64,000 nt of DNA from Verrucomicrobiota bacterium. Lineage in GTDB: Bacteria; Verrucomicrobiota; Verrucomicrobiia; Verrucomicrobiales; DEV007. Of this stretch, positions 1-64,000 are shown piece after piece. The notes beneath the pieces are model-generated. The model had not been told where the DNA came from. It saw only the letters and a list, made by a program, of their open reading frames with translations, and searched no databases. Made by a program: the position numbers and the translations under genes. How positions within the stretch are numbered: the first letter of the stretch is position 1; each line of letters opens with the position of its first letter. The stretch covers positions 17,751 to 81,750 of the forward strand of contig DAOUQC010000009.1 of the NCBI GenBank assembly GCA_030625775.1, in the 5' to 3' direction.

Positions 1-1860
1 CCTGAAACATACTCCAAACTGGTCACGACCATGCTGGAAGCCACCCGGAACCCAAGCCTGCCCGATACAGATGGCATCACCGCCCTGATGTGGTTAGCTG
101 CCTCAAACCGCTCTGACCTGCTTACCAAACTGATAGCCAAAGCAGCCAACCTGGATTCCCAGGCAACAGATGGTCGAACAGCAGCCATGTGGGCAGCCGT
201 ATCGGGAGCAGAGCATTCGCTTGCCACTCTCAAAAATGCCGGGGCCAATATGGCTATCAAGGACAAGGCCGGGCGAAGCGTAGAAGACTGGATTCAACTG
301 GGCCCCACAAACAGCCAGAGCACTCCACTTCTCCGCAAAACAAAAATATCAAACCAGAAACCTGAATCCCCGGCGGATGCCGTGGCACTAGGCGACAAAA
401 CCTACCTGAAGGACTGGCTAGCAAAAAACCCGGACAAAATCGATGGGGCCGATACCGAATTGCCCCTGCTGCAATTCGCTGCCATGCACGGCCGCACGTC
501 TATTGTGAAAATGCTTCTTGATGCGGGAGCCAATCCAAAATTACAATCTGAATCCGGCACTCAAGCTTTGCACTGGGCGGTTGCCAACGGGCATGTCGAA
601 GTGGTTAAACGGCTATTGGAAACCGATACCCTGGTTAATGCACTCAGCTCGGGATTTGCTGCTAATACGCTCACCTTGGCCATCCGCAACGGCCATGACG
701 ACATCTACCTGATGTTGATCAAAAAAGGAGCCAATCCCAGGATCAACAGCGGCTTGATGCTGCTCTCGGCGATGCAAACAGGCTCGATGGAGCAGCTCAA
801 AATGTTGCTCGCCCATGGAGCGGATCCACTGCAGAACTTTGATGAAAATAGCGATACCGCGATCAGTCATGCCGGACAAGTCGGCAAGCCGATATTCCTC
901 GAAGCCTTGCTGAAGAAATTACCCAAAAAACTCACCAAGGCTCGACAAAAACGATTTGATCGTTCGCTGACCAAGGCCATGTACAATGCCTGCCTGTATG
1001 GACGAGGAGAAATGGTTCGTTATTTAATCAACTCGCTCGACATCGATCCCAATCTGAAATTTTCCGATAATCCCGATAAAGGCTCAGAGCAGGATCCGGA
1101 TCCTTTTGCAGAAAAAGACCCTTTTGGAAGCCCGGAAAATCTCAATAAATACTCACCGTTTTCCCTCATGGTCGCCCACAACCAACCGGAGACCGTTCGC
1201 TTTTTGCTCGAATCCGGAGCCAGAATGCAAGGTCTGACCCGCAATCAGGACAACCCGTTTATCCGCGCCCTTGAAAATAACTATTCGGATATGGTTGACC
1301 TGTTATTGGAATACAAAACACCGCTGGAATTACACGCCGAATATGATGGCGAAACCCCGCTGATGAATGTCGCCCGACTGGGGAATCTTGCTCAGGCAAA
1401 ACGTCTGATCGCAGCGGGAGCCAAAGTGAATACCGTCAGTCTCTTGGATGAATCAAAAGATTTTAATGCCAAATACTTTCTGGCCTCTGACGGAGTCACC
1501 GCCTTCCTCATGAGTTGTTACGGCGGTCAGCCTGGAATGGCAGCTTATCTGATCGAGCAGGGAGCTGATTTGAAAAAAATGGACGGTCGGGGCCGGGGAG
1601 CCCTCCATGCCGTGGTGACCTCTAAGTGGACTCCTCCCAAGAAAAGGCTGGAAACCCTTAAGTGGTTGCTGGAACAAGGACTCAATGCCAATGAACCCAA
1701 TGCAAAAAACGGGGATCACCCCCTCGATGCCGCAGCCAGAAATGCTTCTACCGAAATCATCAAGCTGCTACTGGATCACGGAGCTGAAAAAAACAAATCT
1801 GCCCACGACATTGCCGTGAAAGCCAAGCGCAATGAGGCAATTCTAAGATTGCTGAAATAG
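1..1860 (+). CDS. Ankyrin-repeat protein, 5'-truncated by window edge
   Basis: Many ankyrin motifs (DGITALMWLAASNR, LLLDAGANPKLQSESGTQALHWAV, IIKLLLDHGAEKN). Reading frame stays open from base 1 upstream of the ATG at 31, so the true start is probably outside the window. Confidence 0.88.
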   Translation, partial: PETYSKLVTTMLEATRNPSLPDTDGITALMWLAASNRSDLLTKLIAKAANLDSQATDGRTAAMWAAVSGAEHSLATLKNAGANMAIKDKAGRSVEDWIQLGPTNSQSTPLLRKTKISNQKPESPADAVALGDKTYLKDWLAKNPDKIDGADTELPLLQFAAMHGRTSIVKMLLDAGANPKLQSESGTQALHWAVANGHVEVVKRLLETDTLVNALSSGFAANTLTLAIRNGHDDIYLMLIKKGANPRINSGLMLLSAMQTGSMEQLKMLLAHGADPLQNFDENSDTAISHAGQVGKPIFLEALLKKLPKKLTKARQKRFDRSLTKAMYNACLYGRGEMVRYLINSLDIDPNLKFSDNPDKGSEQDPDPFAEKDPFGSPENLNKYSPFSLMVAHNQPETVRFLLESGARMQGLTRNQDNPFIRALENNYSDMVDLLLEYKTPLELHAEYDGETPLMNVARLGNLAQAKRLIAAGAKVNTVSLLDESKDFNAKYFLASDGVTAFLMSCYGGQPGMAAYLIEQGADLKKMDGRGRGALHAVVTSKWTPPKKRLETLKWLLEQGLNANEPNAKNGDHPLDAAARNASTEIIKLLLDHGAEKNKSAHDIAVKAKRNEAILRLLK

Positions 1861-1996
1861 GAAAGCGGGCTTCCTGAATGTAAAATGGATTGCCCCTCCG
1901 TTTCGTCGCTTTCCCCCAAACCTCACATATAAAAACACCGCCCCCCTCTACGCAATGGCATTGTGTTTTACATACCACCTTCCTTTGCAGTCACCT

Positions 1997-2812
1997 TCAC
2001 TCTGCCTTGACGAACACAGTAATGATTTCACTGGTTCCGGGGTAGTCATGATCCACCGAACAGTGATAAGCCAAACACAAACGATCACCAATCACTGCCA
2101 TTGAAAGGTGTGAATTCCAATCCGCAGGGGCATCCATTACACGCTGCACAGTTTTCCCACTACCCGGCACCATGCTGCTCAACACCATCTCATACTCCTG
2201 CCCCTTCTTTTTTGGCTCCCTTGCCCAGGCGACCCAGAACCTGCCCTTTGCATACACCACATTGGAGGCCGTGGGGAAATCGTAAATCGTAGCCGGCTCG
2301 CCAATCAGAAAACGTTCCGGTTTGGCAAAACCCTCACGGGGGAAAAGATAAAGGAAAAAATCCTTCGGCCCCTCATCCAACTCTTCACTCGAATGCTTCA
2401 AGGCAACTGCAATGTGATTGGGCGTGATGCAGGAACCTTCTACCATGGTGACCACGGAATCCGTTGGCCACGCCAATGCCAACGTCTGTTTTTTTCCTCC
2501 CGGCAGAGAGATCACGGCATTTGGTTTCGTATTATTAAATCGATCCACGTTAATCACCGACTTTTTCACAGGTTTACTTTTGACCAAATGCCTCGGTGCC
2601 AGCAAACGTCCCTCCGGAGTAAACAGCATACGGAAAACCGGATGATCCCCCTCTAAATAATTATAACCAATAGAATTGGTGTTAAAATAAATCGCAAAAT
2701 TCCCCGACTCGATCAACACCCTCGGATGCACATCCCCTAGCGGATCAGAATGCGCCCGGACAGCCTCGGAAAGAAAAACCCAACAACAGATGGCTAAGGC
2801 GATTTTTTGCAC
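1997..2812 (-). CDS. Hypothetical secreted protein
   Basis: 271 aa ORF with N-terminal signal peptide (MQKIALAICCWVFLSEAVRAHS); no family recognised. Confidence 0.65.
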   Translation of the reverse strand: MQKIALAICCWVFLSEAVRAHSDPLGDVHPRVLIESGNFAIYFNTNSIGYNYLEGDHPVFRMLFTPEGRLLAPRHLVKSKPVKKSVINVDRFNNTKPNAVISLPGGKKQTLALAWPTDSVVTMVEGSCITPNHIAVALKHSSEELDEGPKDFFLYLFPREGFAKPERFLIGEPATIYDFPTASNVVYAKGRFWVAWAREPKKKGQEYEMVLSSMVPGSGKTVQRVMDAPADWNSHLSMAVIGDRLCLAYHCSVDHDYPGTSEIITVFVKAE

Positions 2813-2920
2813 AAAGCCAGGTTATCCAGAACTCATTTTGGGGACAAGACTAAATTCTCAACCATGGGAGAGTCCCTCCAAAAGCTCAAACCTCGATTCC
2901 TCCACCTGCCAAAAATTGAA

Positions 2921-3367
2921 CTACGAATCAGCGTGCAGCTTTTTGATAACCCCAACTGGTAGTTTTCCCACCGTATCCTGAAGATTGGTACTATCTGCCC
3001 ACTCGCGAAAATCGTCTGCGACCCCCACCAGAGAATCATGGAGTGGACAGGGATGTTCGCTATTACATGCCCCCCAACCAAAAGCGCAGCGATTTAGATC
3101 GGGATAGGCATCAACCGCTTTGAGGATATCAGAAAAAGGAATTTCCGAAGGATTGCGGGCAAGGGCAAATCCTCCGCCCAGGCCTTTCCGGGAGACCAAC
3201 AGGTCAGCGAGAACCAGGCGGCGCAAAACTTTTGATAAATAATGACTGGGAACTCCGCTACCTCTCGAGAGATCTTTAGCGCAAACCGAAGCATCGGGCG
3301 ACTCATTCACCAGCCAAACCATGGCTCGAAGGGCGTATTCCGAAGTCTGGGACAAAAATGGATGCAT
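2921..3367 (-). CDS. Rrf2-family transcriptional regulator, NsrR/IscR-like
   Basis: N-terminal TSEYALRAMVWLV wHTH, GGGFALARNP, and a three-Cys cluster CAFGWGACNSEHPC (C-x6-C-x5-C) typical of Fe-S Rrf2 regulators; divergent from the heme-copper operon. Confidence 0.88.
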   Translation of the reverse strand: MHPFLSQTSEYALRAMVWLVNESPDASVCAKDLSRGSGVPSHYLSKVLRRLVLADLLVSRKGLGGGFALARNPSEIPFSDILKAVDAYPDLNRCAFGWGACNSEHPCPLHDSLVGVADDFREWADSTNLQDTVGKLPVGVIKKLHADS

Positions 3368-3472
3368 CTATAAGAATCTCTGCAGCGTTATCTTTCTTTG
3401 GAGAGTTCATGGAGTGCAATGATTGCCCCACTTTTTTGAATTTCGCTGTTTCTTTTGGATTGACAACTCTTT

Positions 3473-3494
3473 TAATAGACATAAATGTCCATTA
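3473..3494. promoter_or_regulatory. Inverted repeat TAATAGACAT-AA-ATGTCCATTA, candidate Rrf2/NsrR operator
   Basis: 10-bp half-sites with one mismatch, 2-bp spacer, between the divergent rrf2-like gene and the heme-copper operon; a TTGACA (-35-like) lies at 3460-3465. Confidence 0.5.
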
Positions 3495-3519
3495 TTGATA
3501 TCCGGATTAAAAAACCTGC

Positions 3520-4983
3520 ATGTCCACTAATTTAACAGAGGTAAATCTTGAGCCATCCACTGAAGTGATCACTTCATCGATGGACTCGGGAGCACTTGCA
3601 AAGGTGGTGCCACAAAGTGCCCGGCACTGGATTGGTCTTTCTCTAGGGGTATTGGTTCTCGCCGGGCTATTTGCCTTGGCAGTAGTGATTGGCCGTATGC
3701 CTCCATTTGATCGTTTTGTCACAGATCCACTTTTTTTCAAACGCTGCCTGGTGGGGCATGTGAATATGTCACTGGTGGTATGGTTCTACTCTTTTTTTGT
3801 AGGATTGCTATTTCTGATGCCGAGCGGGCAAAATGCCGGATGGTTGCGCCGACAAGCCGCAACCGTAGCGCTTGTGGGCGTCCTTATGATGTTGGTGGGC
3901 GCAATCATTCCAGGCACCCAACCGATTCTTTCAAATTATGTGCCCACTATTGATCACTGGCTCTTCCGATCCGGGCAGATTGTTTTTGGTATCGGCATTC
4001 TCCTCGGCCTGTTGGACATACGCCTCTTCCAAGCACCCCGTCCGGGCAATACAATGGCATTCAGCATGCCGGCCGCTACACAGGAAGGTCTACATATAGC
4101 CGTGATTGCTTTTGGGCTTGCCGCGATGACTTTGGGGATATCCTTTTTCAATCGCCCTATCGGTGTAGGGGTCGACGTGTTTTATGAGCTGGTGATATGG
4201 GGAACCGGTCACCTCTTGCAATTGGTGTCCACTATCGCCATGATCTCGGTCTGGATCATTTTACTCACCCGGGTCATCGGTAGATCTCCAGTAAGTGGAA
4301 GAGGAGCTCGCATTCTTTTCTGGGCCATGCTTTTGCCATGGGTTTACGCCCCCTTTCTTGCCATGCAGGGAACAACCACCAGCACCTACCGGGGCGGCTT
4401 CACCCACCTGATGCAATGGTGCATTTTCCCTGTAACGACAATTTTTCTCATCCTCTGTATCAAGAGTGTGGTGCACGCCTGGCGAGAGGGAATCATAAAT
4501 CGCAAAATTCTGGCTGATCCCTGTTTTACCGGGTTTGCAGTGAGTGCGGGCCTTACTTTACTTGGTTTTGGACTCGGGGCAGCCATCCGTGGCTCCAATA
4601 CTATGGTTCCCGCCCACTACCACGCTTCAGTTGGTGCGATCACCGTGGCTTTCATGGCCGTAACGGGGCCGATCCTGAAAGCCTTCGATTTTTCCCTGGG
4701 CACAAAAAAATTGCGCCGTGCTTTTGCATGGCAGCCTGCACTTTATGGAATCGGAATGCTCCTGTTTGCAGCAGGATTCGGATTTGCAGGTAGCCACGGG
4801 ATGGGGCGGAAAGTTTATGGGGCGGAACAGGCCGAGCGGGGATTTGCCGAAACGGTTGGACTTGGAATTATGGGGGTGGGTGGTCTGATCGCCATCGCGG
4901 GAGGTTTGCTTTTCCTATGGATTGCGGGTGCCGCCTGGTGGCGGGGATCCACAAAAAAAACACAAATACAACGACGACCTTAG
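3520..4983 (+). CDS. Heme-copper oxidase/NO-reductase subunit I-like protein with apparently degenerate CuB site
   Basis: Polytopic; TM2 His (CLVGHVNMSLVVWF), TM6 GHLLQLVST, TM10 AHYHASVG; shares late-TM sequence (GLGIMGVGGLIAIAGG vs MLGIMGVGGVIAFIGA) with the 5720..7459 protein but lacks its AHH motif. Confidence 0.72.
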   Translation: MSTNLTEVNLEPSTEVITSSMDSGALAKVVPQSARHWIGLSLGVLVLAGLFALAVVIGRMPPFDRFVTDPLFFKRCLVGHVNMSLVVWFYSFFVGLLFLMPSGQNAGWLRRQAATVALVGVLMMLVGAIIPGTQPILSNYVPTIDHWLFRSGQIVFGIGILLGLLDIRLFQAPRPGNTMAFSMPAATQEGLHIAVIAFGLAAMTLGISFFNRPIGVGVDVFYELVIWGTGHLLQLVSTIAMISVWIILLTRVIGRSPVSGRGARILFWAMLLPWVYAPFLAMQGTTTSTYRGGFTHLMQWCIFPVTTIFLILCIKSVVHAWREGIINRKILADPCFTGFAVSAGLTLLGFGLGAAIRGSNTMVPAHYHASVGAITVAFMAVTGPILKAFDFSLGTKKLRRAFAWQPALYGIGMLLFAAGFGFAGSHGMGRKVYGAEQAERGFAETVGLGIMGVGGLIAIAGGLLFLWIAGAAWWRGSTKKTQIQRRP

Positions 4984-5006
4984 TGTCGGTGAATCAAGCT
5001 AATACT

Positions 5007-5162
5007 ATGATCCCAGAAAAACCTGATAAAAAACATTGGCTTCAAAAGCTCATGGACAACCCGTGGATCCTATTGGTTCTGGGTGTCGTGGTTCCAACCC
5101 TTTCATACACTGTATGGGGATGGATTGAACTTCTAATGATAACAGAAGCAAAACTCCCTTAA
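5007..5162 (+). CDS. Small single-TM protein (51 aa), probable accessory subunit of the heme-copper complex
   Basis: In-frame ATG inside ORF 4917..5162; MIPEKPDKKHWLQKLMDNPWILLVLGVVVPTLSYTVWGW; sits between two subunit genes in a tight operon. Confidence 0.55.
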   Translation: MIPEKPDKKHWLQKLMDNPWILLVLGVVVPTLSYTVWGWIELLMITEAKLP

Positions 5163-5179
5163 TTCTACAAAAAAAGACA

Positions 5180-5707
5180 ATGAGTATCTCTCCACCACCT
5201 GATGATTGGTTCAAAGCACCCCACGGCAATGAAAAGCTCTGGCTGGGGCTGGCGATCGCCTGGTGTATTGTGATGTCGATTGCGATGCCTTACTGGCACT
5301 TCGTAGGAAAACAAAACAGTACCGGCGAATCCTACAAAGTTACACCTAAAGACTTCATCGCCCGGGTTCAGGAATTCGTGAAAACGAATCAAGTCGGCAC
5401 GATGAACAACTTTCCTGTAGTAGAGGGAACCCCTGGGGGTGACATCTACATGCAAGGCCAAATGTGGCTCTGGTATCCAGTTCTCAAACTGAAAAAAAAC
5501 CAGACCTACCGCCTACACCTTTCGTCGATTGATCTGCAGCACGGGCTGTCTATCCAACCGCTGAACATGAACTTTCATGTATTGCCCGGATATGACCACG
5601 TGCTGACTATCACTCCGACGAGTTCAGGAGAATTCCCTCTTATATGTAATGAGTTTTGCGGAATCGGCCACCATACGATGGCCGGCCGGATTATTGTTGA
5701 AGATTAA
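5180..5707 (+). CDS. Cytochrome c oxidase subunit II-like protein with CuA site
   Basis: One N-terminal TM; CuA ligands DLQHG and CNEFCGIGHHTM (CxxxCxxxHxxM). Confidence 0.87.
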   Translation: MSISPPPDDWFKAPHGNEKLWLGLAIAWCIVMSIAMPYWHFVGKQNSTGESYKVTPKDFIARVQEFVKTNQVGTMNNFPVVEGTPGGDIYMQGQMWLWYPVLKLKKNQTYRLHLSSIDLQHGLSIQPLNMNFHVLPGYDHVLTITPTSSGEFPLICNEFCGIGHHTMAGRIIVED

Positions 5708-5719
5708 CAAAAGATTTCG

Positions 5720-7459
5720 ATGTCAGAAAATAACACAAGTGAAACGTCAGATTCAGGATCCAGCGGAAATTACCTGAATAACAATATGCGGACCTGCGAT
5801 ACCACGGGTTTACCCGTGTGCATGGTTGCCCAGAAATTCATCAAGCTGCATGCTGTGCTAGCAGTTGTATTTCTGCTGGTAGGTGCCTGCGCGGCACTCC
5901 TGCTAGCCCTTACCCGGTGGCCGGCAGTTCATCTACTCAATCAGGTTTGGTACTACCGTGTGCTTACGCTGCATGGTCTCAACATGCTGATTTTCTGGAT
6001 CCTGTTTTTTGAGATAGCTGTTCTCTATTTTGTGGGAACAAGCTTGCTGAACACACGATTAGCATCGGCTAAAACAGCTTGGGCGGGCTTCCTCCTCATG
6101 TTCGTAGGGGCGATTCTCACCAATGTAGCCATCATGCAAGGGAGAAGTGATGTACTCATGACCTCCTATGTACCACTGAAGGCATCCCCGATGTTCTACT
6201 TTGGAATCATTCTGGTGGCAGTCGGCACATTGATAGGTGTGATCAATTTTTTCTGCACGATTTACATCGCCAAAAGGGATAAAACCTATAAAGGATCTGT
6301 TCCGCTAGTCGTGTTCGGTGGAATCGCCGCAGCGATCATTGCTGTAGTGACTCTTCTGCACGGTGCTGCAGTCATGATACCCACTTGGATGTGGGCCATG
6401 GGGTGGATCGATAATATTGATCCAGCCTGGTACCGGATTGTCTGGTGGGGCCTGGGACACAACTCACAGCAGGTCAATGTCTGCGCCATGGTGGCCGTCT
6501 GGTATTTCCTCGCAACCGTCACCGTAGGAGCCAAACCTCTCAACCAGGCCGTATGCCGGGGAGCCTTTGTTCTTTACATCCTGTTCATCAACCTCGCAGC
6601 GGCCCACCATCTTCTGGTGGATCCAGGTGTAGGTGCCGGTTGGAAAATTTGGAATACCTCATACGCCATGTATCTGGCAGTATTGGCTTCCATGATCCAC
6701 GGATTCACAGTGCCCGCCTCGGTCGAGGTAGGCCTTCGTGCCCATGGTTACAATCGGGGACTCTTTGGTTGGCTGGTCGCCGCTCCCTGGAAAAATCCAG
6801 GCTTTTCGGGCTTCTTCCTTTCGCTGGTGATCTTTGGATTTGGAGGAGGAATTACCGGTGTGGTACTGGGAATCCAACAAATCAATATCATGGCCCACAA
6901 TACCCTGCGTATTCCCGGTCACTTCCATGTCACCGTGGTGGGCGGAACGACCCTAGCTTTCATGGCGCTGACTTACTACGTGGTGCCCCTGGTGTTCCAG
7001 AAAGAATTTTATCTCAAGAGCCTGTGCCGTATCCAACCCTATGTTTTTGGTGGCGGCATTGTCATGATGGCGATGGGAATGTCATTTGCAGGATCCTACG
7101 GGGTACCTCGCCGCCATTGGGACATCGATCTGACCGGTGCCCCTTTCACCTCCAACTTTGATTCCGGTGCTCATACGATGCTGGGAATCATGGGAGTCGG
7201 CGGAGTAATCGCTTTCATAGGAGCACTGATGTTTATTCTCCTGGTCGTCTCAGCGGTATTTTTTGGTAAATCAAATGCTGGAAAAGCAATGAGCGAATGG
7301 AATGAGCCTCTGGGTGTTGCCGGAGCTGACGCGGTCGCAGATGATGGCAAAAGCAATACCCGGGGAACCTTTGTATTGGCCTTGATCTTCCTCGCTTGTT
7401 TTGCAATCTACTACTTTGCCAACTGGAAATGGCTGGCGGATGTGTGGGAAGTCAGATGA
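5720..7459 (+). CDS. Heme-copper oxidoreductase subunit I, candidate CuA-type NO reductase
   Basis: Six-His pattern: LHGLNMLIFW (TM2), GHNSQQVN (TM6), AAAHHLLVDPG (TM7), GHFHVTVVG (TM10); lacks the HPEVY Tyr motif of A-type oxidases; located in a nir cluster. Confidence 0.82.
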   Translation: MSENNTSETSDSGSSGNYLNNNMRTCDTTGLPVCMVAQKFIKLHAVLAVVFLLVGACAALLLALTRWPAVHLLNQVWYYRVLTLHGLNMLIFWILFFEIAVLYFVGTSLLNTRLASAKTAWAGFLLMFVGAILTNVAIMQGRSDVLMTSYVPLKASPMFYFGIILVAVGTLIGVINFFCTIYIAKRDKTYKGSVPLVVFGGIAAAIIAVVTLLHGAAVMIPTWMWAMGWIDNIDPAWYRIVWWGLGHNSQQVNVCAMVAVWYFLATVTVGAKPLNQAVCRGAFVLYILFINLAAAHHLLVDPGVGAGWKIWNTSYAMYLAVLASMIHGFTVPASVEVGLRAHGYNRGLFGWLVAAPWKNPGFSGFFLSLVIFGFGGGITGVVLGIQQINIMAHNTLRIPGHFHVTVVGGTTLAFMALTYYVVPLVFQKEFYLKSLCRIQPYVFGGGIVMMAMGMSFAGSYGVPRRHWDIDLTGAPFTSNFDSGAHTMLGIMGVGGVIAFIGALMFILLVVSAVFFGKSNAGKAMSEWNEPLGVAGADAVADDGKSNTRGTFVLALIFLACFAIYYFANWKWLADVWEVR

Positions 7460-7499
7460 CTTCCCCACTCTCTGCCTTCTGCCTGCTTGAAAACTTACC

Positions 7500-8456
7500 A
7501 TGTCTGAAAGTCCTTCTATACGATTAATAGAGCATTTACGGCGTTTTTTTGAAAACGGAGGATTTGCCGCATTTGCCTTATGTTTACTGCTGGGATTCGA
7601 CACCCTCTTACTGGGGTTGTTATTGACTCCGGGTGGAGACCACGGCATCGGAGCATTTGCGGATGAATTGCGGGTATGGTGTTTCGGACTTGATTCGGCA
7701 ACCGGAAAATTAGAATGGAGTTATGTTTTTTCCATGCTATTCCCCCCCCTCTTACTGTCCGGAGCGCTCCTTCTTTTCTGGGGCAAACCCGTGCGCCAGA
7801 TTTTTTCCCAACCGCGCTCCCTGGCCCTGCACCTTCTTCCCGCTCTGATCCTGGTTGCTGGTTGTGGTGCATCCTTTGCATTTTTGGCAAATCCATCCCA
7901 GGGCGACAAGCTGGAATTTCCTGCAGAGGAAATCAGGACGCACCTGCCTACACCAAATCTCAATCTAATCAATCAAGCTGGCGAAAAAGTCGATCTGGCT
8001 GACATGCGTGGCAAAGTAGTCGTGCTCACCGGGATTTACACTTGCTGCGTGCAAACCTGCCCATTAATTATCTTGCAGGCAAAATCAGCCATCGCGGATT
8101 TGCCGCCGGAGCTTCTCAAAGATCTGCGCTTCGTAGCAGTGACCATGGACCCCATTCGTGACACCCCTGAAAAGCTGAAGGAATTTGCGGAAATGCAAGG
8201 AATAGCCCCACCTCTCTATCAACTGGTTACGGGGGAGGTTGAGAAAGTTGAAGCCACTCTGGACGCTATGGGCATTGCTCGGGAACTGGATAAAGAAACC
8301 GGCATTATCAGCCATGTTAATCAATTCCTTCTGGTAGACAAAGACGGCAAAGTTGCCTATCGCCTGGGCTTGGGAGAGCGGCAAAAAAAATGGCTCAGCT
8401 CGGCAATGCAGGTTTTGCTCGAAGAAAATGGTGATGAAGAAAGGCTTGTCCACTGA
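7500..8456 (+). CDS. SCO1/SenC-family protein with N-terminal membrane segments
   Basis: TGIYTCCVQTCPLI (CxxxCP), AVTMDPIRDTPEKLKEFAE, and a C-terminal conserved His region; thioredoxin-like SCO signature. Confidence 0.85.
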   Translation: MSESPSIRLIEHLRRFFENGGFAAFALCLLLGFDTLLLGLLLTPGGDHGIGAFADELRVWCFGLDSATGKLEWSYVFSMLFPPLLLSGALLLFWGKPVRQIFSQPRSLALHLLPALILVAGCGASFAFLANPSQGDKLEFPAEEIRTHLPTPNLNLINQAGEKVDLADMRGKVVVLTGIYTCCVQTCPLIILQAKSAIADLPPELLKDLRFVAVTMDPIRDTPEKLKEFAEMQGIAPPLYQLVTGEVEKVEATLDAMGIARELDKETGIISHVNQFLLVDKDGKVAYRLGLGERQKKWLSSAMQVLLEENGDEERLVH

Positions 8457-10627
8457 TGTCCGGTACAACGCCCAGTGAAGACAAGCAGACTAGTTCAGAG
8501 AGTCAAGTGGGGGAAATCGAGTTAACCGTTCCGGATCTGACAGACCTCCTGCCCACTGCCTTTGACAACAACAACACCTCGACCGTCGATCCCCCGGTTC
8601 GTGGAGAAATAATCCTGCGATCTCTGGAAAAGTTGTTTCTACGCTTTGACCGCCTGATAGCCCTAGGGCTTCCAAAGGAATACAACCCCTTTCTACAAAC
8701 CGGCACCATCGCCATGGTTTCCCTGTTGATTGCTACGGCAACCGGCGTTCTGCTGCTGCTCTGGTATTCTCCCAGCGTAGTTCAGGCATTCGCCAGCGTA
8801 TCTGCGATGGATGCAGCACCGTGGACCAGCGGACTGGTTCGTTCACTTCACCGCTACAGTTCCGACATGTGCCTGTTTTTCACTCTGGCGCATGCCATCC
8901 GGCTGTTTTCCCAGCGGCTGTTCACCGGAGCCCGGTGGCTGGCATGGGTCTCAGGCATATCCATGATGGGAATCATCTGGTTTATAGGGTGGACAGGATA
9001 TTGGTTGGTATGGGATGAACGGGCGCAACATCTGGCCGTCGGCTCGGCAAAAGCTCTCGATATCTTACCAATATTCGCAGACCCCATGGGCCGGACCTTT
9101 CTGGTAAATGAAACCGTGAATTCATTGTTGTTCTTCGTCATCTTTTTCACCCACATAATGATTCCCCTGGTTTTCGGGATTGCCTCCTGGCTTCATCTTG
9201 CCCGGATTTCACGACCAAAATTTCTCACTGACAAGTGGATGTCTTACTGGGTAGTGGGCACCCTGCTGGCTATCAGCATTTTCTATCCCGCCACGACTGC
9301 TGAGCCGGCGAATATGACGGCCATCAACCAGAGTTTCACCATGGATGCATGGTATCTCTTTCCGATCACCCTGATGGACCGGTTGAGCGGAGGCGCTCTA
9401 TGGGGAGTCATACTGATAAGCGGCTCCCTGGCATTTTCGATTCCCTGGTTACTGGGAAGAGGACGCCCCCGCAGTGCCCTCGTGATCACTTCACGCTGTG
9501 ATGCCTGTGGCAACTGTTATAACGATTGTCCCTACAATGCCATCACCATGGTGTCGCGTAAGGGCAGCCTAAACGAACGCTACCCAACCGTTGCGCACGT
9601 AGACTCCAATCTGTGTGTTGGTTGCGGGATTTGTGGAGGATCCTGTGATACTGTCGGTAACGGATTGCCTTGGTTCGATACCACTGAAAAACGCAAAATC
9701 ATGCGTTCCTGGATAAAAGAAATGCAGGAAGCAGGAGAAAAACCCTTCATCGCTTTGGTTTGTGAAAACTCAGCTGGAATGGATTTGAAAGTCGATTTGC
9801 AATCCGGTGTGTGTGAAGAATTACCCGGCTATCGGGTTTTAAAAATTCCCTGTGCCGGGTGGATTCACCCACTGACAATCGAAGGCTTGGAGAGAAAAGG
9901 TGCGGAGGGTGTGCTGGTGGTGACCTGCGGCCCTGGTGAGTGCCGCTACAGAGAAGGAGCCAAGTGGACACAGCAGCGAGTCGATGGTGAGCGCTCTCCT
10001 GCATTACGCAACGAATATGCAGACCGCAAAAAAATCCTCATCCTCAATCTGGACAAAACAAGCCGGAAGAAAATGATTGTGCAAGGTTCGGCCTTTCAAC
10101 AGGGCGAACATGTGATAAACGATGTAAAACCTTCCAAGGCAGCGATGGGATTCACTGCAACCTTACTGACTTTGTTTATTGCCTGCTTGATTGCCGTGGG
10201 CAGTGACATCCCATACACCACTCCCGCTCAGACAGGCTCGACCCTGGTCGTCACCTTCCGGCATCCCGGTCAGGTTTCCGATGTAGTCAAAAGACTGACA
10301 AGTGAAGAACTGGAAGCTCTGCCCATGCATATGCGTCAGGAGGAGATACGGGAGAGAAAACGGATGCCCGTCCGGCTGCGCATCCGTATCGACGGACAAG
10401 TGATCCGGGAGGGAGTTTATACCCCCAAAGGTATATGGGAAGACGGACCCAGTGTCGCTGTAGAGAGCATTTCCCTTTCACCTGGCAGCCACAAGGTGGA
10501 GGTCTCTGTAGGAGACGGAAAAGATGAAAAAAAATGGCAGTTCAATAATGAAAAAGTCATCGAATTTACCAACGAAACAAGACGGGTGCTTATCTTTGAT
10601 CGAGTGAAAGGTTTTTCATGGTATTGA
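8456..10627 (+). CDS. Cytochrome b(6)-like / 2[4Fe-4S] ferredoxin / MvhD-FlpD-like fusion protein
   Basis: N-terminal cytochrome b (SLHRYSSDMCLFFTLAHAIRLF, WTGYWLVWDERAQ), CDACGNCYNDCP and CVGCGICGGSC motifs, then CENSAG...KIPCAGWIHP...VVTCGPGECRYREG (MvhD-like), one further TM and a soluble tail. TGATG overlap with the SCO gene. Confidence 0.82.
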   Translation: MSGTTPSEDKQTSSESQVGEIELTVPDLTDLLPTAFDNNNTSTVDPPVRGEIILRSLEKLFLRFDRLIALGLPKEYNPFLQTGTIAMVSLLIATATGVLLLLWYSPSVVQAFASVSAMDAAPWTSGLVRSLHRYSSDMCLFFTLAHAIRLFSQRLFTGARWLAWVSGISMMGIIWFIGWTGYWLVWDERAQHLAVGSAKALDILPIFADPMGRTFLVNETVNSLLFFVIFFTHIMIPLVFGIASWLHLARISRPKFLTDKWMSYWVVGTLLAISIFYPATTAEPANMTAINQSFTMDAWYLFPITLMDRLSGGALWGVILISGSLAFSIPWLLGRGRPRSALVITSRCDACGNCYNDCPYNAITMVSRKGSLNERYPTVAHVDSNLCVGCGICGGSCDTVGNGLPWFDTTEKRKIMRSWIKEMQEAGEKPFIALVCENSAGMDLKVDLQSGVCEELPGYRVLKIPCAGWIHPLTIEGLERKGAEGVLVVTCGPGECRYREGAKWTQQRVDGERSPALRNEYADRKKILILNLDKTSRKKMIVQGSAFQQGEHVINDVKPSKAAMGFTATLLTLFIACLIAVGSDIPYTTPAQTGSTLVVTFRHPGQVSDVVKRLTSEELEALPMHMRQEEIRERKRMPVRLRIRIDGQVIREGVYTPKGIWEDGPSVAVESISLSPGSHKVEVSVGDGKDEKKWQFNNEKVIEFTNETRRVLIFDRVKGFSWY

Positions 10628-10820
10628 ATGATGTTCAATACCAATATATGCGCACAAAAAACAGTAATGATGCAGGGCTGGCAGCAATTTTGTTTGTCAA
10701 TTCGTGTTAACATATTGAAATTGGCTATAGCAAAAGCCTGCCCGGGTTCAGGTCAATAAGCCCAGGCAAAACGGACCACCGAAAAAGTTAAAAGTTAGAA
10801 CAGTTCAAATCATAAAGCAG

Positions 10821-11375
10821 ATGAAAAATAAAACCCCCACTCAGAAAAAAATCGCTCGGAAAACAGCAGCCAGAAAAACCACTGCTCGGAAAACCACTGC
10901 TCGGAAAACTCCTGCGAAAAAAACCACTGCTCGGAAAACTCCCGCTCGGAAAACCCAGGTAAAAAAATCTGACAATACATTAAAATCACTCAAATCTGTT
11001 CTCAAGCGGATGATAGAGATCCGGGATAACATGGAAGAATTAAATGCTGAAATGAGGGAGCTCTATACTTATGCTGCACAGCTTGCTTCCGGTATCGAAA
11101 ACATAACAGCGGAAACAACCCCAGCCAGCCATCCCCTTTTCCAGTCCAAGCTGTGGAAATTTCTAAAAAAGGAAAAGCCAACTATCTTAATCCCCTCCAA
11201 AATAGCTAAAGAAAGGAAGTGGACCAATCAGGATGGTAAAACCATAGTTGCCACCTTGATTAGCATCACAGATGATGAGGCTGTTTTGAAAACCAAAGGG
11301 GGGGTGGAATACCGCTATCCCATCGAAGCTCTCTCAAGTGAAAACCAGGCAGAGATAGCAACGCTTACACCCTGA
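10821..11375 (+). CDS. Lys/Ala/Thr-rich histone H1-like tail fused to an SHD1-like domain
   Basis: N-terminus ARKTTARKTTARKTPAKKTTARKTPARKT; C-terminus RKWTNQDGKTIVATLISITDDEAVLKTKGGVEYRYPIEALSSENQAEI resembles SLA1 homology domain 1. Confidence 0.65.
   Translation: MKNKTPTQKKIARKTAARKTTARKTTARKTPAKKTTARKTPARKTQVKKSDNTLKSLKSVLKRMIEIRDNMEELNAEMRELYTYAAQLASGIENITAETTPASHPLFQSKLWKFLKKEKPTILIPSKIAKERKWTNQDGKTIVATLISITDDEAVLKTKGGVEYRYPIEALSSENQAEIATLTP
10858..10951 (+). repeat. In-frame ~15-bp tandem repeat (ctcggaaaaccactg) encoding ARKTT units
   Basis: Several near-identical copies of gctcggaaaaccact visible by eye. Confidence 0.8.
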
Positions 11376-11452
11376 AAAAAAACTTGAGCGCTCCCCACAC
11401 GTCGGATGACTCCTCCGACCAAAAATCCACTTGCTGACTCGAATTTATCTTA

Positions 11453-11938
11453 TTAAAAAAATTGGAACCCACGTGTTCCCGCCACGGCACCAACAATGGC
11501 TATCAAGCTCACGATCAGTAAAATTACATGCATGCGCTGGAGCCACTTGAACGCATTTTCTGAATCCTTGGCTGCCTGTTCACTGAACCAACGATGAAGA
11601 AAGGCCGGCTCCAGAACAAATAAAACCAGAGTAAATATAAACCACACAAAAGTCATTAAATGCATCCACCAGAATGAAGGATCGGCATACCTGCCCCAGG
11701 CATTCAAAAACCAGGTCATATAAAAACCCGACAGCCCTGTGATCGTCGTCGCCACTCTCGCCTGCATTGCAAAACGGCGCTCCAGCTTCTCAAAAAGTTT
11801 AAAGCGCTCTTTAGTATCAGATAAACTTCTAAGGGCAGGAATCAGTACCGTGGTCACAAAAGCCACTCCGCCGATCCACAATACCACCCCGATGACATGC
11901 AGAATGCGGGCAAGGATGAATAACTCGATACTTCTCAT
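11453..11938 (-). CDS. CopD-like integral membrane protein
   Basis: Four hydrophobic helices with conserved His (ARILHVIGVVLWIGGVAFVTTV; MHLMTF; MHVILL). Confidence 0.5.
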   Translation of the reverse strand: MRSIELFILARILHVIGVVLWIGGVAFVTTVLIPALRSLSDTKERFKLFEKLERRFAMQARVATTITGLSGFYMTWFLNAWGRYADPSFWWMHLMTFVWFIFTLVLFVLEPAFLHRWFSEQAAKDSENAFKWLQRMHVILLIVSLIAIVGAVAGTRGFQFF

Positions 11939-12084
11939 ATTTATTCTTCAAGCTCCTGAGAGACCTTTGCAAGTGCTCTTCGATTGTTAATTCCACAAGT
12001 TCCAGTTGAAGTGAAGCCTTGTTGCGGCCACTGATGAAGTGTCTGAGTTACGATTAAACAAATCGCCTGTTAGCAAAAAAGATA

Positions 12085-12918
12085 ATGACGAAGCACTCTG
12101 GAAAAGTTTATCTGGTCGGTGCGGGTCCTGGCGACCCGGGTCTGGTCACTTTGCGTGCCAAGGAACTGATCGAATTGGCTGAAGTGCTGGTTTATGACAA
12201 TCTCGCCAATCAGCACCTTCTCGAATGGGCCAATTCCGATTGTGAAAAAATTTATGTTGGCAAAGAACCTGGTCGCCATGCAGTTGAACAGGATGAAATC
12301 GAAAACATACTGGTTGGGCATGCGGAAAAGGGGCGACAAGTCGTCCGCCTGAAAGGGGGGGATCCCTTTGTATTTGGGCGAGGTGGCGAAGAAGCCCGGA
12401 GACTGGAAGTCGCAGGCATACCCTTTGAAATCGTGCCGGGAATCACTGCGGCCCTGGCCGCTGCGGCCTATGCAGGCATCAGCTTGACCCACCGCGATTA
12501 CAGCTCTGCTATTAGTTTTATCACCGGACACGAAAATCCCGAGAAGAAGGAATTCCGAGTCGATTTCGAACGCTTCGCCAACAACGGCGGCACCCTTTGT
12601 ATCTACATGGGAATGGGTCAACTCCCCCGTATTGTCGGCGATTTGCTGACTGCCGGCCAGTCACCTGGCACACCAGTTGCGATTGTGCAATGGGCTACTC
12701 TCAGCAAACAACGCTCGGTTTTTGGTAAACTCGAAACGATAAATGATATCGTCACTGAGGCAGGTGTATCCTCCCCGGCCATGATCATCGTCGGAGATAT
12801 CGTTGCGCTGCACAAACAGGTTTCCTGGTTTGAAAAGCAGGACCCTCAAACCCTGGCTGAAGCTGAAAGCCGGTTTTTTGATGCTGAAAAAGGAACCGCA
12901 AAGGACCAACAGGAATGA
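12085..12918 (+). CDS. nirE: Uroporphyrinogen-III C-methyltransferase
   Basis: GKVYLVGAGPGDPGLVTLRAKELI, VVRLKGGDPFVFGRGGEEA, VPGITAALAAAAYAGISLTHR are SUMT signatures; the symbol (rather than cobA) is chosen because of the nir context. Confidence 0.9.
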   Translation: MTKHSGKVYLVGAGPGDPGLVTLRAKELIELAEVLVYDNLANQHLLEWANSDCEKIYVGKEPGRHAVEQDEIENILVGHAEKGRQVVRLKGGDPFVFGRGGEEARRLEVAGIPFEIVPGITAALAAAAYAGISLTHRDYSSAISFITGHENPEKKEFRVDFERFANNGGTLCIYMGMGQLPRIVGDLLTAGQSPGTPVAIVQWATLSKQRSVFGKLETINDIVTEAGVSSPAMIIVGDIVALHKQVSWFEKQDPQTLAEAESRFFDAEKGTAKDQQE

Positions 12919-14609
12919 CCACTCCCGCTCACTTAATAAGGTTCACCCTCACCTGCATTTTTCCTTTGCTACTTCAATCTGTCCTTGAAGCAAAAGATGA
13001 GGCACCTCGCCCCGGACAAGCCCTTTATCTCCAGCGCTGTGCGGAATGTCACCACCCCAACCGGGTCGGTATCTCCGCCCCTCCCTTGCTGCCGGAATTT
13101 CTCCGTAAAAAATCAGATGAGGATCTCATCAAAGTGACTAGAGACGGCTTGCCCGCCACCAAAATGCTGGCCTATCCCGACCTGACGGATTCCCAGTTAA
13201 AAGATCTGGTGACGTTTATGCGTTCGGATCCGGGTGACATCCAATGGACCCATGAGGACATCAAAAAAAGCCTGCTGCTCGAAGCGCCTCCGGCAACGGC
13301 TCCCAAGGGCAGTAATGATCTAAAAAATCTAACCGCTGTTGTCGAACGAGGCACGGCAAAGGTCTGGATCATGGAGAACGAGAAGGTGCTCGACAAATTT
13401 CCCTTTGGCAATGTTCACGGAGGAATCAAATTTACCAGTGATGGAGAGCGCCTCTACGTGCCTTCACGTGATGGCTGGGTAGGTCGATATGATGTTGGCA
13501 AAGGGTATTTCGGACGAGTTCGCCCCTGCGTCAATTTGCGCAACATTGCATTATCCCATGACAACAAACACCTGATCGTAGCGAGCTGGCTCCCCCGCTC
13601 TTTGATCATTCTGGATGCAACAAGCTTGCAGGTGGTGAAGACCATTCCCATCGATGGCAAGATCAGCGCAATCTATAATCTGTATTCCCGCAATGAGATT
13701 ATTTTTACCCTGCGTGACAAAGCCCTCTTCGGCACTTTGGATACAACGGATTTTACCCTCAAGTGGACGGATCTGGAATACCCGGTAGAAGATTTTTTCA
13801 TTGGTCCTTTTGAAAAAGTCATCGTCGGCACAGCGCGACGTGGAACCGTACTGACCGCCTTTGACCTCAATACCCTGAAACCGGTCTTTTCCCATCCGGT
13901 CAAAGGATTCCCCCACCTGTTTTCATCGGCGCTGTGGTATAACAAGGGCGAGTTTTTCTTTGCCACCTGCCACATCAACAAAACTTACATCTCGGTCTGG
14001 AGAATGTATGACTGGAAAATGGTCAAACAGGTGGATATCGGAGGGAAGGGATATTTTGTCAGAACCCATCCGGCAACAGAACACCTTTGGGTTGACCGGG
14101 GGGATGACAAAGTCGCCCTGGTGAACAAAAAGGATCTCAGTCTGAAAACCATGCGCCCTGATCCAGGTGGCAGTGTCATTCATACTGAGTTCTCAGGAGA
14201 CGGACGCATTGCCTACATCAGTTTGTTTGATACGGATGGAGCCCTTTCCCTCTACGATGCGGCTACCCTACGTAAGATTGACGTACTGCCCGCCAGCTTT
14301 CCTGTTGGAAAATACAATTTTATCAACAAACAACGCCGCTTTGATCCGGTTAAGCTGGGCAGGGAAGTGTTCATGGCCCGTTGCTGGGGCTGTCACCATC
14401 CCACCAGCATGGCCTTTGGCCCGTCACTCAAATCGATTGCCAAAAAACGGAGCCGAGCCGAGATGATGGCACAGATTCTTGCCCCGGAACATACCAGCAA
14501 GCAACTCGGTTATAAGAACAACGCCATGCCTAAAATCCCTATGGGAGCCGAGGAATTAGAGGCTATTATAAGTTTCATCGAGGACACCGCTCATGCTAAG
14601 GATCAGTGA
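12915..14609 (+). CDS. Cytochrome c - d1 propeller - cytochrome c protein (NirN-like)
   Basis: Signal peptide; CAECH near the N-terminus, cytochrome d1-type propeller, second CWGCH near the C-terminus; ATGA overlap with the upstream gene. Confidence 0.78.
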   Translation: MTTPAHLIRFTLTCIFPLLLQSVLEAKDEAPRPGQALYLQRCAECHHPNRVGISAPPLLPEFLRKKSDEDLIKVTRDGLPATKMLAYPDLTDSQLKDLVTFMRSDPGDIQWTHEDIKKSLLLEAPPATAPKGSNDLKNLTAVVERGTAKVWIMENEKVLDKFPFGNVHGGIKFTSDGERLYVPSRDGWVGRYDVGKGYFGRVRPCVNLRNIALSHDNKHLIVASWLPRSLIILDATSLQVVKTIPIDGKISAIYNLYSRNEIIFTLRDKALFGTLDTTDFTLKWTDLEYPVEDFFIGPFEKVIVGTARRGTVLTAFDLNTLKPVFSHPVKGFPHLFSSALWYNKGEFFFATCHINKTYISVWRMYDWKMVKQVDIGGKGYFVRTHPATEHLWVDRGDDKVALVNKKDLSLKTMRPDPGGSVIHTEFSGDGRIAYISLFDTDGALSLYDAATLRKIDVLPASFPVGKYNFINKQRRFDPVKLGREVFMARCWGCHHPTSMAFGPSLKSIAKKRSRAEMMAQILAPEHTSKQLGYKNNAMPKIPMGAEELEAIISFIEDTAHAKDQ

Positions 14610-15687
14610 ATACATCCGGGACACCCTGGCGGACAAACCTGTTCGTAAAACCACAGGCAAATCGATTCTGATCTGGAACCTGACTAACTTGTGCAATCTT
14701 TTTTGCGAGCATTGTTATGCATCCGCGACCCCCACCAGAGAGGGGGAGTTCAGCACCGAAGAAGCCATGGGCCTGATCCCTGAACTAAAAGAAGCCGGCA
14801 TAGGTTTTGCCATCCTTTCCGGCGGAGAACCCCTGACCTGGCCCGGCCTGTTTGAAGTTGCCACTGCTCTCAGGGAAACTGGCATTATTACTTACCTGAG
14901 CACTAACGGCTTGTTAGTCAGCGAAAAAAATGTCGAGCAGATTCGTGACCACTTTGACTATGTCGGCATCAGCATCGATGGACGCCCAGAAATCCACGAC
15001 GAATTCCGCGGAAAAAAAGGTGCCTATAAACAAAGCATGAAGGCCATCCGTCTCTGCCTTGAGCAGGACATAAAAGTCGGAATGCGCTACACCCTGACGC
15101 CGCAGACATTCGACTCACTGTCTTATATATTTGAGCTCGCCGAAACCGAAGGCATTCCAAAACTTTACATCTCCCATCTCGTCTATTCGGGTCGGGCAGA
15201 TGCCCTGAACCCTCTGGAGACAAAACAGGAACGGGAAGCTACCGAAAAAATCATTCAAAAGGCTTTCGAATATTGTGAAAACAATACCGCAATCGACATT
15301 GTCACCGGCAACAATGAAGCGGACAGCGTGCTTCTGCTTCAGGAATTCACCCGACGCCATCCTGAACGAAGTGATGCCTTGTTAGAAAGATTACGCAACT
15401 GGGGCGGCAATCAGGCGGGGGCGCGGATGCTCAACATCAATTACAAAGGAGAAGTCCGCCCTGACCCGTTTTTCCAACGAGCCCTTGGCAACGTATTGGA
15501 AACTCCATTCACCGAAATCTGGCGTTCGGACCCTTTTCTCAAAAAACTCCGGGAAACTCCACGACAACTGAAAGGAACCTGTAAAACATGCGAATACCTC
15601 GATATCTGCAACGGAAACTCACGGCCGCGAAGCCTCGCCATACACGGGGATTATTTCCAAGAAGACCCGGGTTGTTATTTTACCTAG
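14593..15687 (+). CDS. nirJ: Radical SAM heme d1 biosynthesis protein
   Basis: CNLFCEHCYASA (CxxxCxxC), LSGGEPLTWPGLFE, C-terminal CKTCEYLDICNGNSRPRS; context. Confidence 0.87.
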   Translation: MLRISEYIRDTLADKPVRKTTGKSILIWNLTNLCNLFCEHCYASATPTREGEFSTEEAMGLIPELKEAGIGFAILSGGEPLTWPGLFEVATALRETGIITYLSTNGLLVSEKNVEQIRDHFDYVGISIDGRPEIHDEFRGKKGAYKQSMKAIRLCLEQDIKVGMRYTLTPQTFDSLSYIFELAETEGIPKLYISHLVYSGRADALNPLETKQEREATEKIIQKAFEYCENNTAIDIVTGNNEADSVLLLQEFTRRHPERSDALLERLRNWGGNQAGARMLNINYKGEVRPDPFFQRALGNVLETPFTEIWRSDPFLKKLRETPRQLKGTCKTCEYLDICNGNSRPRSLAIHGDYFQEDPGCYFT

Positions 15688-16733
15688 GCCTCACCATCCT
15701 GGTGACGGCTCCTGTTTGCAGCAGCGCCGAAACAATTTACGTGGTAGAGCGGGAGCGTCGTAGTCTGGCGGTGATCAAGGACGGCAAGTGGGCGGGCGAA
15801 ATCCCTGATCTCGGGGATACCAGCCACACAACAGTTAAATTTTCCGGAGGCTACGGCTTCGCCATCAGCAGGGATGGTTTTGTCTCCAAGATCGATCCCA
15901 AAACGAACAAGGTGATAAAAAAGGCCAAAGTCGGCAACAGCGGTATCGGACTCAACTTCATAAAAAATTACGTTGCGGTAGCCAATTACGATCCAGGCAC
16001 GGTAGTGATTCTGGACCTCGACTTGAATCTGGTAAAAACAATCAAAACGGGTTCCCGTAATGTCGGGATCAAAGCACTCGAAAACAAACTCATATTCGCC
16101 TTGATGGACAAAAACGAGATTTGGGTTCTCGATGCCGATCGTGATTTTTCGCCTATGAAAAAATTCACCAATGTGGGAGAATTACCCTTCGACGCCCTTT
16201 TGGCTGACCGGCGCTACATTGTTGGTTTTTTTAATGACACCCGCCTGGGAAGCGTCAACTTGGACAGCTTGGAATTCAAACCCATGGTTCTGGACCAGGG
16301 TGATCAGGAAACCGTACTCAAAATCCCACACTTCGGCCAGTGGGGGGTCGCAGGAGGATCTGTTTTCATTCCCGCCAACAAAGACAAAAAACTGCATGTC
16401 GTCTCTTTGACTGATTTCAAATACCAGGGCACTATCGACTTGATCGGAACTCCCGTCTTCGTAGCAGCATCTCCAGACGGGAAAACCCTGGCAGTCAACT
16501 ACAGCGGCGAAAAGGAAAATTTCATCACCATCGTGAACCCGGTTGAACAAAAAGTGGAGTTGGACATCCAAGCTGGAAAACGGGTCATGCACTTCCGCTT
16601 CTCCCCTTCAGGAAAAGAGCTTTACCTGTCCTCCTACTTTGACAATCAGATGAAAATTTTCAAAGTAGGATCATGGGGAAAAACGGGGCATGTGGATGTT
16701 GCCACCCCCTCGGGAATCTTTCTCGTTCCATAA
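15588..16733 (+). CDS. nirF: Heme d1 biosynthesis NirF-like propeller protein; start uncertain
   Basis: Signal peptide GLLFYLGLTILVTAPVCSSA then a d1-type propeller with no heme c motif. Overlaps the 3' end of nirJ by 16-100 nt depending on start. Confidence 0.78.
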   Translation: MRIPRYLQRKLTAAKPRHTRGLFPRRPGLLFYLGLTILVTAPVCSSAETIYVVERERRSLAVIKDGKWAGEIPDLGDTSHTTVKFSGGYGFAISRDGFVSKIDPKTNKVIKKAKVGNSGIGLNFIKNYVAVANYDPGTVVILDLDLNLVKTIKTGSRNVGIKALENKLIFALMDKNEIWVLDADRDFSPMKKFTNVGELPFDALLADRRYIVGFFNDTRLGSVNLDSLEFKPMVLDQGDQETVLKIPHFGQWGVAGGSVFIPANKDKKLHVVSLTDFKYQGTIDLIGTPVFVAASPDGKTLAVNYSGEKENFITIVNPVEQKVELDIQAGKRVMHFRFSPSGKELYLSSYFDNQMKIFKVGSWGKTGHVDVATPSGIFLVP

Positions 16734-16919
16734 GCTTTCCTAATCTCGAAAAGCCCTCGCAGTAGCACAGATAAAACAATCTGCTGCCAAGTTGAATACC
16801 CTCTGATAAAGAGCAAATGGCTAAGTGTGCCCAGCTTGCATCCCTCAAAGCCTGTTCCGGGTAAAATGCAAAAATATGCATCCTTTTTCGCAATCCATAC
16901 GTAGTAAGTGTGGATCTAG

Positions 16920-19277
<2,358 letters not shown>

Positions 19278-19287
19278 GCTATAATAA

Positions 19288-19303
19288 TAGCCGAAACCGG
19301 CTA
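19288..19303. terminator. Short hairpin TAGCCG-AAAC-CGGCTA after nirS
   Basis: 6-bp perfect arms just downstream of the stop codon. Confidence 0.4.
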
Positions 19304-19318
19304 CATAATAAACTTAAC

Positions 19319-19353
19319 CAAGCTCCCTGCTTCTCATTGAGGCAGGGAGCTTG
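19319..19353 (+). terminator. Strong hairpin CAAGCTCCCTGC...GCAGGGAGCTTG (12-bp perfect stem) between nirS and the nirDL-type gene
   Basis: Perfect 12-bp arms, 11-nt loop; no clear T tract, so terminator versus 3' stabiliser/attenuator is unresolved. Confidence 0.6.
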
Positions 19354-19443
19354 TCGTGTTATAGGGGTAGCGATTAGGATGCCTGCACTTTACTGGGAAC
19401 CGCTGCAAGGTGACACCGCTGCTGAATTGAGATAAAACCAGAT

Positions 19444-20451
19444 ATGGATGATACAAGAGCACAATTAATCCGGGCTGTTCAAGGAGGCTTACCCTTTATT
19501 CAACGGCCGTTTGCTGCCCTGGCAGAAAAAGCAGGGCTTGGTGAAGCCGTCGTAATTTCCGGTTTGCAGGAACTCAGTGAAGAAGGTGTGCTGCGGGAAA
19601 TTTCAGCAGTACTCGAAGGCAGCGCCCTGGGATACGACAGTGCTTTAGTGGCGGGAACCGTGCCTGAATCAAAACTGGAAAAAGCCGTGGAAGCCATCAA
19701 CGCCCATCCGACTGTTACCCATAACTATCTGCGAGGGCATGAATACAATTTGTGGTTCACTGTCGCCGTGCCGCCAGAAATGAGTCTTGATCGCACTCTC
19801 GAACTTCTCGCCAAAGAATCTGGAATTGATCAATTTCATCCTCTGCGCAGAACCCACACTTTTAAAATCGGGGTCAACTTTGATCCCAAAAGCCTGAAAA
19901 ACAGCACCACTGAAATAGCGAGTGGGAAGGTCGAGTCGTTCACCGCAGATGCGACTTCAGCCAAAAAATTCAGGGCCTTGCAAACACCTCTTTCCTTTGT
20001 GAAGCAACCCTTCGAAATTCTGGCAAAACAAGCCGATTGCTCTGCTGAAGAACTTCTCGATTTTGCCAATCAACACCAGGGTGGGGCAATTCGGCGCTAC
20101 GTGGGCACCCTCCGCCATCGCAAGTTGGGCGTAAGGGAAAATGGCATGGTGGTTTGGAACCTGCCTGTAGAGAACATCGAGAAAATTGGCCAACAATTCG
20201 CCAATGCTCCGGAAGTGAGCCACTGTTATGCCCGCAATACCATCGAAGGTTTTCCCTATAATGTCTACAGCATGGTCCATGGCCCCAGCCAGGAAAGTTG
20301 CCATGAAATTGCCCGGGATCTTGCTGAACAATCCGACTGTAAAGACTACGCGGTTCTTTTCAGTGAGAAAGAATTCAAGAAACAACGCCTGCGCTATTTT
20401 CTGCCCGAACTCGATCAATGGTGGCAGCAGCGGACGATGGTATCAGGTTGA
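19444..20451 (+). CDS. nirDL: Siroheme decarboxylase, fused NirD/NirL-type (two AsnC/Lrp-like halves)
   Basis: Two tandem HTH-plus-RAM-like halves (PFIQRPFAALAEKAGL...; SFVKQPFEILAKQADCS...GGAIRRYVGTLRHRKLG); located after nirS. Confidence 0.83.
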   Translation: MDDTRAQLIRAVQGGLPFIQRPFAALAEKAGLGEAVVISGLQELSEEGVLREISAVLEGSALGYDSALVAGTVPESKLEKAVEAINAHPTVTHNYLRGHEYNLWFTVAVPPEMSLDRTLELLAKESGIDQFHPLRRTHTFKIGVNFDPKSLKNSTTEIASGKVESFTADATSAKKFRALQTPLSFVKQPFEILAKQADCSAEELLDFANQHQGGAIRRYVGTLRHRKLGVRENGMVVWNLPVENIEKIGQQFANAPEVSHCYARNTIEGFPYNVYSMVHGPSQESCHEIARDLAEQSDCKDYAVLFSEKEFKKQRLRYFLPELDQWWQQRTMVSG

Positions 20452-20603
20452 TATTGATGCCTGAATAAATAGCGAAACAACAAAAAAACTGTGGGGCAGA
20501 TTTCCATATCTGTCAGTGCGATGCACACCTCTCTCAAATGACAGAACGGAATTGGGACAAGTTTTTTTTATTAAGCACTTACACATCCAGGCACTACACT
20601 AAC

Positions 20604-22622
20604 CTATTTACTATACTTATCAAACCACTCCACTATCCTCCGAACCTTATCCGCACGATGGCGAGGTTGACGAATGCCGTGGGACTCATTCGGATAAATA
20701 ACCAGTCCCGTTTCCACTCCCGCCCCGAGCAAGGCCTGATGGAAAGCGCGAGCCATCGGTATCGGGCAACGTCGGTCATCACGCGACTGTAGAATCAAGG
20801 TCGGCGTCTCCACCCGGCCCACATAAGTGATCGGGCTATGATTATCCATCGCATTGGGAACCTGCCAGGGTTTGCCGCCGAACTCCCACTCCGTCCAACT
20901 CTGTAAATCACTCAAGGCCCACATCATCGTCATATCGGTGACCGCATTTTCCGCCACCGCCGCACGGAAACGGATCGTCTGCCCCACCAGCCAGGATGTC
21001 ATGAACCCACCGTAACTGACCCCATAAACAAACAGCTGATCCTTATCAGCCACGCCTTCCTCGATCAGAAAATCAACCCCGCTCATGATGTCACGCATGT
21101 CACCTCCCCCCAAATCACCACGATCGGCATCGAGAAAAGCCAATCCATAACCGGTACTGCCACGGAAGTTGGGTTTGAAGGTTGCGTATCCTTTGGAAGC
21201 AAGGATCTGATCATTAAAACCAGCACCCAGTCCGGCACGGTGATGCGGGCCACCGTGGGGAAGCACGATCAACTTGTAAGGCGGCTTGGCGATATCCGGA
21301 TGCGGCTTGACCAGTGCCCCTTCAATTTCCATACCTTCCCCGTTATCCCAAACCACGCGTTCGCTGCTGGCATTGAGCCTAGACGGCAACTTCTTGCCCT
21401 TAACCGCGGGCCGGAAGCTGCTCTCGAGCTTGCGTTTTTTTGCATGAGCTGTTTCGCTGCCACTCCCATCGCTAATCTCACCGGTATCGACATTGATAAT
21501 GTAACGCTTGGTGGCCAGCCCGACGCTCGCATCGTAAAGCACATGTTTGTCATCCAACCAACAGTCCTCAAGCAAAGACATGCCGGGCGATGGTGTTTTC
21601 TGGAAATCAATATCCGGCGAACGAAAATTGGAAATAATCCGGGTTTCCGCTTTACCTCCATTCGTCACTATCGCCAAATTGTAAATATCCTGATGTGGTC
21701 CACGACGTGGTGAGGTCAGGCAGATCAACCGTGAACCATCCGGTGAAAAACGCGGCGAAAATTCCGGACCATATCCGTCTGTCAGTTGATGCATTTTTTT
21801 CGTGACCACATCAATTTCCCACAGGTCGTAATTTTTATTTATGCTGTAACGCACCGATTCCTGATCGTCCGTGCGGTTGGCATGCACCACCACTTTTTTC
21901 CCGCCAGCTGACCACTGCGGATCGCCATACCAGAACCCGTCATCAGTCAGCCGGGTGATTTTTTCAGCAACGTATTCGCCCGGTTTTTCAGCAAGGTCTG
22001 CAATCCAGATATCAGCCACGCCAAAGCCGGTGTATCCCTCCCCCTGGTCCTGCCGGACGACCTTGACTCCATTTTCAATCTCCGCTCTGGATCGTGGGTC
22101 CACTCCCTCATCTGCTGCAAACAGCAAACGTTTGCCATCCGGCGAAAATGACACATGACCATAAAAACGATCTGGATAAATGCGCCCGTAAGCCTTATTT
22201 GGGCCGCCCAGTGGAATCGCCTTGCCACCTGCAGCCGGGATGAGCCAGAGATCAACTGTTGGCTCGGAATACGGCGGTGCGGCAGGCGTCTGCTTCCAAC
22301 CCTTTGGACGTGGACGTGTTGACAAAAAAACGATCCATTTTCCATCCGGGGAAAACATCGGATTACGCGCATCCGGTTCACCGGCTTCCATTGCTTTGGA
22401 TTTCAAGGGGTTGCCTGTTGATCGCCACAGCGACTGGTGCTGGGTTTTATCTTTGGGGTCAATCCAGTTGTGGATCGCTGCACCAACTTTGCCATCGGGG
22501 GATACCGCAACAGGGTAAAAACTTTCAGCCTGGTAGAGGTCGTCAATTTCCCAAGGCCGAGGCTCCTGGGCGATGAGTGGTATCGACAATAATACAAACA
22601 AACAGATACTTATAAATCGCAT
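20604..22622 (-). CDS. S9 family (prolyl oligopeptidase-type) secreted peptidase
   Basis: Signal peptide MRFISICLFVLLSIPLIAQ; WD40-like PD40 repeats; YGVSYGGFMTSWL (GxSxGG) and C-terminal ESHG His. Confidence 0.87.
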   Translation of the reverse strand: MRFISICLFVLLSIPLIAQEPRPWEIDDLYQAESFYPVAVSPDGKVGAAIHNWIDPKDKTQHQSLWRSTGNPLKSKAMEAGEPDARNPMFSPDGKWIVFLSTRPRPKGWKQTPAAPPYSEPTVDLWLIPAAGGKAIPLGGPNKAYGRIYPDRFYGHVSFSPDGKRLLFAADEGVDPRSRAEIENGVKVVRQDQGEGYTGFGVADIWIADLAEKPGEYVAEKITRLTDDGFWYGDPQWSAGGKKVVVHANRTDDQESVRYSINKNYDLWEIDVVTKKMHQLTDGYGPEFSPRFSPDGSRLICLTSPRRGPHQDIYNLAIVTNGGKAETRIISNFRSPDIDFQKTPSPGMSLLEDCWLDDKHVLYDASVGLATKRYIINVDTGEISDGSGSETAHAKKRKLESSFRPAVKGKKLPSRLNASSERVVWDNGEGMEIEGALVKPHPDIAKPPYKLIVLPHGGPHHRAGLGAGFNDQILASKGYATFKPNFRGSTGYGLAFLDADRGDLGGGDMRDIMSGVDFLIEEGVADKDQLFVYGVSYGGFMTSWLVGQTIRFRAAVAENAVTDMTMMWALSDLQSWTEWEFGGKPWQVPNAMDNHSPITYVGRVETPTLILQSRDDRRCPIPMARAFHQALLGAGVETGLVIYPNESHGIRQPRHRADKVRRIVEWFDKYSK

Positions 22623-22722
22623 AATGATGGGGGTTGCAAGGTAGATAACATGGGGTTGAGGCTGGCGAATCGAAAGCCTCAACCCCCTGTTATCTGCCTC
22701 ACCGTTCTGACTTCTTAACTCC

Positions 22723-24081
22723 TTATTTCTTCGCCTTCGCCTTCCTCACCTTTTTTTTCGCATCCCGCTTTTTCACATCCTTGGAATGTTTGGAGAAAGA
22801 TTCAAATACATCGCCGATCACCAGATCCGCCAGTTGACCCAGTTTGGTCAAAATAATTTGCTCGGCTTCCGGTTTCAGCTTTGAAGTGTTTGGTTCATAA
22901 CCTCCCACTTTATAAGAGTCCGCCGTGGCAATATATCCAATCCCCCCATTCGCATAGCCGACAATGATGGGAATCGCACGGTCGGCGATCGCGTGCTCCA
23001 ACTTAAACCCATACTCGACCATCGGCTCACCAGGCATGGTCAGCATCAGGTAGGGGCCGATTTTGAATGCCATCAACTCAGCACTGATCTCCCCTTCCTT
23101 TCCTGGAAGTGTGATGACTTCGCTTGCCACCTTGATTGGATAGTAATCCCCACGTTCCTTTAGCTTCTCCCGCGTTACATTGTGAGCCAGCGAACGAACC
23201 ACAGCACTACCCAAATCCCGACCAGCCCATTGGATATCGGCCTCGTCTGCACAGCGATAAGGATAACCCGGAAGATTCGGGCGGATATCCCCGGCACATC
23301 CTTGAATAAATAGAGCGCTGGTTTGATCTCCATAACACATCTCCACAAAAGACTGCGCCTCGCCGGGAAAGTCGGCGGTCATTTTCGGGTAACCGTTTGG
23401 ATAAGGGTGCGTGCCCTTGTCTCCCCAGGTGAAAAAACAGGGATGACAAACAGCGTGCATGATCACCGCCAGCGGGGTGAGTGATTTACCATCGTCAAAA
23501 CGTAAGACTTTCACCCGCTGATCATTGGGCCCATCCGGATTGAGGTTCACCACTGAGCGACCATCGATCACTTTGCGCCGATTGATGTTAAAAGCAATTT
23601 TATCCTCTCCGTAACCCACGGTCACCGTGCGCATATTTGCAGCGGCTTTTTTTGAAACAGCAGCCAGTTTATCAACCAGCTCCTTGCCCCATTTGCTCTC
23701 CGGGTCAAAATCCGGACCCGAGTGGTTATGCGACGCCGTGACCATGATATTTTCGGGTGGAACCCCGGTTTCCGCCGCAATGCGTTTGCGCGCCAGTGGC
23801 AGTAGGTCGTTCCAGACATTCACCACATCGATGGTGACGATGGCCGCTTTGCTCGAACCATCGTCGAACACCAAGACACCGGCTTTCAATGGATCACGCA
23901 CCCCATTCACCTTGCGCACATGACCCACCGTGGTCATGCCTTTCACATCGGAGGGAGTGATTTCAATTTTGGCAACTCCGGCCTTGAGATTGGAAGCAAC
24001 GGGGAATTGGCCGTCAACCACTTCGGCCACAGCCTGAGAGGTGAAGACCAGCAACACGAACGAAACGAGTCGATAGTTCAT
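22723..24081 (-). CDS. Neutral/alkaline ceramidase N-terminal-like secreted protein with Lys-rich tail
   Basis: AGVAKIEITPSDVKG, VTASHNHSGPDF; signal peptide from internal Met MNYRLVSFVLLVFTSQAVA; KKRDAKKKVRKAKAKK C-terminus. Confidence 0.7.
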   Translation of the reverse strand: MNYRLVSFVLLVFTSQAVAEVVDGQFPVASNLKAGVAKIEITPSDVKGMTTVGHVRKVNGVRDPLKAGVLVFDDGSSKAAIVTIDVVNVWNDLLPLARKRIAAETGVPPENIMVTASHNHSGPDFDPESKWGKELVDKLAAVSKKAAANMRTVTVGYGEDKIAFNINRRKVIDGRSVVNLNPDGPNDQRVKVLRFDDGKSLTPLAVIMHAVCHPCFFTWGDKGTHPYPNGYPKMTADFPGEAQSFVEMCYGDQTSALFIQGCAGDIRPNLPGYPYRCADEADIQWAGRDLGSAVVRSLAHNVTREKLKERGDYYPIKVASEVITLPGKEGEISAELMAFKIGPYLMLTMPGEPMVEYGFKLEHAIADRAIPIIVGYANGGIGYIATADSYKVGGYEPNTSKLKPEAEQIILTKLGQLADLVIGDVFESFSKHSKDVKKRDAKKKVRKAKAKK

Positions 24082-24112
24082 GGAGGGCTTGGGGCTTGCA
24101 TTGATGTCCGGC

Positions 24113-25090
24113 TCAAGCCAGACCAAATTCGCGATCAAGGTTGGCGGATACTTCCTGCAGACGTTCCAATCCACCACCTCCAACTTCCGCGGCCAGCCAG
24201 CCATGGTAATTGATCTCGATCAAAGCCTTGCGCACATCGGCAAAATCCAGATCTCCTTCGCCGATTTTCGCCCATTTGTCCTCTTTACGATTAAAACCTT
24301 TTACGTCTAATTTGATAACCCTCTTGCCCAGAGCGCGTATCCAGTCACCCATCGAACCGTATTTCCAGTGATTGCCAATGTCGAACTGCATGCCCACCCA
24401 GGGTGAATTGAATTCATCCACATAACGGACAAACTTATCTGCAGTCTGATCGTGTCCGCCCTCATGATCATAACAGAATTGATTCCACACGTTCTCGATC
24501 ACAATCGCCACGCCCAGCTCAGCTGCCAAAGGCACTGCTTTTTTGATATTATCCACCGAACGCTTCCAGATTTCCTCCTCTGTGCCATCCTTGCCGTGAC
24601 CCACCACCAACAAAACCGAATGCCCTCCCACCACTTTGGTTTCCCGCAAAGCAGCCTTGAGAGTTTCCAATGCTTCCGCTCGCACCTTGGGATCTGCATC
24701 CGTATGTTTGACCTGCCAATGTTTGGCACACACCGACCCGTCCACAATCAGCCCCGAATCAGCGATCGCTTTTTTCACATCCTCCACATCGCTGCCCGGG
24801 CAGCTCAATTCGATCCCCTGGAACCCCGCCTCTTTGGCAACTTTAAAACGCTCCGTCAGCGAAGCATCCTTCATTCTGACCATGCCAATTTTCAGCGTCT
24901 TGAAGATACGCCCTTTCAGCGGGTCTGACACGGTATCAGCGGCCAGAACCTGACTGCCTGAAGCTGCTGCGCCAATGGCAATAGCCGAAGCCGCAGAACG
25001 CTGCATAAATTGACGCCGGGAAAATTGCGCCTGTGAGTCGAGAGATTGAAGAGGGGTTTCGGAATTCATCATACTAATCCTTAGACCCAA
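24113..25090 (-). CDS. Sugar phosphate isomerase/epimerase (xylose isomerase-like TIM barrel) with Tat-type signal
   Basis: FSRRQFMQRSAASAIAIGAAASG Tat signal; EAGFQGIELSCPG, IVIENVWNQF, GNHWKYG, EINYHGWLAAEV. Confidence 0.82.
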   Translation of the reverse strand: MGLRISMMNSETPLQSLDSQAQFSRRQFMQRSAASAIAIGAAASGSQVLAADTVSDPLKGRIFKTLKIGMVRMKDASLTERFKVAKEAGFQGIELSCPGSDVEDVKKAIADSGLIVDGSVCAKHWQVKHTDADPKVRAEALETLKAALRETKVVGGHSVLLVVGHGKDGTEEEIWKRSVDNIKKAVPLAAELGVAIVIENVWNQFCYDHEGGHDQTADKFVRYVDEFNSPWVGMQFDIGNHWKYGSMGDWIRALGKRVIKLDVKGFNRKEDKWAKIGEGDLDFADVRKALIEINYHGWLAAEVGGGGLERLQEVSANLDREFGLA

Positions 25091-25131
25091 CGCGTTTCAC
25101 CGTCCAGAAAATACTGCTCATCCACGAAGCT

Positions 25132-25158
25132 CACTAAGGAACACTAAGGAACACTAAG
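25132..25158. repeat. Tandem 10-mer CACTAAGGAA x ~2.7
   Basis: cactaaggaacactaaggaacactaag read directly. Confidence 0.8.
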
Positions 25159-25232
25159 ATTTTTTATTTATTATCAACATCCGTCAACTTCGTGTGCCTT
25201 CGTGCCCTTAGTGGACCCCATTCTTATTTTTC

Positions 25233-25496
25233 TTATTTTTTTGGCGGCGTCCGCCCCTCCCCAAAGTATTTCTCGCTGCGATAGCGCAACCACACCCTCA
25301 GCACCTGCGGCACCTTTTCCCGTTCCTCTTTGCTAAGGCTTTCGTAAAGCTCCATCGCCTTCTCCCTTTCCCACCGACAAGCCTTGTTATTGTGGTCATC
25401 CCAGCGGCTCCTGGCCAGGCGAATTCGCCGACAGACCTCCTTGATCAAAGCCTTACCTGTCAACGGTTTGCAATTTTTGTTCTTCTTTGCCGGCAC
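25233..25496 (-). CDS. Conserved hypothetical small basic protein (87 aa)
   Basis: Open frame with ATG, K/R-rich, own intergenic flanks. Confidence 0.5.
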   Translation of the reverse strand: MPAKKNKNCKPLTGKALIKEVCRRIRLARSRWDDHNNKACRWEREKAMELYESLSKEEREKVPQVLRVWLRYRSEKYFGEGRTPPKK

Positions 25497-25583
25497 TACT
25501 GAAAAGAGTATTGGTTTTCGGTCGACTTATGTTACCATCCCGCCTTCCTAATTCCTAATTCTCTATTCCTAATTCTCTTCCCC

Positions 25584-26693
25584 ATGTCCGCCGAAGAAGT
25601 CGCTAAAAAATTCCAGGTGCCTGGTCGTCTAGTCACCTTGAAAAGCATCACCACGGGTAATGTCAATGACACCTACCTGGCGATTTTGCGCACCACCTTT
25701 TCCGAAGAGCAATTCATTCTTCAACGCATCAATAAGACGGTATTTACTGACCCCGCCCTGGTGATGTCCAACATGAAACGTGTGACCGATCACGCGCATC
25801 GCCGGATCGAAAAAGAAGCCAACGGAGCCGACCGCATCTGGCAACTGCCTCGTGTCATTCCCGCTAAAGATGACAAGGATTATGTCATCGATGAAAAGGG
25901 GGAATACTGGCGGGCCCTCTCATTGATTGCCAGTACCACCTCCTATGATCGTGTCGACAGTATCGAACACGCAGTGGAAACCGGAGTGGTGCTCGGCCAT
26001 TTCCAACGCATCATTTCAGATTTTCCCGTCGATCAACTGGAAGACACCTTGCCGGGATTCCATATCACACCACAGTATCTTGCCAATTACGATGCCATCA
26101 TTGCCTCTCCTGAAGCCCGGGAACGCCTGGCATCTTCCGGTGAAGCTCGGCGACTTGCCCGCTTCGTAGAAGATCGCCGGAGCTTTTGTTCTGTTCTCGA
26201 GGATGCCGTTGTGCGGGGTGAACTCAAATTACGCCCCATCCACGGTGATCCGAAAATCACCAATATCATGATCGACAACCTGAGTGGCAAAGGAACTTCC
26301 ATTGTCGATCTGGATACCGTCAAACCCGGTCTGATTCACTACGATTTCGGTGATGCCGCCCGCTCGTGTTGTAACCCTGCCGGTGAAGAAACCACCGACT
26401 TGTCAGAAGTTTTCATTGATATGGATTTTTTTGAAGGACTGGTAAAAGGCTACCTGCGTCAGGCTAACTCTTTCCTAAGCGAAGCAGATCATGCCTACCT
26501 CTACGATTCCGTCCGCCTGATCGCCTTTGAACTCGGTCTGCGTTTTTTTACTGACTATCTGGCCGGTGACGTTTATTTTAAAACCAGCTATGACGCCCAG
26601 AATCTCAACCGGGCCCGGGTTCAGCTCAAGCTTTGTGACAGCATCGAGTCAAGGGAAAGCCTGATGCGACGAGCGCTGGAGAATAAGGGTTAA
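25584..26693 (+). CDS. Phosphotransferase-family kinase (APH/NahK-like)
   Basis: ITTGNVNDTYLAI, RPIHGDPKITNIMID, SIVDLDTVKPGLIHYDFGDAAR. Confidence 0.85.
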   Translation: MSAEEVAKKFQVPGRLVTLKSITTGNVNDTYLAILRTTFSEEQFILQRINKTVFTDPALVMSNMKRVTDHAHRRIEKEANGADRIWQLPRVIPAKDDKDYVIDEKGEYWRALSLIASTTSYDRVDSIEHAVETGVVLGHFQRIISDFPVDQLEDTLPGFHITPQYLANYDAIIASPEARERLASSGEARRLARFVEDRRSFCSVLEDAVVRGELKLRPIHGDPKITNIMIDNLSGKGTSIVDLDTVKPGLIHYDFGDAARSCCNPAGEETTDLSEVFIDMDFFEGLVKGYLRQANSFLSEADHAYLYDSVRLIAFELGLRFFTDYLAGDVYFKTSYDAQNLNRARVQLKLCDSIESRESLMRRALENKG

Positions 26694-26733
26694 GGCCACT
26701 GTCCTTAATCAAGAAGTGAGTCCAACACAGGCG

Positions 26734-29700
26734 CTACAAGGCTAATGACTCGATCAGCTCCTCCACTCGCTTCTCGGACACCTTCACTCTTCTCGGCAAA
26801 CTCGGAGCGAACTCAGCGACACGCCACTCCATCAACAACCAGCCGCTGCCCCATAACATCGTATTTCCCGGCTCCTCTTTCCAAGCTGCAAACCACTGAC
26901 TCCATAGCCGCTGGATGCGCTCGCGTTTCTCTTCATCCTTGAACAAGGGCAGACTCTTGAGTCGTTTGATCCGCTCTTCCATAGCGAAAAAATAGCGGGT
27001 ATAGCCGGTGAAGCGGTCATATCCAGCACGCCAGACAAAACCTGCGGCCAATAACCACTCGAGCTCTTGTGACAAATCATCCGCGACCAATTGCAAGTGA
27101 CGGTCATCGCGATGATCTTCGATCCAGTCAGATATACGCTGGTAAGTCTCGACCATGGTTTCAAAAGCACTCGTCACCTTGAGCGCGCATTCGTAGAGTT
27201 CTCCTTTACCCTGGGCAGCGGCAGCATCAAAACGAGCTGATGTTCTTGGCATCACTTTTCCCATCGCCCCCTCACAGGCCACCCTCAGTAGATCGACCAG
27301 CAATTCACCCGATCCAGAGTCCATTACGGGCAGCATCATCTTGCCTGCCATCCCCAAGGGGAATTTACGCTGCACGTAATCAAAGTGACCTTTTTCCACA
27401 ATCTGAAACAGCCGGACACAGCCCGCACGATGACTTTCATCCGCTTCGCTTCTGGCCAAAAATGCACGCATTCCGACCGCTTCCCCCTCATCCACCAAAG
27501 CGGGAAACACACCATCCTCAGTCACTTCAGGAATATCATCAAAACCCCATTCTTCACCTCCTGTCATCTCCCAGTCTTCATTCACCTGGATCTCCCGCCG
27601 CTCCCGCATCAGTCCGCTGAGTTGTTGTCGGATTTCATTAACATCCTCACTCAACCCCATCTCTTCCCCACCCTCACTCCACACCCGCACTTTAGGGCGC
27701 AGCTCAGCGGGCAGTCGATCAGGCTCAAACATAACAACATCAACCCGCTGCTCTATGCGTTTAGAAAGAAACTCCGCCAAGTCTTGCAACATAGACTGCG
27801 ATGGCTGCCAGCCGTCCCATTCTTCGACAAAATCCTGTGCTGCTTCACGCCCAGGCGAACAATGCTGACGCTGGGTCTTCGGCAGCGTGCGGATCAACAA
27901 ATACACCCGCTCCTCCAACAAAGCCGGCACAGCCCAGCTCGGCAAATAGTCGGGGAAATCAACGATTTCATCCACGCCAAGCTCAAACACCAGGCCATCC
28001 ATACGCTCACCGGGCGACTGATGGTAGCTGACCTGATAACTTTTTTCCCCATGCCAAACAGCATCGGGCAAACCTTCCAAATCATCGATCTCCCCCCACA
28101 CACAATCCTCCATCGTGATCATCAAGTACTTTTCATGATCCCCCGTTGTGCACCACTTTTGAAAAGCTTTGGCGGTACAAATATTTGCCGGGATTCGGTC
28201 GAGGAAAAAATCGTAAACCGCCTCATCCGACCACAAGCCGCCCGATCGGCGCAATTTGTGTTCGACCCTCTCAACCTGCTCGCGCATTTCTGCCAAATGA
28301 TACAAAAATGCGCCCTTAGTCCGCAAACCGCCACCCAACACCGCCTCGCGCACAAACACCTCATGTGCCTCATCCGGATCGACCCGACCATAAAAAACCC
28401 TGCGCTCATCCACCAAGGTGAGTCCCCCACAACGCACTGTTTCTTTCCCATACACCGCCCCCTGCTGTTCGTTCCAACGAGGCGAGTGGTAAGTTCGACG
28501 ACAAAGATGCGGCACCAGCTCCTCCACCCAGAGCACATCAATCTTGGTGACCTTACGCGCCCAAACCCGACTGGTTTCGACCAACTCAAAACCTAACAAC
28601 CATTCTGCTTTATGTTTACCAAAAAGTCCCGATCCTGGAAAAATAGCAAACTGCCTGCCACCGGTGCTGCAATAGGTTTTTTTTGCTTTATCCCAGAAGC
28701 CAAACTGCATCGGAATGCCCGCCATCAACGATTTGTGCATTTCGTCCTCATCCCCCCACTGGCCTCGCTCGGCAGGCAGAGTTTTTACTTTCACCTTGAG
28801 CGTATCACGCACCAACCTGCTGAGTTCGGCAACAATCTGATCCCACTCCATCACTCTCCGAAAGCTCAGGAAGTTCTGTTTGCAAAATTTACGCAATTGA
28901 TTGCGTTTGAATCGCCGTTTTTCACGAAACGCTCCCACCGCTGACCAAATATGCAACAGGGTGAGAAAGTCGGAGTCCTCATCGGTGAATTGCCTGTGCG
29001 CGTTATCGGCTTCAGTTTGTTTTTCCTGAGGACGCTCCCTCACATCCATCACACTCATCCCCCCCACCATAACCAACACAGCATCCAGCACCTCACGCCT
29101 GGAAGCTTCGATCAACATCCTTCCCAAACGAGGATCGAGAGGCAGTCGTGCGAGTTTATAACCCAAATCCGTCAACGAGCCCGCTGACCCCTTCGAAGCC
29201 TTTGTCGCCAATGACTCCATCGCCCCCAATTCTTCCAAGGTTCGATGCCCCTCACTGATCGCCGTCCCCGATGGAGGGCTGAGGAAGGGAAACTCACGCA
29301 CATCGGGCAGCCGCAGTGATTTCATCCGTAGAATCACTCCCGCCAAAGAACTGCGCCGGATTTCAGGATCGGTGTATTCATCAGCCAGATCCAAAACCTC
29401 TTCGCTGTAAAGTCGCACACACACACCCTCGCTGACCCGCCCGCAGCGTCCTCGCCTTTGTCGCGCACTCGCCTGACTGATCTGCTCGACTTGCAAACGT
29501 TGAATTTGCCGCGAAGGATTCCATCGACTGACTCTCGCTAGACCACTATCGATCACATACACAATGCCAGGGATCGTGACACTGGTCTCAGCAACATTGG
29601 TAGCCAGCACCACCCGGCGATTAACTCCGCCCAGTTTGAATACCCTCTCCTGCTCATCAAGTCCGAGCCGGGCGAACAACGGCAGAATGTCCGTGCCCGT

Positions 29701-30456
29701 AAATTTGCGCCCTTCCAGCATCTCCGTGCAGTCCCGGATCTCCCGTTCTCCGGGCAAAAAAATAAGCAGATCCCCCTGGTCATCGAGATCCGTCACCCAC
29801 TCGACCGCCCGGGTGACATGACGCGAGAGCTCCTCGCCATCCGTCAAAGGTGGCAAAAAGAAATCCTCCACCGGAAAAGTCCGCCCCTCCACATTCACCA
29901 CCGGCGCTCCATTAAAATAGTCAGAAAACTTACCCGCATCCAAAGTAGCCGAACTCACCACGATGCGCAGATCCTTCCTTCGTTTGATCAAATTTTTGAG
30001 ATAACCGAGAATGAAATCAATATTCAAACTACGCTCATGCGCCTCATCGATGATCAACGTATTGTATTGCGACAAATTTCGATCGCGCTGTGTTTCTGCC
30101 AGCAAAATGCCGTCGGTCATGAACTTGATCACCGTCTCCCGCTGCACTTTTTCCACAAAGCGCACCTGGTATCCCACCCGTTCGCCCAATTCAGAGCCCA
30201 TTTCCCCCGCCACCCGACGCGCCACCGTCACCGCTGCCAAGCGCCGGGGCTGAGTGCAGCCAACCCGCCCGCTCCGGCCCTCTTCACGCGCCAACTCGTA
30301 GGCCATCTTCGGCAGCTGGGTTGTTTTTCCACTGCCCGTCTCCCCGACCACAATCACCACCTGATGCTCACGCATCGCCTCGATGATTTCCTCACGCCGA
30401 TTTGCCACCGGAAGATCGGGGTATTTGAGATTGGGAACAGGAAGCGGCTTAGGCAT
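26734..30456 (-). CDS. hrpA: ATP-dependent RNA helicase HrpA
   Basis: 1240 aa; GETGSGKTTQLPK, DEAH, SSATLDAGKFSDYF, RQRRGRCGR; long DUF3418-like C-terminus. Confidence 0.93.
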   Translation of the reverse strand: MPKPLPVPNLKYPDLPVANRREEIIEAMREHQVVIVVGETGSGKTTQLPKMAYELAREEGRSGRVGCTQPRRLAAVTVARRVAGEMGSELGERVGYQVRFVEKVQRETVIKFMTDGILLAETQRDRNLSQYNTLIIDEAHERSLNIDFILGYLKNLIKRRKDLRIVVSSATLDAGKFSDYFNGAPVVNVEGRTFPVEDFFLPPLTDGEELSRHVTRAVEWVTDLDDQGDLLIFLPGEREIRDCTEMLEGRKFTGTDILPLFARLGLDEQERVFKLGGVNRRVVLATNVAETSVTIPGIVYVIDSGLARVSRWNPSRQIQRLQVEQISQASARQRRGRCGRVSEGVCVRLYSEEVLDLADEYTDPEIRRSSLAGVILRMKSLRLPDVREFPFLSPPSGTAISEGHRTLEELGAMESLATKASKGSAGSLTDLGYKLARLPLDPRLGRMLIEASRREVLDAVLVMVGGMSVMDVRERPQEKQTEADNAHRQFTDEDSDFLTLLHIWSAVGAFREKRRFKRNQLRKFCKQNFLSFRRVMEWDQIVAELSRLVRDTLKVKVKTLPAERGQWGDEDEMHKSLMAGIPMQFGFWDKAKKTYCSTGGRQFAIFPGSGLFGKHKAEWLLGFELVETSRVWARKVTKIDVLWVEELVPHLCRRTYHSPRWNEQQGAVYGKETVRCGGLTLVDERRVFYGRVDPDEAHEVFVREAVLGGGLRTKGAFLYHLAEMREQVERVEHKLRRSGGLWSDEAVYDFFLDRIPANICTAKAFQKWCTTGDHEKYLMITMEDCVWGEIDDLEGLPDAVWHGEKSYQVSYHQSPGERMDGLVFELGVDEIVDFPDYLPSWAVPALLEERVYLLIRTLPKTQRQHCSPGREAAQDFVEEWDGWQPSQSMLQDLAEFLSKRIEQRVDVVMFEPDRLPAELRPKVRVWSEGGEEMGLSEDVNEIRQQLSGLMRERREIQVNEDWEMTGGEEWGFDDIPEVTEDGVFPALVDEGEAVGMRAFLARSEADESHRAGCVRLFQIVEKGHFDYVQRKFPLGMAGKMMLPVMDSGSGELLVDLLRVACEGAMGKVMPRTSARFDAAAAQGKGELYECALKVTSAFETMVETYQRISDWIEDHRDDRHLQLVADDLSQELEWLLAAGFVWRAGYDRFTGYTRYFFAMEERIKRLKSLPLFKDEEKRERIQRLWSQWFAAWKEEPGNTMLWGSGWLLMEWRVAEFAPSLPRRVKVSEKRVEELIESLAL

Positions 30457-30665
30457 TGCATGAAAGTCAAGACTCCAGAGCCAGAGTCAAGGGGGAGCTG
30501 GGGACAAAGGAGCTATGAGACAAATTCACCTTCCCTCCCGAAAATACGGGACACTTCGATTATCGTTTTCACATTGACCAAAAATGCAATCCCCGCTTCT
30601 TATCAGGTAAAATGACTAGTAGATGCTATTCTGGCTGCCTGAATGAATGAATGACCCGACGTATC

Positions 30666-30684
30666 GGCAAGCGGAACGCTTGCC
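30666..30684. repeat. Short palindrome GGCAAGCG-GAA-CGCTTGCC followed by TTACAAAAC
   Basis: 8-bp perfect arms. Confidence 0.75.
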
Positions 30685-30717
30685 TTACAAAACCTATAAA
30701 CGTATCTACAATGGTAG

Positions 30718-30736
30718 GGCAAGCATTATGCTTGCC
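30718..30736. repeat. Short palindrome GGCAAGCAT-T-ATGCTTGCC overlapping a possible start codon of the TonB receptor
   Basis: 9-bp perfect arms; in-frame ATG at 30728 lies inside the right arm, another ATG at 30737 immediately after. Confidence 0.75.
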
Positions 30737-32830
30737 ATGATCTGTGTCATCAGCTGCCTTTCCGCTCAACTTCTTGCGGAAGAAGCTCCCACTCTGGTGA
30801 TCGACGATCTTGAGCCATACATCGTGACCGCATCACGAACCGCCGAGAGTACCCTGGATACTCCCTACATCGTCGAACGTATCGACGACACCGTGATGAT
30901 CGAACGCGCGGTGCGCTCGGTGCCCGAAGCACTCGAGCAAACCCCGGGCGTAGTCGTGCAAAAAACTTCCAACGGCCAGGGCTCGCCTATTATCCGTGGA
31001 TTCACCGGGTATCACAATCTATTCCTCATCGACGGCGTCCGGCTCAACAACGCTGGCTTCCGCTCCGGCCCCAATCAATACTGGAACACCGTCGACTCTC
31101 AGGGACTCAGTGCAATCGAACTGGTCAAATCCCAGGGCTCGGTCCTCTACGGAGCCGATGCCGTTGGAGGCACCCTGCAGGCCATCACCCGCGCGCCCGT
31201 TTACGCTGACTCAGGTTTCCTCGCCAGTGGACGTTCCTACAGCCGTTATGCTTCGGGTGAAAACAGTTTCATTCAACGCCTCGAAGCAGCGGTCAGCGAT
31301 TCGGATAAATACGGGCTGATCATCGGCGGCACTTACAAGGACTTCGGTGACATTCGTGCAGCCGGACTCGGGTGCTTGCCAAAAACCGCTTACCAGGAAT
31401 GGGACTTCGACGCCAAGCTTGAAATTTTTCTCAATCAGGACACGCGTCTGACTTTGTTTCACCAGCAAGTCGACGTCGACAATGCCTGGCGCACTCACAA
31501 AACCGTGTTCGGAAAAAGCTGGCGTGGCACGACCCTCGGAGATGAACGCGCCCGCATTCTGGATCAGGATCGCATGCTCTCTTACATCCAATTGGAGGGC
31601 GAAACGTCCAACGCATTTTTTGATCACTACATCGTCAGCCTTTCGCGACAAAAACAAAACGAAGATCGTTATCGCGAGCGCGCAGACGGCCGGGTTGATT
31701 TCCAGGGCTTCGATATCACTTCATACGGAGCCTGGGTGCAATTCGACCGTGAACTGGATCTCACCCGCATCACTTATGGTGCCAGTTATTATCAGGATCA
31801 ATCCGATTCCTACCGTCGTGATTACAATGCCGACGGTTCATTCAAAGGACGCAGCGTTCAAGGGCCAATCGGTGATGACGGCACCTATCATCTGGTCGGC
31901 GCTTTTGTGAATACGGCCACTCCAATTGGTGAGCGCCTGACCGCTGATCTCGGAGCGCGATACACCTACGCCAAGGCCAGCATTGGCAAAGTCGAGTCGC
32001 CGGCAACGGGGAAACAAATTTCCATCAATGACCAGTGGAGCAATGTGGTTGGCAGCGGTCGCCTTTCCTGGCAACTCGACCAGCAGAATCACTGGCGCAT
32101 TTTTAGCGGTATTTCACAAGCCTTCCGTGCTCCAAATTTTTCCGACCTGTCACGGCTGGATTCAAATCGCAGCAACGAAATCGAAACCCCGGTTCCCAAC
32201 CTTGAGCCGGAAAAATTCCTGACTTACGAAATCGGTATCAAGACGCAAAGCGAACGTCTGTCCGGAAGCCTGTCGTATTTTTATACCGACGTGCGCGATC
32301 TCATCCTGCGCACGCCGACCGGTCGCATGATCGACGGCCTCAACGAAGTCACCAAACAAAACATCGGCGACGGCTATGTTCACGGCATCGAAGTCTCCGG
32401 AGCTTTCCAAGTCACCGATATGATTTCCCTATTCGGCGGCTTCGCTTATCAGGACAGCAAGGTGTCCACCTTCCCGACCTCGCAGCCCGTCATCCGCGAC
32501 GAACCGCTCAGCCGTCTGATGCCTACTAATGGTTACGGCGGCATTCGACTTGATCTCGCCGACGGCCAATGCTGGCTCGAGGCCCTGATAACCGCAGTCG
32601 GACGCGGAGACCGCCTGAGCACACGCGACATCCGCGACACCCAACGCATCCCGCCCGGTGGTACCCCCGGATACTGGCTGGCAACCATCCGTAGCGGCTG
32701 GCAGGCGCGCGAAAACATTCTTATTACTGCCGCAGTGGAAAATCTTACCGATCAGGACTACCGTGCCCACGGTTCCGGACAAAATGAGCCCGGTATCAAC
32801 TTGATACTTGGCGCTGAAATCAGATTTTAG
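30728..32830 (+). CDS. TonB-dependent receptor; start uncertain (ORF extends to 30647)
   Basis: Signal peptide MLAMICVISCLSAQLLA, plug domain (RSVPEALEQTPGVVVQK..., FLIDGVRLNNAGFRSGPNQYWNTVD), AFRAPNFSDLSRLDSN, C-terminal beta signal NLILGAEIRF. Confidence 0.9.
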   Translation: MLAMICVISCLSAQLLAEEAPTLVIDDLEPYIVTASRTAESTLDTPYIVERIDDTVMIERAVRSVPEALEQTPGVVVQKTSNGQGSPIIRGFTGYHNLFLIDGVRLNNAGFRSGPNQYWNTVDSQGLSAIELVKSQGSVLYGADAVGGTLQAITRAPVYADSGFLASGRSYSRYASGENSFIQRLEAAVSDSDKYGLIIGGTYKDFGDIRAAGLGCLPKTAYQEWDFDAKLEIFLNQDTRLTLFHQQVDVDNAWRTHKTVFGKSWRGTTLGDERARILDQDRMLSYIQLEGETSNAFFDHYIVSLSRQKQNEDRYRERADGRVDFQGFDITSYGAWVQFDRELDLTRITYGASYYQDQSDSYRRDYNADGSFKGRSVQGPIGDDGTYHLVGAFVNTATPIGERLTADLGARYTYAKASIGKVESPATGKQISINDQWSNVVGSGRLSWQLDQQNHWRIFSGISQAFRAPNFSDLSRLDSNRSNEIETPVPNLEPEKFLTYEIGIKTQSERLSGSLSYFYTDVRDLILRTPTGRMIDGLNEVTKQNIGDGYVHGIEVSGAFQVTDMISLFGGFAYQDSKVSTFPTSQPVIRDEPLSRLMPTNGYGGIRLDLADGQCWLEALITAVGRGDRLSTRDIRDTQRIPPGGTPGYWLATIRSGWQARENILITAAVENLTDQDYRAHGSGQNEPGINLILGAEIRF

Positions 32831-32849
32831 TAAATATCCAGGTTCAAAA

Positions 32850-33605
32850 GTGAAGAAACTCCACACAGTCCCCCTCCCCAAGCAGGACGATCATCGCCCC
32901 ATTCAGGCGAAAGATCATCCGGCCGCGGCTCTGGTGACAAGTGTGCTATTCCATGCCCTGCTCGTTGGTATCCTCGCGCTGACCCCCTACACGATTAAAT
33001 CCCAGCGAAACTCTCCCGTCCCGCCACAGTTCACTCTTCATTATTCCAATGCTGAAGACCTGCTGGCAGAGATCCCTGATCCCCAGCCCACCGACGAAAT
33101 CATCGTATCCCGCCAGACTCTGCCCAAGGTGGCTTATTTAATTCCTAAAATCGTTATTTCCCATTTTTCTCCTTCACTGCCGATTGTCACCATTACCGCC
33201 ACCTTCGTGCAAAATGAAAAAGTCGATTCTCTTGTCGAATCCTTCTCTCCCAGCCTGGACTTCCCCAAACCCCCGGCTGAAACAGTAAAAAAATCCGACA
33301 AGCGCAGCTCCAGTCCCCCATCCCACACCTCCGGCCTCGTCGCCGCCCGCCCGCTGAAAAGACGCGCACCGGTTTACCCGACTCTTGCACGAAACAAAGG
33401 TTATGAAGGCACCTCGGTCTTCATCGCCACCATCAACCCCGACGGCACGATCAAGGACCTGCAGCTCTCCAAAACCTCCGGCCACACCATCCTCGACAAG
33501 GCCGCCAAAGAAGCCCTGCGACACTGGAAGTTCACTCCCGCCAAGCGCAACGGTATTACCGTCGCCTCGCAGTTACGCATCCCGATCATCTTCCGCTTGG
33601 GTTGA
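32850..33605 (+). CDS. TonB-family energy transducer
   Basis: N-terminal TM (ALVTSVLFHALLVGILALTPY), Pro-rich middle, C-terminal TonB domain (RRAPVYPTLARNKGYEGTSVFIATINPDGTIKDLQLSKTSGHTILDKAAKEALRHWKFTPAKRNG). GTG at 32850 preferred. Confidence 0.87.
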   Translation: MKKLHTVPLPKQDDHRPIQAKDHPAAALVTSVLFHALLVGILALTPYTIKSQRNSPVPPQFTLHYSNAEDLLAEIPDPQPTDEIIVSRQTLPKVAYLIPKIVISHFSPSLPIVTITATFVQNEKVDSLVESFSPSLDFPKPPAETVKKSDKRSSSPPSHTSGLVAARPLKRRAPVYPTLARNKGYEGTSVFIATINPDGTIKDLQLSKTSGHTILDKAAKEALRHWKFTPAKRNGITVASQLRIPIIFRLG

Positions 33606-33630
33606 AAGATTGATGCAGGCAGTCAAGTAT

Positions 33631-33650
33631 AACGATGTTCCAACATCGTT
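33631..33650. repeat. Short palindrome AACGATGTT-CC-AACATCGTT
   Basis: 9-bp perfect arms in a convergent intergenic region. Confidence 0.75.
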
Positions 33651-33671
33651 TGTTTCTGTACCATTCGAATA

Positions 33672-33697
33672 AACAAAGTTGGAACTTCGTTTTACAG
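33672..33697. repeat. Short palindrome AACAAAGTT-GG-AACTTCGTT followed by TTTACAG
   Basis: Near-perfect arms (one mismatch); right half and tail identical to the element at 36198..36225. Confidence 0.75.
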
Positions 33698-33739
33698 TTG
33701 GATTCTCTCCATCTCCCTCCTAAATGCCTACAGCCTTCT

Positions 33740-34837
33740 TCACCGCACCACTCTCGCTCCCCCGCCCCCCATCACCTTCTCAACTTCGCTGACCGTCACC
33801 ATCGTCGTATCACCCGGCGTGGTCATTGCAAGCGCTCCATGAGCCGCTCCATAATTCACTGCCTTCGCCGGGTCGTTATGAGTCAGGAATCCGTAGATCA
33901 ATCCCGATGCAAAACTGTCTCCCCCACCCACGCGATCCATGATCTCGAGTTTTGGAAAAGCATTCGCTTCATGGAACTCCCCATCGTGCCAGCAAACTGC
34001 TCCCCAGTCATTGACCGTAGCCGTATGCACTTCACGCAGAGTTGTTGCCGTCGCTTTAAAATTTGGAAACTCTTTCACTGCAGTGGAGATCATATTTTTA
34101 AAATTCTCCACATCTATTCCGCTGATATTGTCATCAACGCCTTCGACCTCAAAACCAAGGCTGGCAGTAAAATCCTCTTCGTTGCCGATCATCACATCGA
34201 CGTGATGGGCGATCTCGCGATTAACCTGTTGCGCCTTATCCAATCCACCGATTGCGCTCCATAATGACGGACGGTAGTTGAGATCGTAAGAAACAATCGT
34301 GCCATGTTTTTTAGCCGCCTTACAGGCTTCAATGGTGAACTCAGCCGCGCTTTCAGACAACGCTGCAAAAATACCACCGGTGTGAAACCAGCGAGCCCCC
34401 TGTCTGCCAAAAAGGTCATCCCAGTCGACATCACCCGGCTTGAGCTGTGAAGCCGCAGTGTTGCCACGATCCGGAACTCCATGAGCACCACGAATTCCGA
34501 ATCCACGCTCGGTGAAGTTCAGTCCATTGCGCACCGTGCGACCGATTCCATCATAATCACGCCAGACGATATGTCGGGTATCGACTCCGCCCTGCAGAAT
34601 AAAATCTTCAACCAGTCGCCCAATTTCATTGTCGGCAAAAGCGGTCACCACAGACGTATTCAATCCGAAACAGCGACGCAAACCACGGGTAACATTGTAT
34701 TCACCACCACCCTCCCAGGCCTGGAAATGACGCGCCGTGCGAATTCGTCCCTCACCAGGATCGAGACGTAGCATCACTTCTCCGAGAGAAATGCAGTCGT
34801 ATTCACAAGAGTCAGCAGATTTAATTTCGAGAGCCAT
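33740..34837 (-). CDS. PfkB-family sugar kinase (2-keto-3-deoxygluconate kinase-like)
   Basis: CISLGEVMLRLDPGEGRI, GGEYNVTRGLRR, DRVGGGDSFASGLIYG. Confidence 0.85.
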   Translation of the reverse strand: MALEIKSADSCEYDCISLGEVMLRLDPGEGRIRTARHFQAWEGGGEYNVTRGLRRCFGLNTSVVTAFADNEIGRLVEDFILQGGVDTRHIVWRDYDGIGRTVRNGLNFTERGFGIRGAHGVPDRGNTAASQLKPGDVDWDDLFGRQGARWFHTGGIFAALSESAAEFTIEACKAAKKHGTIVSYDLNYRPSLWSAIGGLDKAQQVNREIAHHVDVMIGNEEDFTASLGFEVEGVDDNISGIDVENFKNMISTAVKEFPNFKATATTLREVHTATVNDWGAVCWHDGEFHEANAFPKLEIMDRVGGGDSFASGLIYGFLTHNDPAKAVNYGAAHGALAMTTPGDTTMVTVSEVEKVMGGGGARVVR

Positions 34838-34862
34838 GATTTGAGTAAGAAGTTAGGAGTGA

Positions 34863-34887
34863 GAAGATAGAAGATAGAAGATAGAAG
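34863..34887. repeat. Tandem 7-mer GAAGATA x 3.6 in the leader of the sugar kinase gene
   Basis: gaagatagaagatagaagatagaag read directly. Confidence 0.8.
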
Positions 34888-34908
34888 AAAGGCGTAAGCA
34901 TTCAGTGC

Positions 34909-35871
34909 TTAGAATTTATTCGATTGGATGAAGTCTTCGTCGCCGTTGAGGAAGTTGACAAGGTTGTTGGTGGAACGCATCGCCTGACGCACGACTGATT
35001 CGTAAGTCCGTGATCCGATATGCGGAGTGATCACACAATTCGGTGAAGACAAGAGCGGGTGATCAGCCGGCGGAGGTTCTTCGTCCAGCACATCCGCCCC
35101 ATAACCCCCGACTTTCCCGGAATGCAAAGCTGTCACCATGTCAGCGGTCTCAACCAGTTCACCACGGGCGCAGTTGAGAACAATCACGCCGTCTTTCATT
35201 TCGGCGATCTTGTCAGTGTTGATCATGCCGCGTGTTTCGTCGGAAAGAAAACAATGCAAGGAAACCACATCAGCCTGGGTGAGCACACCGTCCATGGTAT
35301 CACAACGTTTGACGTCATGCTCTTCGGCAAAAGCTTCATCCCAATAGGGATCAAATGCGATGACAGGCATGCCGAAAGCTTTCGCACGAGTGGCGACTTC
35401 CTTACCGATCCGACCGAGACCGATGATGCCCATCGTCTGCCCCATGATTTCATGACCGGTGAGACGTTTCCATTCCCCCTGACGAGCCGCCGATGCTGTC
35501 TCGACGATGGCCTTGGTGATACCTAGCAAGAGGCCAAAAGTATGCTCCGCCACCGTGGTGTGATTAACGCCCGGAGTGAACAACACTGGAATTTTCTTTT
35601 CCGTGGCATAATCAACGTCGATTTTATCGAGGCCGATGCCGTATTTGGAAATAACCTTCAACCGCGGCAATGATTTATCAATGACCGCCTGCGTGATCGC
35701 ATCATCTCCACAGAGGAAAGCGTCAAATTCACCTGCCAACTCGAGCATCTTCTCTTCAGGCAGTGGACCCCGCTCACGAACAATTTCATAGCCCTGGGAT
35801 TCCAGCAGCTCGTGGTGTGGACCAGGTATGTCCTGATAGGATGTGGTGGTGAGTAGGATTCGTGTTGTCAT
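34909..35871 (-). CDS. D-isomer 2-hydroxyacid dehydrogenase (phosphoglycerate dehydrogenase-like)
   Basis: MGIIGLGRIGKEVATRAKAFGM, NCARGELVET, DVLDEEPPPADHPLLSSPNCVITPHIGS. Confidence 0.88.
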   Translation of the reverse strand: MTTRILLTTTSYQDIPGPHHELLESQGYEIVRERGPLPEEKMLELAGEFDAFLCGDDAITQAVIDKSLPRLKVISKYGIGLDKIDVDYATEKKIPVLFTPGVNHTTVAEHTFGLLLGITKAIVETASAARQGEWKRLTGHEIMGQTMGIIGLGRIGKEVATRAKAFGMPVIAFDPYWDEAFAEEHDVKRCDTMDGVLTQADVVSLHCFLSDETRGMINTDKIAEMKDGVIVLNCARGELVETADMVTALHSGKVGGYGADVLDEEPPPADHPLLSSPNCVITPHIGSRTYESVVRQAMRSTNNLVNFLNGDEDFIQSNKF

Positions 35872-35920
35872 ATGCGGACAATAGGATTAGCGGTGCTATG
35901 AAGCGGAATCAACCAAGAAT

Positions 35921-36184
35921 ATGACCACCAAGCCGAACGAAGAAAATCCCATGGAACTGGGGATCCAACCTCTGGATACCGTGATGGAGGAAATGAAGCT
36001 CTCTAATCATGATCTGGTGACGGCAACCGCTGAGCAACTGACTCATAAAACCGTGAATAAAGCACGTAAAGGCCGCCAATTGACCAAACGAAGCCAGCGC
36101 AAGGTGATCGACGCCATGAATGCGATGAAAGGCAAACGAGAGGCGTATCAGCTGGAAGATTTGTTCACCTACCGCGGCCGTTGA
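35921..36184 (+). CDS. Small protein (87 aa) with possible XRE/lambda-repressor-like HTH
   Basis: LDTVMEEMKLSNHDLVTATAEQLTHKTVNKARKGRQLTKRSQRKVIDAMNAM has a helix pattern compatible with a Cro/CI-type HTH. Confidence 0.5.
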   Translation: MTTKPNEENPMELGIQPLDTVMEEMKLSNHDLVTATAEQLTHKTVNKARKGRQLTKRSQRKVIDAMNAMKGKREAYQLEDLFTYRGR

Positions 36185-36197
36185 ATTTAATCTTCAC

Positions 36198-36225
36198 GTA
36201 AAACGAAGTTGGAACTTCGTTTTAC
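36198..36225. repeat. Perfect palindrome GTAAAACGAAGTT-GG-AACTTCGTTTTAC
   Basis: 13-bp perfect arms; shares half-site with 33672..33697. Confidence 0.85.
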
Positions 36226-36253
36226 AGCGGAAATAACAAACCCTTTTTTATTC

Positions 36254-37729
36254 ATGAAAAAACTCCTCTGCCTATTTTTGTTAACCCTCCTCTGCCTCAC
36301 TGGTTCACTACACTCCGCAGAAATAACATCCCCCCTGCTGCGCACGGTGGATCTGGATATCGGAGAAAGCGTGAAGCTCAAACTTTCCGATGGAACTCCC
36401 GCCACGGTCAAACTGCTCTCTATAAAAGAAACAGCTGATACGATGAGCCAGGCGGTTCGCCGGGCAGAAGTCGCAGTTGAAGTGAACGGTGAGCAAGTCG
36501 ATCTGATATCTGCGAATTATCACCTGCCAACCACCGTGGCAGGAGTCCAGATCGATTGCCCTCTCACCCGGGGTTACGTTGCCAATTCAGGAGGAGATGC
36601 CTGGGGACTGAAAAAAGATGCGCGACTGCGCCTGTGGCCCAAAGGATCACCGTGGATAAAACCCGGCACTTTCCAATACCCCGCCAAACAGAGATGGTTT
36701 GCTACCTCAACCCAGATGGCCAACGAGCCGACTTTTGCCGATGGCGGCGACAAACCCTCACGGAAAAAAATCTACTACCACTACGGCCTCGACATTGGCG
36801 GAGCTGAAGGATTGATCGATATCGTCGCGGCAACCGACGGGCTGGTAGTTTCGCTCGGCAAAGAAGTAATGGAAAAGCATAAAGGTTCACCGGCCCACCC
36901 TCGCTACGACGTAGTCTATGTGCTGGATGAGCGTGGATGGTATTATCGCTACAGCCACCTCAATTCAATCGACCCAAGCGTCGTGCTCGGAAAACGCATC
37001 AAGATGGGAGCGCCGATCGGCGTGCTCGGAAAAGAAGGCGGCAGCGGAGGTTGGACTCACTTGCATTTTGGAATTAAATCCAAACAGCCTTCCGGCGAAT
37101 GGGGAACCCAGGAAGGTTACGCTTTTTTGTGGCAGGCGTATATCGAAGAGCATCAACCTGAAGTGATCGCAGTAGCACGTCCCCACCATTTTGTGAAAAC
37201 CGGTGAAAAAGTTCTGCTCGACGGATCAAAATCATGGGCAGCTAAGGGAGACATCAAGAGCTACGGTTGGAATTTTCACGACGGCACCTCGGCAAGTGGA
37301 GTTCAAGCCGAACGCAGTTATAAAAAAGCCGGCGTTTACAGCGAGATACTGAAGGTGAGCGATACAGACGGAGCGATTGATTACGATTTCACCATCGTGC
37401 AGGTGATCGACAGCAATCAACTCGACAAACTTCCGCCCACCATCCATGCGACTTATGCACCCACCTTCGGTATCAAAGCGGGTGATGAGGTCACCTTCAA
37501 AGTGCGAACCTTCCGCACCGCCATACCTGGAGAGATCTGGAACTTTGGCGACGGTACTGCCGAAGTGAAAGTGAAATCAGACGGCAACACCGTGAAGCTG
37601 GCCAAAGACGGCTATGCCGTAACCACTCATCGTTTTGAAAAAGCCGGACATTATGTGGTGAGCGTCCGGCATAGCAACGAACACGGCCTCACCGCCACCC
37701 AGCACCTGCAGGTGCGGGTGGGTGAATAG
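36254..37729 (+). CDS. Secreted M23-family peptidase-like protein with PKD domains
   Basis: Signal peptide MKKLLCLFLLTLLCLTGSLHSA; YHYGLDIGGAEG...GWTHLHFGIK (LytM/M23 HxH); PKD motifs YGWNFHDGTSASG and GEIWNFGDGT. Confidence 0.8.
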   Translation: MKKLLCLFLLTLLCLTGSLHSAEITSPLLRTVDLDIGESVKLKLSDGTPATVKLLSIKETADTMSQAVRRAEVAVEVNGEQVDLISANYHLPTTVAGVQIDCPLTRGYVANSGGDAWGLKKDARLRLWPKGSPWIKPGTFQYPAKQRWFATSTQMANEPTFADGGDKPSRKKIYYHYGLDIGGAEGLIDIVAATDGLVVSLGKEVMEKHKGSPAHPRYDVVYVLDERGWYYRYSHLNSIDPSVVLGKRIKMGAPIGVLGKEGGSGGWTHLHFGIKSKQPSGEWGTQEGYAFLWQAYIEEHQPEVIAVARPHHFVKTGEKVLLDGSKSWAAKGDIKSYGWNFHDGTSASGVQAERSYKKAGVYSEILKVSDTDGAIDYDFTIVQVIDSNQLDKLPPTIHATYAPTFGIKAGDEVTFKVRTFRTAIPGEIWNFGDGTAEVKVKSDGNTVKLAKDGYAVTTHRFEKAGHYVVSVRHSNEHGLTATQHLQVRVGE

Positions 37730-37831
37730 ATCGGATCGCTTGAACTGATAGGTCCAATCTGGCTGATTACCAGCTTCATGCCCCTCATGCGCAAATTATA
37801 CCAAAAAAAACCAATGATCTACTAGATAAAA

Positions 37832-40800
37832 TTGACGAATTCCAGCATATCTTACAGACTAAAGTTCATTCAACCCCGAACATCGTCTGCTGTGAATCTG
37901 CGTTTCCCCTCTCTTCCACTCCTTGCGCTTGGACTCATCCAAAGCTTCTGCCTCTCCACTGCAAACTCGGCCCCCTCCCAAACTGAGCCGGTTGATTTCA
38001 CCCGTGATATCCGCCCCATCCTTTCGACCGCATGTTTTCATTGCCATGGCCCGGACGAAAAAAATCGCGAAGCCGACCTGCGACTGGATAACGAAAAGGG
38101 AGCTTTCGCCAGTCTCGAAGGAGGTCACAAAGCTTTTGTCGCCGGCAAACCCGAACGCAGCGAAGCCTTCGCACGAATCACCACCAAAGACGCAGACGAA
38201 CTGATGCCACCCCCGGACTCAGGCAAAGAAATCACACTCGAGCAAGCCAAGCTGATCAAACGCTGGATCAAACAAGGCGCGAAGTGGGGCAAGCATTGGG
38301 CATTCGAAGCACCGAAGCGTCCAAAAACTCCCGTGCTCGCCGCTGCTAATGACAAAGCTCCGAATGGCCCCGCTGCCCGAGTAGCCAACCCCATCGATAA
38401 CTTCGTTTTTGATCGTTTGAACCGTGAAGGTCTGAGCCCATCGCCAGAAGCAGATCGCAGCACCCAACTGCGCAGACTGAGCCTCGATCTGGTCGGCCTC
38501 CCTCCAAGCGCTAAAGAACTCAATACTTTCCTCACCGATAAGAGTTCCACTGCCTGGGACAAACAAATCGACCGACTGCTAAAGTCCCCACATTTTGGCG
38601 AACGCTGGGGGCGCGTCTGGCTCGATGCAGCGCGTTACGCGGATTCGGACGGTTATGAAAAAGACAAACCACGCGAGGTGTGGTTTTACCGTGACTGGGT
38701 GATCTCAGCCATGAACAAGGACATGCCTTACAATCAATTCGTTATCGAACAGATTGCTGGTGATCTTTTACCCAACGCGACCCAGGACCAAATCGTTGCA
38801 ACAGGTTTTCTGCGCAACTCGATGCTCAATGAAGAGGGTGGAATCGACCCAGAGGAATTTCGTATGATCGCCATGTTCGACCGCATGGATGCCGTCGGTA
38901 AGGCAGTGCTCGGATTCACCATGCAGTGTGGCCAGTGTCACACTCACAAATACGATCCGCTGACGCAGGAGGATTATTACCGAACTTTTGCTTATCTGAA
39001 TAATTCGCACGAAGCCCAACCTATCGTCTATACGGCCAAGCAAAGAAAACAACGGGACGAGTTGTTTGGAGCGATCGCGAAAATCGAAGAAACCTTGAGA
39101 GTCAAACATGCCGATTGGCCGGCTCGCATGGCAGCCTGGGAGGAAACGGTGCGCAACAACCAACCGAAATGGGAAGTGCTTAAACTCAAAAACAGCTCAG
39201 GCAATAACGGACAACGCTATTACGAACAGAAAGATGGATCCTATCTGGCCCAGGGGTACGCATCAACCAAACTCACGGCCCCTTTTGCCGCGACCACCAA
39301 AGCTCCAAAGATCCGCTCCTTTCAATTAGAAGTTCTCAACCACCCGAACCTGCCGGGCGGCGGGCCCGGACGTGGCTTGCTCGGACGTTATTCGATCAGC
39401 GAGTTCCAAGTAAAAGCACAAAGCATCAAGGACTCAAAAATGAGCAAGACGGTGAAATTTTCCCGCGCCACAGCCGACTACGACAATGAAAAAACCAAGA
39501 TGAAAGCGCCTTACCTCGACAAGCGGGATGGTGAAAGCTCCGGGCAGACAGGTCCTATCAGTTTTGCCATCGACGGTGACAACAAAACGGGCTGGGGCAC
39601 CGACGGCGGGCCCGGTCGCCACAATGAAGAACACCGTGCAGTGTTTGTTGCCGACAAAGATGTGGCCTTTCCCGGAGGAACCAAACTGACGGTGACTATG
39701 GTTCAACGTCAGGGTGGCTGGAACAGTGATGACAACCAGACCATGAATCTCGGACGCTTCCGGATTTCGATTAGCGGCAAGGAAGTAGATGCCGATGCCC
39801 TGCCGTCCGATGTCAGAAAAATCATCAATACCGTTCCGGCAGACAACCGCAGTCCGGAACAAAGCAAAAAAGTATTCACTTACTGGCGCACAACTTTACC
39901 CGAGTGGAAAGCAGCCAATGCAAAAATCGAAACGCTGTGGAAAAAACATCCGGAAGGGACGACGCAATTTGTGTATCAGGAAATGGAACAAGGCAGAAAA
40001 ACCCACATGCTGAAACGCGGTGACTTCCTCAGCCCGGAAAAAGAAGTCACTTCGGGCATCCCTTCTTTTCTCCATGCCATGCCCAAAAACGCCGGGACCG
40101 GACGACTGGCCTTTGCTCGCTGGCTGACTGATCGCCAATCCCCGACAACTGCTCGAACCGTCGTCAATCGGATCTGGCAGGCTTATTTTGGATCGGGACT
40201 TTTTGAAACCGCAGACGATCTGGGGTCAACCGGTTCGTCACCATCGCATCAGGAACTTTTGGACTGGCTGGCAGTCGAGCTGATGGAAAACAACTGGTCG
40301 CTCAAACACATCCATCGACTGGTCGCGCAATCCGCCACCTATCGGCAATCATCGTCAGTCAGCGAAACGATGGCAGCATGCGATCCCGACAATCGCCTGC
40401 TCGCCCGCGGACCTCGTTTCCGGGTCGACGCCGAAATCGTGCGCGACATTTTCCTTTCCGCCAGCGGACTGCTGAACCCTAAAGTGGGTGGCCCCAGTGT
40501 GTATCCACCAGCGCCCGCCTTCCTGTTTGAAAAGCCCGCAAGTTACGGCCCCAAACACTGGGGGCACGACACCGGTCCGGAAAAATACCGTCGTGCTTTA
40601 TACACCTTCCGTTTTCGCTCTGTTCCCTACCCTGCCCTGCAGACCTTTGATGCGCCGAGTGGAGAATTTGCCGTGGTCAAACGGGTCCGCTCCAACACTC
40701 CCTTGCAGGCTTTGACCACTCTCAACGAACCACTGTTTGTCGAATCGGCCCAGGCCCTGGCTCGTCTAGCGGTCACCAACGGCGGCAAGACTGACGCTGA

Positions 40801-41071
40801 TCGCTTGAACTATATCTTCCGCCGCTGCGTCGCCCGTCGACCAAATGGCGAAGAATCCTCCCTGCTACTGAAACTGCTGACGGCTCAAATCGCAAGATTC
40901 AACAAAGGCGAACTCGATCCGGAAAAAGTGCTGACTCCACCGCTCGGCCCCGATGGCAAAGCACCAGCCACTCCAGCACAACCGAAAGGTATCACCCCCG
41001 CGCAACTCGGCGGCTGGATCGTTGTCAGCCGCGTTATTTTGAACATGGATGAAACCATTACGAAGGAATGA
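37832..41071 (+). CDS. PSCyt1/PSCyt2(DUF1549)/PSD1(DUF1553) protein
   Basis: CFHCHGPDEKNREADLRLD, KSPHFGERWGRVWLDAARYADSDGYEKD, CGQCHTHKYDPLTQEDYY, RTVVNRIWQAYFGSGL. Confidence 0.9.
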   Translation: MTNSSISYRLKFIQPRTSSAVNLRFPSLPLLALGLIQSFCLSTANSAPSQTEPVDFTRDIRPILSTACFHCHGPDEKNREADLRLDNEKGAFASLEGGHKAFVAGKPERSEAFARITTKDADELMPPPDSGKEITLEQAKLIKRWIKQGAKWGKHWAFEAPKRPKTPVLAAANDKAPNGPAARVANPIDNFVFDRLNREGLSPSPEADRSTQLRRLSLDLVGLPPSAKELNTFLTDKSSTAWDKQIDRLLKSPHFGERWGRVWLDAARYADSDGYEKDKPREVWFYRDWVISAMNKDMPYNQFVIEQIAGDLLPNATQDQIVATGFLRNSMLNEEGGIDPEEFRMIAMFDRMDAVGKAVLGFTMQCGQCHTHKYDPLTQEDYYRTFAYLNNSHEAQPIVYTAKQRKQRDELFGAIAKIEETLRVKHADWPARMAAWEETVRNNQPKWEVLKLKNSSGNNGQRYYEQKDGSYLAQGYASTKLTAPFAATTKAPKIRSFQLEVLNHPNLPGGGPGRGLLGRYSISEFQVKAQSIKDSKMSKTVKFSRATADYDNEKTKMKAPYLDKRDGESSGQTGPISFAIDGDNKTGWGTDGGPGRHNEEHRAVFVADKDVAFPGGTKLTVTMVQRQGGWNSDDNQTMNLGRFRISISGKEVDADALPSDVRKIINTVPADNRSPEQSKKVFTYWRTTLPEWKAANAKIETLWKKHPEGTTQFVYQEMEQGRKTHMLKRGDFLSPEKEVTSGIPSFLHAMPKNAGTGRLAFARWLTDRQSPTTARTVVNRIWQAYFGSGLFETADDLGSTGSSPSHQELLDWLAVELMENNWSLKHIHRLVAQSATYRQSSSVSETMAACDPDNRLLARGPRFRVDAEIVRDIFLSASGLLNPKVGGPSVYPPAPAFLFEKPASYGPKHWGHDTGPEKYRRALYTFRFRSVPYPALQTFDAPSGEFAVVKRVRSNTPLQALTTLNEPLFVESAQALARLAVTNGGKTDADRLNYIFRRCVARRPNGEESSLLLKLLTAQIARFNKGELDPEKVLTPPLGPDGKAPATPAQPKGITPAQLGGWIVVSRVILNMDETITKE

Positions 41072-41133
41072 AGAAGGCTGTAGGCCCCTGAAACGTCCAC
41101 TTAATATAATTCGATCGATTACTTTTTACTGCT

Positions 41134-42579
41134 ATGAAAAATCCTCTTACTTCCCACCAAGCTGCTGCCACTGACCTCTCCCGCCGATGGTTTTTGAAAG
41201 ACTGTGGTGTCGGTCTCGGCTCGATCGCCATGACCCATCTGCTCGCCGATCAAAGTCAGGCTGCACTGTCCGCCAAGTCCGGGCCGGTCGATCCACTCGC
41301 GGTAAAACGTTCACACTTCCCAGCGAAAGCAAAAAACGTCATCTACCTCTTCATGGGCGGTGGCCCCAGCCATTTGGAGATGTTCGACAACAAACCGATG
41401 CTGAGCAAATTTGATGGCACCCTTCCTCCGGCGGATTTGCTCAAAGGTTACCGCGCCGCTTTCATCAATCCCAGTTCGACTCTCCTAGGACCCAAATTCA
41501 AATATGCCAAACACGGCCAATCAGGCATCGAAATGTCCGAGTTGCTACCAAATCTGGCCACCGTCGCTGACGACATCGCGGTGGTGAAGTCGATGAAAAC
41601 CGACGCCTTCAATCATGCCCCGGCGCAGATCCTGATGAGCACCGGTAATACCCAGTTCGGCAAACCGAGCCTCGGTGCCTGGGCAACTTACGGCCTGGGA
41701 TGTGAAACCCGTGACCTACCGGCTTTTGTTGTTCTCAGTTCCGGCAAAAAAGGCCCCAGTGGAGGCAACGCCAACTGGGGCAGCGGCTTTTTGCCCACCG
41801 TGCATGCGGGCGTTCCTTTCCGCAGCACTGGTGATCCCGTGCTCTATTTATCCAACCCCTCGGGAGTGGATGAAAAGCTCCAGCACGACTCACTCGGCGC
41901 GATCAATCAACTGAACCGTATCCGCCAGAAAAAAGTAGGTGACCCTGAGATTTCGACACGCATCAATTCTTTTGAAATGGCCTTCCGTATGCAAAGCAGT
42001 GCGCCGGAACTGATGGATTTATCAGATGAGCCGCAACACCTGCTCGACCTCTACGGAGCCAAACCCGGTGAATCGTCTTTTGCCAACAACTGTCTGCTCG
42101 CCCGACGCATGATTGAACGCGGCGTACGTTTTGTAGAACTGTTTCATGAATCCTGGGATCAACACGGCGGATTGGTCAATGGCATGAAAAAAAACTGTGC
42201 CGACACCGAGCAGGCCAGTGCGGCATTGATCAAAGATCTCAAACAACGCGGCCTGCTCGACGACACCCTGATCGTTTGGGGCGGAGAATTCGGCCGCACC
42301 CCGATGGTTCAGGGCAGCACCGACGGACGCGATCACCACCCCAACGCATTCAGCATGTGGATGGCCGGTGGAGGAATCAAAGGCGGCGTCACTTACGGCG
42401 AAACCGATGATTTCGGATTCAACACCGTGGAAGACCCGGTGCACGTGCGCGACCTGCACGCCACTATTTTACACTTGCTCGGATTCAATCACGAGCGCCT
42501 GAACTTTTCCTTCCAAGGCCTAGACCAACGACTCACCGGCGTCGAACCCGCCCATGTCGTCCATGACTTGATAGCGTGA
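41134..42579 (+). CDS. DUF1501 (sulfatase-like) protein
   Basis: NVIYLFMGGGPSHLEMFDNKP, GGEFGRTPMVQGSTDGRDHHPNAFSMWMAGGGIKGG; pairs with the upstream PSD1 gene. Confidence 0.9.
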   Translation: MKNPLTSHQAAATDLSRRWFLKDCGVGLGSIAMTHLLADQSQAALSAKSGPVDPLAVKRSHFPAKAKNVIYLFMGGGPSHLEMFDNKPMLSKFDGTLPPADLLKGYRAAFINPSSTLLGPKFKYAKHGQSGIEMSELLPNLATVADDIAVVKSMKTDAFNHAPAQILMSTGNTQFGKPSLGAWATYGLGCETRDLPAFVVLSSGKKGPSGGNANWGSGFLPTVHAGVPFRSTGDPVLYLSNPSGVDEKLQHDSLGAINQLNRIRQKKVGDPEISTRINSFEMAFRMQSSAPELMDLSDEPQHLLDLYGAKPGESSFANNCLLARRMIERGVRFVELFHESWDQHGGLVNGMKKNCADTEQASAALIKDLKQRGLLDDTLIVWGGEFGRTPMVQGSTDGRDHHPNAFSMWMAGGGIKGGVTYGETDDFGFNTVEDPVHVRDLHATILHLLGFNHERLNFSFQGLDQRLTGVEPAHVVHDLIA

Positions 42580-42629
42580 GACAAAAATCCTGCTTGAACC
42601 GAAGCAGCTTTGAGTAAAGCATAATATCC

Positions 42630-42956
42630 ATGCTAATCATCAAACGCTTACTCACGGCCGCCGGATGTCTAATTCCAACTGTGCTCATTATCTTTTTTAC
42701 CTTGAGTTGCGTCGGCGGCGCTGTCGTTGGCGCCATAGCAGGAGGAAAAATGGAAGACCAGACTGATAGCTACGAAGCAGGAAAGCTTGCCGGCGAGCAA
42801 TTTGGTGAGGAATTCCTTATCTGGATACTTATTGGATCCATTGCGCTGTCAGCAATCATATCTCTCATCGTCGCTTTCAGCGGACTCTTGCCGTGGTGCC
42901 GTAAACCAGTGGATCCCCATGCTTTGGCAAACCCCTCCCCACCAGCCGAGCAATAA
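42630..42956 (+). CDS. Small membrane protein, hypothetical
   Basis: Two hydrophobic segments; no family recognised. Confidence 0.5.
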   Translation: MLIIKRLLTAAGCLIPTVLIIFFTLSCVGGAVVGAIAGGKMEDQTDSYEAGKLAGEQFGEEFLIWILIGSIALSAIISLIVAFSGLLPWCRKPVDPHALANPSPPAEQ

Positions 42957-42966
42957 CGAGAAACCT

Positions 42967-44787
42967 CTACTGTTTCTGCTCTTTATCGCAGCTTGGATCC
43001 AGCGGCGTTGCTTTACCGACTTGATCAACCGGGTGGGTGAACAAGTAGCGCCAGACGTTTTCGTGAACAAAATTACCTTCGGCATCCTTGCGTGCACTTC
43101 CCCCGGGCTGAACTGATGAATGCGCTCTCCTCACATCACCCTTCACATCAAAATCGGTGATCAGGCGCCGACTGTTTTCAAAAGGTGGTTTCGTTTGATC
43201 CACATTCACGATCGGACCAAATCTATTCAAACCGATCAGCTCCCACGAGCGACAATAGTGATCGCCGGTCCAGCCCCCGTCGAGCACATGCGAAAAACCA
43301 AAATAACGATTCTCCGGAGTCGCTGAAGGCAATTTCTGCCAAACCTGATGTTGATCACGTGGGCCACACAACATCACCACCCGGCTGACTTTTTTGTGTT
43401 TGGCAAATCGAGCCGAAGTCGTCGAACCGTGGGAGCTGCCTGCCATGATCACATCATCCCAACGCAGATCCTTGCCATCAGCTGTGAGGAAATAATCCCA
43501 GCCGCCCTGAGGATTCTCTTTAGCCAACCAGGTCACGAACTGTCGCGCACGCTCCATCATTCCGTCAGGCTTGGCAAGATCGACATCCTTACTGAAATCC
43601 TCCCCGGTCGCCGCTTCTATCCTGACGTTGCCTCGACAGTTCTCACCAACCGGCTTCTCAAGACAGACCTTGCCAAACCACTGCTTGGCGTAAGCGATCT
43701 GAACCGCATGCAAACCGTAGTCAGCCAGACGCTCAAACAATCGTGAGTTGTGCCCCATCATCCAGATCACCAGTTTCCCTCTCGGTGCAACACTGGTATC
43801 GACAATGGCGTTCTCCAGATCCTGAGGTTTTTTATCATCCCCAAAAACAAAACCAATCTTCGGGTATTCCTTCGTCCGCGAGTCCAACTTGCTCGCACGA
43901 GCTGAGAGTTTGTAACGCTGCGGCTTTGCATCCTTGTAGGCAAACTTCGTCGACGAGCCTGGAAGCTGCGATGAAATACTCTTTGCCACCTGCTGCCCGA
44001 GCACGGTGTACCCACTGCTTTTGAAATGCACATCCTTAGGGTTTTGAAGCTCTGCCAATTTAGGAAGAACCAAGGCATACAAATCATCAATCGCGATCTT
44101 TTGCTCCTTCATCACCCGTGCAGCGACTGTATTACGTTCCACGATCGACTTCGCCCATTTTGCATCATCCTGCCAATCTTCCGGGATCGGTGTGGTGCTG
44201 GCCCAGATCAGCGTATTCCCCCTCGCCTTGAGACGTTCAATGATTGTTCTCAATCGTGATTCATAATCCTCCAGAGGCGTCCGGCGGTCATGAATGCCGA
44301 AGTTAAAATGAATCACATCCCAATCCCCTACGCCCAACCACACATCCAGTTTCTTTAAAGCCGTGGCGGTTGGACCACAATTTGCCGGTGCCCGATGCAC
44401 ATTGGCTTTCCCTGCCAAAGCCTTGCGTGTCGCAGAGGTGTAACCCCTCGAAACCGAATCGCCGATCAGTAGAATGCGGGGCAGCTTGGGATCATCTTTC
44501 ACAAAGTCCCAGGCAGTGGTCCCTCCTTTTACTTTCGCTTTTTTATAGATCGGCAAGTAAAAGCCACCGAGATTTTCTTCCAACACACTCTCCCATGCTT
44601 GCTGCTCTGGTGACAAGGTCGCTTTCCAAACCGCAAATTTTTTACTGATGACGGCATCTTCTTCGGCCTTCTTCGCTTTTTGAGCTGCAGCCTCCTTGGC
44701 GTTGGTTGGCTCACCGGCACTGTTCCCGGTATATGGACCCCATAGTAGAACGGCAAAAAGAAAATAGTAAGTGGATGGGATTTTCAT
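42967..44787 (-). CDS. Secreted SGNH/GDSL-hydrolase fused to a BPSS1187-like alpha/beta-hydrolase domain
   Basis: ILLIGDSVSRGYTSATRKAL (GDS), HFNFGIHD; C-terminal half VIMAGSSHGSTTSARFAKHKKVSRVVMLCGPRDQHQ (GxSxG-like). Confidence 0.68.
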   Translation of the reverse strand: MKIPSTYYFLFAVLLWGPYTGNSAGEPTNAKEAAAQKAKKAEEDAVISKKFAVWKATLSPEQQAWESVLEENLGGFYLPIYKKAKVKGGTTAWDFVKDDPKLPRILLIGDSVSRGYTSATRKALAGKANVHRAPANCGPTATALKKLDVWLGVGDWDVIHFNFGIHDRRTPLEDYESRLRTIIERLKARGNTLIWASTTPIPEDWQDDAKWAKSIVERNTVAARVMKEQKIAIDDLYALVLPKLAELQNPKDVHFKSSGYTVLGQQVAKSISSQLPGSSTKFAYKDAKPQRYKLSARASKLDSRTKEYPKIGFVFGDDKKPQDLENAIVDTSVAPRGKLVIWMMGHNSRLFERLADYGLHAVQIAYAKQWFGKVCLEKPVGENCRGNVRIEAATGEDFSKDVDLAKPDGMMERARQFVTWLAKENPQGGWDYFLTADGKDLRWDDVIMAGSSHGSTTSARFAKHKKVSRVVMLCGPRDQHQVWQKLPSATPENRYFGFSHVLDGGWTGDHYCRSWELIGLNRFGPIVNVDQTKPPFENSRRLITDFDVKGDVRRAHSSVQPGGSARKDAEGNFVHENVWRYLFTHPVDQVGKATPLDPSCDKEQKQ

Positions 44788-44853
44788 AGAAGGGAGCTTA
44801 AATAAATGGAAAAATAATACGATCCAAAATTTGATCGCTCTGAATAACAAAAC

Positions 44854-44892
44854 AAAAAAACACCCACCCCTGACAAAGTAAAGGGCAGGTGT
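44854..44892 (-). terminator. Rho-independent terminator of the cytochrome c gene
   Basis: On the minus strand AACACCTGCCCTT...AGGGGTGGGTGTTTTTTT. Confidence 0.65.
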
Positions 44893-44933
44893 TGTCACTT
44901 GCCGGTTTTTAATCGGCAGCCAACTAAAGAAAA

Positions 44934-45377
44934 TTATTTCTTTTTCTTGTGAGCCTTATGGCAGGAAGTACAGGATTCTGTCATTTTTTTGAAAGCTTTC
45001 TCCACCGCCGCAGCATTTTTAGCTTTGGCTGCAGCAATCACTGCATCGCTGCCATTGCGCAAAGTCTTCGATGCGGCATTGGCCCAGATTCCATCCGGAC
45101 AGCGTTTGTCCTCCATCAGGATATAGCTGGTTTCATTCAGGATTTCTGCGTGCTCAATCAAAGAAGCCCAGTCATCCTCTGTCTTCGGACCTGCCGCGAT
45201 TTCTTTTTTCAATGCCCCGCAATTGGGTTTCATCACATTTTTCATCCAGGTTGCCGTATTCAAAGGACGGGTGTCCCCCTTTTTCACTTTGGCAAATCCA
45301 TCTGCCATCAGTCCCAGAGCAATTGCCATTGTTCCAGCGATCATCGCCACCATCCATTTTTTATTATTTTGAATCAT
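44934..45377 (-). CDS. Class II-type cytochrome c (c'-like)
   Basis: Signal peptide; helical protein with C-terminal ESCTSCHKAHKKKK (CxxCH). Confidence 0.7.
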   Translation of the reverse strand: MIQNNKKWMVAMIAGTMAIALGLMADGFAKVKKGDTRPLNTATWMKNVMKPNCGALKKEIAAGPKTEDDWASLIEHAEILNETSYILMEDKRCPDGIWANAASKTLRNGSDAVIAAAKAKNAAAVEKAFKKMTESCTSCHKAHKKKK

Positions 45378-45555
45378 TTTTTTGGGTTTTTTTGTTTTTA
45401 ATTCAGACTCAGCAGCAAAGCTTTAAATACGATAAAATCCTCCCCCTAAGTGTCAATCCTAAAATCATCTACCTCCATACCGCATGATGAATACTGGACG
45501 TGCCAGTAAAAATATTGCACCATACACCTGCCCTCACTTCTCCCCTAACTCCCCC

Positions 45556-46866
45556 ATGAGCAACAAAACCGAAAATCCGTCAATGCCGGAATCCGATCCC
45601 GCCACCGTTCGCCGTGTTGTCATCGCCAGTTTCATGGGAACCATGATCGAATGGTATGACTTCTTTCTCTACGGCACGGCTGCCGCGCTTGTCTTCGGTG
45701 AACTTTTTTTTCCGGACCTCGACCCCACCACCGGGGACATTGCTGCTCTGGGAACTTTCGCTCTCGGTTTTTTTGCCCGGCCGATCGGCGGTGTGTTTTT
45801 TGCCCACTTCGGAGATCGGGTGGGCCGCAAGTCAGTGCTCATCACCACTCTCATGCTGATGGGGGTCGCCACCTTCCTCATCGGCGTCTTGCCGACCTAC
45901 GAAACCGCCGGCATCTGGGCACCCGTTCTACTGGTCACTTTGCGTTTCATCCAAGGCTTCGGCGTGGGTGGCGAATGGGGCGGTGCGGTGCTCATGGCTG
46001 TCGAGCACGGCCACAAAGGCAAACGTGGCTTCTACGGCTCCTGGGTACAGGCAGGTGTTCCGGTCGGATTATTGCTTGCGACTGGGGTATTTTCACTTTG
46101 CACGCTGATGCCAGAGGAATCCTTTCTGGCCTGGGGGTGGCGCATCCCTTTTCTTCTGGGAATCGTGCTACTGGCCGTGGGCATGTTTATTCGTCTCCAA
46201 ATCACGGAAAGCCCCTTGTTCACCAGGATGAGTGAGGAAGGAACTCAAGCCAAAATCCCTGTCATCGAAACCCTGAAACGTCATCCAAAAAACGTCGCCC
46301 TGGCGATGGGCATGCGCTTTGCCGAAAATGCCGGTTATTACATTTTTACTGTCTACTCTCTTACTTATGCCACCCAGCAACTTGGGCTGCCAAAATCAAC
46401 CATCCTCAACGGGGTGATCCTGGCTGCCTTCGCGCAACTGATTGCCATTCCCTACTTCGGCGCCTTGTCGGACCGCATCGGACGGCGACCGGTTTACATG
46501 GCGGGCGCTCTGGCGATGCTCGTATTCCCCTTCCTCTTTTTTGCCCTGCTCGACACCCAATCCACAGTACTCATCTGGCTGGCGATTGTATTAGCTCTCA
46601 TCATCCATGCCTCGATGTATGGACCACAAGCCGCCTTCTTTTCCGAACTGTTCGGCACCAACGTCCGCTACAGCGGAGCATCGCTGGGTTATCAGCTCGC
46701 TGCCCCCTTTGCCGGTGGACTCGCTCCGATGATCGCCGCGGGACTGCTGTTATGGGCCGATGGAAAACCCTGGCCAATCGCAGTTTATCTCGCTCTGACC
46801 GCCGTTATCACCATCGTCTCGGTGTGGTTCGCTGAAGAAACCCACAAGGCCAACATGGATCACTGA
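45556..46866 (+). CDS. MFS transporter, metabolite:H+ symporter (MHS) type
   Basis: MGTMIEWYDFFLYGTAAALVFGELFFP, GDRVGRKSVLITTLMLMGVATFLIGVLPTY, FIQGFGVGGEWGGAVLM. Confidence 0.88.
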   Translation: MSNKTENPSMPESDPATVRRVVIASFMGTMIEWYDFFLYGTAAALVFGELFFPDLDPTTGDIAALGTFALGFFARPIGGVFFAHFGDRVGRKSVLITTLMLMGVATFLIGVLPTYETAGIWAPVLLVTLRFIQGFGVGGEWGGAVLMAVEHGHKGKRGFYGSWVQAGVPVGLLLATGVFSLCTLMPEESFLAWGWRIPFLLGIVLLAVGMFIRLQITESPLFTRMSEEGTQAKIPVIETLKRHPKNVALAMGMRFAENAGYYIFTVYSLTYATQQLGLPKSTILNGVILAAFAQLIAIPYFGALSDRIGRRPVYMAGALAMLVFPFLFFALLDTQSTVLIWLAIVLALIIHASMYGPQAAFFSELFGTNVRYSGASLGYQLAAPFAGGLAPMIAAGLLLWADGKPWPIAVYLALTAVITIVSVWFAEETHKANMDH

Positions 46867-46890
46867 CGAGCATTTCAGAGAAGGGAGAGA

Positions 46891-47253
46891 TCAAGGTTTC
46901 TTTTTCACTGCGCCCGATTGCGGCTTGCCGGAAGTCTTTCTCCCTCCGGTCTTCGTTTCCTGATTTCCGCTACAAAGAAAAGCCACCAGGTCCTGCAATT
47001 TTTTTGCCCAGAGCTTCAAAACCATCCGACATCAGCGAAACCGGCAGGGCATGGATCTCCTTAATATCATCCCTCTGACCGTGTGAGACTGGGAAACCAC
47101 ATCAACCAGTGCGACCTCCTTTTCATCAGCTGATGAAAACAGCCCGACAAAACCCCCTCCATCACGTGTGGTAACAATGTAGCTGATATACTCGGGATTG
47201 ATCGATGCCCCAGGGTCGATGATGCACCTCGCGGAACAACCAATGAAAGTCAC
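46891..47253 (-). pseudogene. Frameshifted remnant of the C-terminal end of a PVC-type heme-binding/c-type cytochrome domain protein
   Basis: IIDPGASINPEYISYIVTTRDG...GLFSSADEKEVALVD in one frame, DIKEIHALPVSLMSDGFEALGKK in the next, LQDLVAFLCSGNQETKTGGRKTSGKPQSGAVKKKP* in a third. Confidence 0.65.
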
Positions 47254-47552
47254 TTGGCTTTCAACTTGGCAGCGATTTGTTTTTCCGCCTTGGCCCAGTG
47301 GTCACCGGTGTTCCCGGAAAAATCGGCCTTTTCAGCTAGATAGTAGGCCGCATCCTGAATCATTTTGTAACGCTGTTCCGCACTCACCGCCTTTTTAGCT
47401 CTCTTTTTTGCAGCTGGTTTTTTCTTCACCGCGGCTGTTTTCTTCACCGCAGCTGTTTTCTTTGCAGCTACTTTCTTCTCTGCCGGAGCTTTCTTTTTAG
47501 CCACTGCCTTTTTCTTTGCCGCTTTTTTTGCCGCAGTCTTTTTCACAGTCAT
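47250..47552 (-). CDS. Histone H1-like Lys/Ala-rich protein with C-terminal DUF2934-like domain
   Basis: MTVKKTAAKKAAKKKAVAKKKAPAEKKVAAKKTAAVKK...; AEQRYKMIQDAAYYLAEKADFSGNTGDHWAKAEKQIAAKL. Confidence 0.72.
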   Translation of the reverse strand: MTVKKTAAKKAAKKKAVAKKKAPAEKKVAAKKTAAVKKTAAVKKKPAAKKRAKKAVSAEQRYKMIQDAAYYLAEKADFSGNTGDHWAKAEKQIAAKLKAK

Positions 47553-47904
47553 GATCGTGTCAGGTTTAGGATTAAAATACAACAGCAGGACAAGCTATTG
47601 ATTTGCAACATCAATGCCTACTCATAATAAGAAACCCCGCCCCTGAGTCAAGTCCCCACCTTTCTTTCTTTAGTGTCACTTCCGTGACATTATCGCGCAA
47701 AGCTCTTTTGCTCCCACAAACACCAAATACCACTACTAAAAAACTGAAATAAAAGCATCAAAATCCAGCTCAGAGGCAAGCAGCTACGGATCCAAAATTC
47801 CTAATTGCCTTCGGACAATCTCCTTTGGATGCTCCGTTCGATCTTTCAGATGCCTGTCTTGCTTCGCTGCGGCTGGCTGTCTCGTCTTCGCCTCAGCTCC
47901 TAAT

Positions 47905-48645
47905 TCACTTCACACCCCACGCACCTACTTTGGATTTTTTAGCTTGAGCCTCCAGTTTGTACAAACGCTTTTGCCTCCCTTTCCCCTGTCCTTGCTGGCC
48001 CGACTTTAATTTGGAATCCCCTGGCTGCATGAGACCCGATCCGTAATCATTTTTCCTGCCCGGTCCTTTGGTGTGGATACGAGCCAAACCATTTTCAATC
48101 AATTGCTCACACAAGAGGATCGGTTTTTCCTCTGTGGAACCCGGCAGCAATATGAAAGCGTAAAAACGCTCCCCCCCATACACGCTTTCCCATGTTGTAA
48201 GTGCGGTGAAAGATTTACCCTTCAATTGTTCTTCAGTGAAGGATTTGGCCTGCAAACCGACCTCTACCGTTTGCTGCGATGTAAGGCCACCGAAATACTT
48301 GCCCTGTTGCGCCACCCTTTTACGCTGATCCTCGTATCGATCTGACAGGTATTTCTCCGGAGCATCTACAAAATACAGCCTGAAGGTGTAATCATTCTTA
48401 CCATGTTTAACCAGAAAGCTATCCCCATCATTGCCCTTGTCCTCAACCCACTGACAATTTTCCATAATCTCATAGTTCCCCTTGTGTTTGGTCTGCGAAC
48501 TCGTTGATGGCTTGCTGTCTGCAGTCGAAAAATATTCCTCCTTCAAAGAGCTGCCGAATTTGGCCAATACGATAAAGGCCGCCGCAATTAAAATGGCGTA
48601 GGGCCGGATTTTTCTAGCAAAGTTGCTCTGACTTGATCTTGGCAT
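47905..48645 (-). CDS. Thermonuclease/SNase-like protein
   Basis: VEDKGNDGDSFLVKHGKNDYTFRLYFVDAPEKYLSDRYEDQ ... LIENGLARIHTKGP; N-terminal TM. Confidence 0.7.
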   Translation of the reverse strand: MPRSSQSNFARKIRPYAILIAAAFIVLAKFGSSLKEEYFSTADSKPSTSSQTKHKGNYEIMENCQWVEDKGNDGDSFLVKHGKNDYTFRLYFVDAPEKYLSDRYEDQRKRVAQQGKYFGGLTSQQTVEVGLQAKSFTEEQLKGKSFTALTTWESVYGGERFYAFILLPGSTEEKPILLCEQLIENGLARIHTKGPGRKNDYGSGLMQPGDSKLKSGQQGQGKGRQKRLYKLEAQAKKSKVGAWGVK

Positions 48646-48700
48646 GGTTCCAAAAATCGACTACTGTGGCAAATTCCTTCAATCAAAGCGAGCAAAGATA

Positions 48701-49312
48701 ATGAAAAAAAACCCGACTGACTGGGAGCAACATTACCAGAACAAAGATACCCCTTGGGATAAAGGACTGGCGGCTCCTGCTCTGACTGCTTTTCTGAAGG
48801 CAAAACAAATCCTGTACGGGCGAATCCTGGTTCCCGGCTGTGGGCTGGGACACGATGTGCGGGAATTGTCTGCAGCGGGAGGGAAGGACACCGAAGTCAT
48901 TGGACTCGACCTGTCCCCGACCGCCATGGAGCAGGCAAATGCCTTCACTAAAGTCGGTCGGGAACAATTTGTCGCAGGTGATTATTTTGATCTACCCGAA
49001 AAACTACTCGGCAGCTTTGATTGGATTTGGGAGCACACCTGCTTCTGTGCCATCGATCAGGATATGCGCGAAGAATATGTGAAAGCCTCGGCCAGCGCCT
49101 TGAAAACGGGTGGAAAATTGCTCGCCGTGTTTTATCTCAACCCCTACGATGAGGAGCACCCTCCCGGCGAAGGCCCCCCTCATGGCTGCACACGCGAAGA
49201 ACTGGAGGAACGGTTTGGCCTGTATTTTAAAATTACCGAACACTGGCAGCCTGATAAATCTTATCCGGGCCGTGAAGGCAAAGAATTGATGATGATTTTA
49301 CAAAAAAAATGA
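48701..49312 (+). CDS. SAM-dependent methyltransferase, thiopurine methyltransferase-like
   Basis: WEQHYQNKDTPWDKGLAAPAL, RILVPGCGLGHDVREL, VIGLDLSPTAMEQA. Confidence 0.85.
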   Translation: MKKNPTDWEQHYQNKDTPWDKGLAAPALTAFLKAKQILYGRILVPGCGLGHDVRELSAAGGKDTEVIGLDLSPTAMEQANAFTKVGREQFVAGDYFDLPEKLLGSFDWIWEHTCFCAIDQDMREEYVKASASALKTGGKLLAVFYLNPYDEEHPPGEGPPHGCTREELEERFGLYFKITEHWQPDKSYPGREGKELMMILQKK

Positions 49313-50010
49313 ACTTTTCAAATTGCCAGAACTCAACTGCCCTCGTCAAAATTTGCGGTATCACCCAGAGTGAACAAGCCCATCAAATTGTCGAGCTTGG
49401 AGCAGATGCCATCGGCATCAATTTCTGGCCAAAGTCAAAACGTTTTATCGAATTTGATGACGCCCAGGTATGGCTCGACGAACTGTCAAATAAAGTCATC
49501 CGCATCGGAGTTTTCGTAAACGCCGACCATGATCTAATCGCCCGCATGCTGGAGAGCAGCACCATCGATTACGCCCAGCTGCATGGAGACGAAAGCCCTG
49601 AAGAAGTGGATAGCTTACTGCAAAAAGGTCTGCCGGTTTACAAAGCTCTCGGCATCAAGGACACTGCCGATCTGGACAAAATTGACCGTTATCCAGGAGA
49701 GTTCATCCTGCTCGACGCTTACGCCCCCAGTGAATACGGCGGCACCGGCAAAGCCTTTGACTGGAATCTCGGACGCCTGGCCGTCGAACGTTTTGCGGAT
49801 CAGAAAAAAATTATCCTGGCAGGAGGCCTGACCCCTGACAATGTCGCCGAAGCCATCCAGCAAGTGCGCCCCTTCGCCATCGACACCGCCAGCGGCGTGG
49901 AATCCGGGACACCCGGCATCAAGGACCTAGACAAGGTCAGACAGTTTATTAACGCCGCAAGAGAAGATAACCATAGCCGAGCGGAGCGAACCGGAATAAA
50001 ATGGAGATAG
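49309..50010 (+). CDS. trpF: Phosphoribosylanthranilate isomerase
   Basis: VKICGITQSEQAHQIVELGADAIGINFWPKSKRFI, QLHGDESPEEV, LAGGLTPDNVAEAI, DTASGVESGTPGIKD. Confidence 0.93.
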   Translation: MNFSNCQNSTALVKICGITQSEQAHQIVELGADAIGINFWPKSKRFIEFDDAQVWLDELSNKVIRIGVFVNADHDLIARMLESSTIDYAQLHGDESPEEVDSLLQKGLPVYKALGIKDTADLDKIDRYPGEFILLDAYAPSEYGGTGKAFDWNLGRLAVERFADQKKIILAGGLTPDNVAEAIQQVRPFAIDTASGVESGTPGIKDLDKVRQFINAAREDNHSRAERTGIKWR

Positions 50011-50091
50011 ACGGAGGCAAATGCGCCAATAAACACTAATAAGAAAGGATTGACATATTCTATCTCCTAACTTCTAACTCCTCAATTCTCT

Positions 50092-50394
50092 ATGTACATT
50101 GCAATGAACCGTTTCCGTATCGCACCTGGTTTTGAAGAAGCCTTCGAAGAAATGTGGCGCACTAGAAAATCCTATCTGGATGAATTACCCGGCTTCAAAG
50201 CTTTCCATTTCCTGCGTGGCCCTAAGGATGACGACTGCACCCTTTATGTCTCACATTCAGTCTGGGCATCTCATGAAGCCTTCGAAGCCTGGACCAACTC
50301 CGACAGTTTCAAACAAGCCCACTCCAAAGCCAAATCCCCCGAAGGCATGCACCTCGGTCATCCCAATTTCGAGGGCTTTGAGGTGGTGGTGTAG
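50092..50394 (+). CDS. Antibiotic biosynthesis monooxygenase (ABM/HmoA-like) protein
   Basis: MYIAMNRFRIAPGFEEAFEEMWRTRKSYLDELPGFKAFHFLRG... W-x-S-H-EAFEAW. Confidence 0.78.
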   Translation: MYIAMNRFRIAPGFEEAFEEMWRTRKSYLDELPGFKAFHFLRGPKDDDCTLYVSHSVWASHEAFEAWTNSDSFKQAHSKAKSPEGMHLGHPNFEGFEVVV

Positions 50395-50444
50395 AGCTCT
50401 TCCTCCGTGTCTCCACGCCTCTGTGAGAACCTCTTATTCTTTTC

Positions 50445-51359
50445 CTATTTCATGCCTTTCGTGGTTCCCTCCATCTTCTCCCTGACCTCCCTCAAGTCGG
50501 GCAAAGCCTCACGATTCCCTCTTCTCCCGCACTTCAAAGCTGCTGCCGCACAGGCGAATCTCAATCTTTTTCCAATCACCCACTCCTGCATCGTCGCAAA
50601 GATCATCGCGCCAGCAAACACATCCCCTGCGCCATTCGTGTCGACAGCTTCCACCTTGAATGCTGGCTGCTCAATTTGCTCATCCCTGGAAAAATAACAT
50701 ACCCCTTCGGCACCACGCGTAATCGTCACCTCCTGTGGCCCCATTTCGAGTAATCGTTGTGCCCCTGATTCCAGATCATCCGTCCCAAACAAACGCGGAA
50801 CCAAACTCTCCGGACAGTTCAGTGTATCAACTCCGCTCAGTAATTTATCCAGGTCAGGCTTCGGTGATCCCAGATCCATGAACACCCGACCACCCGATTC
50901 CCTCATGACCCGCATCGCTTTGATCCCCGCTTCACCTGACCATCCATCCGAATGAAGGCAGTCATGCCCAGCAATAATTCTCTCATCAATTTCATCAGCC
51001 TCGATCACATGACTGCCACGATAACCGGCAACCGTACGCTTGCCGGTTTTCTGCTCAAGCCAGACATGGGCAAAACCCGTTCGCGAATCGCTGTGGCACA
51101 GCGGCACCTCAAAAACGACACCCTGCTCCCTCAAGTCCTCTTCGATCATTCCTCCATACTGATCCGCCGCCCACTTCCCTTGAAAAGTCGTCTCCATTCC
51201 AAACTTACGTAGCAGACACAAAGCTGTCGGCACCGGCCCTCCCACCTGGTAACGATCTTCCAGCACCTCCCCCTTGTGATCGTCCTTCGGCAGATGCTCG
51301 AGCACCACCTGATGATCAACCACGATCGTACCCAGTCCAAATATCGAAAACTTTTTCAC
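50445..51359 (-). CDS. PfkB-family carbohydrate kinase
   Basis: GGPVPTALCLLRKFGMETTFQGK, VDTNGAGDVFAGAMIFA. Confidence 0.85.
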   Translation of the reverse strand: MKKFSIFGLGTIVVDHQVVLEHLPKDDHKGEVLEDRYQVGGPVPTALCLLRKFGMETTFQGKWAADQYGGMIEEDLREQGVVFEVPLCHSDSRTGFAHVWLEQKTGKRTVAGYRGSHVIEADEIDERIIAGHDCLHSDGWSGEAGIKAMRVMRESGGRVFMDLGSPKPDLDKLLSGVDTLNCPESLVPRLFGTDDLESGAQRLLEMGPQEVTITRGAEGVCYFSRDEQIEQPAFKVEAVDTNGAGDVFAGAMIFATMQEWVIGKRLRFACAAAALKCGRRGNREALPDLREVREKMEGTTKGMK

Positions 51360-52327
51360 AAGATCAGCATGCAGTCCCCGTAACTATAAAAACGATAGCG
51401 TTCTTCGATTGCCCGGGCATAAGCTTCATCCATCAGCTCCTTACCCGCAAAAGCACTCACCATCATCAACAATGTCGAACCCGGGAGATGAAAATTGGTC
51501 AACATCACATCAACCACACTAAACTTGCACGGCGGGTAAATAAAAATATCCGTCTCTCCCTGCATTGCCATCAAACCTCCCTGACGGCCGCAATGTTCCA
51601 ACACCCGTGCCACTGTAGTTCCAACTGCCACCACTCTCTGCGCCTTGGCAATCTGTTCCACCGCTTCAGCTCCCAAAACAAAGTTTTCAGAATGCATCAC
51701 ATGATCCTCCACCTCATCCACCCGCACCGGTTGAAAAGTGCCCACTCCCACATGCAAGGTCACAAAAGTATGGGCAAAGCCCTGCAAAATTTCAGGAGTG
51801 AAATGTAAGCCCGCTGTTGGCGCGGCAATCGCACCCTCGTAACGATTGTAAACGGTTTGATAGCGCTCCCGGTCCATCTGATCATCATCGCGCCCCATGT
51901 AGTGAGGCAGAGCCAGGTGGCCAAAATTTACCTCGTCCACCTCCTTATCAAATTGTATCAAGCGATCCCCGCTTTCCAGAACCTCCTCCACCACCCCCGT
52001 CGACTCACCGATCTCGATCCTGCGTCCCATCTTCATCCTCTTACCCGGCTTCACCATACAGATCCACTTCGTCGCTGAAAGCTTTTCCAACCTTAACAAC
52101 TCAATCTTCCCGTCATTGGAAAAATAGCGTGCGGGAACGACCCGGGTATCATTCAATACCAATAGATCTTCATCACCCAGGTAGTCCGGCAGGTCGGCAA
52201 AACTCCGATGTTCAATCGTTCCCTGACTTCGATTCACGATCATCATGCGGGACTGCCCCCGCTCATCAGGTGGACGATCGGCGATCAATTCCGCCGGCAG
52301 TTCATACTCAAAATCACTGGTTCTCAT
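51356..52327 (-). CDS. queA: tRNA preQ1(34) S-adenosylmethionine ribosyltransferase-isomerase
   Basis: FEYELPAELIADRPPDERGQSRMMIVNR, VLNDTRVVPARYF, GAIAAPTAGLHFT, TNFHLPGSTLLMMVSAFAG. Confidence 0.94.
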   Translation of the reverse strand: MRTSDFEYELPAELIADRPPDERGQSRMMIVNRSQGTIEHRSFADLPDYLGDEDLLVLNDTRVVPARYFSNDGKIELLRLEKLSATKWICMVKPGKRMKMGRRIEIGESTGVVEEVLESGDRLIQFDKEVDEVNFGHLALPHYMGRDDDQMDRERYQTVYNRYEGAIAAPTAGLHFTPEILQGFAHTFVTLHVGVGTFQPVRVDEVEDHVMHSENFVLGAEAVEQIAKAQRVVAVGTTVARVLEHCGRQGGLMAMQGETDIFIYPPCKFSVVDVMLTNFHLPGSTLLMMVSAFAGKELMDEAYARAIEERYRFYSYGDCMLIL

Positions 52328-52386
52328 AAAAAACTATCCCTCACCCCCCGGGCGAATCACCGGACAGACACTCCGGAATGTAAGAC

Positions 52387-52399
52387 GGAATGCCATTCC
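52387..52399. repeat. Short palindrome GGAATG-C-CATTCC
   Basis: 6-bp arms just upstream of queA start. Confidence 0.5.
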
Positions 52400-52497
52400 C
52401 TCTATTTTCACAACATACGATTCAAAGGATTGGCAAGGCCTTCTACCGTGTTTACACAAACTCGGAAATACATTCCAAACCTATTCATCACTTCCAG

Positions 52498-54999
52498 CTA
52501 AGCATCAAGTGCCTTGAAACCCAAAGTTTGTGCCACTTCTTTAATCCGCTTCTTCACCCGCGACAACTGTATTCGCCTCGCCACAGTCGGAGCCATGAAA
52601 AGCAGTAACAAAACCAGGCCCACCCAAAGGTTCAAGCCCTCAAAACGCCACATCAATCCCGCAGCCAGAAAAACCGCAAAACGTGCGGCGCTGGTCAAAA
52701 AATTGGAGCGTCCTTCAAGTCTCACCCAGGTGAGGCATTTCTCGTCTGCATGATATTCCGTAACCGTCACCACGCGGATCGACCACAGCACACTGGAGAG
52801 GATTTCCAGATCCCATGAACGCCAACCATCGCCCACCGAAAACTGGGTTCCTTCTTCTGCCCACGTGTTTTGCAGATTCGATAACAAATCATCCCTGAGC
52901 AAACCTTCCTCACTCCAGAAACCAAAACGAAGTGGACGCCGCCACCATCCCAGGCGGGGAAAAAACAATGGTTTATTTAATGGCGGCAGGCCACTGGGCA
53001 GGCGGGCATAACGCAGACTGCCCAGATAACGCCTCATGCCTCGATTCAGCGGCTGGATCAAAGCCAGCCCACTCACCACGATCCGAGCAGACAAACAATC
53101 AAAGGGAGCAGTGATTTTTGCCTTCACCCCGAAACGCAAGGCGGTGATCACAGTTGCCGCCAACATCAAAAACGACAACAATGCCGCCAGGGGAAAAATA
53201 AACCCAAGCACACCGGCAACCAAAGCCAGCAACACCCACTGGAAGCTGCTCACCACGTAACCCCAGCCCCAGGTTCCGCTGGTATAGATCGACTGAAAAG
53301 GCGCGTAACCAAAAGGTCCCTGGTAAATTCTCGCCGACCGCCCGATGTCAGCAGCAAAAGTCTGGTCGTAAACAAACCCCTTCCACCTCGCTCCTCCTAT
53401 CGTCCCGAAACGATCCGGATGACGGGGGATCAACATCGCCTCAGCTCTACCATAACCTGCTTGTTGGCGCAAATAGTCCCTGACCCTGAAACGACGATAA
53501 TGCCACACCATCGCTGCCCCGTGGAATCCTATACGATAAGCGTGATTCTGAAGACGCCAGCAAAAATCCACATCATCACCCGCCGTCCTGAACTCCTCAC
53601 GAAAACCTCCGATTGACTCAAAAGCCTCTTTCCTAACGGCCAGATTGCAGCCCGGAATATGCTCCGCCTGCTCATCACTCAGCAACACGTGTGCAGGTCC
53701 ACCCGGTGATGCCACCACACAGGCCTGCTCCTGGGTAAGCGGCCGGGGTGATATATTAGGCCCCCCCATGGCCGCAAAATCCCCCCCGGCAAAACCTTCC
53801 GCCAGATATAGCAACCATTCTTCATCCGCCGCGCAATCATCATCAGTATAAACCAGCACATCACCAGTGGCCTCTCGTGCACCCAGGTTACGGGCCGCAC
53901 TCAGCCCGCTATGCTCCATCCCGACGTGACGCACCGATGGGAATTTTTTCGTAATTTTTTCAACCCCCTCATCTGCCCCGTCATTGATCAGTAAAATCTC
54001 GTAATCAGGGTAGCTGATCTTAGTCAGCGAAAGCAGGCACTCTTCAAGTGTGCGAAACCCCCGATAGGTGCAAACAATCACCGAAAACCGCAAGCCCGAA
54101 TCCCGCCCGATACCATCACCTGGTGATTCAATACCCCCCCAGGCAGCTTGCAACTGATCAAAAGCCGCTTTGCGGCTTCCGTCGCGTCGGAGCAAACCGA
54201 AATCCCAGTCCATGATCTCTTTCCCACCTCGATACCAGCGATCTGAAAAAGCAAAAACCGTTGTGCCCGCCACTCCAGCCCGGCAGCAGGCCTCCACATG
54301 CCACGATAGAATTTCAGCTTGCCTGGATTCTCCATGATGCTGGGAATCCACACCAAACTCAGTGACCAACAAAGGCAGGTCGCCCGCCACATTTTGCAAA
54401 TGCCTGAGATAGTGAGTGAAAACTTCACGGTCCTCCAGATAGATGTTAAAGGCAGAAAAATCCGCATTCCTCACCATCAGGTATTCACTGGTTGGATAGT
54501 TTGCGTAGGCAAACATGGCTCCAGAATCCACAGCTCTACCACTCGTTATCAAATGCTCGAGCGCTCTTCTGACCTTTTCTGCTCCCATCCACCTCACCAG
54601 AGTTGCAGGAATTTCATTGCCCACAAGATAAGCCAACACCCCGGGATGCCCATGAAACAACTCAACAGTCGACAGCAGGGAGTCCCGTGCATCCTTCAAA
54701 ATCTCTTCATTCTCCAGAAAATCCACATGCTGCGCCCAGGGAATACCGATGATCACCCGCAGGCCCAGATCCATACAACTGTCTACAAAATCCAGCGGGG
54801 GCACTTCGTAAACACGCAGGGTATTGGCACCCACATCGACCACCGATTGCAAATACTCCGCCAAGTCCTGCCCCACCGGAAGGGTGCGACCTTCTGCATC
54901 GGGCGGAAAAGGGCCAAAACTCACCGCTTTGACAAAAAAACGACCATCGCCGTCACGGAAAAACTTGCCCGACGCGGCGATCCGGTTCACACCGGGCAC
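52498..54999 (-). CDS. Glycoside hydrolase-like TIM barrel fused to GT2 glycosyltransferase with C-terminal TM helices
   Basis: N-terminal GH-A-clan-like VGNEIP and VTEFGVDS; central FSVIVCTYRGFRTLEECLLSL...YTDDDCAADEEW...GGFREEFRTAGDDVDFCWRL (GT2). Confidence 0.82.
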   Translation of the reverse strand: MPGVNRIAASGKFFRDGDGRFFVKAVSFGPFPPDAEGRTLPVGQDLAEYLQSVVDVGANTLRVYEVPPLDFVDSCMDLGLRVIIGIPWAQHVDFLENEEILKDARDSLLSTVELFHGHPGVLAYLVGNEIPATLVRWMGAEKVRRALEHLITSGRAVDSGAMFAYANYPTSEYLMVRNADFSAFNIYLEDREVFTHYLRHLQNVAGDLPLLVTEFGVDSQHHGESRQAEILSWHVEACCRAGVAGTTVFAFSDRWYRGGKEIMDWDFGLLRRDGSRKAAFDQLQAAWGGIESPGDGIGRDSGLRFSVIVCTYRGFRTLEECLLSLTKISYPDYEILLINDGADEGVEKITKKFPSVRHVGMEHSGLSAARNLGAREATGDVLVYTDDDCAADEEWLLYLAEGFAGGDFAAMGGPNISPRPLTQEQACVVASPGGPAHVLLSDEQAEHIPGCNLAVRKEAFESIGGFREEFRTAGDDVDFCWRLQNHAYRIGFHGAAMVWHYRRFRVRDYLRQQAGYGRAEAMLIPRHPDRFGTIGGARWKGFVYDQTFAADIGRSARIYQGPFGYAPFQSIYTSGTWGWGYVVSSFQWVLLALVAGVLGFIFPLAALLSFLMLAATVITALRFGVKAKITAPFDCLSARIVVSGLALIQPLNRGMRRYLGSLRYARLPSGLPPLNKPLFFPRLGWWRRPLRFGFWSEEGLLRDDLLSNLQNTWAEEGTQFSVGDGWRSWDLEILSSVLWSIRVVTVTEYHADEKCLTWVRLEGRSNFLTSAARFAVFLAAGLMWRFEGLNLWVGLVLLLLFMAPTVARRIQLSRVKKRIKEVAQTLGFKALDA

Positions 55000-55328
55000 C
55001 TTCGCTGGCTCTGCAGGTTTTTTTTCTGGATGAAAGGATTCGATAATGACTTACCTAAAAGACGCCAATCTACCCCTGTTTATTCATCATCCAAGCACCA
55101 CATGAGGCATTTTCTTCACCCACCCCTGTCCTTCCCTTTGGCGCATTAGTCTAATTGGAATGTTCCCCTGTAAAACGGGTTGCCTATTCTGTTTACTCGA
55201 ATGCCCAGGAAACAACGGAATGCCATTGACTTTGTCTATCTACTCTCCGCTCCGGCCCCATTCGACAATAGCCCATCGTTTCGCAAGTATTGAAAAGCAC
55301 AGGCAAAGGCTGCAAACCCTTCCCCCCT

Positions 55329-55997
55329 TCAACAAACCGCCATCATCGGCTCACGCAGTTTAATCATGCCCCGCCGGATCCGGGCTTTGATCGTACCCAC
55401 CGGGTGCCCGAGATGCCTGGCAATTTCGTTCTGGGTCATGCCTTTGAAAAAGGCCAACTCAATCGCTTCCCGTTGATCTTTTGACAATTTGTTCACTTCC
55501 TCTCTCACCGCCCGGCATTTTTCACGCCTGTCGGCAAGCTCATACCCATGCACCTGTTCTTCTCCTCTTTCCGGAACCAAAGAGCGATCCTCCCGATACT
55601 CTTTAACCCAGCGACTACGGCGCTGTTTTGCCCGCAAACGATCAATGGCGCAATTCCTCGCCATCGAAACCAACCAGGTGATCACCCGGCCTTTGTCCGC
55701 CCGATACTGATGCGCACATACCCAAATCCGAGTACTCACATCCTGAAAAACATCCTCGGTTTCATCAGAGTCATTCAACACCTTGTAAACCGTTGAGCAA
55801 ATCAGACCCTTATAACGTGCCAACAAGCGCTTAAAATCCAACCGATCTCCATTAGCGATATTTTCCAGCCAATCCCCGTCTTCCCTGTTCACTCCTGTCT
55901 CACGACGCGGCGATCTTCTCGGGGAAACTCCCTCATTTGTTTTGATTCCAATTATTTCCGGAGCTCCGGCATCCAGCAGCGAGTAGATTGTCCTCAT
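55329..55997 (-). CDS. RNA polymerase sigma-70 factor, ECF subfamily
   Basis: DETEDVFQDVSTRIWV, MARNCAIDRLRAKQRR, LSKDQREAIELAFFKGMTQNEIARHLGHPVGTIKARIRRGMIKLRE. Confidence 0.9.
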   Translation of the reverse strand: MRTIYSLLDAGAPEIIGIKTNEGVSPRRSPRRETGVNREDGDWLENIANGDRLDFKRLLARYKGLICSTVYKVLNDSDETEDVFQDVSTRIWVCAHQYRADKGRVITWLVSMARNCAIDRLRAKQRRSRWVKEYREDRSLVPERGEEQVHGYELADRREKCRAVREEVNKLSKDQREAIELAFFKGMTQNEIARHLGHPVGTIKARIRRGMIKLREPMMAVC

Positions 55998-56240
55998 ATT
56001 ATATTTAATAATATAGATATGAGTTATTTATCAATAAATTTCTTTATAAGAGTTTCTTATGTAGGAGTTATTAACTTGTGCTATTTCTAATACCCTACTA
56101 TTTCTCAAGGAAAATCCGTCACTGATTGCGAAATGCCGCCCCATATCAACCAGAATATCACCTCTCTTCACCGCAAGGAATGTCTATCCGTTTATCCCAA
56201 TGCCTCGAAACCACGCAATGCCATTGTGCTCTACTACTAC

Positions 56241-56257
56241 GCAATGCAAAGCATTGC
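56241..56257. repeat. Short palindrome GCAATGC-AAA-GCATTGC
   Basis: 7-bp perfect arms downstream of the sulfatase gene. Confidence 0.6.
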
Positions 56258-56289
56258 TCTCGATCTTGATCTCGGAACCTCAATCCAAT

Positions 56290-58083
56290 TCAGTCTTGGC
56301 GCGTCAACATGATCAGGCGAAAATCCATCACTTGGGAACCGGGGATTTTCAGCGCGCGCAGGGTCAACTCACCTTTACCCTTCTCAAGGCGCATGGTACC
56401 CAGCTTCAGGGACTTGAAGTACTTCACGTCCCCTTCCGTATTATCAATCTTGTTGTGCTTCGCTCCGTGCAGGGGAGGATCATGGGCCTCACTGATCTTT
56501 CCCGTGAGCTTATTGTCATTGAAAGCCAGTTCGATGATCGATCCCACATCTGCCACCGGGCAGGTATAGAGTATCTCAACTTCAAAATTTCCCGTAGCCG
56601 GCACCTCCGCATCCCAGGTGATTTTGTCATCCAGCTTCGTCCAGTTTTTAAAATACGAGCAATTCGGCGGACGTGCCGAACGCTCAATACCTCCATGCGC
56701 AATTCCGTCGCGGGCGGGAATCTGGGTATATTTGTAATCCGGGTGACCGATCAAAAACGGCCGCCCTCCCTTTTTATAAGTCGGCACGGTTGCCTCACGC
56801 CAATCCTTCGCCACCTTGCGTAAACGCGCGGCCTGCTGCGGGTATTGATCCGCCACATCCTGATCCTGTCCTGGATCTTTCTCTATCTCAAAAAGCTTGT
56901 CTTTATGATCCAGGCGAAATTTCTGCGAGCGCACACTCACACGTTCTCCGTTTTTCCCGCCCCATTGATTGATTAGAATCCGATCCTTCCAGCTTACCGG
57001 CTTCCCCATCAACAGCGGCTTCAAACTGATCCCATCGAGCGGCTTTTCACTCACCATTTTAATGCCTGCCAGATCGGTCAAAGTCGGCAACAGATCAATC
57101 GCCGCCCCGATCTGCTCGATTTTTTTACCCTTGGCAATTTTTCCCGGCCACCGAATTAATAAAGGAGAGCGCACCCCGCCTTCATCCGTCGAACCTTTTT
57201 TTCCCCTCATGCCTCCGTTCCAACGCCAGCCATTGGGGCCATTGTCACAGAAATACAGGACGATGGTATTTTCCGCCAGCTTGAGATCATCCAACTTCTT
57301 CAGCAGACGCGCCACATTCCAATCAATATTTTCACACATCGCCAATGCCGCCTGCGTATGCACGATCTTTTCTTTTTCCGGATCCCTGTTCTTCAGACCC
57401 AAGTTCTGATCCTTGTGTTTGTCCCAGAATTTATCCGGGACCTGCATCGGCGAGTGCGGTGTATTAAAAGGGATATAAGCAAAAAACGGCTTGTCCTTGT
57501 TCTTTTCGATGAAGGCCATCGCCTTATTGGTGAAGTCATCAATGATGAAACCTTCCCCACGCACCAACTGGCCATTATGCTCCAGCATCGGGTCAAAATA
57601 ATTGCCCCAATGCCCCGAGCAAAAACCGTAATATTCGTCAAATCCGCGACCATTGGGATGATAGGGGTACTGCATGCCATTGTGCCACTTACCAAAAGCG
57701 CCGGTTGCATAACCCGCAGCCTTGAAACTGTCGGCGATTGTTTTTTCATCGAGATTCAAGCGCTCCCCCCCAGCCGAAGTACTGTAAACACCACCTCGCG
57801 CATGATAACGCCCGGTCAGGAATTCCGCCCGTGTGGGAGAACAGACTGCACAGACAAAAAAGCGCTCAAAGCTGGCACCATCCCTTGCCAATCCGTCAAT
57901 GGTCGGCGTCTTCAGGTTGCTGTTACCATTCAGGCTCAAGTCACCCCAACCCTGGTCATCGGTCAATATAACCACGATATTTGGTGGTTTATTCTCCGAA
58001 TAAGAACTCGTCACCAAAAATAAAACTGCCAGAATGGACAAACAGAATCTCACTAAAAAAAAGGGGGTTTTCATTATTATCAA
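56290..58083 (-). CDS. Sulfatase, formylglycine-type
   Basis: [38 protein letters not shown] (C-S-P-T-R modification motif), C-terminal beta domain. Confidence 0.92.
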
Positions 58084-58250
58084 TCAGCTTGAATTACAGG
58101 CCTTAAACGGTCACAATATATGAACTCGAATATTCATCAACTTTGTTGCGTGGCGCAATCAGGCCATCTCTGTAATAGACTCAACGGAAAATTGATGCCC
58201 CATTAGAGCCAGAAATAGAGTAATTTAAAAAACTGTAAAACGAAAAGATC

Positions 58251-58523
58251 ATGGCAAAAGCAATGATGGACCCCGAAGAGGTAAGACGTTTCGCTGAGGA
58301 GCTGAAGCGTTTCAATGGTGATCTACAACACCGGCTGACCTCGCTGCAAGCCCGCTTCTCCTCCCTCGGTGAGAGCTGGCAGGATCAGGAAAATGAAAAA
58401 TACAGTGAAGAATTCAAAGTCACTGTAAAAGCCCTCAAAAAATTCGTCGAAGCCTCCAACCAACACGTGCCCTTCCTGCTGCGAAAGGCGCAACGCATCG
58501 AGGATTATCTCGAGCAACGCTGA
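58251..58523 (+). CDS. WXG100-like small helical protein (WQD motif)
   Basis: 90 aa two-helix protein with central LGESWQDQENEKYSEEF. Confidence 0.72.
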   Translation: MAKAMMDPEEVRRFAEELKRFNGDLQHRLTSLQARFSSLGESWQDQENEKYSEEFKVTVKALKKFVEASNQHVPFLLRKAQRIEDYLEQR

Positions 58524-58549
58524 TTCCTAATTTTTAATTCATAATTCTA

Positions 58550-59089
58550 GTGCCCGGCCCCCAAGCTAAAGTCACCTCAATCGAAACTCTGGACTCGTTC
58601 CGGAGTTCATTGGTGGTATACCTGGAAAAAGCAGGAACCACTCTGGATGAGATTAATCACGAAGTGCGCCGCACCCGTCACCAGCTCCAGAATGAAAAAC
58701 TGCTCCTCTGGAAAATGGAATTACGTAAGCGTACCAAAGCTCTCGACCTGGCCCGCAGTGAATATTTTTCTGCCCGACTCGTCAATACCGGCACCGGAGT
58801 CACCGGCAAACAAGTCGCCGTGAGACGTGCGACCGAAGCCAAACGGGAAGCTGAGGACAAATTGCGCAAAATCAAAAAATGGTGCCGGGATTACGACAGT
58901 GAGATCGAGCCCCTGGCGAAAAAAGTTGAGAATCTTCGCCAGTCTCTGCTCTACGAATTGCCAAACGCTGTAGCCTTTCTGGAACAAGCCGCCAAATCCC
59001 TCAGTGAATACGCAAGCATGCGCCCGGCGGGAACAGCTGCCCCGGCACTGACCCCAAACCCTGAAGATGAAGAAGGGAGCAAGTCATGA
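58550..59089 (+). CDS. Coiled-coil protein of the T7SS-like cassette
   Basis: 179 aa, GTG start; VTSIETLDSFRSSLVVYLEKAGTTLDEINHEVRRTR..., extended heptad-like helices; ATGA overlap with the next gene. Confidence 0.6.
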   Translation: MPGPQAKVTSIETLDSFRSSLVVYLEKAGTTLDEINHEVRRTRHQLQNEKLLLWKMELRKRTKALDLARSEYFSARLVNTGTGVTGKQVAVRRATEAKREAEDKLRKIKKWCRDYDSEIEPLAKKVENLRQSLLYELPNAVAFLEQAAKSLSEYASMRPAGTAAPALTPNPEDEEGSKS

Positions 59090-59298
59090 GCCTGGTTTCC
59101 AACCGAACTCGATTAGCCACATTAACCAAAATACTGGTTAACGACTGGCACAACACCAAGGAGTATTGGCAGGACAAACAGGCCGGGTATTTCGAAAAAC
59201 ATTACATCGATGACCTCACACACAATGTCAGTTCCACCATAGAGGTTATTGAAAAACTCGATAAACTAATCACCCGGGTAAAAAAAGATTGTGAGTAA
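59086..59298 (+). CDS. Second small WXG100-like protein (WQD motif)
   Basis: 70 aa; EYWQDKQAGYFEKHYIDDL resembles SWQDQENEKYSEEFKVTV of the 58251 protein; overlaps neighbours. Confidence 0.5.
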   Translation: MSLVSNRTRLATLTKILVNDWHNTKEYWQDKQAGYFEKHYIDDLTHNVSSTIEVIEKLDKLITRVKKDCE

Positions 59299-62200
59299 AC
59301 AGAATCCATTAGGTATACAGGCAAGCCTAGAACTTCTCGATCATCTGCAGGAGACGATTGTAGATACGGTCGAAAAAGAGACACTGCTCAATCGCTCAAT
59401 CAGCTTGAGCACCTACACTCTCGAAAAACAACAGGACGAATCACTCGAAGCTGGCAGCGCTCAATTTGAAGCCGGCATCGAGCAGCTGGATGAGCAACTG
59501 GACCTAGCTAAAAAACAAGCTCAGGCCAAATCCGAGCAACGCCAACAATGGATTGACCGTGCCTGGAAAAACAGCAAACAAAGCTTTCTGCAAAAACTCG
59601 AAGAATCCGAAGGGCACCGCAAATACAGCATCCAGAAAACGATGCTGGATAGCGAAAAAAGCCACAAAGCCGCCTTGTCGCAAAGCGAATCAGATTTTGA
59701 GGAATTTCAGACAGCCCTGGCAAGCGACCGCAGAATCTTCAAATCCCTGGCTGCCCTGGCAAGCAAGTCCTTTCGTGGTTATCCGGTTTTTCTAAAAAAA
59801 CAATCCTCCGCATTAAAAAACGAGGAAGCCAATCATTCACCCGCCCAAAAAAGCGCAGCTGAAAACCGCAGTGATCTGCACCAGGAGCTGCAACTCACCG
59901 ATGCCGGATTGCTGGACTTTCGCAAACATTTCCTGCCCCGATTTTTCAGTATTTTGCCATTGTCGCTGCTGTGTGTCCTGATCATTATTCTCCACTTGCC
60001 GCTGATTCCTGTGCTCACACATTTCGGCATCGAAAAATCCATCTGGGAAACACTGGCAACATCGGCAATTGCTTTCATGATAGGCGGCGGCATTTTACAC
60101 TTGATTGGCAGAATTTGCTGGCAAAATGAAGCCTCTGCCATCATCGCCAGCCTTGCCCAATCTCGACGAATGCTCACTCACTGTGAGCAAGCCCTCGGCA
60201 ACTTCCATGAGCAAGTCCGTGAGCAGATAAAGGAGGAGCATCAGAACACTACTACGGAACTCGATAATAAGTGGAATGACGTTCTGACAAGTTCCGCACA
60301 AACCCGGCAAGCCAAACCCGAAGCTGTAATCGATGATAAAAAACAACGTGCCCTCGCTACTCTTACCCGTCGCCACCAAACGCAAATTCAACAAATCGAA
60401 AGTGCACACGACAAAACAGTCAAACGGCGGCAACAGGAATTCGATGACCTGACCCGGCAAAGTAGTGATACCTGCCACAGTGCGATTCAACAAGCTGAGG
60501 CCGAACACCGGAAAAACCATCAAACCTTGATTAAAGAATGGAAAGAAACCGTCGAGCCAATTTACGCCATCATCTCGACCAGCCAAAAAACAGCCACCGA
60601 ACAATTCCCTTATTGGACATCCGCTCATTGGCAGAACTGGAATGCCCCGCAATCTTTCTACCATTTTGCCAAACTCGGTGAGCTGGAAGTGGACTTGACC
60701 GAACTGTGCGACAAGTTACCGAAAGACGAACAACTCGCTCTTCCCGGACCGACACAGTTTTCGCTACCCCTGTTACTGGATCTCCCCAATCACGGCTCTC
60801 TGCTACTCGAAACAAGCGAGCGCGGGCATGCTGAAAGTGTCTCCACCCTCAACCACCTGATCCTCACCCTTTTGACGGGAGCCCCTCCCGGCAGAGCCAG
60901 TTTCACCATCATTGATCCGGTCGGTTTGGGCGAAAATTTTTCCAGTGTCATGCATCTGGCGGATTACGAAAACAATCTCATCAATGATCGCATCTGGACG
61001 CAGACCGAACACATCGACCAACGACTCGCGGAACTGAACGAGCACATGGAAAAAGTGATCCAGATGTATCTACGCAACGAATACGAAACCATCGCAGAAT
61101 ACAATCAGCAAGCTGGCAACATTGCAGAGAAATATCACTTTTTAGTAGTCGCTGATTTCCCCAGCGGTTTCAGTGACATGGCTACCAAACGGCTCCTGAG
61201 TATCGCCGCCAGTGGAGCACGTTGCGGCGTTTACACCCTCATCCACTGGGATACACGACGCACCCTGCCCCAGGATTTTGTTGCTGCGGAACTGCGCAAA
61301 AGCAGCACCTGCATCAGCTGTGATGAAAATGGCTTCACCCTTGCCGGTTATTCACCAGTCGGAACTAACCTTGACCTCGATACCCCGCCGGACCCAGAAA
61401 TTTTCACCCAATTGATTCAGAAAATCGGCGAGGGCAGCAAAGACGCCAACCGCATCGAGGTTCCCTTTTCCCATGTCACTCCTGCCGATGATGAACTGTG
61501 GACCGGAGATACCACCACCGAACTGCGTGTCGCCATCGGACGCAGCGGCGCCACCAAACTGCAATACCTGGCGATCGGCAAAGCCACCCGCCAGCACACC
61601 CTGATTGCCGGTAAAACCGGTTCGGGCAAGTCCACGCTCTTTCATGTCATCATCACCAATCTGGCTCTCGGCTGCAGCCCGGATGAAGTTGAGTTCTACC
61701 TCATCGATTTCAAAAAGGGTATCGAGTTCAAATGTTACGCCACCTACAAACTCCCTCATGCGCGGGTGATTGCCATCGAAAGTGACCGTGAATTCGGCCT
61801 GAGCGTACTCCAGCGGGTAGACGAAGAATTAAAACGCCGCGGTGATATGTTTCGCAAACTTGGGGTTCAGGATCTCGCTGGATACAAAAAGGCAGGAGGT
61901 AGCGAAGCCGTTCCCCGCTCCTTACTGATGATCGACGAGTTCCAGGAACTGTTTGTCGAAGACGATCGTATTTCACAAAGCGCCTCCATGCTGCTCGACC
62001 GCATCGTGCGTCAGGGGCGGGCCTTTGGCATCCACGTCATCCTCGGGTCCCAGACCCTCGGCGGGGCCTATACTCTGCCCCGAACCACGATGGGGCAAAT
62101 GGTGATCCGTATCGCCCTGCAATGCAACGAGGCCGACGCCTACCTCATCATGGATGACAGCAATCCGGCACCACGGTTGCTCTCCCGGCCAGGGGAAGGC

Positions 62201-63226
62201 ATCTACAATGACAGTGCCGGAGCCATCGAGGGCAACAGCCCCTTCCAAACCGTCTGGATCTCGGACGAAGAGCGTGATGAAGCCTTGAAAAAAATAGCTC
62301 GACTGGCTGAAAAAAGTGACCATGATTTCCCCGCAACTGTCGTTTTTGAAGGCAATGCCCCGGCAGACGTTCGCGAAAATACCAAGCTCGCACAATTACT
62401 TCATTTGCCCTCGGCCGCGACCTCCTCAACCAGCTGCAAAGCCTGGTTGGGAGCCCCCAACTCCATCAAGGGACCGACCGAAGCCGTTTTTCATCGTCAG
62501 AGCGGCAACCACCTGCTCATAGTCGGCCAGAACGATGAAGCCGCACAAGCCATCACATCGGTTTCGCTGATCAGCCTGGCTGCACAGCAGGATCCGGAAC
62601 GCAGCCATTTTTACCTGATCGACAGCAGTCCGCCCGACTCACCCCAACGCCTCCTGTTTGAGTCGATCACCCGGGACCTCCCTCACCAGGCTTCTACTAT
62701 CAACGGGGGCAGCATTCCCGACACCCTCAACAAAATCACCCGGGAATTGGATCGAAGATCTGATGACAGCTCAGGTGGCGACCTCCCTGGCAATATTTTC
62801 CTGATCATCAACGGCCTGCAACGTTTCAAGAAACTGCGTTACGAAGAAGACTTTGGCTTTTCGATGGATGACTCCGACACCCCGGCCAATCCCGGAGCAC
62901 AGCTGGATCGAATCATTCAGGACGGTGCCAGCCTCGGTATCCACCTGATCGTGATCTGTGATACCTACAACAACGTGAATCGATTCCTCAGTCGCAAAGC
63001 CGTCAGCGAATTCGAAATGCGGGTGCTTTTCCAAATGAGCGCCAACGATTCAGCCAGCCTCATCGACACCCCGAAAGCCAGCCAACTGGGCCTCAACCGC
63101 GCCCTTTTTTACAACGAACAGGAAGGCTATCTGGAAACCTTTCGCCCCTACGCCCTGCCTGCTCAGGAATGGTTCAAAGAGGCCCTTGAACAACTCAACA
63201 GCGCACGACTCACCACAAGTTCGTGA
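59291..63226 (+). CDS. FtsK/SpoIIIE (EssC/EccC-like) ATPase with long coiled coil and central TM pair
   Basis: Walker A IAGKTGSGKSTLFHVII (~61.6 kb), YLIDFKKGIEF, LLMIDEFQELF (Walker B), HVILGSQTLGGAYTLPRTTMGQMVIRIALQC; flanking P-loop-less FtsK-like modules. Confidence 0.85.
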   Translation: MSKQNPLGIQASLELLDHLQETIVDTVEKETLLNRSISLSTYTLEKQQDESLEAGSAQFEAGIEQLDEQLDLAKKQAQAKSEQRQQWIDRAWKNSKQSFLQKLEESEGHRKYSIQKTMLDSEKSHKAALSQSESDFEEFQTALASDRRIFKSLAALASKSFRGYPVFLKKQSSALKNEEANHSPAQKSAAENRSDLHQELQLTDAGLLDFRKHFLPRFFSILPLSLLCVLIIILHLPLIPVLTHFGIEKSIWETLATSAIAFMIGGGILHLIGRICWQNEASAIIASLAQSRRMLTHCEQALGNFHEQVREQIKEEHQNTTTELDNKWNDVLTSSAQTRQAKPEAVIDDKKQRALATLTRRHQTQIQQIESAHDKTVKRRQQEFDDLTRQSSDTCHSAIQQAEAEHRKNHQTLIKEWKETVEPIYAIISTSQKTATEQFPYWTSAHWQNWNAPQSFYHFAKLGELEVDLTELCDKLPKDEQLALPGPTQFSLPLLLDLPNHGSLLLETSERGHAESVSTLNHLILTLLTGAPPGRASFTIIDPVGLGENFSSVMHLADYENNLINDRIWTQTEHIDQRLAELNEHMEKVIQMYLRNEYETIAEYNQQAGNIAEKYHFLVVADFPSGFSDMATKRLLSIAASGARCGVYTLIHWDTRRTLPQDFVAAELRKSSTCISCDENGFTLAGYSPVGTNLDLDTPPDPEIFTQLIQKIGEGSKDANRIEVPFSHVTPADDELWTGDTTTELRVAIGRSGATKLQYLAIGKATRQHTLIAGKTGSGKSTLFHVIITNLALGCSPDEVEFYLIDFKKGIEFKCYATYKLPHARVIAIESDREFGLSVLQRVDEELKRRGDMFRKLGVQDLAGYKKAGGSEAVPRSLLMIDEFQELFVEDDRISQSASMLLDRIVRQGRAFGIHVILGSQTLGGAYTLPRTTMGQMVIRIALQCNEADAYLIMDDSNPAPRLLSRPGEGIYNDSAGAIEGNSPFQTVWISDEERDEALKKIARLAEKSDHDFPATVVFEGNAPADVRENTKLAQLLHLPSAATSSTSCKAWLGAPNSIKGPTEAVFHRQSGNHLLIVGQNDEAAQAITSVSLISLAAQQDPERSHFYLIDSSPPDSPQRLLFESITRDLPHQASTINGGSIPDTLNKITRELDRRSDDSSGGDLPGNIFLIINGLQRFKKLRYEEDFGFSMDDSDTPANPGAQLDRIIQDGASLGIHLIVICDTYNNVNRFLSRKAVSEFEMRVLFQMSANDSASLIDTPKASQLGLNRALFYNEQEGYLETFRPYALPAQEWFKEALEQLNSARLTTSS

Positions 63227-63329
63227 GTGCCATTATGATTAAGGGCTGGGGTGAAGAGGTGAGTTAATCAAGAGGTAAGTTGAACAGTTGCCATTGCGAT
63301 AGAATTCTGGTACTTTTCAGGGATCACAT

Positions 63330-64000
63330 ATGCGTTACGTAATTTTTTCAGACGTCCATGCTAACCGCCAGGCGTGGGGAGCTGCCTTGGCGGACATCCG
63401 CCAGGCAAAAGTGGAAGTGGTTGTCTGCCTGGGCGATACCGTCGGCTACGGGCCTATGCCGGAAGAAGTCCTGAGAAGTGTACAACAAGAAACCGACATC
63501 ATGGTTCTTGGCAACCATGATGCCGCCGCCTTTGGTGGGCTCGACGTGAATATGTTCAACGATGAAGCCAAGGAAGCGATCGAATGGACTCAAAGTCGCC
63601 TGAGCAAAAAATCCCTGGATGCCCTCCGCAAAACCCCACTCACCGCCGAAAGGGAAAACATTTTTTTTGTTCACTCCGAAGTCGTTAATCCCGCAAGCTG
63701 GGGATACATCAACACCCTGGACGAAGCAAAAGTGAATTTTGCCTTGTCCGACCATTTTATCACTTTTGTCGGCCACACCCACCGCCCCACGATTTTTGAT
63801 CAAAGCAATACCACCGGCTTTATCCGCGAACACCCCGACAAAAATGTCAGCCTGATCGAAACCCACCGCTACATCGTCAACGTCGGTTCCGTCGGCGACC
63901 CCCGTAACCCGGACGACTTGCGAGGCCGCTACGTGATCTACGAATCTGATACCCGCACTGTCTACTTCCGCAAATTCACCTTCGACACCGATCTATACCG
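63330..64000 (+). CDS. Calcineurin-like metallophosphoesterase, 3'-truncated by window edge
   Basis: ATG at 63330; MRYVIFSDVHANRQAW, CLGDTVGYGP, LGNHDAAAF, FVGHTHRP, NVGSVGDPRN. Frame open to end of window (missing from the ORF track). Confidence 0.88.
   Translation, partial: MRYVIFSDVHANRQAWGAALADIRQAKVEVVVCLGDTVGYGPMPEEVLRSVQQETDIMVLGNHDAAAFGGLDVNMFNDEAKEAIEWTQSRLSKKSLDALRKTPLTAERENIFFVHSEVVNPASWGYINTLDEAKVNFALSDHFITFVGHTHRPTIFDQSNTTGFIREHPDKNVSLIETHRYIVNVGSVGDPRNPDDLRGRYVIYESDTRTVYFRKFTFDTDLY

Follow-up and report, generated by a model that had tools for sequence, protein, structure and literature searches.

The eNOR family of heme-copper NO reductases was reportedly described by Murali et al. 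in PNAS in 2024. N2O-forming reductases of the eNOR type are distinguished by a glutamine in the active site, and annotations often list them as oxygen reductases (PMC8756737). Nitrite respiration to N2O supports the growth of an Opitutales isolate that carries an eNor homologue (PMC13274419). Another protein that serves a heme-copper enzyme is CcoG/FixG, a cupric reductase (PMC8456105), in which transmembrane (TM) helices are followed by two cytoplasmic [4Fe-4S] clusters, a further TM helix and a periplasmic domain. Additionally, an Appendix table of PMC8756737 contains, uninterpreted, the Chloroflexi ORF RME88945.1, whose listed domains are cytochrome b6, DMSOR-beta-like Fe-S and FlpD. In a literature search that excluded the 2024 PNAS article, this table entry was the only prior description of a cassette joining an NO reductase (NOR), cytochrome b and FlpD.

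The window analysed here, a stretch of 64,000 nucleotides, contains a gene cassette in which NOR-like subunits are followed by a fusion of cytochrome b, ferredoxin and FlpD modules. The fusion has the same first three modules as RME88945.1, as compared through the table listing of the latter alone. The NOR resembles the eNOR family in its Gln active site (HxSQQ) and its CuA subunit II. Rhodothermus-type eNOR loci, in contrast, hold just the two NOR genes of the cassette set, to which the clade of the window adds SCO, the fusion and usually a second subunit I devoid of CuB. The genes of the cluster are the following:

2921–3367, minus strand: Rrf2/NsrR-like regulator, divergent from the cassette (Pfam Rrf2, 1.9e-25)
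3520–4983, plus strand: COX1b, second heme-copper subunit I (PF00115, 8.7e-11)
5180–5707, plus strand: CuA subunit II, COX2 (H121, C156, E158, C160, H164 and M167 invariant)
5720–7459, plus strand: COX1a, catalytic subunit I of the eNOR type (H85, H247, Q250, Q251, H296, H297, H401 and H403 invariant)
7500–8456, plus strand: SCO/SenC copper chaperone with an N-terminal multi-TM region (PF02630, 3e-20)
8456–10627, plus strand: fusion ORF, cytochrome b, two [4Fe-4S], FlpD, TM helix and periplasmic domain (723 aa)
16920–19277, plus strand: NirS-type cytochrome cd1 with two N-terminal CxxCH domains (PF02239, 7.6e-150)

COX1a (579 aa) keeps all the heme and CuB ligands and carries, within HxSQQ, a glutamine at the position of the oxidase active-site tyrosine. 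This residue (Q251) is found in all 88 aligned sequences and in the Rhodothermus-type sequences, the ba3 controls having tyrosine, and the CuA ligands of subunit II are invariant in 85 sequences. By the residues of its active site and CuA centre, the adjacent oxidase-like complex is of the eNOR type and a predicted NO reductase, a function to which the nirS or nirK neighbours and the nitrite-respiring Opitutales isolate point indirectly. COX1b (487 aa) retains the heme ligands H80, H366 and H368 together with H231, and the CuB His-His pair is absent in 61 of 61 sequences; its sequence marks it as probably non-catalytic. A further conserved histidine, H146, is present in most COX1b members. The denitrification setting proposed in the earlier note is borne out by the nirS gene of the cluster and by the 67 long loci, 21 of which have a nitrite reductase gene near the fusion (18 NirK, 3 NirS); in three further Planctomycetota-set loci, nirS directly follows the fusion. 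Rrf2 regulators occur in 17 of the 67 long homologous loci. The genome of the window encodes five COX1-family ORFs, with nothing resembling cNOR or qNOR seen on a brief look at the other three, as well as a NosZ-like protein that scores below the family cut-off.

The fusion is a genuine single gene. Its ORF starts with ATG, contains no internal stops, is intact and exists as one copy in its own genome. A sequencing or assembly artefact, one of two outcomes that the earlier note had regarded as fatal to its reading, is ruled out, because homologues from dozens of independent assemblies align over nearly the full length with up to 52% identity. Every module and cysteine motif quoted in that note was recovered: Pfam recognises Cytochrome_B (72-251), Fer4 (343-398) and FlpD (432-510), and the seventh TM helix and the soluble beta domain were modelled. 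The parts of the fusion, all on the same strand as the gene, are these:

8669–9208, plus strand: N-terminal four-helix part of cytochrome b, residues 72–251 (heme ligands H132, H146, H233 and H247)
9233–9454, plus strand: C-terminal part of cytochrome b, helices E and F, residues 260–333 (MDAWY, D297 invariant)
9482–9649, plus strand: double [4Fe-4S] ferredoxin domain, residues 343–398 (predicted cytoplasmic by the positive-inside rule)
9749–9985, plus strand: FlpD/MvhD domain, residues 432–510 (C436, C466, C491 and C496)
10136–10204, plus strand: seventh TM helix, residues 561–583 (AF2 model and topology averaging)
10208–10624, plus strand: predicted periplasmic beta-sandwich, residues 585–723 (PxHMR conserved)

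An AF2 model of the fusion, built from 60 sequences (the window and the homologous loci), reached a mean pLDDT of 91.4 and a pTM of 0.89 and is confident save for about the first 40 residues. Foldseek matches of its membrane part are the cytochromes b of bc1/b6f complexes. The description of this part in the earlier note is therefore corrected to a bis-heme cytochrome b of the bc1/b6 type, to which helices one and two of the 'subunit IV' half are joined. The AF2 helices, read together with the mean hydropathy and charge of 60 homologues, give the protein seven predicted TM helices with the N-terminus inside. The same model and averaging place the Fe-S and FlpD domains in the cytoplasm and the last domain in the periplasm, which answers the question about the Fe-S side raised in the earlier note. 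The two [4Fe-4S] motifs are CDACGNCYNDCP (C348/351/354/358) and CVGCGICGGSC (C387/390/393/397), and the FlpD part carries CENSAG (C436), PCAGW (C466) and CGPGECRYREG (C491/C496). The ferredoxin and FlpD part aligns with residues 569-729 of HdrA2 and also matches MvhD chains in the PDB; unlike these proteins, the fusion has no flavin domain, and its cluster ligands are incomplete in most homologues. In the beta domain, the PxHMR motif is conserved (H625 in 94% and M626 in 98% of sequences), and residues 585-723 matched no family, while PDB profile and Foldseek searches with them returned generic beta-sandwiches only, none of them below an E value of 0.001.

Conservation is uneven along the protein. 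The two pairs of heme histidines typical of Rieske/cytochrome b cytochromes b (H132/H146/H233/H247) are invariant in 90 of 90 fusion sequences, as are the eight cysteines of the [4Fe-4S] clusters. Of the 90 sequences, 30, the window included, have all four FlpD cysteines, 58 have some of them and 2 have none, and the full [2Fe-2S] cysteine set expected of an MvhD/FlpD carrier is therefore not conserved across the family. Electron transfer through the b hemes and the ferredoxin is thus strongly constrained, while the FlpD cluster is not, and an MvhD relay is not essential; the role of electron carrier that the earlier note had assigned to this domain is weakened accordingly. The glutamate of the PEWY motif at the Qo position, also expected of Rieske/cytochrome b cytochromes b, is replaced (MDAWY in the window, commonly MDWWY), and the aspartate found there, D297, is invariant across the fusion family. 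Taken by its sequence, the fusion is most economically read as an electron module that crosses the membrane and has quinone-reactive cytochrome b among its relatives.

The relation of this module to the NOR was followed through a scan of genome contigs, in which 216 relatives were confirmed and loci from 80 of the 216 were kept. Gene order was counted in the 57 loci with more than 6.2 kb of upstream DNA, and the order COX2-COX1a-SCO-fusion was found in 55 of them, the exceptions being a truncated locus (L017) and an orphan (L039). The tandem pair of subunits I pointed out previously is common, since COX1b is also present in 51 loci, but it is not universal, as Rhodothermales-type loci keep the fusion and have no second subunit I. 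In one genome (G275), two ORFs stand in place of a single fusion ORF (L010, 8912-11031), as either a frameshift or a pseudogene. Across 640 genomes from three surveyed groups, a close COX1a and the fusion coincide in 42 of 42 genomes: 6/6 in the phylum of the window (289 genomes), 30/30 in the phylum of G292 (237 genomes) and 6/6 in the order of G289 (114 genomes). In contrast, the fusion occurs in none of the 11 genomes with a Rhodothermus-type eNOR alone and in none of the 5 with ba3 alone; the absence controls comprise 24 genomes, and genomes of one phylum are not independent of each other. The neighbourhood outcome that the earlier note had named as a refutation, a fusion unrelated to NOR-like operons, did not occur, and the connection it suggested with the NOR-like complex next door is thereby upheld. 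The clade with the cassette spans Myxococcota, Verrucomicrobiota, Planctomycetota, Acidobacteriota, Spirochaetota and Bacteroidota-type genomes.

We favour, with moderate confidence, the explanation that the fusion is the dedicated transmembrane electron-transfer partner of one eNOR clade, derived from a module of the Rieske/cytochrome b type and working without a Rieske protein. The two b hemes would carry electrons between the periplasmic face and either the quinone pool or the cytoplasmic Fe-S clusters, and the NOR would receive them, at the CuA subunit or at the CuB-less COX1b, for the reduction of NO to N2O. The FlpD part may be a relict docking domain whose cluster has probably been lost in most lineages. 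Flow of electrons into the NOR is judged the most likely. The explanation as an electron partner draws on the near-obligate linkage and co-occurrence, on the invariant heme and [4Fe-4S] ligands combined with the bc1 fold of the model and the positive-inside topology, and on the identity of the NOR, whose Gln active site is shared with the Rhodothermus-type enzyme, together with the nirS gene in the cluster. Against it, no cytochrome c or Rieske protein that would complete a path from quinol to CuA is present in the cassette, the PEWY glutamate is lost, and Rhodothermus-type eNOR loci manage without the fusion. A Rieske protein is also missing from the most frequent neighbour clusters of the 67 long loci.

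The position of the fusion beside the copper chaperone gene bears on a second explanation. In the window, the last base of SCO is the first base of the fusion start codon; in other loci the fusion also lies directly after SCO, with small gaps, and SCO is present in 56 of the 57 loci, missing (by ORFs and tblastn) from the orphan L039. Pairwise distances of the fusion correlate most strongly with those of SCO (0.78), followed by COX1b (0.70) and COX1a (0.58), in a comparison that ignores rate differences. The fusion might accordingly act as a maturation reductase similar to CcoG, passing cytoplasmic electrons through the Fe-S clusters and b hemes to reduce periplasmic Cu(II) or the disulphides of SCO for CuA/CuB assembly, in which case the His-Met conserved in its periplasmic domain would be turned towards copper. 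The absence of both fusion and SCO from Rhodothermus-type eNOR loci fits this proposal, as does the order of modules, which is that of the CcoG of the same genome. CcoG/FixG nevertheless has neither cytochrome b nor FlpD, and a FixG_C identity of the C-terminal domain is not supported (hhalign probability 0.1, and none of 58 members with a Pfam hit to FixG_C). Moreover, the genome of the window already has its own CcoG, and a maturation factor would not usually contain a bis-heme cytochrome b of the bc1 type. The near-universal pairing with SCO, the overlap in the window and the higher correlation with SCO and COX1b than with COX1a fit a maturation role as well, which we regard as rather unlikely. 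In four Planctomycetota-set cassettes (L245-L248), SCO matches fall on two adjacent ORFs and the SCO gene seems to be split.

Relatives in which the modules are separate also bear on the choice between electron transfer to the NOR and maturation. In three Acidobacteriota-set loci (L242-L244), the same cytochrome b-ferredoxin protein occurs with a free-standing FlpD, whose four cysteines are all intact, adjoining a Rieske protein and another, different cytochrome b; one of these operons (L243) spans 4314-9929, where cytochromes c are readable too. This module has a similar D-x-WY motif and differs from the fusion in being split, in its complete FlpD cysteines, in its Rieske and second cytochrome b partners and in having no periplasmic domain. 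Since Rieske/cytochrome b operons are a respiratory rather than a maturation context, these loci argue for the fusion as an electron partner of the NOR. On the Defluviimonas plasmid NZ_CP156080.1 (L237, 10972-17511), a cytochrome b-FeS-FlpD gene, a gene for the periplasmic domain and a hemerythrin gene follow one another and adjoin COX2, COX1, cyoE and SCO. The periplasmic domain is likewise a gene of its own in L238 and L240, some Acidobacteriota included, and the two genes of the split form are neighbours of the NOR in Defluviimonas and L238. The pieces united in the fusion are thus found apart in other loci.

The cofactor order of the fusion is also the one required for quinol bifurcation, in which a quinol would be oxidised at the periplasmic side. 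One of its electrons would pass to the NOR, at high potential, while the b hemes and Fe-S clusters would lead the second to a low-potential acceptor in the cytoplasm. Such a scheme has been argued for those Rieske/cytochrome b complexes of anammox that include NAD(P) oxidoreductase subunits (PMC12954380). Here, however, the cassette has no Rieske protein or other one-electron high-potential acceptor, the FlpD cluster, by which electrons would naturally leave for a soluble partner, lacks a full set of ligands in two thirds of the sequences, and no NAD(P) or flavin subunit is prominent among the recurrent neighbours, so that we consider bifurcation very improbable. The broader proposal of a NOR whose built-in cytochrome b/ferredoxin module couples NO reduction to cytoplasmic low-potential redox, either driven by ferredoxin or through a quinol bifurcation that pays for the reduction of ferredoxin or NAD+, is scarcely less doubtful. 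The ties of one large eNOR clade to a fixed set of partner genes provide a simple genomic marker and raise the question of why an NO reductase that already possesses a CuA site should retain a cytochrome b that has no Rieske protein but carries cytoplasmic Fe-S clusters.

COX1a is 42-45% identical to the subunit I of Rhodothermus-type enzymes, among whose genomes is one (G337) that may be R. marinus DSM 4252. In the subunit I tree, the Rhodothermus and ba3 groups are each strongly supported, and the present clade forms one group at 76/81 only. The COX1a of the window groups with Myxococcota-set sequences (100/100) and not with other Verrucomicrobiota, which suggests horizontal transfer. The NirS of the cluster (16920-19277, 785 aa) has two CxxCH cytochrome c domains ahead of the d1 domain, an arrangement like the C1-C2-NirS layout that has been called unique to Chloroflexi (PMC8756737). 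Finally, just downstream of the cassette (10821-11375) lies a gene for a Lys-rich protein with KTxARK repeats, which resembles the histone H1-like HC2 at a score below the Pfam cut-off.

What the first reader, a model, noticed from the sequence alone, without database searches (positions are those of the whole stretch)
58251..63226. Minimal type VII secretion-like cassette in a putative diderm: two WQD-type WXG100-like proteins, a coiled-coil protein and a single EssC-like ATPase
Seen: four tightly packed same-strand genes, two overlapping their successor (ATGA at 59086; 8-nt overlap at 59291), ending in a 1311-aa FtsK-like ATPase. Established: WXG100 proteins plus FtsK/SpoIIIE-type EssC/EccC ATPases define T7SS in monoderms. 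Inference: this is a stripped-down T7SS-like or contact-dependent system. I see none of the other T7SS membrane components (EssB/EsaA/EccB/EccD/EccE-like) next to it, so it may use a different envelope route or serve another function.
Basis: partly seen in the sequence, partly recalled or inferred. Interest (0 to 1): 0.8.

Follow-up and report, generated by a model that had tools for sequence, protein, structure and literature searches.

The report
Toxin-free type VII-like export cassette
A four-gene set in a Verrucomicrobiales bacterium, found intact in a large part of its class, encodes a stripped-down relative of the type VII protein-export machines known from monoderm bacteria; it probably pushes small helical proteins through the inner membrane, and it is a chromosomal, toxin-less cousin of toxin-carrying gene clusters already glimpsed in diderms.

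Summary
In detail: four overlapping or closely spaced + strand genes at 58251-63226. Gene 1 is a WXG100 protein (Pfam, above cut-off) with WQD in place of WXG. Gene 2 is a predicted long helical hairpin. Gene 3 is a 70-aa W-x-D protein. Gene 4 is a 1311-aa ATPase whose core matches EccC/EssC far better than FtsK, by sequence and by predicted structure. It has two transmembrane helices and three ATPase-like domains, of which only the middle one keeps Walker motifs. The quartet is complete in 69 of 72 named verrucomicrobial loci with enough upstream DNA, with no conserved neighbours. YukD, EssB and EsaA were not found in the genome. The closest relatives outside the cassette lie on plasmids and defence islands (Rhodococcus, Caballeronia, Helicobacter, Verrucomicrobiota), often with toxin-immunity genes beside the WXG100 gene; the CoCoNuT paper already described this type. 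The cassette differs: chromosomal, single copy, membrane-anchored, no toxin. Best reading: an inner-membrane type VII-like export motor with its own small cargo. Secretion is untested. WXG100 proteins in Verrucomicrobiae were noted in 2011, so this is a new variant of a known kind.

The parts
58251..58523 (+). g1: WXG100 protein, 90 aa, WQD at residues 43-45
   Evidence: PF06013 E 3.5e-9, 37.2 bits against a cut-off of 27.3; TIGR03930 E 8.5e-7 but below its cut-off; 33 invariant columns in 20 sequences
58550..59089 (+). g2: 179-aa protein predicted as one long antiparallel helical hairpin (helices 9-78 and 81-157) with a low-confidence tail; no named family
   Evidence: AlphaFold2 pLDDT 86; only generic coiled-coil hits in the PDB; single copy, found only where g4 is; profile match to the N-terminal part of a Rhodococcus toxin-like protein, rank 1 of 472
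59086..59298 (+). g3: 70-aa W-x-D protein, WXG100-like; the stop of g2 overlaps its start (ATGA)
   Evidence: Invariant W21, W28, D30, F36, D68, C69 in 21 sequences; hhalign 82% to a 79-aa WXG-like protein beside a toxin-like gene in another Verrucomicrobiota genome
59291..63226 (+). g4: EccC/EssC-like ATPase, 1311 aa: N-terminal Glu/Lys/Gln-rich, presumably helical region (about 1-210), TM 221-239 and 255-273, second such region (about 280-430), degenerate ATPase-like domain (about 440-720), active FtsK-type domain (about 735-990, Walker A GKTGSGKST 774-782, Walker B LLMIDEF), degenerate ATPase-like domain (about 1015-1300); starts 8 nt inside g3
   Evidence: TIGR03928 8e-30, TIGR03924 2e-29, FtsK PRK10263 2e-7; EccC 4nh0 best in the PDB by sequence and by fold, E 2.6e-32; TM helices; Walker motifs

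Best explanation
A minimal type VII-like protein-export unit of the inner membrane. g4 is the motor: two membrane helices anchor it, a presumably coiled-coil region stands where EssC has its FHA domains, and the middle ATPase domain is the only one that should hydrolyse ATP; by analogy with EccC/EssC it acts as a hexamer. g1 (WXG100) is the co-exported activator and g3 a short WXG-like partner. g2 is the main cargo, or a secreted structural component: it sits in the slot that holds toxin proteins in related mobile clusters, but has no toxin domain. Shown here: gene content, co-conservation, family assignments, predicted membrane helices, single intact ATPase domain, missing T7SS partners. Inferred: hexamer, export across the inner membrane, cargo role of g2, partner role of g3, and an origin from toxin-carrying systems.
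For: g1 is a WXG100 over the Pfam cut-off. The g4 motor matches T7SS EccC/EssC profiles at about 1e-29 against FtsK at 2e-7, and the top eight PDB fold matches are EccC or EssC. Two TM helices in 68 of 74 named relatives, as in EccC/EssC and unlike most toxin-type ATPases. Four genes nearly always together, with overlapping ends; g2 is found only where g4 is. Relatives of g1 (E 4e-25 to 2e-9) and g4 (E 5e-139 to 3e-62) sit beside toxin-like genes: Helicobacter WHH/HNH nuclease plus SUKH immunity protein, a Caballeronia protein with a nuclease-like C-terminus, ParB-like C-termini in Rhodococcus and G569. Cassette and toxin-type motors form one clade, 100/100, apart from EccC/EssC.
Against: No secretion data. 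No outer-membrane component and no other T7SS membrane partner is known for it. No YxxxD/E export motif in g1 or g3. The related Caballeronia cluster carries CARF, VWA, phosphatase and kinase genes that act inside cells. The g2 link to toxin N-termini rests on one clear profile match. Nesting of the cassette among toxin types is not significant (p-AU 0.075).
Confidence: 0.58

Rival explanations
1. An intracellular conflict or defence module: the ATPase and the WXG100-like proteins form a cytoplasmic or membrane-bound assembly that senses or acts on invaders, with no secretion.
For: The nearest toxin-type relatives sit with CARF, VWA, PP2C and kinase genes (L154; similar ORFs in L164 and L165) or TerD-type genes (L153), and their ATPases mostly lack clear TM helices. 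PMC11090510 files them with restriction systems.
Against: The cassette itself has no such recurring neighbours in 20 loci, has membrane helices, is single copy and holds no nuclease. PADLOC gives g4 mainly FtsK-domain matches such as SspH and mad8.
Confidence: 0.2
2. A housekeeping envelope machine, for example an inner-membrane scaffold in division or cell shape, in which the T7SS-like parts are used without export.
For: Chromosomal, single copy, widely kept (51 of 287 sampled genomes of the class), no toxin, no conserved neighbours.
Against: Absent from many close relatives, including sampled genomes of whole genera of the same family and Akkermansia, so not essential; the export-type pairing of WXG100 with its ATPase is intact.
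Confidence: 0.17
3. A DNA translocase or conjugation coupling protein with unrelated small proteins.
For: The FtsK_SpoIIIE domain is shared with FtsK and TcpA.
Against: EccC/EssC models and structures score far better; the genome has a separate FtsK-like protein of 882 aa with four TM stretches; no other gene recurs in the flanks; g1 is a WXG100 over cut-off.
Confidence: 0.05

Closest known systems
[quoted passage not shown] 2012 as a likely mobile, stand-alone secretion operon
   Same: Part for part: EssC-like ATPase with N-terminal coiled coil and three ATPase domains of which only the central one is active; one WXG100 with the motif and one without; a coiled-coil protein (for examples)
   Different: That module lacks TM helices, its coiled-coil protein carries a nuclease domain and is followed by a further protein, and it is embedded between VWA genes near TerY-P genes. 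The cassette has two TM helices, no toxin or immunity gene, no VWA/TerY-P, and a cassette-type g4 can coexist with a CoCoNuT-type module in one genome (G474, G573)
T7SSa (ESX), T7SSb (Ess/Yuk) and T7SSc-j (PMC11217815)
   Same: WXG100 protein plus a membrane-bound EccC/EssC-family ATPase with two TM helices
   Different: No YukD/EsaB, EssB or EsaA found in the genome; no EccB/D/E-like recurring neighbour; three rather than four predicted NTPase domains; no FHA domain; WQD for WXG; diderm host
WXG100 plus FtsK/SpoIIIE pairs of Gram-negative bacteria, with WXG100 proteins listed for Cyanobacteria, Lentisphaerae, Proteobacteria and Verrucomicrobiae (Sutcliffe 2011, not held; cited in PMC6471051 and PMC10765036)
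   Same: Very likely includes this family
   Different: As cited, only occurrence and pairing were noted; the fixed four-gene unit, TM helices, g2/g3 and the relation to toxin clusters are worked out here

Membership tests
Type VII secretion system (any subtype) | EccC/EssC-family FtsK-type ATPase | tested here: met
   TIGR03928 8e-30, TIGR03924 2e-29, both below their equivalog cut-offs; best PDB matches EccC/EssC by sequence and fold; a sister clade rather than inside EccC/EssC
Type VII secretion system (any subtype) | ATPase membrane-anchored by two TM helices | tested here: met
   Hydropathy: 221-239 and 255-273; two in 68 of 74 relatives
Type VII secretion system (any subtype) | WXG100 protein encoded with the ATPase | tested here: met
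   PF06013 37.2 bits over cut-off 27.3; quartet complete in 69 of 72 loci
Type VII secretion system (any subtype) | Literal W-x-G motif in the WXG100 protein | tested here: not met
   W43-Q-D45, W and D invariant in 20 sequences
Type VII secretion system (any subtype) | Secretion of the WXG100 protein driven by the ATPase | not testable with these tools
   Needs an experiment
T7SSa (ESX) | YxxxD/E export motif in the small proteins | tested here: not met
   Absent from g1 and g3 and not conserved in g2
T7SSa (ESX) | EccB, EccD and EccE partners | tested here: inconclusive
   No conserved neighbour beside the cassette in 20 loci; not searched genome-wide
T7SSb | YukD/EsaB, EssB/YukC and EsaA partners | tested here: not met
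   PF08817, PF10140 and TIGR03929 find nothing in the 96%-complete genome, while the B. subtilis control rings
CoCoNuT-type WXG100/EssC module | ATPase with three ATPase domains, only the central one active; two WXG-like proteins; coiled-coil protein | tested here: met
   domains, Walker motifs; g1, g3; g2
CoCoNuT-type WXG100/EssC module | Nuclease domain on the coiled-coil protein, VWA/TerY-P flanks, no TM in the ATPase | tested here: not met
   g2 is 179 aa and ends after the hairpin; neighbours are a sulfatase and a metallophosphoesterase and vary in relatives; TM present
DNA translocase FtsK | Best match to the FtsK equivalog and several N-terminal TM helices | tested here: not met
   PRK10263 2e-7 against 8e-30 for EssC; two TM helices at 221-273, against four in the genome's own FtsK-like protein

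The most novel reading that the evidence does not exclude
A self-contained four-protein type VII-like exporter of diderm bacteria that needs none of the known T7SS membrane partners, derived from toxin-delivery modules by loss of the toxin and now serving the cell's own envelope biology.
Probability: 0.3. Interest if true: 0.8.

Novelty: new variant of a known kind. Interest (0 to 1): 0.58.

Why it matters
[quoted passage not shown] A toxin-free chromosomal version with only four genes, present across Verrucomicrobiia and reaching another class of the phylum (L169), is a simple place to test it, and to ask which parts of a type VII machine are really needed. If it exports, the minimal set is one motor and three small helical proteins.

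Tried and rejected
g1 against g2 by profile: no relation (3%). g1 against g3: only a local match over the W.D region, 28%, so 'two WXG100 proteins' rests on the indirect link through L163. g2 against the REase- and HNH-type toxin N-termini: not separable from controls (ranks 11 to 77 of 472); only the Rhodococcus ParB-like protein is clear, and L163 is just above the best control. PDB fold search with g2: generic coiled coils only. Conserved neighbours in 20 loci: none besides the four genes, apart from a few shared by close relatives. Extra g2 copies, for example fused to toxins, in 48 related genomes: none. More homologues of the ParB-like toxin proteins: none in plasmids or in 196 genomes of the phylum.

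Full report
Observation. They lie between a divergent sulfatase gene (56290-58083, - strand) and a metallophosphoesterase gene (63330 onward), neither related to secretion. The window lies on contig 19 of a 4.88-Mb, 158-contig, 96% complete genome. Named near relatives are Verrucomicrobiales MAGs.

Identity of the parts. g1 matches PF06013 WXG100 at 3.5e-9, above the gathering cut-off, and is the only WXG100 found in the genome. Its motif is WQD; W43 and D45 are invariant in 20 sequences. g4 matches the EssC and EccC models at about 1e-29 and FtsK at 2e-7; all T7SS matches are below the equivalog cut-offs, so it is a relative and not an EssC or EccC proper. In the PDB by sequence the best chain is EccC of Thermomonospora curvata (organism). 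An AlphaFold2 model of residues 431-1311 (pLDDT 81) finds EccC first (E 2.6e-32), with EccC and EssC filling the top eight places and FtsK at 7e-11 or weaker. The core has three ATPase-like domains. Only the middle one keeps Walker A (GKTGSGKST) and Walker B (LLMIDEF); the first and last have lost the P-loop in all relatives inspected. Two TM helices at 221-239 and 255-273 are conserved: two in 68 of 74 and at least one in 72 of 74 named relatives. g2 has no family and is predicted as a hairpin of two helices of about 70 residues (pLDDT 86); the PDB gives only generic coiled coils. g3 has seven invariant positions in 21 sequences including the start, among them W28-x-D30 and D68-C69. Its link to WXG100 is indirect: it matches a 79-aa 'GWRD' protein encoded beside a toxin-like gene in genome G569 (hhalign 82%, E 1.1e-5), and that protein has a weak, below-cut-off WXG100 match (E 0.026).

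Conservation. Of 20 loci from the order, 19 have g1-g2-g3-g4 in this order; the exception (L040) keeps g3 and g4 only. Of 72 named loci from across the class with at least 1100 bp upstream, 69 are complete. g2 occurs once per genome and was found only in genomes that have g4. A TGTGA sequence at the g3 end, which can start g4, recurs in most loci. Apart from the quartet there are no shared neighbours, except a few in close relatives, so the cassette is an autonomous unit. It is patchy: present in 51 of 287 sampled genomes of the class, absent from the sampled Akkermansia-like genus and from some genera of the same family, and present in another class of the phylum (L169), though one distant ATPase (L170) has no recognisable g1-g3 beside it.

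Wider family. Searching plasmids with g4 found relatives in Rhodococcus, Caballeronia, Deinococcus and Helicobacter. Their neighbours include WXG100 proteins that the g1 profile finds at 4e-25 to 2e-9. In the Helicobacter plasmid the order is WXG100, nuclease (WHH/HNH, Colicin-DNase), SUKH immunity protein, 77-aa protein, ATPase. In Caballeronia it is VWA, WXG100, 436-aa protein with an FEVKCG-type nuclease-like end, 113-aa protein, 76-aa protein, ATPase, CARF, VWA, PP2C, kinase. In Rhodococcus the ATPase carries a TerD domain and is followed by a 314-aa ParB-like protein, a 73-aa protein and a WXG100. Verrucomicrobiota themselves hold toxin-type copies (L163, L164, L165), in three genomes that also have a cassette-type g4 elsewhere. 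So g2 occupies the toxin slot without a toxin. The g2 profile matches the Rhodococcus protein over 140 residues (hhalign 81%, E 1.2e-5), first among 472 comparisons that include coiled-coil-like and shuffled controls; the other toxin proteins are not clearly separated from controls.

Phylogeny. A tree of the active domain puts cassette and toxin-type motors in one clade (100/100) apart from EccC and EssC (97/96 in the larger tree with FtsK and DptH-like rows). Toxin types branch around the cassette, which hints at toxin loss, but a single toxin clade is not rejected (p-AU 0.075) and several branches are long.

Prior art. The CoCoNuT paper (PMC11090510) describes the toxin-type module in detail, including the single active central ATPase domain, the coiled coil and the two WXG100-like proteins, states that those ATPases lack TM helices, and credits Anantharaman et al. 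2012 with seeing it as a likely mobile element that can be a stand-alone secretion system. Sutcliffe 2011, as cited in PMC6471051, had listed WXG100 proteins in Verrucomicrobiae. The survey of T7SSc-j is limited to Gram-positive bacteria (PMC11217815). What is added here is the fixed, toxin-less, membrane-anchored, chromosomal four-gene form, its distribution, and its position relative to both families.

Mechanism. Shown: parts, linkage, domain state, predicted membrane helices, missing partners. Inferred: that g4 assembles as a hexameric motor in the inner membrane, that g1 and g3 act as activator and partner, and that g2 is cargo or a secreted structural part. How anything would cross the outer membrane is unknown; a periplasmic end point is the simplest assumption. 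It works like a T7SS in the parts that could be tested, but it is not filed as T7SSa, T7SSb or CoCoNuT-type, because defining features of each were tested and not met.

Noticed in passing
L168 (G107, contig 12; genus of small 2-3 Mb genomes that look like Akkermansia), 7734-12755: A different small cluster: 836-aa ATPase of the g4 family, a 316-aa protein with a hydrophobic stretch, two 97-aa WXG100-like proteins (g1 profile about 5e-6) and a Sel1-like repeat protein, near a DNA methyltransferase-like gene; suggests a second T7SS-like type in this genus.
   Followed up: partly
L157 (Helicobacter sp. NHP19-012 plasmid pNHP190012_1), 6734-11136: WXG100 - WHH/HNH nuclease - SUKH immunity - 77 aa - EssC-like ATPase on a plasmid of a Gram-negative bacterium: a compact candidate toxin-export operon.
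   Followed up: partly
L153 (Rhodococcus sp. AH-ZY2 plasmid), 7924-11892: EssC-like ATPase with an N-terminal TerD domain, inside a cluster with other TerD genes and a DUF475 gene.
   Followed up: partly
window 59280-59298 and relatives: The C-terminus of g3 (Asp-Cys, usually Asp-Cys-Glu) is almost invariant and overlaps the g4 start; D and C stay even where the overlap differs, so the cysteine may matter in itself.
   Followed up: no
L138, L103, L044: Cassettes with extra DNA: about 1.7 kb inside the ATPase gene (L138), about 1.2 kb between g2 and g3 (L103), about 0.6 kb between g3 and g4 (L044).
   Followed up: no
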